Source: a virus
Virus record (IMG/VR): IMGVR_UViG_3300025118_000098
Location: 1-29,242 of that record
DNA: 29,242 nt
Direction: 5' to 3' (one strand)
Shown here: positions 1-29,242 of the stretch, one piece after another
How positions within the stretch are numbered: position 1 is the first letter of the stretch
Layout of the letters: the number at the start of each line of letters is the position of its first letter
The notes under the pieces: model-generated
Database searches by the model: none
What the model was told of the DNA's origin: nothing
Seen by the model: the letters and a program-made list of their open reading frames with translations, nothing else
Program-made: the position numbers and the translations under genes

Positions 1-141
1 CAAGAACAAAGAAAAATCCTAGGATATCCAGAGGGTTTTCAATTACAATACGATAACCCTTTTGCATATGCTTGGCAAAAAGGAATACAAAATCCTTGGA
101 GTAGGACATTCGGTATGGATTATCCGGGCAGAGGATGGTAA
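1..141 (+). CDS. C-terminal end of a truncated phage protein
   Basis: The first 46 codons are open from the window edge to a TAA at 139-141, so this is the 3' end of a gene that begins outside the window. The peptide is rich in Gln, Gly, Tyr and Trp (it ends FGMDYPGRGW) and has no recognisable domain. It is followed after 27 bases by the next gene on the same strand, which has its own ribosome-binding site, so it belongs to the same rightward virion operon. The bias towards Gln, Gly, Pro and aromatic residues resembles the next protein, so it may be a related low-complexity virion protein. The function is unknown. Confidence 0.6.
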   Translation, partial: QEQRKILGYPEGFQLQYDNPFAYAWQKGIQNPWSRTFGMDYPGRGW

Positions 142-168
142 TAACAATAGATATATTGGAGATAAATT

Positions 169-906
169 ATGACTATGAATTATGTTGACAGATTTGATGC
201 AGCCCAGGGAGCAAGAACCAATAGGCTTCCTACTGGTATTAGAGAAGAGTGGAGAGAAAGAAGTCCTGAAACTTTCGCTGAATACGCAAGTCAATATGGT
301 GGACGTGAAATGAGAGAAGGTCTTGGCGATTGGGGACGAAACCAACTTAGAAACTTACAACCTACTATTTCAAAGCCTCCGTTAGGAGGAGCACTACCTT
401 ACACTCCTAGGGAACAACCTCCTATTTCAAAGCCTCCGTTAGGAGCACTACCTACACCTTCACCTTTAGGGCTATCGGAAGTCAGACAGATGTTTAAAAA
501 TAATCTTTCGCCTATACCTTACACATATGACTATACCCGCAGTCCGTCGACTAACATGCAACAGGGCCCTTACACTCCTAGAGGCCCCATGACTGGCCCA
601 ACTATTCGTAGAGGAACTGATGTTGGGGTTGATGTAACTCCGTGGATGGCAGGAGGTGCATTTGAACCAAATAGTACTGGTATTCCTTGGGATTATACGC
701 ACCCTTATCCTACTCCTAGCAGAATTGGCCCGGCAGTTGTACCACCTAGAGGATTTACTGGTCAAATAGAAAGAGGTTACCGTGGGTATCCACAAATGCA
801 ACAGGAAATTAATCCATTACCACCATGGGTACCATTTAGGAGGCTGATGCCTATACGTCCACCAACACGGTATCCAACCTCAGGAATGCCGGTAGAAGGA
901 TTTTAA
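169..906 (+). CDS. Proline/glycine-rich phage protein of unknown function
   Basis: A 245-residue protein that I do not recognise. The ATG at 169 follows a GGAGA ribosome-binding site at a sensible distance. The N-terminal ~60 residues look foldable and charged. The rest is dominated by Pro, Gly, Arg, Thr and Tyr, with short repeated blocks such as ISKPPLGG followed by ALPYTPRE, then ISKPPLGALP. The motif YTPRG/YTPRE occurs again further on. No Cys-based motif, signal peptide or membrane segment is seen. It lies directly upstream of two more virion-operon genes, so a structural or virion-associated role is likely by position only. An intrinsically disordered, proline-rich linker protein fits the composition. 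Confidence 0.72.
   Translation: MTMNYVDRFDAAQGARTNRLPTGIREEWRERSPETFAEYASQYGGREMREGLGDWGRNQLRNLQPTISKPPLGGALPYTPREQPPISKPPLGALPTPSPLGLSEVRQMFKNNLSPIPYTYDYTRSPSTNMQQGPYTPRGPMTGPTIRRGTDVGVDVTPWMAGGAFEPNSTGIPWDYTHPYPTPSRIGPAVVPPRGFTGQIERGYRGYPQMQQEINPLPPWVPFRRLMPIRPPTRYPTSGMPVEGF
365..445 (+). repeat. 24-base direct repeat inside the proline-rich gene
   Basis: The 24 bases at 365-388 recur exactly at 422-445, 57 bases apart (19 codons, so in frame). Each copy encodes the core ISKPPLG and is followed by a near-identical continuation (GCACTACCT). This looks like an internal duplication that extended the proline-rich segment of the protein. Confidence 0.8.
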
Positions 907-932
907 ATAATAATGCTTATAGAGGATAGATT

Positions 933-1565
933 ATGGCATACACTTCAATAGATTTATGGGATGCACAAAACCCGGCACGACCTTTTGCATCTGGTGTAAA
1001 TACAGGGCAAAATACGGGAGCTACTATGGGAGTATATATAAATGGTACATATTACCCTAAAGACCCAAGGCTTGATAAGGAACGCTATAAGTTTACCAAA
1101 GAAGGTGGGTGGACGGGAGATAATCCTGCTTGGACTATAGACTCTCAAGGCAATATTGTCAGACCTGCAGCACAGACAGGTTTTGGTGGTACTGGTATTG
1201 GTTATTCAGACCTAGGTGCTGGAAATACCATTGGACAGAATGCTTTTTCTAATTTTAATACTCCACTTGCACCAGATCTTGTAGAACCACGGATGGCTTA
1301 CTATGGCAGTGGAGCTGGACAGGCATTCGGTGATATGTCTCCTGCCAAAAGAAGATTTTTCCAAAATAGCTTTGAGCAAATCTACGATGAGTTTCTTGGA
1401 TACCAAAAAGATCAGATGAGTAAAGGAATACCAGAAGATGCAACGTTCTTTACTGACTATCTAGAAACCGATCCGTTTACAAAAAGATATGGCAAATTAA
1501 CTCCAAGTGAAAGAGGAGAGTCTACAGCTAGGTATAGTCCTAAAGCTAGACATATATATTTTTAA
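933..1565 (+). CDS. Hypothetical virion-operon protein, 210 aa
   Basis: A 210-residue protein with no family I can name. The ATG at 933 is preceded by an AGAGGAT ribosome-binding site. The N-terminal half is rich in Gly, Asn, Thr and aromatic residues (for example VYINGTYYPKDPRLDKE). The C-terminal half is more helical and charged, with Phe and Tyr scattered through it. There is no signal peptide or membrane segment. The stop codon overlaps the start of the next, very large gene by one base (TAATG), which suggests translational coupling. By position it is likely a virion or assembly protein; its biochemical role cannot be read from the sequence. Confidence 0.72.
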   Translation: MAYTSIDLWDAQNPARPFASGVNTGQNTGATMGVYINGTYYPKDPRLDKERYKFTKEGGWTGDNPAWTIDSQGNIVRPAAQTGFGGTGIGYSDLGAGNTIGQNAFSNFNTPLAPDLVEPRMAYYGSGAGQAFGDMSPAKRRFFQNSFEQIYDEFLGYQKDQMSKGIPEDATFFTDYLETDPFTKRYGKLTPSERGESTARYSPKARHIYF

Positions 1566-4500
1566 TGGGAAGACCATCACAGGAATACGTAGACAACTCA
1601 ATAAAAAGACTTGAGGAAGATAGGCAGAAGGGAGTTACCACACAGGTAATGGAACGTGCAATGCCTATTGCCGCAGACGTATGGAACCTAGGTTTTGAGG
1701 CAATGCCTGAAGCGGCTTATTCTCTGGCTACAGGCTTGATACCTGAAAGTATTCCTTATATAGGTGGCGGTGGTGAAAGAGCAATAGAGACAAGAAAAAT
1801 AATAGCTGAACGTAGGAAGATGAATAAGGAGATAGCAGAAAAGTTTGGTGCGTTTAAAGCAGGCCCCGTAGGCATAGGAACTTCTCCTGAATATGCCAAA
1901 CATTTATACGAAACAGGAAAAATACTAGAGAAGAGATTTGAGGAACGTCCGTGGTGGCAGGAGATAGGAACAAGTGTATTTAATCCTTTGGATTGGGCAT
2001 TAGGTGCCGGAATAGGCAAGGTGGTTGGAGCGGGAATCAGGGGAGTAAAAGCCCTGCGTGGTACAGGACTAGCTGCAAAGGCTCTGAAGCCTGCAGCAGA
2101 AACTAATGTAGAACTTCTTCCTTCTTGGTTTAAAAGATTCAATATTCCTGAAACAGACTTAAGAAAAGCCGCAGATAATATTCCTACTCCACCTATTACG
2201 CAACCTACTACTCAGGCACTAGCTATTCCCTTTAATGTTATTCCGCCTATTGCTAAAGCGGCAAGACCTTTACAACAAGGTGTAATGGATATTGCCGACC
2301 CTACTTTATATCCAATTCCATTACCTACACAAACTCCAGGTACTCAGTTACAACAAGCTGCAGAAGGACTAGGACGTGAGATGGCAGAAGGTCTTGGCAT
2401 AAGACCAATTCAACAGCAATTATTACCCGGACAACGTGCGATTAATATAGCAGAACAACAAAGGATGCCTTTCGATGTAACTAAAGGTGAGGGATTGACT
2501 CCACTAGCTAGAACCAAAGATGTGCTTGAGGGGCTGGAAATAAAAAAACCAGATATATTACCCGAAAGATTTAAAAAGTTTGACCTTCCAGACATTCCTA
2601 TTGTAGCTAGACCAAGAGAAAGTTCAATGAAATATCGTCCGGCTGGTGTAGAGGGCGAAAGATGGATTAATCCAAAAGATATACTTGGCCCGTCAGAACA
2701 AGCCACAATTGATAATTTTAGATCTCTTTTAAGTAGCCCTCAGAAGTTAAGTGGTGTACACATACTCCCAGATAAACTAGCTGCTTTAATGCTTACTAGA
2801 AATACTAAACGATTATTTAGTGAAGCAGAGCAACTGGATATATTTAATTCTTTTGCAAAGAACATGGATGAAGCTGAGTCAAATATGTTTGGTGCATCAG
2901 TTGGTAGATTTGAAACAGCTTCTGAAATCCGAAATAAGGCACTTAGAAACATAAGTGAAGCAGAAGAAATAGAAGCTGCACGTTTTAATGTACAAGCATT
3001 TGAAACTCCTTTCTTTAAAGCTAAACCTATAAAAGGATATATAAACGGTAAAATAGTTCCGTCTGCAAAAGAGTCTCCTGAACTTCTTCAATCAGGTGAA
3101 AATATGGTTATATCAATGCATGGTGGCAGTTCAAAAATGTTTGAGAAATTAACAAGAACTGGTGTTGCAGAAGGGCAAGAAAAAATATCTTGGAAAAATA
3201 CATTAAAGGCAATAGTTACTGATGTACATGGGCCTAAATGGTTTAGGTTTGTACCGGCACTTACAAAATTTGCTGCACCGGAATACAAGCGTGGCGTAAG
3301 CTGGGCTGAGTCAGTAGGTATTGATGGTATATATGATACCCTTATAGAGCCTATGTCTAAAGCTATTACCGCTACCAAACCATCTTATGAAGCTAGAGAA
3401 CTAGCTAGAGGAGGACAACTAACTGAAGGGGCTAAAGCTCTTATGGGTAACATGAGGAATTTGTTTCCCGGAGATGATATTACTGCAGCTTCATTATATA
3501 AGACTAACCTAAGAGTTCTGGTAGGTAGACTAGGCCCCCATCAAATGGATAAGCCTTTAAGGGAAATATTAGATAATCCTGAAGAAGTACACAGGATGAT
3601 GATGGATGTATTTGAAGCAGCCTTTGAAGAGCTTTATAATAATAAAGCATATACAGGAATGTTTAATCGGCTTGATGATGAAATGCTGCAGGGATTACGT
3701 TCTGGAAAATTTAACACACAGAAGGAATGGGATCGTATACAAACAAGACTAGAAGAGTTACAAGCAGAGGCTATAAGTAAGGGGCAAACAGTAAGCAGCA
3801 GTGGACTTGCTGGCCCTTATGCTCTGAATGATTCAATAAAGGCTTTTCATTCTATCTTTAATCTAGGTACTATTCCAAACGAATATGCTATACATCAGCT
3901 TGCGACTTTATTAGGCCCTAATGTAGGTAAAGCTCTGTTAGCTAAAAGAGTAAGCACCATTGCAAATAGATTATCTAGAATACCGGGAATGAGTGCACTT
4001 GCTCCTGTTGGGCGTGTGCTTGGATTAAAAGGAATAGGAAACTCTACTCCACAGGAACTTATATGGAATCTAATATCCTTACCCAAAAGTCTTAGAGCAT
4101 CATTTGACCTATCGTTTGCTTTTAGGCAGGGAATGGTGTTGCTAGCACATGATCCCAAAGCATGGAAAAGTTCTTTTAATATGATGCTTAAAACTGCATT
4201 ACCGGGTGGAGAACGAGTTGCACTTGTAGTTGATAATTCAATTAAAAATCATGAGTTATATCCTGTATCTCAAAGGGCAGGATTAGATTTAACAGACGTG
4301 ACCGGCATGCTTAATATAACAGCTAGAGAAGATGAATTTCAGTCAGCCTTGGTACGTGGTATTCCATATATAAGGGCATCTGAAAGAGCGTATGTGACTA
4401 TGGGTAATAAGTTACGTTTTGATACGTTCCTGAATCGTGTTAGAGACTATGAGATGGTAATGAGAAACGCAGGTAAAGAGATGTCTTCATTTAGGAAAGA

Positions 4501-6154
4501 CCCAGAGTATTGGGATGCATTAAGTTGGAATGCTAAATTTATAAATGATGCTACTGGAAGAGGCCCATTGCCTAGAGCAATGACAGATGCCTATGGAAGT
4601 CATTGGGCAAAGACAACTTATTCTGTGATGAACGCATTTCTATGGTCACCAAGATTTTTAACTTCACGTATAAGACTTCCCTATTCTGCCATGATGGCTT
4701 CAAGAAAAATGGGTAATTCTACGGCTAGAGCAGCAATATCAGGTGTGTCAACAGGACTTGTTTCATGGGTAGGTACCGGTGTAAGCCTTATGCTTTTCTT
4801 TAAATACTTTATACCCGGAGCAGATGCAGGAATAAATCCTAATGCAAGTGACTTTGGAAAGGTTAAGATAGGAAATACTACATTTGATATATGGGCTGGT
4901 TATGCTCCTTTGGCAAAAGCAGTAGCTCAAACAGCATCAGGAGAAAGAGAAACCACTACGGGAAAGACTATGGATGTAGACAGGCTAGATGTTCTAGGAA
5001 GATTTGCCGTATCAAAGTTTTCTCCTGCAGGACAGGCAGTTAAAAAATATGCTATAACAGGAGAGGGATTCTTTGGTGAGGATGCAGATATATGGACAGA
5101 CATGAAAAAACCTGCATATACACAAAGTAGCTTATGGTATCAGATGGTAGTTCCAATGATGATAGAAACTATACATGATGCTTATGACGAATATGCAACC
5201 CCTATGGTTCCTGCAGAAATGGCAGAGAGAATTGGAGTAGATCCTTCAGAACGTAGAGCCGGATGGGATGCTTATCTTAGAATAGCAGGTGCGGGTATCG
5301 CAGAAACATTTGGTATAGGTACATCTACATATATAACTAAAGAGGATATAGCCAAAGAACTTACCTCTGCATGGGAATCTCCTTTGGGGTATGAAGAATT
5401 ACCAGAGATGGGCAAAGAACCCGGTATAGTGACACAACAGACGGTTAAGCAGATAGGAAGAGAAAAAGAGACTGCAAGAGGTATGGAAAGAACTTCCGGA
5501 TTAACCGGGGAACTTGCAGAACTTAATAGAAACGAACAGGATTCTATAAACAATATAGGTACTATAGGACTGACTATCGGTGGTCAAACTATGTCTGTAA
5601 ATGAATGGATTCAAAGTTATGAGATGCAGAATATAAAAGGTGTCCCAGATGCAGTAAGAAGCAAAATAGGTGACCTATTCTTTTCTATACGTTCTGACTT
5701 CTTTTCCAGAAAAGACCAGTCTATGTATGGAGAGGAATGGAAAGATATTACTGAACAAGAACTACAGCAGATGGACTTTAAAAATAGAAAACTTGCAGAG
5801 TGGAGAAAGATAAGGTCTGGAGCACGGGGAGCTGATGAATATAATAAGATGCTGGATTCGTTTGAAAATAGTCTTCAGAAATCTGCTCATCCAGAGGCAT
5901 CTATGGCTTTAGCATGGGTTAGAATGAACGCATATGATATAAATATACCGGAAAATATTCTTCCTCACTTACCGTATATAACTCAGGTTAAATACGACAT
6001 GGCTAGAAAACTAAGAAGTTCGGGAAGTCCATTTGTTGAAGGATTTGGTGCAGAAGAAAGGCGTGTTCCCGAATCTGTAAGAGAAAAAAGACAGGCTCTG
6101 GAGCAACAAGAAAGGCAGAAAAAACCATTGCTGCAGGAATTGTATAAAGGATAA
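1565..6154 (+). CDS. Giant virion-associated protein, probable DNA-ejection/internal virion protein (large polyvalent-protein-like)
   Basis: At 1529 residues this is by far the largest gene here. The N-terminal third is Pro-rich and helical, with a Gly/Ala-rich, weakly hydrophobic patch (ALGAGIGKVVGAGIRGV). The middle is alpha-helical and charged. Residues about 825-1130 contain motifs I associate with large phage polyvalent/ejection-type proteins: a SLRASFDLSFAFRQG block, SERAY followed by NKLRFDTF, FINDATGRG, and NAFLWSPRFLTSRIR. One hydrophobic segment at about residues 1055-1083 could cross a membrane. After it come DFGKVKIGNTTFDIWAG and RFAVSKFSPAG. The C-terminus is charged and coiled-coil-like. 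Position just upstream of scaffold and capsid genes fits a protein packaged in the head and ejected with DNA. The assignment rests on remembered motifs and size, with no enzymatic residues identified. Confidence 0.6.
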   Translation: MGRPSQEYVDNSIKRLEEDRQKGVTTQVMERAMPIAADVWNLGFEAMPEAAYSLATGLIPESIPYIGGGGERAIETRKIIAERRKMNKEIAEKFGAFKAGPVGIGTSPEYAKHLYETGKILEKRFEERPWWQEIGTSVFNPLDWALGAGIGKVVGAGIRGVKALRGTGLAAKALKPAAETNVELLPSWFKRFNIPETDLRKAADNIPTPPITQPTTQALAIPFNVIPPIAKAARPLQQGVMDIADPTLYPIPLPTQTPGTQLQQAAEGLGREMAEGLGIRPIQQQLLPGQRAINIAEQQRMPFDVTKGEGLTPLARTKDVLEGLEIKKPDILPERFKKFDLPDIPIVARPRESSMKYRPAGVEGERWINPKDILGPSEQATIDNFRSLLSSPQKLSGVHILPDKLAALMLTRNTKRLFSEAEQLDIFNSFAKNMDEAESNMFGASVGRFETASEIRNKALRNISEAEEIEAARFNVQAFETPFFKAKPIKGYINGKIVPSAKESPELLQSGENMVISMHGGSSKMFEKLTRTGVAEGQEKISWKNTLKAIVTDVHGPKWFRFVPALTKFAAPEYKRGVSWAESVGIDGIYDTLIEPMSKAITATKPSYEARELARGGQLTEGAKALMGNMRNLFPGDDITAASLYKTNLRVLVGRLGPHQMDKPLREILDNPEEVHRMMMDVFEAAFEELYNNKAYTGMFNRLDDEMLQGLRSGKFNTQKEWDRIQTRLEELQAEAISKGQTVSSSGLAGPYALNDSIKAFHSIFNLGTIPNEYAIHQLATLLGPNVGKALLAKRVSTIANRLSRIPGMSALAPVGRVLGLKGIGNSTPQELIWNLISLPKSLRASFDLSFAFRQGMVLLAHDPKAWKSSFNMMLKTALPGGERVALVVDNSIKNHELYPVSQRAGLDLTDVTGMLNITAREDEFQSALVRGIPYIRASERAYVTMGNKLRFDTFLNRVRDYEMVMRNAGKEMSSFRKDPEYWDALSWNAKFINDATGRGPLPRAMTDAYGSHWAKTTYSVMNAFLWSPRFLTSRIRLPYSAMMASRKMGNSTARAAISGVSTGLVSWVGTGVSLMLFFKYFIPGADAGINPNASDFGKVKIGNTTFDIWAGYAPLAKAVAQTASGERETTTGKTMDVDRLDVLGRFAVSKFSPAGQAVKKYAITGEGFFGEDADIWTDMKKPAYTQSSLWYQMVVPMMIETIHDAYDEYATPMVPAEMAERIGVDPSERRAGWDAYLRIAGAGIAETFGIGTSTYITKEDIAKELTSAWESPLGYEELPEMGKEPGIVTQQTVKQIGREKETARGMERTSGLTGELAELNRNEQDSINNIGTIGLTIGGQTMSVNEWIQSYEMQNIKGVPDAVRSKIGDLFFSIRSDFFSRKDQSMYGEEWKDITEQELQQMDFKNRKLAEWRKIRSGARGADEYNKMLDSFENSLQKSAHPEASMALAWVRMNAYDINIPENILPHLPYITQVKYDMARKLRSSGSPFVEGFGAEERRVPESVREKRQALEQQERQKKPLLQELYKG

Positions 6155-6160
6155 TAGACG

Positions 6161-6189
6161 TTGACAATATTACTTAGTGTAACTAAAAT
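6161..6189 (+). promoter_or_regulatory. Sigma70-type promoter ahead of the scaffold/capsid genes
   Basis: TTGACA at 6161-6166 and TAAAAT at 6184-6189 are separated by exactly 17 bases, in the gap between the 1529-residue gene and the scaffold gene. The -35 box is perfect and the -10 box has one mismatch to TATAAT. Transcription would start about 15 bases before the scaffold ATG, just ahead of or within the GGAGGG ribosome-binding site region. It would give the scaffold and capsid genes their own transcript. Confidence 0.7.
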
Positions 6190-6210
6190 TTGAAATAATG
6201 GAGGGAATAT

Positions 6211-6975
6211 ATGGTTACAGAAAATGAACAAATAGTAGAAGTGACACCCGAACCTCAATCAGAGGTACAGGTAGAAACAGCTACGCAGGAGCCGGTAGCA
6301 GAAACTACTGAACAGCCTGTAGCGGAGGATACTGCCCAGGTTACTAATCAACCAGAAGCAGCTCAACCGCAACCTGAGACTGTACAACAGGGGGAGCCAG
6401 TACAGACTCAAGAGCCCGTAGCTGAACCAAGTAGAATGGCTAATCTACAACAGACTATTGCTCAACAGCAACAGCAGTTACAGTATCTTGCTGACGTTGA
6501 TGCTCAAAACAAAGCTCAACAACAGGCTATTGCATATCAGAAGCAACTAGAAGAGCAGGGTTGGATGCCCGACCAGGCACAGACCGTAGCTCAAAACTAT
6601 GTTTCACAGATGCAGCAGTCTCAGCAGCAACAGCAACAGTTGAAGCAACAGCAGGAGTTTAGGGATGGACAGAGAAATGCATCCATGTTTTTTGCAAAGA
6701 AATATGGATTAGGTTTTGATGATATGCCTTCTCTTGAGAAACACGGTACTCCACAGGATATGGAGACTGAAGCTAAAAGGATACAGGAACTAAGGCAGAC
6801 TAAAGCTGAACTTGATGCACTCAAGAAAGCACAAGTCCAGCCACAACAATTTGATACTAATCAACCTGCTGCAAGTGCATCAGGTTCTGAGGACGAACTC
6901 TTAGATCAGTATAACTCGGGGGTTAGAAACTCCCAAACCGAAGCAGCAGCCAGACGTGCTGCCGGACTAGGCTAA
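6211..6975 (+). CDS. Scaffolding-like protein (acidic/Gln-rich, capsid assembly)
   Basis: A 254-residue hydrophilic protein. The first ~75 residues are acidic and low complexity (many E, Q, P, V and T, repeating variants of EPVAE). Residues about 80-150 are Gln-rich and predicted coiled-coil (runs of four to five Q). Residues about 150-205 are helical (FFAKKYGLGFDDMPSL). The tail contains SEDELLDQYNSG and an Ala/Arg-rich end. It lies immediately upstream of the major capsid gene behind its own promoter and a GGAGGG ribosome-binding site. Composition, coiled coil and position are typical of phage scaffolding proteins, which line the inside of the procapsid and leave before DNA packaging. No protease motif is visible. 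Confidence 0.75.
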   Translation: MVTENEQIVEVTPEPQSEVQVETATQEPVAETTEQPVAEDTAQVTNQPEAAQPQPETVQQGEPVQTQEPVAEPSRMANLQQTIAQQQQQLQYLADVDAQNKAQQQAIAYQKQLEEQGWMPDQAQTVAQNYVSQMQQSQQQQQQLKQQQEFRDGQRNASMFFAKKYGLGFDDMPSLEKHGTPQDMETEAKRIQELRQTKAELDALKKAQVQPQQFDTNQPAASASGSEDELLDQYNSGVRNSQTEAAARRAAGLG

Positions 6976-7000
6976 AATCTATTACCAATAGGAGGTAATC

Positions 7001-7864
7001 ATGCCACAGACTTCGACAACTGGGAATCTAGAAAATGCCCAGAAAATAATTATAAGTGCTGCTCGGTACACCGAGGAACACAACGCACCTGCTATGGCTC
7101 TTATAGAGAGTTTTAGCCTTGGAAAAGGCGAGAAGCAAGTGACTGTCCCTAAAGTAGGACAGATGACTATGTCAGACCTAGTCGATGGTCAGGACATAGT
7201 AGACGAAGAAGAAATCGGAATGACAACTGTTGATCTTACTGCGTCTGAAGTAGGGGCTAAAGTTATCATTACGGATAAACTTCTAAGGCAATCGGCAGTC
7301 AACGTAATGTCTATTATAGGCAGGCAGTTGGGTGACGGTATGGCTAGAAAAAAGGATACAGATGTTCATGCATTGTATTCTGCTCTTAACGGAGGTACTA
7401 CTCTTGGAGCAAATGCCACAGATATGAGTCTAGCCTTTGTTGCAGCAGCGATTGCTTACGCTAAAGCAAACAAGTTCGGCAGTCAGCTATATATACTTCA
7501 GCATCCAAATGCTGTGTTTGATATAGCAAGTAGTGCTGTAACAGCATCTCAGTATGCAATTCCAAAAGGTTGGTCTGAGGATTTACTCGGCAACTTCTGG
7601 AGTGGTATACGACCACTTAACAATGTTCCTATCTTTGAAGATGGAAACTTGTCAACAAGTAGTGGTGATGATGCAATAGGTGTAATAGCTGATAAATCTG
7701 CATTAGCTGTACTTAATAGTTTAACGACTAAGACTGAAAGACAGAGAGACGCTTCTTTAAGGGCAACAGAAATCGTAATGACTTCTGACTATGGTGTGTT
7801 TGAACTTGATGACAGCCGTGGTGCACCTCTTACTTTTGATGCTGCTGCTCCTGCAACGAGTTAA
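7001..7864 (+). CDS. Major capsid protein (HK97-fold type)
   Basis: A 287-residue protein preceded by a perfect AGGAGGT ribosome-binding site, which suggests strong expression. Features typical of HK97-type capsid proteins are visible: a helical N-terminus, then a beta-rich stretch (KQVTVPKVGQMTMSDL followed by VGAKVIITDKLLRQS), a long helix, and a domain with LYILQHPNAVFDIA, RPLNNVPIFEDGNLS and VIADKSALAVL. It ends with TEIVMTSDYGVFELDDSRG, a common closing beta strand in these coat proteins. The preceding scaffold-like gene and following decoration-like gene support the call. I see no fused protease and no long N-terminal delta domain, consistent with a separate scaffold protein. Confidence 0.88.
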   Translation: MPQTSTTGNLENAQKIIISAARYTEEHNAPAMALIESFSLGKGEKQVTVPKVGQMTMSDLVDGQDIVDEEEIGMTTVDLTASEVGAKVIITDKLLRQSAVNVMSIIGRQLGDGMARKKDTDVHALYSALNGGTTLGANATDMSLAFVAAAIAYAKANKFGSQLYILQHPNAVFDIASSAVTASQYAIPKGWSEDLLGNFWSGIRPLNNVPIFEDGNLSTSSGDDAIGVIADKSALAVLNSLTTKTERQRDASLRATEIVMTSDYGVFELDDSRGAPLTFDAAAPATS

Positions 7865-7866
7865 TA

Positions 7867-8190
7867 ATGGTAACAGGAATAACCGAACATAATAAAATGA
7901 AGAAAGAGTTGGTTGATATTGGCTATTCACTTAAATATATGGATGAATGGCAACCTAAAACAACCTTATACAGGCATAAGCCTGCATTAGATATTAAAGG
8001 GAATATAGTGTTTGACGTAGGTACTTTCATAGAGAACGTACCCGGTAGTCCTGATTACACATTAAAGAAGGCTAAGATTGGTTTGTTCCAATGGCCTCCT
8101 AGTGATACATGTGAGTGTAGATGGTGCAGAGAGAGAGCTGCATCTACACTCAATCGAGACGAGAACGGAAAGTTTGTTAAGAAAAAATAG
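7867..8190 (+). CDS. Small conserved-looking phage protein with a Cys-rich motif
   Basis: A 107-residue protein starting two bases after the capsid gene stop, with no strong ribosome-binding site of its own; it is probably translated by coupling. The body reads as a compact mixed alpha/beta protein (YSLKYMDEWQPKTTLYRH, FDVGTFIENVPGSPDYTLKK). It ends with a three-cysteine motif, TCECRWCRERAAS, and a basic tail (ENGKFVKKK). The C-x-C-x-x-C arrangement could bind a metal, but three cysteines alone are not proof. Its position directly after the capsid gene suggests a head-completion or capsid-associated role; I do not recognise the family. Confidence 0.72.
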   Translation: MVTGITEHNKMKKELVDIGYSLKYMDEWQPKTTLYRHKPALDIKGNIVFDVGTFIENVPGSPDYTLKKAKIGLFQWPPSDTCECRWCRERAASTLNRDENGKFVKKK

Positions 8191-8205
8191 ATTGACGTGT
8201 AACGA

Positions 8206-8233
8206 TTGACCGAGCGTTAGTCTATAGTAAAAT
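8206..8233 (+). promoter_or_regulatory. Candidate sigma70-type promoter ahead of the decoration-like gene
   Basis: TTGACC at 8206-8211 and TAAAAT at 8228-8233 are 16 bases apart, within the 95-base gap before the gene at 8286. The -10 box is identical to the one ahead of the scaffold gene. A short hairpin (CAGGG and CCCTG, loop CTTGA, 8246-8260) lies between this promoter and the AGGAGG ribosome-binding site at about 8270. Confidence 0.45.
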
Positions 8234-8285
8234 ATCGGTTGGTCGCAGGGCTTGACCCTGTAATATAAATAGGAGGCATATTAAT

Positions 8286-9047
8286 ATGTCATTTCCACAG
8301 TCGATAATGGGTAAATATGGGTGGGAGAAAACAGTTACCACCTCTCAAAAACATAAACTGGGTACTCAAATGCAGATTGATGATAGAGAATTTAAGTACT
8401 ATAAAGCAGGCGAGGCTATAACTGCTGGTTTGCTACTGATGCAACCCGCTGCAGTTGCAGCTCACGACCGTGATATAACTGTAACTACAGGTGCAGATAT
8501 TTCAGTGGGAGATACTACTGTAAGCTTAGAAGTTCCAACTACAGACTTAACTAAGGATCAGTACAAAGATGGGTGGCTTATACTTAATGACATAGGTGAA
8601 GAAGGTCATATGTATAGGATTAAATCTCATCCTGCTCACGATGCATCTGACGATAACACGGTCATTATCACACTTGATGAAGAAGATGGTTTTGTACATG
8701 CTATCTCTGCAGGTGCTTCAGCCATTCAATGTGGACTAGCAGCTAATCCGTACCTTTCATCAACGATTTACCAGCATGATGCTATAGTAGGATCCCCTCT
8801 TGGGTGGAGTGCTTCTGATGTCGCATCAGGTTCTTTCGGATGGATGTGTGTGAAGGGTCTAACAATGGCTCTATGTAATGGAGCTATTACAATAGGATTA
8901 CCAGTAGTTGCAGCTAACGATACGTTAGACGGTGCTGTTGAAGCCTTAGATTCTGATGATGATGCAGAAGGTACTATAGTTGGATACATGGGAAATACTG
9001 TTGGTGCAGATACTGAATACTCGCTAATCAAAGCAAACATACAGTAA
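8286..9047 (+). CDS. Probable capsid decoration/cement-like structural protein
   Basis: A 253-residue, beta-rich, Ala/Gly/Asp/Thr-rich protein with a strong AGGAGG ribosome-binding site. The early segment YYKAGEAITAGLLLMQPAA resembles the fold of phage capsid cement proteins, where a small beta-barrel opens with a G-E-x-I/L-x-x-G pattern. The rest alternates short beta strands with acidic loops (EALDSDDDAEG), and the end is DTEYSLIKANI. It lies two genes after the capsid protein and has its own candidate promoter, so it is probably abundant. I infer a head decoration or other abundant structural role; no enzymatic motif is seen. A head-tail connector component is the main alternative. Confidence 0.6.
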   Translation: MSFPQSIMGKYGWEKTVTTSQKHKLGTQMQIDDREFKYYKAGEAITAGLLLMQPAAVAAHDRDITVTTGADISVGDTTVSLEVPTTDLTKDQYKDGWLILNDIGEEGHMYRIKSHPAHDASDDNTVIITLDEEDGFVHAISAGASAIQCGLAANPYLSSTIYQHDAIVGSPLGWSASDVASGSFGWMCVKGLTMALCNGAITIGLPVVAANDTLDGAVEALDSDDDAEGTIVGYMGNTVGADTEYSLIKANIQ

Positions 9048-9409
9048 TGACTACAGACTTATGGACACCACAGGGGGTAGTTAAATTAAATACTACCCCT
9101 AGTGGGTACAATGCAGAAACCGGGGAAAGAGTAGTTACTCATACCTTTCGACTTGAAGATAAGGAGACAGGTAAGAAGACTATTATAAAGATCCTAGCTG
9201 ATGACTATACGGATCCTGCACATATAGAAGATATGGCAGCCCAATCAGCAGAGACCTGGTTTAATGAAGTAAGAGCAAAGGGTAGTAAGAAGGCTCCTAC
9301 TGTTAGCCAGAGAAAGGAAATAGGAAAGATTCTTGATGATATCAGAAAGAACTTTAAAAAGAGAAGACAGAGTAGCAATAATAAGATACTCTATCAGTCT
9401 ATAAAATAA
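9047..9409 (+). CDS. Hypothetical small virion-operon protein
   Basis: A 120-residue protein whose ATG overlaps the upstream stop codon by one base (TAATG), so translation is probably coupled. The first half is beta-like (HTFRLEDKETGKKTIIKILADDY); the second is helical and strongly basic (ILDDIRKNFKKRRQSSNNK). It is not recognised. A basic C-terminus in a small head-region protein is compatible with nucleic-acid contact or head-tail joining, but this is only a guess from composition. Confidence 0.68.
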   Translation: MTTDLWTPQGVVKLNTTPSGYNAETGERVVTHTFRLEDKETGKKTIIKILADDYTDPAHIEDMAAQSAETWFNEVRAKGSKKAPTVSQRKEIGKILDDIRKNFKKRRQSSNNKILYQSIK

Positions 9410-9420
9410 GGGGAGATTTT

Positions 9421-9612
9421 ATGACAACAGAACCTAAGTCAATTAATATTACAAACGATGATGTACAGTCAGTACTCAATACTGAGGCTGGTAAATATCA
9501 GTTGCAGATAGCTGCTCTTAGTAGAACTCTTGGTGAACAACAAAAAGAGATTGAAGAACTAAAGGAGAAGTCCTGTAGCTGTAACGAATCGGAGGAAGAA
9601 AATGCCGATTAA
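9421..9612 (+). CDS. Short coiled-coil protein with CxC near the C-terminus
   Basis: A 63-residue acidic protein preceded by a GGGGAGA ribosome-binding site. Residues about 25-50 form a plausible coiled coil (LQIAALSRTLGEQQKEIEEL). It continues with EKSCSCNESEEE, so a C-S-C motif is embedded in acidic residues. Its last codons overlap the start of the 33-residue basic peptide. This pairing of a very acidic with a very basic small protein is notable. Function unknown. Confidence 0.65.
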   Translation: MTTEPKSINITNDDVQSVLNTEAGKYQLQIAALSRTLGEQQKEIEELKEKSCSCNESEEENAD

Positions 9613-9703
9613 AGTTGGGAAGCGTACTTTTAAAAAGCAACCTAAAAAGGCAAAGGCTTATGCCAAGAAGACTGGCAAGAAGATGACAAAGTTAAAGTAT
9701 TAA
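9602..9703 (+). CDS. 33-residue lysine-rich basic peptide
   Basis: A very short gene of 33 codons that overlaps the preceding gene by 11 bases in another frame. The ATG at 9602 has a good GGAGGA ribosome-binding site five to six bases upstream, better than expected by chance. The peptide starts MPIKVGKRTFKKQPKKA and continues with repeated AK/KK pairs, ending KLKY. About 15 of the 33 residues are Lys or Arg and none are acidic. A DNA-condensing or capsid-packaged basic peptide is possible; the function is unproven. Confidence 0.6.
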   Translation: MPIKVGKRTFKKQPKKAKAYAKKTGKKMTKLKY

Positions 9704-9725
9704 TTGGCTCCTATGGAGTTATTAA

Positions 9726-11222
9726 ATGCCTACAATTCAGGGACGGACACGTAAAGAATTACGCCAGAGTATTGGCTATAACCTAGGAGCCATGCGTATA
9801 GGTGAAGTTACTACTACTGCAAGCGATACAGTCACTCTTATAGATTCATCTCTTACTACAATTATAGGTGGAGATGATGAACATAAGGGTAAGTGGATAG
9901 TATTTACTTCCGGTAGTAATGACGGTGATATAGCAAGAGTAACAGATTACACAGCATCTAGTACTACACTAACATTTGTTGCAGGACAAGGTGATACTAT
10001 AATAGCTACTGCTGATGGGGATTCATACGAGTTATGGGATATGGATTACAATCCAGACATGATCCATGACATGATAAACCAAGCAGTAATCAACGCTACA
10101 GGACACGTATATGACCCCGTAGAAAAACTGGATTTACACTCTAATGGTAGGCAATTACGATTTGACGTACCTTCAGGGTTGTCTATGGTTCAGGATATAT
10201 ACTTCCGGGATAAGGTGGACTCTACTACCTTACTCAATCTAAATGATACCCTTGATGAGTCTACAACTTTAATAACAACTACATTAAACGGTGCTATTAG
10301 TGATGCAACAGCTACTTCTGTAACCGTTACTTCTGCTACTACATTAAGAGCTAACCAAGTTATAACAGTAGGTTCAGAAGAGATGTCTATAAGTAGTATC
10401 TCTTCTAATACATTGACAGTTTCAAGAGGAGCAAACAGTACTACCGCAGCTACACACTCTGACGGTGCTGATGTTCTTATATATCCGGTAACTGACACAG
10501 AAGATAAAAAGCAGGGAACTGCATCTAATAAGTTTATAATTTCAGCAAGTGGTGGAGCAGGTAATATAGTAACAGACTCCATAACAAGCAAAGATATCAG
10601 TAAATATGACTACTTAGAGGGTTGGGCTAAGATTACAAGAAGTAGTGGAACTGCCACTGAAGCAGGAGATTTGCAGATACTACTTGATGACACGGCTAAT
10701 TGTGTAAGTGTACTAGAAACACTTAGTCTTCCTATTCTTAAGGATGATACTTGGACATTCTTTAGGGTTAAACTAGGTAATCCAGAGCTAGATACTGCAA
10801 TAATATCTATAGGTTTAAAGTACACTACAGACCTTGGAGCCTGTACTATCTGGCTAGATGACATCAGGGTTGTAAGAAACGACTCTGCTCAGTGGGAGAA
10901 AGTACCTAGAAATCTATGGAAAATAGATAAAGAATCTAACGATATAGTATTTGATTCTTATTTCAAATCACTTGCATCGTATAAATTATTGAAGTTAGTA
11001 GGTGGAGAAAAGCCAGCTCTATTGAGTGCTGACTCTACTGCAAGTGAGATAGACGATCAGTATATTATAGCTACGGCTACTGCTTTTGCACTATCTTCTG
11101 CATCAGGCGGGCCTGCTACAGACCCGGATGCACGCAGACAACAGGCTGCTTTCTGGTTCGGTATATCAGAGCAGAGTAAACGTGCCTTCCCTATGCTTAG
11201 AAACGTAAGGATGGTTAGTTAA
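9726..11222 (+). CDS. Large beta-rich tail/virion structural protein with a CBM-like domain
   Basis: A 498-residue protein. The N-terminal ~110 residues contain beta repeats rich in Thr/Ser/Asp (IARVTDYTASSTTLTFVAGQ), then a helical stretch (DMIHDMINQAVINATGHVYD). Residues about 185-255 form an Ig/beta-sandwich-like block (ATSVTVTSATTLRANQVITV). Residues about 265-385 read as a jelly-roll of carbohydrate-binding-module type, ending ACTIWLDDIRVV, a closing strand common in such modules. The C-terminal ~110 residues are mainly helical. It sits two genes before the fiber-like gene and overlaps the next gene by one base. A tail or adaptor component contacting the host surface is the most likely role. 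The TGGAG ribosome-binding site lies in a small CTCC-TAT-GGAG hairpin. Confidence 0.65.
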   Translation: MPTIQGRTRKELRQSIGYNLGAMRIGEVTTTASDTVTLIDSSLTTIIGGDDEHKGKWIVFTSGSNDGDIARVTDYTASSTTLTFVAGQGDTIIATADGDSYELWDMDYNPDMIHDMINQAVINATGHVYDPVEKLDLHSNGRQLRFDVPSGLSMVQDIYFRDKVDSTTLLNLNDTLDESTTLITTTLNGAISDATATSVTVTSATTLRANQVITVGSEEMSISSISSNTLTVSRGANSTTAATHSDGADVLIYPVTDTEDKKQGTASNKFIISASGGAGNIVTDSITSKDISKYDYLEGWAKITRSSGTATEAGDLQILLDDTANCVSVLETLSLPILKDDTWTFFRVKLGNPELDTAIISIGLKYTTDLGACTIWLDDIRVVRNDSAQWEKVPRNLWKIDKESNDIVFDSYFKSLASYKLLKLVGGEKPALLSADSTASEIDDQYIIATATAFALSSASGGPATDPDARRQQAAFWFGISEQSKRAFPMLRNVRMVS

Positions 11223-13279
11223 TGGCTAATAAGGTAGTATCTCCAAATGAGATATATCTCAACGAAACCTATTTCCCTATAGAACGTCCTGTACAGAGCG
11301 TACTTGCGTCTATATACCCAAGTAAGGTAGTCATAGGTGATACCAGTAAGGACTCACAGTTACGGTCATCCATCATAGCATGGTCTGACTGGCGTGGTGG
11401 CATAGGTATAGACAGGATGGAAGGTGGAGAGGTTAATAGAGCATGGTGGAGTGACTGTCAGCTTAGATATAAGAATCATTTAGTACTTGGAAACTATGCA
11501 AACGCAACAGATACCCATGCACACGGACTTGTAAAATCAGGTGTAGGTACTGGAATAGCAGCCATAACTGAGTTTAAAGACAAGATATATGCCGTATGGA
11601 ACGGTAGTATATCTGAATCTCCAAAGATATTTGTATATAATAATGCATCAGATTATTGGTGGGATGGTAGGGTAGCAGATCAGGCTATAGGAGTTAACGG
11701 AAGCGATAGCTTTGGAGTTCCTGACCAGGTAACAGATTCTCTAAACTTTACCGATAGGTCTAATAATAACTACCTTGTACTTGCACATTATGACAGTAAC
11801 GGAACTGGGTATAGTTATGCTACTGTTCCTAGTTATGACGGAAGTAGTAATGCCGCATGGACTAACGATGCTAAAGATACCAAGTACCTTGCAGAATGGG
11901 ATGGTAAGTTATGGGGTATATCTTATGCGGGTCAGCTATGGCACGCAATAACACCCGGAACAGAGACAGATGATGCCCTTTTACCTCTACCTGAAGGGTA
12001 TGTAACAGGATTATTTGTAGCTAGAGATACACGTGGTGAGCCTATATTATATGCAGCTACAAAGCAGGGATTATGGGCACATGATGTCATGCACGCTAAG
12101 TTTGTACAGACAGAAATGGATTTTCCTTTTCATCCACACGCTGGAAAAGGCACTACCAGGTGGCGTGACAGTATATATTTCCCCAGTGGATTAGGATTAT
12201 ACAAATATATCAACGGATCTAACAATGCCGTACTTACTGTTGTAGGGCCGGACAGAGATGACGGTCTACCCACTGATAATAGAGGAACTATAATGCTTGC
12301 AGAAGGTACTCATAATGAGTTGCTGGTAGGCGTAGATTCTACTACAAATCCCACAGTTACATCGACTGATAGTGTTCCATATCAGTGGAGTATGCACCAT
12401 TTCGGCTCTCCTGTTATAGATAACGCTTCAGGATACAGCTCTATACTTGGATATAACGATTTAGGGTGGGAAGCTAAGTGGGTAGCATCTACCGCAGGTA
12501 GAAAGATAGATGCCATGCACGTTTCCAATGCATACTCTGATGTGAATGAAAATTATAGATTATGGTGGGGATTTAATGACAGGGTATATTATATGAAGCT
12601 ACCTGTAGATATCATAAACCCCTCTAAGGTTACAGAATTTGAGTATAAATCTTCAGGAGTACATGAGACTCCTTGGTTCAATGCAGGACAGAGTGAGATA
12701 GATAAATTAGCATTAGAGTTAAAGGTTGAAACACAGGATTTATCTACCAAAGAAACTGTACAGGTTCAATATGCTACTGATTATAATGAAAGCTATTCAA
12801 GTTTTACCGATAGTTCTGGTGATGATATCAGTACTATAACAAGTACAACCCTTGGAACAACATCAGGAATAACTGAATTTTCGTTTAGGGATGGTAGCAA
12901 TAATCCTATAGGTAAAAAGTTTAGATCTATCAAGTTCAAACTAACTCTCGCTAGGTCAACCACTACAAGTGAGGCTAACTATCTAAAAAATAGCCCTGAT
13001 GTAGTGTCTATGACCTTGATATGGAGAAAGAAATTAGATGCTAAATGGGGGCATCAGGTGGGTGTAAGTCTAAACAGAGACTATAAAGGCAAGACTCCCA
13101 AACAACTTAGGTCAGCTCTCATATCTGCAATAGAAAGCAGTACGTTGGTAGAGTTTACGTTCAGAGATGACGATAGTACCAACAGAAACTACTATGTAGA
13201 TGTCACTTCTGCTACCGGACTGGAGTCTACAGGCTATGACGAGAGGGGATCAAGTACAATAATGCTGGTGGAACCATGA
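11222..13279 (+). CDS. Large tail protein, possibly beta-propeller-like
   Basis: A 685-residue beta-rich protein with many Trp/Tyr/Gly/Asp blade-like repeats: ITEFKDKIYAVWNGSI, YLAEWDGKLWGISYAGQLW, ILYAATKQGLWAHDV, WRDSIYFPSGLGLYKYINGS and NYRLWWGFNDRVYYMKLP. This spacing (about 50-60 residues, with a strand containing L/I-W-x-x) suggests a beta-propeller. The C-terminal ~200 residues carry FEYKSSGVHETPWFNAGQSE and SFRDGSNNPIGKKFRSIKFK, typical of beta-sandwich virion domains. The start codon overlaps the upstream stop by one base. Position suggests a tail tube-end/nozzle or host-contact protein of a short-tailed phage. Specific function is not shown. Confidence 0.65.
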   Translation: MANKVVSPNEIYLNETYFPIERPVQSVLASIYPSKVVIGDTSKDSQLRSSIIAWSDWRGGIGIDRMEGGEVNRAWWSDCQLRYKNHLVLGNYANATDTHAHGLVKSGVGTGIAAITEFKDKIYAVWNGSISESPKIFVYNNASDYWWDGRVADQAIGVNGSDSFGVPDQVTDSLNFTDRSNNNYLVLAHYDSNGTGYSYATVPSYDGSSNAAWTNDAKDTKYLAEWDGKLWGISYAGQLWHAITPGTETDDALLPLPEGYVTGLFVARDTRGEPILYAATKQGLWAHDVMHAKFVQTEMDFPFHPHAGKGTTRWRDSIYFPSGLGLYKYINGSNNAVLTVVGPDRDDGLPTDNRGTIMLAEGTHNELLVGVDSTTNPTVTSTDSVPYQWSMHHFGSPVIDNASGYSSILGYNDLGWEAKWVASTAGRKIDAMHVSNAYSDVNENYRLWWGFNDRVYYMKLPVDIINPSKVTEFEYKSSGVHETPWFNAGQSEIDKLALELKVETQDLSTKETVQVQYATDYNESYSSFTDSSGDDISTITSTTLGTTSGITEFSFRDGSNNPIGKKFRSIKFKLTLARSTTTSEANYLKNSPDVVSMTLIWRKKLDAKWGHQVGVSLNRDYKGKTPKQLRSALISAIESSTLVEFTFRDDDSTNRNYYVDVTSATGLESTGYDERGSSTIMLVEP

Positions 13280-13572
13280 TAGTAAAAAACAGTACAACAA
13301 CAGTCAGTACAGCAGGTACTGAAGTACAGCTTTCCAATACTACTAGCCGTGTATTGTGGATAAAGGTCAAGGCACTCGCAGCAAATTCAGGCATAGCATA
13401 TCTAGGTATAGCAGGAAGTATAACTTCAGCTCTGGGATATGAATTGTCTGCAGGTAATGAGATTGAAATCAACTTTGCTGACATAGGTGGAAGTATATTA
13501 TTTTCTACATTATGGGCAGATGCAGCTACCAATGGTGATAAGTTAGCTTGGATAGCTGTAGTGGATGGATAG
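13276..13572 (+). CDS. Small beta-rich virion protein, 98 aa
   Basis: The start overlaps the preceding stop as ATGA, indicating coupled translation. The protein is Ala/Gly/Thr/Ser-rich with alternating beta strands: VKNSTTTVSTAGTEVQLSN, RVLWIKVKALAANSG, AYLGIAGSI, GNEIEINFADIGGSILFST and KLAWIAVVDG. That pattern is common in small phage fiber-base or decoration proteins with a single beta-sandwich. It contains no catalytic-looking residues. Placed between a large tail protein and the fiber, it is probably a minor tail structural component. Confidence 0.65.
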   Translation: MIVKNSTTTVSTAGTEVQLSNTTSRVLWIKVKALAANSGIAYLGIAGSITSALGYELSAGNEIEINFADIGGSILFSTLWADAATNGDKLAWIAVVDG

Positions 13573-13980
13573 ATGACTACTCAAAACTACAATGACATAG
13601 AACTTCCTCCCGATTGGGAAGGAAGTAAGCCTGAGTACCTTTGTTATACAACTCTCATATCGTTGGGTAAGCAGCCCAATTCAGATTTTACATACCAGTC
13701 CCCATTAGAAGGTGGAAGGCTCCAAAAGGGTGGTATGATAATAGATTTTTTATTTGATAATCCTCCGGACTTGGCAATCAACGTACAGGGGGTGTATTAT
13801 CATTATGAGTTCGGTGTTGAAACAAAAGCCAGAGACTTAATGGCTAGAGCACAACTTGCCGGACAGGGAATGACGTTGGTATTTCTTGATGATGATGACC
13901 TTTTACGTGATGCAAAATGGCACGTAGAAGAGGCACTAAAATATAGAGATCATTCACAACTAGGAGCTCTCGGAGGTTAA
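13573..13980 (+). CDS. Degenerate PD-(D/E)XK-nuclease-like protein in the tail operon
   Basis: A 135-residue protein beginning immediately after the previous stop. Its pattern matches small PD-(D/E)XK nucleases of Vsr/DUF559 type: an N-terminal helix with Glu (KPEYLCYTTLISLG, E21), a strand with Asp (GGMIIDFLF, D58), a strand followed by aromatic residues (DLAINVQGVYYHYE), and a final strand/helix (MTLVFLDDDDLLRDAKWHVEEAL). In active members the second strand reads I-E-V-x-G or V-E-x-K; here the positions are N70 and Q72, so metal-binding residues seem to be replaced. It may be an inactive structural derivative or use different residues. The fold call is by pattern only. Confidence 0.55.
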   Translation: MTTQNYNDIELPPDWEGSKPEYLCYTTLISLGKQPNSDFTYQSPLEGGRLQKGGMIIDFLFDNPPDLAINVQGVYYHYEFGVETKARDLMARAQLAGQGMTLVFLDDDDLLRDAKWHVEEALKYRDHSQLGALGG

Positions 13981-13981
13981 T

Positions 13982-16486
13982 ATGACTATTAATTTAAAAG
14001 GAAATTTATACCAAGATGACGGTGATGCCGTAAGCGATGCGACAGTACAGGCTTTAACGGCAGGAACTACTACAGTAATAGCCACAGATACTACAGATAG
14101 TGACGGTGCGTGGGATTTTGATGGCATTGCAGAAGGTAAGTACGATGTAAAGATTTCAGCAGGTACATCTGTTAGATATATTAAATGGAATGATGAAATA
14201 TCTCTTAGAGAGCTCGATGTACGTAATGATAACGGTAACACAAGACCTGCTGCTACGTTCACAAACCTCACTAATAACGCAGCTAATCAGGTAGCTGTAT
14301 TCAGCGGTGCTAATACTACCAGAGCAGACGATGATGAGATATATACTTCCTTTAAGCTGGCAAATAGTGCAGCAGAATTGATTGAATATGGACGTATGAC
14401 TGTTGTTGCTAAAGATGTAACAGATGGTACAGAGGATGGACAGATTGAGTTCGATGTCATGAAGGCAGGAACCCTTACCAAGGTATGGACAATCACATCA
14501 AGTGATGCTGCTGCTATGTCATTCGATATGAACGTAGATTCTCTGACTATAGGGTCAGGTGCAGACACAGATATATCCCTTACCTTTGATGCCAATACAG
14601 CAGATGGTGTAATCACATGGATGGAAGATGAGGACTACTTCCAGTTCTCTGATGAAATACTTATGAATAGTACCGAGAAGATATTGTTCGGTGATACTGC
14701 AACATTCATACATCAATCATCAGACGGTGTTATGACTATTGATGGAGAAGCAACTATAGATCTTAATGCTTCTACCGCAGTTCTAGTAAGCAATGACTTA
14801 AAACTGAACAGCGATTCTGCTGTTCTAGGATTTGGAGCAGATAACGATACCACGTTAACACATACAGATGGTACTGGCTTAACTCTAAATTCAACCAATA
14901 AATTAACCTTTGGGGATACAGGTACATTCATACACCAGTCTTCTGACGGTGTACTTACAATTACGTCAGACACTACAGTAGACATCAACGGTGCAGTAGA
15001 ATTTGATGGTGCTTTGACCGGTATAACAAATATCACGTTATCCGGTACACTCTCAGATGGTAACTATACGTTTGATACCAGCGGTAATGTCAGTGGTCTT
15101 GGCACTGTCAGTTCAGGTACTATTACAACCTCTGGAAATATAGAGCTAGGTCATGCTAGTGATACGACTATTGCTAGGTCAGGTTCTGGAGCAATCACGG
15201 TTGAAGGTACGCAGGTACTTCTTGCAGGAGCACAAACAGGCATTACAACAATAACTAATGCAAGTTTAGTTGTTGGTAGAGATGCAGACAACGATATAGA
15301 TTTCACTACTGACAATAATATTAGGTTTAGAGCTGGTGGTGAAGACCAACTTACATTAACTGATGGAGCTTTAACTCCATCTTCTAATGCTATTGTGGAT
15401 TTGGGAACCGATGCTCTTGAGTTTAAGGATGCATACTTTGATGGCACGTTAGAAGCTGATGCGATTACCATAGGTGGAACTAACATAGTAACGGGTAGCC
15501 TCATAACTACCCTAGGTACTATTAGTGCAGGTACTTGGAACGGCACTGCAATTGCTTCTGCGTATCTTGATTCAGATACAGCACATTTAAGTGGAACACA
15601 AACCTTTACTGGAGCAAAAACCTTTACTGATACAGTTACCGTAGGTGTAGACGATGATGGAAAAGATGTTAAGTTCTTTGGGGAAACTGCCGGCTCATAT
15701 ATGTTATGGGATGAATCAGAAGATGATTTGATATTAGCAGGTGTGCCGAAATTATTTATAGGCGATACTGCCAATTCCAATCAGACTATAGGGCTTACTA
15801 TAAATGCGGCAGGTAATGAAGGTGAAATAATAACACTTAAAGCTAGTGACTTTGGTGGAACTGATGCAGACGGAAGTGGTCATGATATGACTGCTAAAAC
15901 AGAATCTGACACCTATGGGTTTATAGGAAAGTCAAGTAGCACCCAAGGTGGATTAGTATTAAAAGGTTATTCATCTGCTAAAAGAGGAATGCAACTTGTT
16001 GGGGCAGCTACTACAGATGATACTGCTAAAGATGTAAATGCTAACTCTCATGTAGTAATCCGTTGTGAGACATATGATGGAAGCACTAGTGTAACTACTC
16101 CGGGTACTGATGCCAATCTATTAACTGTCCGAGGTCCCGGTGGTACTGTTAGGTTCATTTGGGACATAGAAGGCTCTGCTCACGCTGATGTTGAATGGAC
16201 TACATACGATAAAGAAGATGACCTTGGATTAGTTAAAGGTATGGAACAAGAGTTACTTCTTAGAGAAGATGAGGGACAAACAGAGCGTAGAAAATATTTA
16301 GAAACAGTAGGCATTATTGGTAAAAACTCTTGGCATATGGAAAACGGCAAACAAAGAGCCATGATTAATACAACAAAGCTATCCATGTTACATCATGGTG
16401 CTTTGATACAGGTAGCAGACAAGCTAGATAGATTATCAGAAGAAAATAAACAGCTACGACAAAAGCTAGAAGCCTTGGAGGTTTAA
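13982..16486 (+). CDS. Tail fiber / receptor-binding-type protein
   Basis: An 834-residue protein with a GGAGGT ribosome-binding site inside the end of the previous gene. Residues 4-70 resemble a carboxypeptidase-regulatory/SpaA-like beta-sandwich (ALTAGTTTVIATDTTDSDGAW). Residues about 75-600 are repetitive beta structure rich in Thr/Asp/Gly, with recurring GDTxTFIHQSSDGV and LSGTL/TISAGT turns, as in trimeric phage fibers. From about residue 715 a different globular region starts (GTVRFIWDIEGSAHADVEW). It includes YLETVGIIGKNSWHMENGKQ and ends in a heptad coiled coil (LDRLSEENKQLRQKLEAL) that could trimerise or chaperone folding. No S74 peptidase signature was confirmed. Likely host-recognition fiber. 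Confidence 0.75.
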   Translation: MTINLKGNLYQDDGDAVSDATVQALTAGTTTVIATDTTDSDGAWDFDGIAEGKYDVKISAGTSVRYIKWNDEISLRELDVRNDNGNTRPAATFTNLTNNAANQVAVFSGANTTRADDDEIYTSFKLANSAAELIEYGRMTVVAKDVTDGTEDGQIEFDVMKAGTLTKVWTITSSDAAAMSFDMNVDSLTIGSGADTDISLTFDANTADGVITWMEDEDYFQFSDEILMNSTEKILFGDTATFIHQSSDGVMTIDGEATIDLNASTAVLVSNDLKLNSDSAVLGFGADNDTTLTHTDGTGLTLNSTNKLTFGDTGTFIHQSSDGVLTITSDTTVDINGAVEFDGALTGITNITLSGTLSDGNYTFDTSGNVSGLGTVSSGTITTSGNIELGHASDTTIARSGSGAITVEGTQVLLAGAQTGITTITNASLVVGRDADNDIDFTTDNNIRFRAGGEDQLTLTDGALTPSSNAIVDLGTDALEFKDAYFDGTLEADAITIGGTNIVTGSLITTLGTISAGTWNGTAIASAYLDSDTAHLSGTQTFTGAKTFTDTVTVGVDDDGKDVKFFGETAGSYMLWDESEDDLILAGVPKLFIGDTANSNQTIGLTINAAGNEGEIITLKASDFGGTDADGSGHDMTAKTESDTYGFIGKSSSTQGGLVLKGYSSAKRGMQLVGAATTDDTAKDVNANSHVVIRCETYDGSTSVTTPGTDANLLTVRGPGGTVRFIWDIEGSAHADVEWTTYDKEDDLGLVKGMEQELLLREDEGQTERRKYLETVGIIGKNSWHMENGKQRAMINTTKLSMLHHGALIQVADKLDRLSEENKQLRQKLEALEV
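14687..14962 (+). repeat. Two-copy internal repeat in the fiber gene
   Basis: A stretch starting at about 14687 and another at about 14909 encode near-identical peptides (FGDTATFIHQSSDGVMTI and FGDTGTFIHQSSDGVLTI), 222 bases or 74 codons apart. Third-codon positions have diverged, so the duplication is old. It marks a repeating beta unit of the fiber shaft. Confidence 0.75.
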
Positions 16487-16487
16487 C

Positions 16488-16694
16488 ATGGCAGTAACAA
16501 TATCAATAGAATTAAGTGATGCAGAATATGCTACAGCACAGGCAGCATTTGCTACTGATGACGGAGATGGTAACGCAGTAACTATAGATGCAGCTTATCT
16601 AAAAGCAAGGTTGGTTAACGTACTGACTGCTAGAGTAAGGTCTTACGATGAGGGTAGGCAATCAGTATCGTATTCGAGTTTCTCTCCTAGCTAG
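16488..16694 (+). CDS. Small hypothetical protein after the fiber gene
   Basis: A 68-residue protein with a GGAGGT ribosome-binding site. It begins MAVTISIELSDAEYATAQAA, is Ala/Asp-rich and helical in the middle (DAAYLKARLVNVLTARVRSY), and ends in a Ser-rich tail. No family is recognised and no membrane segment is visible. It separates the fiber from the small membrane-protein cluster and may be a late structural or accessory protein. Confidence 0.62.
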   Translation: MAVTISIELSDAEYATAQAAFATDDGDGNAVTIDAAYLKARLVNVLTARVRSYDEGRQSVSYSSFSPS

Positions 16695-16696
16695 TC

Positions 16697-16870
16697 ATGG
16701 ATATCCAACAATTGGTAAATTCTATCTCAGACTTAAGGTCAGACATGGGTAGGCTTAGAGGTACGATAGGTGGCATGGATACCATGCTATTAGGCATAAT
16801 GATATTACTTGGTGTAAACTGTATTGCAACTATCATAATCGGAATAGCAGTGTGGAATAATGGTGGATAA
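16697..16870 (+). CDS. 57-residue single-pass membrane protein, holin/spanin-like candidate
   Basis: This short gene starts two bases after the preceding stop and overlaps the next gene by 11 bases. The protein is MDIQQLVNSISDLRSDMGRL, then a Gly/Met-containing stretch. A strongly hydrophobic segment follows at about residues 29-53 (TMLLGIMILLGVNCIATIII and onward), ending WNNGG. An amphipathic helical N-terminus and one transmembrane helix with a very short outer tail fit a small phage lysis or membrane accessory protein. There is no clear ribosome-binding site, so coupling with the upstream gene is likely. No family was identified. Confidence 0.62.
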   Translation: MDIQQLVNSISDLRSDMGRLRGTIGGMDTMLLGIMILLGVNCIATIIIGIAVWNNGG

Positions 16871-17117
16871 AGAGAAGAGTAAAGAGGATAAAAGTTCAGC
16901 ACAACTAACAGGTAGAGAACTAATAATACTAGTGATCTTTGCCCCGGTAGTTTTTACGTGGTTGTTCTTGGGTGCGAGGATCATATGGAGTGCATCATCC
17001 AACCCACAAACCCTGGATTCAATTGAAGGTTTGTTAACGGCACTAGCAGTACTGACTATACCAGTATCAGCAGGGTTAGGAGAGCTCTGGAAATTAGGAG
17101 GTAGTAAAGATGAATAA
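16860..17117 (+). CDS. Two-TM small membrane protein, holin-like
   Basis: An 85-residue protein with a short charged N-terminus (VDKEKSKEDKSS) and two hydrophobic segments. These are about residues 21-45 (LIILVIFAPVVFTWLFLGAR) and 57-77 (IEGLLTALAVLTIPVSAGLG), with a short charged tail (GGSKDE). Size, two membrane helices and charged ends are typical of phage class II-like holins, which open the inner membrane at lysis. It overlaps both neighbours (11 bases upstream, 8 bases downstream). No endolysin is recognised next to it, so the holin call is an inference. Confidence 0.58.
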   Translation: MVDKEKSKEDKSSAQLTGRELIILVIFAPVVFTWLFLGARIIWSASSNPQTLDSIEGLLTALAVLTIPVSAGLGELWKLGGSKDE

Positions 17118-18042
17118 GAATTTTTGGAATAAGATAATATTTGTAATCAAAGGTAGGAAATTAAAACTACCTACCGTTAAGATGCCGTCCGTAAAGGCTC
17201 CAGAGATGGCGAATGTTGACACGCCTAAGATAGGTGGGTTGAAACTGCCTAAGTTCTCAGGGTTCAACCTTAAAGGCAAGACATCAGCTATCATCTTTGG
17301 CTCTATACTAGCCAGTACAGCACTTTTATCCCTAGCCATATACTTTTCTATAGCCGGTGTGGTTCAGGCACCTATGTATCCCGAATCAGGGATGTATGAT
17401 GTGGCTGGTACACAACAGCTAGGCTTTGTGGAGCTCACGGTAGGGGAAGAAATAAAGGATCAGACACAAACGCTACAGATTAACATAGGCGGCAGCATAG
17501 TAAGTGATTTAACTTTCAAAGATATGAATGTAGGGGCAGATAGTGGGGTTACATATGCTATACAGGTGGATAACACGGACGGAACTGGTGCTAAGATTCT
17601 ATGTGAGAATCTATTACTTCAAAATATAATCGCACCATCACTCAGATTTAATTCAAGTACCGCATATAATTTATATGTAAGTAGTACAGTAGCTGACGGA
17701 TTCTCAATTACACCCACGTTAAACTCAGACCCGGTTGACTACAGGTTCGGTTCAGATCGTGGTGCTCTGAGCGTGCCTGAAGCATCTGGGTCTGATGTTG
17801 ACCGCATAGTAGTGTCTACTGGTAGCAGTACATCTACGGTGGGTAACATCACGTTTGAGAATATACGAAGTAAGAACCCTATAGACATACAGGACATAGC
17901 CTGTAGTAACGTGACCATAAAGGACTTGATAATAGGGGACGGCACAGGTATAGATAGTGCCAGTTTCGTATTGGGAAGTACCGTTAAGACACGGTCACTT
18001 AGTTCTGTGGGGAATACTGAAAGGAATATAAGCGTGAAATGA
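17110..18042 (+). CDS. Membrane-anchored beta-rich protein of unknown function
   Basis: A 310-residue protein with a perfect AGGAGGT ribosome-binding site. Residues 1-57 are basic and Pro/Lys-rich, with a repeating LPxxKMPSVKAPE pattern. Residues 58-85 form one strong membrane helix (IIFGSILASTALLSLAIYFS). Residues 86-310 are beta-rich with short repeating units (LTFKDMNVGADSGVTYAIQV, ILCENLLLQNIIAPSLRF, NITFENIRSKNPIDIQDIAC, NVTIKDLIIGDGTG) like a small beta-solenoid. The positive N-terminal side predicts a cytoplasmic N-terminus and an exported C-terminal domain. It sits among holin-like genes. It could be a lysis or superinfection factor, or a virion-membrane component; none is proven. Confidence 0.68.
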   Translation: MNKNFWNKIIFVIKGRKLKLPTVKMPSVKAPEMANVDTPKIGGLKLPKFSGFNLKGKTSAIIFGSILASTALLSLAIYFSIAGVVQAPMYPESGMYDVAGTQQLGFVELTVGEEIKDQTQTLQINIGGSIVSDLTFKDMNVGADSGVTYAIQVDNTDGTGAKILCENLLLQNIIAPSLRFNSSTAYNLYVSSTVADGFSITPTLNSDPVDYRFGSDRGALSVPEASGSDVDRIVVSTGSSTSTVGNITFENIRSKNPIDIQDIACSNVTIKDLIIGDGTGIDSASFVLGSTVKTRSLSSVGNTERNISVK

Positions 18043-18314
18043 TATGGCGAAATATAGTCGTAACTGTGTACTTGATAATTTGCATATACGACTTTATGTT
18101 AGTGCCTATCTATTATGGGGTAGCAAGAATGGGATTAGATCTAGCTGATTATATGAGTCATCTACAGGAGATCGAAGATCCTATGGTGCAAATGGAATAC
18201 TTAAAAAAATTGGTTTCGCAGCATGAACCTAACACATTGAAGGGCGGTGGATTGTTTCACTTATCATTTGGTGCGATAATAACTGGAAGTGTATTTGGTA
18301 AAAATAAGGATTAG
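18039..18314 (+). CDS. Small membrane protein, holin-like (91 aa)
   Basis: The start overlaps the preceding stop as ATGA. Residues 5-30 form a membrane helix (IVVTVYLIICIYDFMLVPIY followed by YGVARM). This layout, an R/N-x-V helix ending in F-x-x-x-P, recalls phage 3TM-type holins of gene-transfer-agent and marine phages. A charged amphipathic middle (LQEIEDPMVQMEYLKKLV) and a weakly hydrophobic Gly-rich C-terminal stretch (FHLSFGAIITGSVFG) follow. I infer a holin or lysis accessory. The resemblance is from memory and one strong helix only. Confidence 0.6.
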   Translation: MIWRNIVVTVYLIICIYDFMLVPIYYGVARMGLDLADYMSHLQEIEDPMVQMEYLKKLVSQHEPNTLKGGGLFHLSFGAIITGSVFGKNKD

Positions 18315-18316
18315 AA

Positions 18317-18418
18317 ATGAAGAAGTTAGCAAAAGCATTAACGATAGTAGCAACAGGTGTAAGCACCTATGTATTGCTACGTAAGTACATAACAAAGAGG
18401 AGGGGTTACTATGTTTAA
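18317..18418 (+). CDS. 33-residue membrane-associated peptide
   Basis: A short gene two bases after the previous stop, with AAGGA upstream of the ATG. The peptide MKKLAKALTIVATGVSTYVL has a basic start and a hydrophobic core, then ends LRKYITKRRGYYV. It overlaps the next start by 8 bases. It could be a tiny single-pass or membrane-bound peptide, or a leader that couples translation of the next gene. Only its context and composition support it. Confidence 0.5.
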   Translation: MKKLAKALTIVATGVSTYVLLRKYITKRRGYYV

Positions 18419-18596
18419 GGCAATCAAGTTAGCATTGAAGTACAAGGATTTGTTGGAGCCGGCAATCGAAATGATTACGGTAGTTCAGAATTCTGTGAGT
18501 GACGGCCAACTCTCTAAGAAAGAGAAGTCAGCCATCATGTCACAGATGTGGGTCATCATTAAAAAGGTTCAGTTAATTAAGCAGAAAGCCTCTTAA
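18411..18596 (+). CDS. Last rightward gene, small helical hypothetical protein
   Basis: A 61-residue basic, helical protein (MFKAIKLALKYKDLLEPAIE, then a TVVQNSVSDGQLSKKEKSA linker and a helix IMSQMWVIIKKVQLIKQK). It has a strong GAGGAGGGG ribosome-binding site. Its last 24 bases overlap the 3' end of the leftward zinc-ribbon gene, so the two operons run into each other tail to tail. It may be amphipathic and membrane-associated. The family is not recognised. Confidence 0.62.
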   Translation: MFKAIKLALKYKDLLEPAIEMITVVQNSVSDGQLSKKEKSAIMSQMWVIIKKVQLIKQKAS

Positions 18597-18797
18597 CCCA
18601 TCCGGGTGGATGCTCATCTTTTTACTAATTGTACTAACAGGTTCGGCATAGCCTAATACTTTGGCATGTCCTAGTTCTTTAGTTCCGCCACATTGTAGGC
18701 AGGAATAATAGCAATAGCTTTTCTCGTCTTGCCTAAAGATTATATTCCCACCACATTTATTACAGTTCTTTTCTCTAATAACATAATCTGATCTCAC
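18573..18797 (-). CDS. Zinc-ribbon small protein
   Basis: A 74-residue protein with two knuckles, C12-x-x-C15 (NCNKCGG) and C33-x-x-C36 (SCLQCGG), a typical four-cysteine zinc ribbon, with one extra Cys at 29. The rest (AEPVSTISKKMSIHPDGLRG) is a short helical tail. The start is GTG and overlaps the upstream stop (GTGA), so translation is coupled to the HTH gene. Such ribbons in phages often bind nucleic acids or RNA polymerase; the partner here is unknown. It is the last gene of the leftward operon. Confidence 0.68.
   Translation of the reverse strand: MRSDYVIREKNCNKCGGNIIFRQDEKSYCYYSCLQCGGTKELGHAKVLGYAEPVSTISKKMSIHPDGLRGFLLN
18599..18623 (+). terminator. Weak candidate terminator at the convergence of the two operons
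   Basis: CATCC (18599-18603), loop GGGT, and GGATG (18608-18612) form a short 5-bp hairpin, followed after six bases by five T residues (18619-18623). It lies three bases past the + strand operon stop, inside the 3' part of the opposing gene. The stem is short, so this is a weak call. Confidence 0.3.
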
Positions 18798-18997
18798 TTA
18801 GAATCTCCTATCATGTTGTCCTCGTATTCCTCTACCCAGGACAGATTGATAAGCCATCGTTCCCCAATCTTGTTTGCAGGTATGTCTCCAGACTTGCATT
18901 TCTTCCAGATGAAATGTCGAGAGCATCCCCATCGGTCAACGAGGTCTTTGATACTGATTAATTTTTGTTTGGGTGGTTGTTCATTTTCTTTATTCAT
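18794..18997 (-). CDS. Small helix-turn-helix DNA-binding protein (excisionase/MerR-like HTH_17 type)
   Basis: A 67-residue protein with an N-terminal charged lead and a compact winged HTH at residues 12-60: LISIKDLVDRWGCSRHFIWK, then KCKSGDIPANKIGERWLINL. The pattern 'ish-x-x-x-L-A-x-x-x-x-V-S-x-x-x-I-x-x-x-x-x-x-G-x-I-P-x-x-x-x-G-x-x-W-x-I' is that of excisionase-type DNA-binding domains. There is a good AAGGAG ribosome-binding site, and the gene begins two bases before the RusA stop ends. No integrase is visible in the window, so this is more likely a regulator or replication factor than a true excisionase. Confidence 0.75.
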   Translation of the reverse strand: MNKENEQPPKQKLISIKDLVDRWGCSRHFIWKKCKSGDIPANKIGERWLINLSWVEEYEDNMIGDSK

Positions 18998-19396
18998 TTA
19001 GAATCTCCTTCTTTTTTTAGTTACTGTGAATACCATCTTTGCTTCTTCTCCAAATCGATAGACCAACTCATAGCGTAGGCGTACTGCGGTATCATCTACA
19101 AGCACACCCCCATCTACAAGTCCGTCTATGTATGGCTTGGCTGATGCCAATAAGTTATCCATGTCTCTGTTCTTTCTCTGTCTATCCTTGAAACCTGCAA
19201 CAAACTCTATCTTTAATATCGCAGCTTCATAGGGTTCGTTTGGTATATGTACTGGATTGTCCTTATCTTTAAGGGCAGCCATCATGATGTCTCTAGCGTT
19301 TCTCTTTGCCTCTGACTTCTTACCCCAATGCACACGAGCATTAGGGTTAAGGTCAAAGCTTGGTAAGTGAGGTATCTCTACTATTGTTTTCATCAT
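18998..19396 (-). CDS. rusA: RusA-family Holliday junction resolvase
   Basis: A 132-residue protein with the RusA pattern: N-terminal PSFDLNPNARVHWGKKSEAK, then a beta strand, then RDMDNLL (D78, D80) with K87 and DGLVDGGVLVDDTA (D91, D101/D102). RusA uses an Asp triad to cut four-way DNA junctions, which fits this length and motif order. The two adjacent ATGs (19396 and 19393) both follow AAGGAG; the second is better spaced. The start overlaps the upstream stop. Neighbouring RecA-like ATPase and RecB-like nuclease genes make it part of a recombination/replication set that resolves branched DNA before packaging. Confidence 0.85.
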   Translation of the reverse strand: MMKTIVEIPHLPSFDLNPNARVHWGKKSEAKRNARDIMMAALKDKDNPVHIPNEPYEAAILKIEFVAGFKDRQRKNRDMDNLLASAKPYIDGLVDGGVLVDDTAVRLRYELVYRFGEEAKMVFTVTKKRRRF

Positions 19397-19656
19397 TCTC
19401 CTTCCACGAGGATAATACCAACTGCATCATCATCATCCTTTTTCCAATCTTTATCTATCTTAGGAAATAGACGGCCAGAAAGATCACGTACTTTATCTAT
19501 ATGACCACCCCATACAAGTTCATCTAACAAACCATGTATTTCCTTAGCATCTTTAGCTAGCATATTAAAATGATCTTTCAATTCATCAAGAGTCATACTC
19601 TTTTGCCAATCTTCTGGCAAACCAAACCTTTTGTATCCTTTTATTTTAATTACCAT
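19393..19656 (-). CDS. Hypothetical protein between ATPase and resolvase genes
   Basis: An 87-residue protein starting with a short strand (MVIKIKGYKRFGLPEDW), then helices with heptad-like Leu/Ala positions (LDELKDHFNMLAKDAKEIHG) and an acidic end (DWKKDDDDAVGIILVEGE). It has an AAGGAG ribosome-binding site and overlaps the ATPase stop by seven bases and the RusA start by four. The family is not recognised. Its position suggests a replication or recombination accessory. The gene is compact, with no Cys residues. Confidence 0.65.
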   Translation of the reverse strand: MVIKIKGYKRFGLPEDWQKSMTLDELKDHFNMLAKDAKEIHGLLDELVWGGHIDKVRDLSGRLFPKIDKDWKKDDDDAVGIILVEGE

Positions 19657-20921
19657 GCGGGCTCCTTATCTTTGTATTTATATTCTCCAGTACCTGCCTT
19701 CTCCCAATACCCATCCTTGTCTACGTTCTCTGATAGCCTGGCCCTAACTGTGCCGGGTCTAGACCCACAGGCTTCTGCTATATCTTCAACAGATATGGCC
19801 TGGTACTGTCCGGTTGGCTCAATCTGGTCACTTAAGAATATCTTTATTCTTTCTACCAATGGTAGTGCGGCTCTAGTATCTGCATCTTCTGTTACGTCTG
19901 CCTGTTCTACCTTGACAGACTGAACAATCTCGTTGGCATCTTCTTCAAAGATAAACTCTAGGGCAAAAGGCTGATGCTTCTTACTCATGTTTGTTTTCCT
20001 ATGATAGAAGCCTATCCTGAGTTTGTTGTCTGCTATAGTCTTGCTTGCCCTCATCTCCCACACATTACGTGCTTCAGCTACGGTGTACGTACTACCTATA
20101 GGGCCTATGGCTGACTGCTTGGCAACGTGGTCAATCACTATGGATGTGATCCTAAGTGAGCGTATGGAGTTGAATAGCTGTACGGTAGTATCAGCTTCAT
20201 TGATGCGACCACCTACGGCTGCACCCTTACTGTCTACTATAATCATGTCAGCTTTCTCATCTGCTATACGCTTGGCTATGGTATGTACGTTGTCATTGAA
20301 CGGCCCATCCATATACTGGTAGCATAGTTCGGGAGTCTCTATGCCTAGACCGGAAGCCAGTGCCTTGAGTCGTTCATCTAAGTTTTGTTCACCGTCTTCC
20401 CAGTCCAGGTATAGTATCTTCCCCTTGAGGGGGGTCAGGCCTACGGCTGATATCTCCTCAGTAATCAGCAAAGACAGAAAGAGAGACACGTAGCTTTTAC
20501 CTATCCCTGATTCTCCATATAGTATTAAGGGTACATCTCTTCTAATCAAAGGGTGCAGAAGATAGGGTACTTCCTTGCGTGGTTCTAGTTTACCTATCTT
20601 CACTAAGGGGTGACCCTCTCTATGCTTCCTCATGCTCTTAACACATACATATTCGATAATTGATTCCCAGTCCGGGGTATCGAGTCTTGCTTTAAGTATC
20701 TTTGCTATCTCTGATTTAGATCTAGCAGAAGACATGTTCTGTCGTTGGGTTATTATGTGTGAGTTACTTAGGTCAACATATTTGGTAGGGTCTGCTACCA
20801 CTGTCATGTCTCCCATAAGGTTGCCATCTCTTTCCCGGAATTTCTCCATTGTTATAGAGATGCCTTCATCCTCAAACTCATACTTATGATACCCAACCAT
20901 TAAGGTTTCTTTTATACTCAT
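19650..20921 (-). CDS. RecA-like/AAA_25 P-loop ATPase, probable RepA-type helicase
   Basis: A 423-residue ATPase. Residues 1-120 are an N-terminal region of unknown fold. Walker A is GESGIGKS (136-143). KILYLDWEDGEQNLDERL (about 168-185) is the RepA-type strand after the P-loop, and ADMIIVDSKG (about 214-223) is Walker B with D220. IVIDHVAK (251-258) includes the sensor His. The C-terminal ~45 residues are a winged-helix/HTH-like domain (AISVEDIAEACGSRPGTVRA). This matches RepA/DnaB-like replicative helicase-type ATPases seen in phages and plasmids, suggesting a role in unwinding or loading at replication. The ATGA overlap with its upstream gene shows tight coupling. No primase domain is fused. 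Confidence 0.75.
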   Translation of the reverse strand: MSIKETLMVGYHKYEFEDEGISITMEKFRERDGNLMGDMTVVADPTKYVDLSNSHIITQRQNMSSARSKSEIAKILKARLDTPDWESIIEYVCVKSMRKHREGHPLVKIGKLEPRKEVPYLLHPLIRRDVPLILYGESGIGKSYVSLFLSLLITEEISAVGLTPLKGKILYLDWEDGEQNLDERLKALASGLGIETPELCYQYMDGPFNDNVHTIAKRIADEKADMIIVDSKGAAVGGRINEADTTVQLFNSIRSLRITSIVIDHVAKQSAIGPIGSTYTVAEARNVWEMRASKTIADNKLRIGFYHRKTNMSKKHQPFALEFIFEEDANEIVQSVKVEQADVTEDADTRAALPLVERIKIFLSDQIEPTGQYQAISVEDIAEACGSRPGTVRARLSENVDKDGYWEKAGTGEYKYKDKEPAW

Positions 20922-21157
20922 ACGTCTATTCCTTTAAAGGTTTGTTTATCTTCTCTTGGCTTGGGTGGTATGTACTTCTTCTGTTCCTTATGTATGTTCA
21001 TCTCCAGAGTACCTTCTTCAGTAGATAACTTACTGACTAGATCCTCTAAAGCGTTAGCGATGCGTGCTGCCTGCTGCCTAGAATGACAACCCCCACACCA
21101 TAAGGAAGTGTGGGGATAGTCTAGTTCAGGACAGGAGTTTACTCTGTCGTTATGCAT
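20918..21157 (-). CDS. Small Cys/His protein upstream of the ATPase
   Basis: I choose the ATG at 21157 over an earlier one at 21196, because an AAGG ribosome-binding site sits just upstream and the earlier start would run deep into the nuclease gene. This gives 79 residues. It has a Cys/His cluster, SCPELDY then LWCGGCHSRQQAA (C8, C22, C25, H26), that could bind zinc. A helix and basic tail (EQKKYIPPKPREDKQTFKG) follow. It overlaps the nuclease stop by eight bases. Function unknown; a replication accessory is plausible. Confidence 0.6.
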   Translation of the reverse strand: MHNDRVNSCPELDYPHTSLWCGGCHSRQQAARIANALEDLVSKLSTEEGTLEMNIHKEQKKYIPPKPREDKQTFKGIDV

Positions 21158-22091
21158 TGGATACCTTCTTCTTTCTTTCCTTCTTGTCGAACACACTATA
21201 GGAAAGTTGAGTATACAATGAACACATTGTATTGAATACCAACGCTGGTTTTTCCCAATCGGTTATAGTCTTTACCTCAAACTCCTCATCAGTCTTGGAT
21301 AGCCTGACAACTGCACCTGATATACCACCGTATATGTCAGCCAGTTGTTTGTTGCCGTTCCATATAGAATGACAGTAAGCAGCTACTTGGTATCCAGCCT
21401 CATCATATATACCTGAGCCTGTCTTCCAATCAAACACTACTAACTTGTGATCAGGTGTAAGTCCAACTGCATCTACTGTACCTGCATAAAGAGGTAGATT
21501 GAATTTCTTAGCACCCGGAACAGCCGGGTCTGGAACATATCCGTCTATGTAGGTAGCAAACTCTGTCTCAAGGAACACCATGTCCGGGTAGTTAGCCGTG
21601 ATAAACACTAGCCAATTATCAAACGCCTTTGCCACCTCAGTATGCAAAGACAAAGCATCGGGGCGAAGTTGATACATTTCCTCTCCAACTTCTGACCATT
21701 CGGTATAGGGGTTGTCCATCTTGTACCTGATTGCTTTGTTAATTAGGTCATGTGCTTGAGTACCTATCTTACCCGCATGTTTGAACTCTTCACTCGGTGC
21801 AGACTTGATATCCTTTATGAACTCATCTACTGGAGTATCATGTCTTGGCTTGTATTCGTTTTTCCAATGTTCTCCTGCCTTCTCGGCTACCTTCTTTGCA
21901 TACCATTGGGGTAGTGCATGTTTAACTGTAGTGTAGGATAGTATGTGTGTAACAGAAGGATACATTGCTACTGCACCTTCTAGTTCATACCCCCTACCTG
22001 CACCACGTTTACTTGTTACTCTCGTCATGTAGGTTTCTCTCGATATATCTTTACGAGGCCAAACCTTTATCATCTCTCGTGTTTCTTCCAT
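21150..22091 (-). CDS. PD-(D/E)XK exonuclease, RecB/Cas4-like family
   Basis: A 313-residue protein with the full set of RecB-type motifs: YPSVTHILSY (44-53), GTQAHDLINKA (110-120), ETEF (165-168), GTVDAVG (204-210, D207) and VVFDWKTGSG (about 218-227, D221 and K223). It then has YQVAAYCHSIW (234-244), the Q/Y motif of this family. These nucleases cut DNA ends in recombination or repair. Here it sits between a possible ssDNA-binding protein and the ATPase/RusA, like lambda-exo style phage recombination modules. Motifs and spacing are clear; there are no Cas4 cysteine clusters for an iron-sulfur centre, so a plain RecB-like exonuclease is preferred. It starts after CAGGAG with a long spacer. 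Confidence 0.82.
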   Translation of the reverse strand: MEETREMIKVWPRKDISRETYMTRVTSKRGAGRGYELEGAVAMYPSVTHILSYTTVKHALPQWYAKKVAEKAGEHWKNEYKPRHDTPVDEFIKDIKSAPSEEFKHAGKIGTQAHDLINKAIRYKMDNPYTEWSEVGEEMYQLRPDALSLHTEVAKAFDNWLVFITANYPDMVFLETEFATYIDGYVPDPAVPGAKKFNLPLYAGTVDAVGLTPDHKLVVFDWKTGSGIYDEAGYQVAAYCHSIWNGNKQLADIYGGISGAVVRLSKTDEEFEVKTITDWEKPALVFNTMCSLYTQLSYSVFDKKERKKKVSNA

Positions 22092-22094
22092 TGT

Positions 22095-22976
22095 TTATTT
22101 TTTCTCCTGTCTAAAATCTTCTGGTGGTTCTAGTCCTTCTTCTAATGCTTTATCTTTACATGTTTTAGCCGCCTTCATGTAACCGTTACCTGTTATGGAT
22201 ACGTAGTCTTCAAGTTCTTTAACACCCAACCATCTAACTACATCGTCCATAGACCATCCACACTTTTGCATGTATTCAACAAAGGATGATCTCGACTTGA
22301 GTTCCTTTGGTTGCTTGTAATCCCACTCAGCATTATCTAATGAGGATTCTTCTGGCTTATCGTCAGGTCTTATCTCTACTATCTTTGCACCTTGCTTGGA
22401 TGCTTCCTCTACTAGAGGTGAAGCTTTAAACCTACCGTAGAATACATCTAGTATCTTTGGATACAACAGACTTGCGTTATACACATGTTCCTCTAGAGTA
22501 TCTCCACTTGTTTGTTCAAAGGCTAACTTCAGGGCTATCTCCTGAACTATTATCCTATCCTTCTGACTAAGTTCTTCTTCCTTTATTAATCCAGTAGCTG
22601 ATGGTGCTTGTACTGTTGGCACTACCTTTGGCATGTCAGTGGCTACGCTGCTGGCGGATTTGACTGAGTCAAGGAAAGATTCTTTCTTTATGTTCCTTTC
22701 GTCAACCACACCCTCGAATATCGCTACGTTATACCAGAAGTCTGAAGGCCATGAGCCATCCTTACCATCCTTTAGGCTGCTCTGTACAAGTTTAACCTTG
22801 AACCTTGCACCAGACGTTGGATCACCCAATGCTTCAGCCTGTTCTGGTGTTAGGTGTAGGGGCATAGGCCAATCCTTTGTTATCCCCGGTACCATAGCAC
22901 GTATCATCACGCCACCGTCAGGTTTGTTAACCTTCTCTCTGTATTCTATTTCTATTGTTTGGTTTAGATCTACCAA
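22095..22976 (-). CDS. Hypothetical protein, possible OB-fold/ssDNA-binding role
   Basis: A 293-residue protein. I keep the TTG at 22976 because AAAGGAG lies at normal spacing before it and no ATG near it is better placed. The N-terminal ~90 residues are beta-rich and read like an OB fold (TIEIEYREKV, GGVMIRAMVP, GARFKVKLVQSSL, DFWYNVAIFEGVV). A linker follows, then helices. The C-terminal ~70 residues (SRSSFVEYMQKCGWSMDDVV) look like a small helical module with a VRWLGVKELEDY helix. Phage recombination clusters often include a ssDNA-binding partner of the exonuclease. That role is inferred from the fold pattern and position. Confidence 0.6.
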   Translation of the reverse strand: MVDLNQTIEIEYREKVNKPDGGVMIRAMVPGITKDWPMPLHLTPEQAEALGDPTSGARFKVKLVQSSLKDGKDGSWPSDFWYNVAIFEGVVDERNIKKESFLDSVKSASSVATDMPKVVPTVQAPSATGLIKEEELSQKDRIIVQEIALKLAFEQTSGDTLEEHVYNASLLYPKILDVFYGRFKASPLVEEASKQGAKIVEIRPDDKPEESSLDNAEWDYKQPKELKSRSSFVEYMQKCGWSMDDVVRWLGVKELEDYVSITGNGYMKAAKTCKDKALEEGLEPPEDFRQEKK

Positions 22977-23000
22977 TTTATTCTCCTTTACAACTTTATT

Positions 23001-23129
23001 TTATTTTGTTATCCTAATTAAAACACCATCACATCTCTCGTGATACATTTGGTGTTCTCCTTTGTTTGGGGAGCAGTAGTTTTCACCATGTTTTTCTACT
23101 GCTTCTCTATGTCTACTGTTCTTTTTCAT
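23001..23129 (-). CDS. 42-residue hypothetical peptide before the OB-like gene
   Basis: An open frame of 42 codons that begins inside the end of the HTH gene (17-base overlap) and stops 24 bases before the next gene. The peptide is MKKNSRHREAVEKHGENYCS, then PNKGEHQMYHERCDGVLIRI, then TK. It is basic, with two Cys (19, 33) and several His, so a metal site is possible. No good ribosome-binding site is seen before its ATG, but it fills an otherwise empty gap in a compact operon. It could be translated by coupling. Confidence 0.42.
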   Translation of the reverse strand: MKKNSRHREAVEKHGENYCSPNKGEHQMYHERCDGVLIRITK

Positions 23130-23349
23130 CTGGACTGGATATGTTAAACGCATCTCTGAATTTCTTTTTGTCAATAAAGTAGCGTTCCTTATCGTTTGAC
23201 TTGAACGACTGACTTCCAGGTATCTCGTTATCCTTGACCATCTTGTAGATGGTGGATCTACTTATACCCAGTATCTTTTGTATCGAAGCCAGATCAACGA
23301 ACAGTGACTTGGTATCATCCCATAGTTCTCTTCTTAAATCTTTTTCCAT
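23113..23349 (-). CDS. Small helix-turn-helix protein (excisionase-like), first gene behind a strong promoter
   Basis: A 78-residue protein with a HTH_17-type winged helix at about residues 16-65: LFVDLASIQKILGISRSTIY, then KMVKDNEIPGSQSF and ERYFIDKKKFRDA. Ends in an acidic tail. It has an AAGGAGGT ribosome-binding site and is the first gene after a perfect sigma70 promoter with a palindrome in its spacer, so self-regulation is plausible. Together with the other HTH protein at the far end of the operon it brackets the replication genes. No integrase is present; a transcription regulator or origin-binding protein is more likely than excision. Confidence 0.78.
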   Translation of the reverse strand: MEKDLRRELWDDTKSLFVDLASIQKILGISRSTIYKMVKDNEIPGSQSFKSNDKERYFIDKKKFRDAFNISSPDEKEQ

Positions 23350-23369
23350 ATTTACCTCCTTCTTATTGT

Positions 23370-23398
23370 ATTATAGTTTATATGTACATATGTGTCAA
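23370..23398 (-). promoter_or_regulatory. Perfect-consensus sigma70 promoter with operator-like palindrome
   Basis: On the - strand TTGACA (23398-23393), 17 bases, TATAAT (23375-23370), then an AAGGAGGT ribosome-binding site before the HTH gene. Both boxes match consensus exactly. The spacer contains the perfect palindrome TATGTACATA (23381-23390) and overlapping ACATATGT, a likely repressor site. It drives the leftward HTH/replication operon, starting about 12 bases upstream of the ribosome-binding site. Confidence 0.85.
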
Positions 23399-23402
23399 AC
23401 AT

Positions 23403-23443
23403 ATATATATTTACACTTCTTTCATGGAAGTGTAAATATATAT
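23403..23443. repeat. Inverted repeat with 17-bp perfect arms
   Basis: Arms 23403-23419 and 23427-23443 are exact complements around a 7-base loop (TTTCATG). The inner arm is TTTACACTTC, the outer part alternating AT. It lies between the 3' end of the 186-residue gene and the -35 box of the consensus promoter. It could end the upstream transcript, or bind a regulator as an operator; no T-run follows on either strand, so the operator reading is as likely. Confidence 0.7.
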
Positions 23444-23470
23444 GTATATAGTATATATATAATATACATA

Positions 23471-24031
23471 CTATTTGTTTATTGGTTGACCGTCTTTGCT
23501 AACTTCACTTGAACAATGTCTCATGAACAATCTGAATGCTTCTTTTTTATCCAGGTCATTCAGTATAATTCCGTTCGGGTGTTTGACTTTGATAAACTTC
23601 CTCAGTTCTGGGTCTTCTAGTTTGGATGCAGGGTATTTAAATACTGCAACTCCAACAAGATTTTTATCATGGACTATAGATACCTTCTTGATGTGTCTGT
23701 TGAATTGCTTTTTATATTCACCGAGCCGCAACATCACATCCCCCCACGTTTCCACATCCCATTCTTGGCTTTCATCTTCATCAAAGGGCCAGTTCCTTTC
23801 TCGGTTAGTGAACGGTGGAAGTGATTTAAGAAAAGTTAACAAATTAGGCAGCTCACCCACCTCAACATCAATCTCTCCACCCATACCGGCATCATTAACA
23901 AAGGCAAACTTCCTACCGGCATGGTAAACAGTTCCCTGTGCTCCTAAATTTTCACGTGCAGTCCATGTTTTGTATCCTTTTATTTCAAAAGATTCTATAA
24001 TTTTGTCTCTTCCTATTTCAAAGTTATTCAT
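23471..24031 (-). CDS. Hypothetical protein, 186 aa
   Basis: An unrecognised protein with an AGGAG ribosome-binding site. N-terminal ~60 residues are beta-rich (KTWTARENLGAQGTVYHAGR followed by KFAFVNDAGMGGEIDVEVGE). The middle is helical and charged (RNWPFDEDESQEWDVETWGD). The C-terminal part contains KKVSIVHDKNLVGVAVFKYP and ends in a helix with KKEAFRLFMRHCSSEVSK. There is no metal motif or membrane segment. It overlaps the upstream 60-residue gene by four bases. It sits just before the promoter/inverted-repeat region and closes the rightmost leftward block. Function unknown. Confidence 0.7.
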   Translation of the reverse strand: MNNFEIGRDKIIESFEIKGYKTWTARENLGAQGTVYHAGRKFAFVNDAGMGGEIDVEVGELPNLLTFLKSLPPFTNRERNWPFDEDESQEWDVETWGDVMLRLGEYKKQFNRHIKKVSIVHDKNLVGVAVFKYPASKLEDPELRKFIKVKHPNGIILNDLDKKEAFRLFMRHCSSEVSKDGQPINK

Positions 24032-24210
24032 TTTTGTGTACTCCTATATGCTATCTTTGGTAATAGTTCCTTCTCTGCTACTATCTTTAAAACCTCTACA
24101 TCATTGAGTGCATCTACTGGATCTCTCTCCAGTAGAGTACGCAATGAATTCTTCAACCAGTCACTGGTATCATTAGATTCCAGTATCATTTCCTTGGTTA
24201 TCTTTATCAT
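24028..24210 (-). CDS. Small hypothetical protein, 60 aa
   Basis: A 60-residue protein preceded by AAGGAGAACATA. It is mostly helical, beginning MIKITKEMILESNDTSDWLK, with a second helix VDALNDVEVLKIVAEKELL. It overlaps the 186-residue gene by four bases (ATGA), so both are probably translated together. No Cys or His cluster. Function unknown. Confidence 0.62.
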   Translation of the reverse strand: MIKITKEMILESNDTSDWLKNSLRTLLERDPVDALNDVEVLKIVAEKELLPKIAYRSTQK

Positions 24211-24220
24211 TATGTTCTCC

Positions 24221-24433
24221 TTAACCTACCTGTAGTAGATAGCCACACCTACCACAGTAGTAGTAATCATTCAGTGATCCGTTATCTCTTTTATACATAC
24301 CATGACATGTATAATCATGGCATTCATGGTCTTCACATGTACAATCTTTCCATTCTTCACCATCCAAAGATGAAGAACAATCCTTTTCTTCCAATGCCTT
24401 TTCTTTTAGTTCATCGTTTCCTGCGTGACTCAT
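24221..24433 (-). CDS. Cysteine-rich small protein, zinc-ribbon-like
   Basis: A 70-residue acidic protein with seven cysteines (19, 31, 33, 38, 43, 60, 63) and histidines between them: KDCTCEDHECHDYTCHG, then YYYCGRCGYLLQVG. The C-terminal CGRC knuckle plus upstream Cys/His pairs fit a zinc ribbon or a two-metal cluster. It is preceded by AAAGGAGA and lies directly downstream of the methyltransferase gene. Function unknown. Confidence 0.65.
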   Translation of the reverse strand: MSHAGNDELKEKALEEKDCSSSLDGEEWKDCTCEDHECHDYTCHGMYKRDNGSLNDYYYCGRCGYLLQVG

Positions 24434-24450
24434 TTAGTTCTCCTTTATAT

Positions 24451-25416
24451 TTATTTACAGGTCTGTAATTTTTTTACAAGTTCTGTAAATCCCTTTGCTG
24501 CCATTGCTGGAACGACTGCGTTTCCAAGGGCTCGTAAGCGTTGCTCCATCCCAATGGGAAGCCCATTAACCACTCGACAAAAAGAGGGTTCAATCTCTGG
24601 CATGTGAGCGAGTGTGTGTGCCCATCCGAGGTCGTCATCGATTGTGGGTGGTGCAAACCTGAGCGTGTAGCTGCATCCGGGAGCATGTGTTTCACTTTCG
24701 AATAGGTTCCTCCCTTGTAATCCCTGGATAGAGCAGTCGGCCAGTTCTTCCTTACCATTGCTTTGTATGTCGCTTGTAGCTTCAGCTTTATCCTCGGTGC
24801 TTTGCCTTCCATCTCTTTCCTCTTGTAGTCCTCGTTCCCACCTTGGCTGTCCGATGCCGATGCCGTTCTCCACATTTTTAAGGTAGGGCTTGAGGTAGTC
24901 TGTGTCTGTGACACATGCGAGCATGAGTAGTCTTCTCCTACGGTGTGGTAAGCCAACTTCACTCGCTGAGAATAAGTCTTCCGTAACTGTGTAACCCATT
25001 TCTTGTAGGTCTTTTCTGATTGTATCGTGGTAGTATCGTGAGATGTTTTCGACATTCTCAAGAAAGAGAGTTGGGTGTCCGAGCTCTCTTGCAATCCTCT
25101 TGACTTCATGCCAGAGGTTTCTTGGATCGTCATCTCCGAGTCTCTTGCCTGCAACTGAGAAGGGTTGGCAAGGGAATCCCCCAATGAGGATGTCCACCTT
25201 GCCATGAAGTCCTTCTCCTCTGAAGGTTCTAAGGTTAGACCAGATAGGAGCATCGTCAAGGTTTTCTTCTTTAATTCTTTGAGCCAAGATTTGGCCAGCC
25301 GTGATTTCGTTTTCCACGTACATGACTGTTCTAGTTTTTGCAACGCTCTTGACTCCGAGTTCAAGTCCTCCGATTCCCGTGCATATTGAGACGGTACGTA
25401 AATTATACTCATTCAT
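24451..25416 (-). CDS. dcm: DNA (cytosine-5) methyltransferase
   Basis: A 321-residue protein with the C5-methyltransferase motifs in order: motif I SICTGIGGLELG (10-21), motif IV GGFPCQPFSVAGK with catalytic C83, ENV (120-122), motif VIII EVGLPHRRRRLLMLA, and motif X RLRALGNAVVP (293-303). The region between about 165 and 260 is the target-recognition part and is low in conserved features (LADCSIQGLQGRN). It methylates cytosine at carbon 5 in a site that cannot be predicted here, probably to protect phage DNA from host restriction; no cognate nuclease is seen. GGGAGAG precedes the ATG. The same strand is also open in the +1 frame for nearly the whole gene, carrying another Dcm-type C-terminal motif (see findings). 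Confidence 0.9.
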   Translation of the reverse strand: MNEYNLRTVSICTGIGGLELGVKSVAKTRTVMYVENEITAGQILAQRIKEENLDDAPIWSNLRTFRGEGLHGKVDILIGGFPCQPFSVAGKRLGDDDPRNLWHEVKRIARELGHPTLFLENVENISRYYHDTIRKDLQEMGYTVTEDLFSASEVGLPHRRRRLLMLACVTDTDYLKPYLKNVENGIGIGQPRWERGLQEERDGRQSTEDKAEATSDIQSNGKEELADCSIQGLQGRNLFESETHAPGCSYTLRFAPPTIDDDLGWAHTLAHMPEIEPSFCRVVNGLPIGMEQRLRALGNAVVPAMAAKGFTELVKKLQTCK

Positions 25417-25792
25417 TTACTCTCCCTTTATTTCTGAATCTTAATGTGTCTTTATTCACATACTTATCATAGAGTTCATCTCTCTCTTTAAAGAGTTCCC
25501 CTATCCTTTTCTTTAGGCGTTCATTCTCTTCCTCTAGCTGCCTTGTCTTGTAGCTTTTATATTTCAGACCTTCTTCCAATGGCTTGATGACATGGTCATC
25601 TGCCAACGGCTCAAGATCTCTGCTCTCACGTGCTTCATCTATGTCTTCTCTGCTCATCTGTCCTGTTTCTACTGTACTGTAGAACCCACACTCTATACAC
25701 TCCACCGATGTATACCATCCATCCTCGTTCTCTCTGTGCATCTCGTCATCGAGACAGTTTGGACATGTTGTTTCATCGCTTGAATCACTCAT
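25409..25792 (-). CDS. Zinc-ribbon plus coiled-coil protein
   Basis: A 127-residue protein with a GGAGGA ribosome-binding site. An N-terminal zinc ribbon, C10-x-x-C13 (TCPNCL) and C32-x-x-C35 (VECIECGFYS), is of the restriction-alleviation/Lar-like layout. It continues with acidic helix (SREDIDEARESRDLEPLADD) and a coiled coil at about residues 75-112 (RQLEEENERLKKRIGELFKE). It overlaps the methyltransferase start by eight bases, so the two are probably co-translated. A role near restriction or DNA binding is suggested only by layout and neighbour. Confidence 0.68.
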   Translation of the reverse strand: MSDSSDETTCPNCLDDEMHRENEDGWYTSVECIECGFYSTVETGQMSREDIDEARESRDLEPLADDHVIKPLEEGLKYKSYKTRQLEEENERLKKRIGELFKERDELYDKYVNKDTLRFRNKGRVNE

Positions 25793-25803
25793 TATATTCC
25801 TCC

Positions 25804-26025
25804 TTACATTGTTTCCTCATGTGTATCTACGTAGTCATGTGATTCTACACGTAGCTCTACACTTCTAAATTGTGTAATGTTAGCTACTATATTAGGCAGT
25901 GCTTCTGCTAATGCATCTAATATCGTAGTGTTACTTCCTCTAGCACGGACATAACGTCCGTTATTTATATCACTTCTCACAGTGATTGCTATCGTATGGT
26001 ATTGAGTCGATTCTAGTACTGGCAT
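25804..26025 (-). CDS. Hypothetical protein, 73 aa
   Basis: A 73-residue protein after GGAGGAAT. Two strand-like segments (HTIAITVRSDINNGRYVRAR, FRSVELRVESHDY) flank a helix (ILDALAEALPNIVANI). The balanced alpha/beta pattern suggests a real small folded domain. No metal motif, no family recognised. Confidence 0.6.
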   Translation of the reverse strand: MPVLESTQYHTIAITVRSDINNGRYVRARGSNTTILDALAEALPNIVANITQFRSVELRVESHDYVDTHEETM

Positions 26026-26035
26026 GTTATTCCTC

Positions 26036-26272
26036 CTAACCTATTGTTATGGGTTCGCCCCATTTAAATCTTGTCGGCAACCAGAATCCGTGGTATTCTA
26101 CGGCACCATCGAATGTCCATTCCACATCTTTCTCATTATATTTCCACATTTTTCTATACTCATACCACTTCCTTTTCATCTGCCTGAGACAATCCTCTTC
26201 TGTCTCTGCTATGAAGCAGTACTCATACTTCAGTCCTTGTAAAACCCCATACCAAAACCATTTTTGTTTCAT
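26036..26272 (-). CDS. Hypothetical aromatic-rich protein, 78 aa
   Basis: A 78-residue protein with AAGGAGA upstream, unusually rich in Trp, Tyr, Phe and Lys: KQKWFWYGVLQGLKYEYCFI, KWYEYRKMWKYNEKDVEWTF and HGFWLPTRFKWGEPITIG. The pattern of short strands and a helix (AETEEDCLRQMKRKW) suggests a small alpha/beta domain. No known motif; function unknown. Confidence 0.6.
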   Translation of the reverse strand: MKQKWFWYGVLQGLKYEYCFIAETEEDCLRQMKRKWYEYRKMWKYNEKDVEWTFDGAVEYHGFWLPTRFKWGEPITIG

Positions 26273-26284
26273 TGTTATCTCCTT

Positions 26285-27124
26285 TTATTTTCTTGTGTAC
26301 TCATGCTTTACTCCTAGTTCCTTCAATAGTTTCTTACCTTCAGCACCCTTGCTGCCCTTGGGCTGAGTGCCATGTACCCATAGTGCAAACGATTCCTCTC
26401 CAACTATAGCGTGCCACTCGTCAGTATCTACCTCAAGCCCCTTCCTCTCTGCTTCCTCTGGGCTGAACACAACCTCGGCACACTTGAGATTGAACTCATC
26501 AATCAACGCATCATCTCTACCGCCACGGCTTGCAGTCAGCTTGAAGTTGCTTGGTATTTCAGGACACTCAAGCCAATACCTAAGTGACTTAGTATATGCA
26601 TAGAATATTTTATTGGGGTATAGACTAGCTACTTGCATCCAAGCATTGAAGTACTTAGCATTGAAGAAGTCTCCACCTTGGTGTACTCTCATCAGAGTTA
26701 AATCCTCTGCCACGCTCTCATGTATCACAGATACCATCTCCTCTGTATCCATCTTACGCAACAGATCAAAGTTATGCCACGCCATTGCCCTTAGTTGTGG
26801 ACTCATAGCTTCACTCGATGCACTAAAACATCTGAACTCGGTATGCTTGCCATCTGTTATATGCCCAGTCACTCTGTCTGCCTTGGATAGACAGTCAAGT
26901 GCGAACGGACACGTCCATCCACTCGGTAGGCTGCATGTGTATGCATTGAGTTCTATGTCTGGATACTCATAGTACCACCATTCCTTGATTGCCTTGAGTT
27001 TCGCTTGGCTCTTGGCACTCGCAAATTTAAGTAGTTCTGTATCTCCATGCGTGTGCCACCTTATCTCCTTCATCGTGTCATGCCATTTATCAACACCTTT
27101 ATAAATCTGCAAAGGACTTTCCAT
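26285..27124 (-). CDS. Phage Gp88-like family protein
   Basis: A 279-residue protein carrying signatures I associate with mycobacteriophage Gp88-type proteins: CSLPSGWTCPFALDC (C64, C72, C78) plus RCFSASSEA (C99), MRVHQGGDFFNAKYFNAWMQ (about 145-164), FYAYTKSLRYW (174-184) and TASRGG (about 197-202). The clustered cysteines and the HxGGDFF block suggest a metal or iron-sulfur site, but the biochemical function of the family is unknown to me. AAGGAG precedes the ATG, and a palindromic element overlaps its upstream edge. It is one of the longest genes of this block. Confidence 0.72.
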   Translation of the reverse strand: MESPLQIYKGVDKWHDTMKEIRWHTHGDTELLKFASAKSQAKLKAIKEWWYYEYPDIELNAYTCSLPSGWTCPFALDCLSKADRVTGHITDGKHTEFRCFSASSEAMSPQLRAMAWHNFDLLRKMDTEEMVSVIHESVAEDLTLMRVHQGGDFFNAKYFNAWMQVASLYPNKIFYAYTKSLRYWLECPEIPSNFKLTASRGGRDDALIDEFNLKCAEVVFSPEEAERKGLEVDTDEWHAIVGEESFALWVHGTQPKGSKGAEGKKLLKELGVKHEYTRK

Positions 27125-27136
27125 ATCTCGCTCTCC

Positions 27137-27157
27137 TTTTGTATGTATTACTTACAA
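27137..27157 (-). promoter_or_regulatory. Palindromic element copy A, upstream of the Gp88-like gene
   Basis: Reads TTGTAAGTAATACATACAA then AA on the - strand. It is one of four near-identical elements (consensus TTGTAWSTAATRCATACAA). It ends right at the AAGGAG ribosome-binding site of the gene starting at 27124, and overlaps the last codons of the upstream gene. Confidence 0.6.
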
Positions 27158-27354
27158 TTTGAAAGTATAGAATCTCGCACTGTCATGAGTGCGTGCAAAC
27201 TATTCTTATCTGTTATGAAATTCTTTCCCATTACTCTCACGGATTGCGTATGCCCGCACGCCTGGCACATAACCCATGATTGACCTCTGTCATGTCTGAT
27301 CTGCCACTCTTTGTGAACAGATGGACAGTCACACTTCTCGCAAATGATTCCCAT
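27148..27354 (-). CDS. Zinc-ribbon small protein
   Basis: A 68-residue protein with C5-x-x-C8-x-C10 (ICEKCDCP) and C30-x-x-C33 (MCQACGHTQ), a zinc-ribbon layout with one extra Cys. The segment between is short and basic (KEWQIRHDRGQSW). A helical tail (HALMTVRDSILSN) follows. The ribosome-binding site is GAGAGGTG, shared with three neighbours. Function unknown; nucleic-acid binding is plausible. Confidence 0.63.
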   Translation of the reverse strand: MGIICEKCDCPSVHKEWQIRHDRGQSWVMCQACGHTQSVRVMGKNFITDKNSLHALMTVRDSILSNCK

Positions 27355-27366
27355 GTTTACACCTCT

Positions 27367-27558
27367 CTATATATTTTCTTCTCGCCATGTACACTTGAGA
27401 CACTTTTCGCCTCGCACTTCTAAAACAATCTCTGCTAGAATTTCGCTTATACTTCTCTTGTCATGTGGAAGTATTTGATTAACATAAAATCTTTCTATCT
27501 CTTCCTCTGTAGGATATGTTCTTAAGAACAGAATTATTTTATGCACTAAATCATTCAT
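27367..27558 (-). CDS. Small hypothetical protein with CxxC
   Basis: A 63-residue helical protein (DLVHKIILFLRTYPTEEEIE followed by RFYVNQILPHDKRSISEIL) ending with EKCLKCTWREE, a single C-x-x-C. The ribosome-binding site is AGAGGTGAGAC. One Cys pair alone is not a complete zinc site. No family recognised. Confidence 0.55.
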   Translation of the reverse strand: MNDLVHKIILFLRTYPTEEEIERFYVNQILPHDKRSISEILAEIVLEVRGEKCLKCTWREENI

Positions 27559-27570
27559 GTCTCACCTCTT

Positions 27571-27807
27571 TCATATTGTCCATACTTCATCTCCTTCTTC
27601 GTTATATACAGCTATAGGTAGACACTCTTGTTCGTACGTTGAGGCTGACCCATCACACTCTGGTACATCTACTTGAGATAGAGTAGTATCATCAAAGAAA
27701 TTCTCATCTAGTTCTACAGTAACCTCATGTGTCGATGTTGTTTCATATGCGATTCTATATTTTTTCGTACAAACTTCACTGTCATCGTCTATGTTAATTT
27801 TATTCAT
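27571..27807 (-). CDS. Hypothetical acidic protein, 78 aa
   Basis: A 78-residue acidic protein (many Asp and Glu). It contains strand-like segments KKYRIAYETTSTHEVTVELD and CLPIAVYNEEGDEVWTI, with three scattered Cys. The beta-rich pattern suggests a small folded domain. The GAGAGGTG ribosome-binding site and upstream palindromic element (copy B) support it as real. Function unknown. Confidence 0.58.
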   Translation of the reverse strand: MNKINIDDDSEVCTKKYRIAYETTSTHEVTVELDENFFDDTTLSQVDVPECDGSASTYEQECLPIAVYNEEGDEVWTI

Positions 27808-27832
27808 CTCGCACCTCTCTCTCTAATATTTT

Positions 27833-27853
27833 TTGTAACTAATACCAACAAAA
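27833..27853 (+). promoter_or_regulatory. Palindromic element copy B
   Basis: Reads TTGTAACTAATACCAACAA then AA on the + strand, with two changes from copy C (28101) and otherwise identical over 24 bases including flanking T and A/T bases. It lies 26 bases upstream of the leftward start at 27807 and overlaps the end of the gene at 27854. Confidence 0.55.
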
Positions 27854-28024
27854 TTAAATGAGTAAGAACCCAGTTAGCATTGGCTTGCGTGTCTCTCGCA
27901 TTGGTTCTTCCTCTCCGTCTACGTTCTCTCTCTCTTCTCTCTGGTCACTATTGTCGCTCGACATTTTCTCTGTTATCGTATCGTCTACTACAAACGAAAA
28001 CATATCCATGTTTAATGATGGCAT
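27854..28024 (-). CDS. Small acidic hypothetical protein (start at 28024)
   Basis: I choose the ATG at 28024 (56 residues, MPSLNMDMFSFVVDDTITEK) over the in-frame ATG at 28042, because a GAGAGGTG ribosome-binding site of the same type as neighbouring genes lies six bases before it, inside the longer version. The middle is acidic and polar (SSDNSDQREERENVDGEEEP); the end is LTGFLLI. No motif. Low complexity makes it less certain. Confidence 0.48.
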   Translation of the reverse strand: MPSLNMDMFSFVVDDTITEKMSSDNSDQREERENVDGEEEPMRETRKPMLTGFLLI

Positions 28025-28100
28025 CTCTCTCACCTCTCTCATATATCATAGATTTACACATGATTAATTAATCTAATGTGTTTTGATATAACAATTTATT

Positions 28101-28121
28101 TTGTAACTAATACATACAAAA
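28101..28121 (+). promoter_or_regulatory. Palindromic element copy C
   Basis: Reads TTGTAACTAATACATACAA then AA on the + strand. It lies 77 bases upstream of the leftward start at 28024 and is 22/24 identical to copy B when flanks are included. Confidence 0.6.
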
Positions 28122-28138
28122 TATTCTGATCACATACA

Positions 28139-28166
28139 CACACGCATCCAGGCACACGCATCCAGG
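28139..28166 (+). repeat. 14-base tandem repeat, two copies
   Basis: CACACGCATCCAGG occurs twice in direct succession (28139-28152 and 28153-28166), followed by a partial CACAC. Two copies with no spacer is not a CRISPR pattern. It sits in the non-coding stretch and could be an iteron-like or slippage product. Confidence 0.8.
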
Positions 28167-28241
28167 CACACTCACTCTCTCACGCACGGATCTATCCAAA
28201 CGCCTAGAAAAAAAACAAATAAAAAAAACCTATCCAAACCA

Positions 28242-28326
28242 ATACCAAAAATAATTGGTATCAATTCAAATAGATTTAATTTAGATGTTAGATTGTTTTA
28301 ATTGTGATTTATTAAATATCACAATT
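28242..28326 (-). terminator. Two hairpins downstream of the last gene, weak terminator candidate
   Basis: AATTGTGAT/ATCACAATT (28300-28308 and 28318-28326, nine bp) and ATACCAA/TTGGTAT (28242-28248 and 28255-28261, seven bp) lie just past the stop of the leftward gene at 28345. On the - strand a run of eight T follows at 28228-28221, about 13 bases after the second hairpin. The gap to the T-run is longer than usual, so confidence is low. Confidence 0.35.
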
Positions 28327-28344
28327 GCAGTAATACAGAATTAA

Positions 28345-29199
28345 TTAATTGCTTGTTTTTTCTGTCGTTTCTTCATTGTTACCATAGGTTTCATCTACTA
28401 AATTATTATATGGTGTATCAATTGTTGGCGTATTATCTACAAAACCACCTCCACAAATACAAACAGTATCCTTTATGAAGTCTTCAATTTGTAAGTCGCT
28501 AAAGTCTTCTTTTGGAATTGTTACTTTTGCTTTACATTCACAAACCAAAACATAATTAGTTATTGAATGTTTTGGTGGTTTTGGTGTTCTGTTTTTAATC
28601 TCTTCACCATCGATAGTAGTTGAAACAATGGCATCATTTGGGAATAATGTTTCAATATTTTTAACTAATGATTTACCTAAATCATTATCAATTATTGCAA
28701 CATTAAAATAAGCTTTTGCTTTGTCGTTTCCATCGTGATCGGTCAATTTCAAACCATGTTTAGCAATCTCTTTTCCTATTGTTTTAGGTGACATTCTCAT
28801 GTTTTTGTTGATTGCGTCTACCCATTTTTTATCACCAGTTTTTAAGTTGCGTTCTTCATGTTTCTTCAACTGATGTATTACAAATGGGATACCTTTTATT
28901 AATGTATCTTTAGCACTGATAAACGGTATCAAGTTTGTAGCATATCGAATTACAATTCTGATTCTATCTGAATTTAGCAATTCAACTTTATCAACCACAA
29001 TAGGATTTAAAGTTTGTTTGTTATCTTCAAATTGAATAGTTCTGATGTTGATATTCTTTTCCGTTGCGTATTTTCTAACAATTGGAAAATAAAATTTTGC
29101 AATTGTTATATCTTGTGGCAACAAATCAAGATTATCAAGATTGAATGGTAAATCGCTTGCTATCTGTTCTAACGTCATTGTATTTAATTGTTTAGTCAT
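28345..29199 (-). CDS. Hypothetical AT-rich-gene protein with C-terminal Cys knuckles, 284 aa
   Basis: I place the start at 29199 (MTKQLNTMTLEQIASDLPFN), because AAGGAAAA lies just upstream; an earlier in-frame ATG at 29238 has no such site and falls in palindromic element D. The protein is helical in its first two thirds (KDTLIKGIPFVIHQLKKHEE, then KWVDAINKNMRMSPKTIGKE and IAKHGLKLTDHDGN). It then has LVCECKAKVTIPKED and DTVCICGGGF, a four-Cys ribbon. The order 'helix with His, GL-x-L-T, then Cys ribbon' faintly recalls SprT-like phage proteins, but no HExxH motif is present. Sampled 60-base lines here have 28-30% G+C. Function unknown. Confidence 0.62.
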   Translation of the reverse strand: MTKQLNTMTLEQIASDLPFNLDNLDLLPQDITIAKFYFPIVRKYATEKNINIRTIQFEDNKQTLNPIVVDKVELLNSDRIRIVIRYATNLIPFISAKDTLIKGIPFVIHQLKKHEERNLKTGDKKWVDAINKNMRMSPKTIGKEIAKHGLKLTDHDGNDKAKAYFNVAIIDNDLGKSLVKNIETLFPNDAIVSTTIDGEEIKNRTPKPPKHSITNYVLVCECKAKVTIPKEDFSDLQIEDFIKDTVCICGGGFVDNTPTIDTPYNNLVDETYGNNEETTEKTSN

Positions 29200-29217
29200 T
29201 GGATGTTTTCCTTTTTG

Positions 29218-29238
29218 TTTTGTATGCATTACATACAA
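29218..29238 (-). promoter_or_regulatory. Palindromic element copy D, best-formed
   Basis: Reads TTGTATGTAATGCATACAA then AA on the - strand. The arms TTGTATG and CATACAA are perfectly complementary around a 5-base spacer. It lies about 19 bases upstream of the chosen start at 29199, at the edge of the window. Confidence 0.65.
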
Positions 29239-29242
29239 TCGG

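Follow-up and report, generated by a model that had tools for sequence, protein, structure and literature searches.

Two overlapping genes on the minus strand

The stretch of DNA analysed here as a whole, hereafter the window, is an IMG/VR virus record of 29,242 bases. On its minus strand lie two genes, A and B, which overlap almost completely. Neither carries an internal stop, and both lie at the positions first described for them. Gene A, in the dcm frame (24451..25416, 321 amino acids), carries motifs I–VIII and X and would be the catalytic subunit of a C5-cytosine methyltransferase, as judged from its Pfam match, the substitution pattern by codon position, the AlphaFold (AF2) model and Foldseek. 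Gene B (24474..25412, 312 amino acids, ATG at 25412) is nested in the +1 frame of A and is the proposed specificity subunit; it matches the PHROG family phrog_1008 ‘DNA methyltransferase’ (E 3e-16), is open beyond what shuffled sequences allow and is kept in relatives. The two starts read ATGAATG (25410..25416), with the ATG of A at 25416-25414 and that of B at 25412-25410, so that B begins 4 nt downstream of A. A Shine-Dalgarno-like GGGAG (25422..25426) lies 5 nt upstream of the ATG of A and 9 nt upstream of that of B, and this one element may serve both.

Residues 7-185 of A match PF00145 (E 1e-34), and A also matches dcm families. Motifs I, IV (PCQ), VI (ENV) and VIII are present on this single chain, whose catalytic core spans about residues 6-170 (24907..25401) according to PF00145, the motif patterns and AlphaFold. 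The core is predicted with confidence (most 10-residue blocks at pLDDT 92–97), and so are motif X and the C-terminal helix (QRLRALGNAVVP..., about residues 292-320, 24457..24543), with block means of 95 and 91 in residues 301-320. The stretch between them, in which A reads through the recognition region and motif IX (about residues 204-286, 24559..24807), is mostly an unstructured linker in the model, residues 204-254 and 273-286 falling below 50 and being predicted as disordered. The best fold matches found with Foldseek were M.HhaI and M.HaeIII.

The peptide of B begins MSIIYVPSQYAR. Its C-terminal half contains two putative recognition modules with approximate boundaries, the first (WRTASASDSQGG..., 24744..24872) ending where the second (WPTALSRDYKGG..., 24594..24743) begins, followed by motif IX (LNPLFVEWLMGFPLGWS, 24543..24593). 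The positions originally given for the last two, from 24743 and at 24593-24543, were borne out. A search of Pfam and NCBIfam found no family for B, a comparison of its profile with solved structures gave no match, and the AlphaFold model of its isolated C half is of low confidence (pLDDT 62, pTM 0.26), so the fold of B rests on homology.

Elsewhere in the window, three large plus-strand ORFs (1565-6154, 11222-13279 and 13982-16486; 1529, 685 and 834 amino acids) have no PHROG match at 1e-3, and two minus-strand genes (19650-20921 and 21150-22091) have weak helicase/primase and exonuclease matches. Such matches would fit a replication module in the vicinity of the methyltransferase.

Nested, fused and split relatives

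A scan of viral sequences with the window protein alone as query found no relatives, and therefore an alignment was used for searching. In tblastn against GenBank phages, the B and A queries matched identical DNA in several unrelated phages. An IMG/VR scan with the motif IV pattern only gave 80 loci (set 1), nearly all of which read ‘LADxxSxGLQG’ and ‘RVxDGVPxRVDRLRxLGN’ in frame A and, in the +1 frame, repeated WPTPxARDxKxG modules followed by LNPxWVEWLMGxPxGW. An independent scan with motif IX of B only gave 160 loci in viruses and in bacterial genomes of many phyla; among those with motif IV upstream, 137 of 148 have B in the +1 frame of A with A open from motif IV on, and motif X is recognised in A's frame in 134 of these 137. 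Set 2 comprises 134 non-redundant loci selected by motif IX of B, none of them in set 1. Hundreds of other phages and prophages share this arrangement, and for these the databases usually list one protein only. The deposited annotation is sometimes A and sometimes B, as in Synechococcus phage Ssp-JY39 and Acidovorax phage Alfacinha1, and in two loci (L003:1481-2596 and L005:820-1953) the B frame alone is annotated, the overlapping A with its PCQ and ENV motifs being left out. In a single case, Escherichia phage K1ind1, both overlapping frames are annotated, as a ‘C-specific methylase’ and an ‘Mte8-like protein’; no interpretation of the latter was found in the literature searched.

The same parts also occur outside the nested form. 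In Mycobacterium phage Batiatus, gp66 carries motifs I–VIII, LLPTPVARDFKG modules (pattern LPTPxARDxKG), EWMMGWPAGWV (pattern EWMMGWPxGWV) and GNGVCPQ in the same order as the window, the difference being that all are on one polypeptide in one frame. In Orcanus, gp40 and gp41 are two separate, non-overlapping genes, an argument that the recognition half is able to exist as a separate protein, and gene pairs with short overlaps are found in Twister (gp79/gp78), RemusLoopin, Tophat and Datway. Profile comparison of the C half of B with the C halves from the actinobacteriophages gave a probability of 98.4%. The existence of fused and split relatives means that relocation between frames has occurred in the history of the family, in one direction or the other. 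Several actinobacteriophage ‘DNA methylase’ pairs (L001:1989-2982, L093:516-1875, L094:373-1468, L095:342-2439 and L096:738-1791), annotated as two genes each, resemble natural catalytic/specificity splits, and hundreds of phage records match the C half. Few matches were obtained when plasmids were searched with a B protein.

These relatives bear on whether B belongs to the enzyme at all. Both frames might be translated with A active alone and B in a separate role, for example as a regulator or decoy, which would fit the start codon that B has of its own and the full catalytic motif set of A save a canonical motif IX and a recognition domain. However, B bears exactly the segments missing from A, these are joined to motifs I–VIII and X in the fused gp66, and A's own reading of the recognition region is predicted to be disordered. 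We consider such a separate role highly improbable.

Stop codons, starts and the constrained frame

The openness of each frame was assessed by shuffling: the protein of one frame was held fixed, its synonymous codons were permuted, and stops were counted in the other frame. In the window, the B frame has no stop in 312 codons, compared with about 10 expected and a minimum of 3 in 20,000 A-preserving shuffles. Between motifs VIII and IX, the B frame has no stop in the 80 loci of set 1 (10,102 codons; 104±8 under A-synonymous shuffles) and none in set 2 (90±6 expected), so the +1 frame does stay open over this region in relatives, which the original prediction had left as the question to be settled. 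On these counts, together with that for the window, a chance shadow ORF was rejected. The N half of the +1 frame carries stops in some relatives, yet far fewer than expected (62 versus 316±13 in set 1, where 59 of 80 loci are fully open versus 4.9 expected; 70 versus 292±11 in set 2). Conversely, in the recognition region it is frame A that is protected under B-synonymous shuffles, with 29 stops versus 301±12.5 in set 1 (74 of 79 loci open versus 4.2) and 49 versus 398±14.5 in set 2 (127 of 133 open versus 16). The third frame showed no comparable avoidance of stops (567 versus 556 and 466 versus 520 in set 1; 813 versus 719 and 556 versus 533 in set 2). The counts in both sets therefore mean that both frames are held open over most of their length, including where the other frame bears the conserved protein: there is selection for openness in both frames.

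The starts are coupled as well. In 46 of the 73 loci of set 1, an ATG of B is found at -6 to +10 nt from a start of A, the main forms being ATGTG (28) and NTGAATG (10). The same holds for 87 of the 133 loci of set 2, 64 of them with a spacing of +4. In a second group, which includes K1ind1, B starts about 80–175 nt inside A. This start arrangement favours independent initiation rather than frameshifting.

Which frame is constrained was read from the mismatch at the three codon positions of frame A. For motifs I–VIII it is.219/.165/.412 in set 1 and.220/.145/.438 in set 2; for the recognition region.266/.129/.165 and.318/.177/.156; for motif IX.339/.122/.127 and.310/.086/.119; and from motif X onward.173/.100/.384 and.166/.102/.338. 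The most variable position is thus the one that is synonymous in frame A in motifs I–VIII and X, and the one that is synonymous in the +1 frame in the recognition region and motif IX. Tallies per pair, although the substitution counts come from overlapping and phylogenetically non-independent pairs, agree: the peak is at A's third position for 2502 of 2589 pairs in motifs I–VIII and 1103 of 1220 in the tail from X, but at A's first for 354 of 471 pairs in the recognition region and 1598 of 1650 in motif IX. Moreover, amino-acid identity in motif IX is.837 in the B frame versus.631 in the A frame. The constrained frame therefore changes segment by segment, being A for motifs I–VIII and X and +1 for the recognition region and motif IX. 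A drop in the synonymous variability of the dcm gene had been named in the original prediction as a sign of true overlap, and A's third-position mismatch falls from.412 in motifs I–VIII to.165 in the recognition region and.127 in motif IX. C5-methyltransferases have a large domain formed by motifs I–VIII and X and a small domain formed by the variable region and motif IX (PMC3404938), and the assignment of frames matches this division.

In the N half of B, the amino acids are barely more conserved than those of the third frame, so that this half looks like a passenger of which only openness is needed. It had been taken at the outset for a plain shadow, which stands as far as the amino acids go, but its openness is selected and its own start codon lies beside the dcm start in most relatives; it is apparently a shadow by sequence, yet a translated one. 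The weak conservation of this half, and the absence of B from the Pfam and NCBIfam families, are also what would be expected if the whole of B were a by-product of the amino acids and codon usage of A and the database proteins with ‘WLMGFPxGW’ were mis-called. We give this hardly any credence, since stop avoidance goes far past the shuffles, constraint on the recognition region and motif IX falls on the +1 frame, B is open where A is broken, and homologous halves are real genes elsewhere.

The loci with a broken A deserve separate description. In L010, L020/L142, L187 and L220, the A frame is interrupted past motif VIII and B is open; motif X is still in A's frame, within a short ORF that has a separate ATG (L010:2398-2658, L142:2000-2266, L187:2000-2299 and L220:1916-2179). 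In L010, whose best segment is 58% identical to A of the window, a clear AGGAGG precedes the X ORF. Such loci would either encode an enzyme in three pieces or be in decay.

The usual C5-methyltransferase has its recognition domain, motif IX and motif X on a single chain. Here a single reading frame does not unite the parts, the recognition region and motif IX being constrained in a different frame from X. One polypeptide could still arise by two programmed frameshifts, from A for motifs I–VIII to +1 for the recognition region and motif IX, and back to A for X. The constrained segments do run in the order A, +1, A, and A is broken in the recognition region in L010, L020 and L187. However, two shifts would be required per enzyme, and they would leave unexplained why B is open over motifs I–VIII, why A is open over the recognition region and why the ATG of B is coupled to the start of A; in Orcanus, furthermore, both halves are separate non-overlapping genes. 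Because each frame is open where the shifted product needs no open frame, and because B has its own coupled start with the B frame upstream of the putative shift held open, we regard frameshifting as very unlikely. Of the three options that the original prediction had offered, true overlapping coding is strongly supported by the stop counts, the frame constraint and the shuffles, and frameshifting is disfavoured. The third was that one C-terminal type of phage Dcm proteins arose from the other by a frameshift; its idea of two alternative types, PTxxxRDxKGG...WLMGFPxGW and RLRALGNAVVP, has to be replaced: in nested loci the former is the recognition region and motif IX of the second subunit, and the latter is motif X of the first. 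What the dcm frame reads instead, ‘LADxxSxGLQGR’ and ‘RVxxGLP’, is a by-product.

A proposed enzyme of two subunits and its precedents

Taken together, the highly probable product of the locus is a single heteromeric C5-cytosine DNA methyltransferase, whose two proteins would be translated from overlapping frames of one stretch of mRNA and would come together in trans. For translation, assembly, activity, module specificity and biological role, we infer the following course. Ribosomes would enter at the common ribosome-binding site and begin either at the ATG of A or at that of B 4 nt downstream. A would provide the large domain, with motifs I–VIII, the unstructured linker and then motif X, and B the small domain, with a non-conserved N-terminal passenger followed by the two recognition modules and motif IX. 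Both would join into the active enzyme, in which the modules of B would set the sequence specificity, and this enzyme would methylate the phage DNA, probably to evade host restriction.

The number of modules per locus is 1–7, with a median length of 37 amino acids (218 loci), and similar modules are found at differing positions across loci. In L016, L019, L023, L024, L025 and L027, a nearly identical motif IX region goes together with differing sets of modules between VIII and IX, which suggests that modules may be gained and lost. Most modules fall in one large cluster under simple-linkage clustering; this cluster is joined by the common WPTPxxxD start, so that family counts are meaningful for small clusters only. 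In the multispecific C5-methyltransferases of the Bacillus phages SPR and phi3T, several short recognition modules with different specificities stand in tandem on a single chain in a single frame. The window family has short putative modules in tandem, but not the single chain and frame, and by analogy with the Bacillus phage enzymes the modules may be suggested to be exchangeable recognition units.

The closest precedent is M.EcoHK31I, which was reportedly described by Lee, Kam and Shaw in 1995 as an alpha and a beta polypeptide with the specificity YGGCCR. Beta is reported to be encoded within the alpha gene in a different frame, methylation requiring the two together; B (24474-25412) is likewise nested in A (24451-25416). 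The large polypeptide of M.EcoHK31I has motifs I–VIII and X and its small one motif IX, and the large one was also predicted to hold the recognition domain (PMC3404938). The distribution of motifs I–VIII and X in frame A and of IX in frame B is alike, whereas here the recognition domain is constrained in the frame of the small polypeptide and is repeated 1–7 times; moreover, EcoHK31I comes from a restriction-modification system and the window locus is a phage gene. In the two-subunit C5-methyltransferase M.AquI, the large subunit has motifs I–VIII and the small one IX and X (PMC3404938), unlike the window, where motif X is in A's frame. An AquI-like split does occur among the relatives, in Twister gp79/gp78, L029 and L073, and X is in the small subunit in 5 of the 148 loci selected by B and in Twister-like phages. 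In addition, fragments of several C5-methyltransferases complement each other in vivo, and for M.SssI this works best with a C-terminal fragment that begins between motif VIII and the recognition domain (PMC3404938). In view of M.EcoHK31I, M.AquI and fragment complementation, the two-polypeptide principle is not new. What appears to be new is the breadth across phages, the coupling of the two starts, and recognition modules that lie in B and are repeated there as a mosaic. No earlier description of the phage A/B overlap was found in a full-text literature search with incomplete coverage of subscription journals.

Beyond the window, we think it somewhat more probable than the contrary that many ‘orphan Dcm’ genes of phages and prophages are obligate two-frame genes, whose coupled starts yield a catalytic subunit together with a specificity subunit that is mosaic and often has several modules, that in a few lineages the enzyme is in three pieces with X as a small protein of its own, and that modules are exchanged while remaining open in both frames. 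To our knowledge, it is rare for two constrained proteins to overlap at length on the same strand; here the overlapping products would be the two domains of one enzyme, and the layout is kept in diverse phages and prophages. Since the frame that is under constraint is known for each segment, the family lends itself well to the study of selection on overlapping genes. The arrangement would explain phage Dcm annotations without a recognisable recognition domain, as well as the second-frame PHROG and GenBank entries named ‘DNA methyltransferase’, and a dcm frame that is cloned or annotated alone could give half an enzyme. The family would also supply a methyltransferase that is split by nature and whose recognition modules could be swapped.
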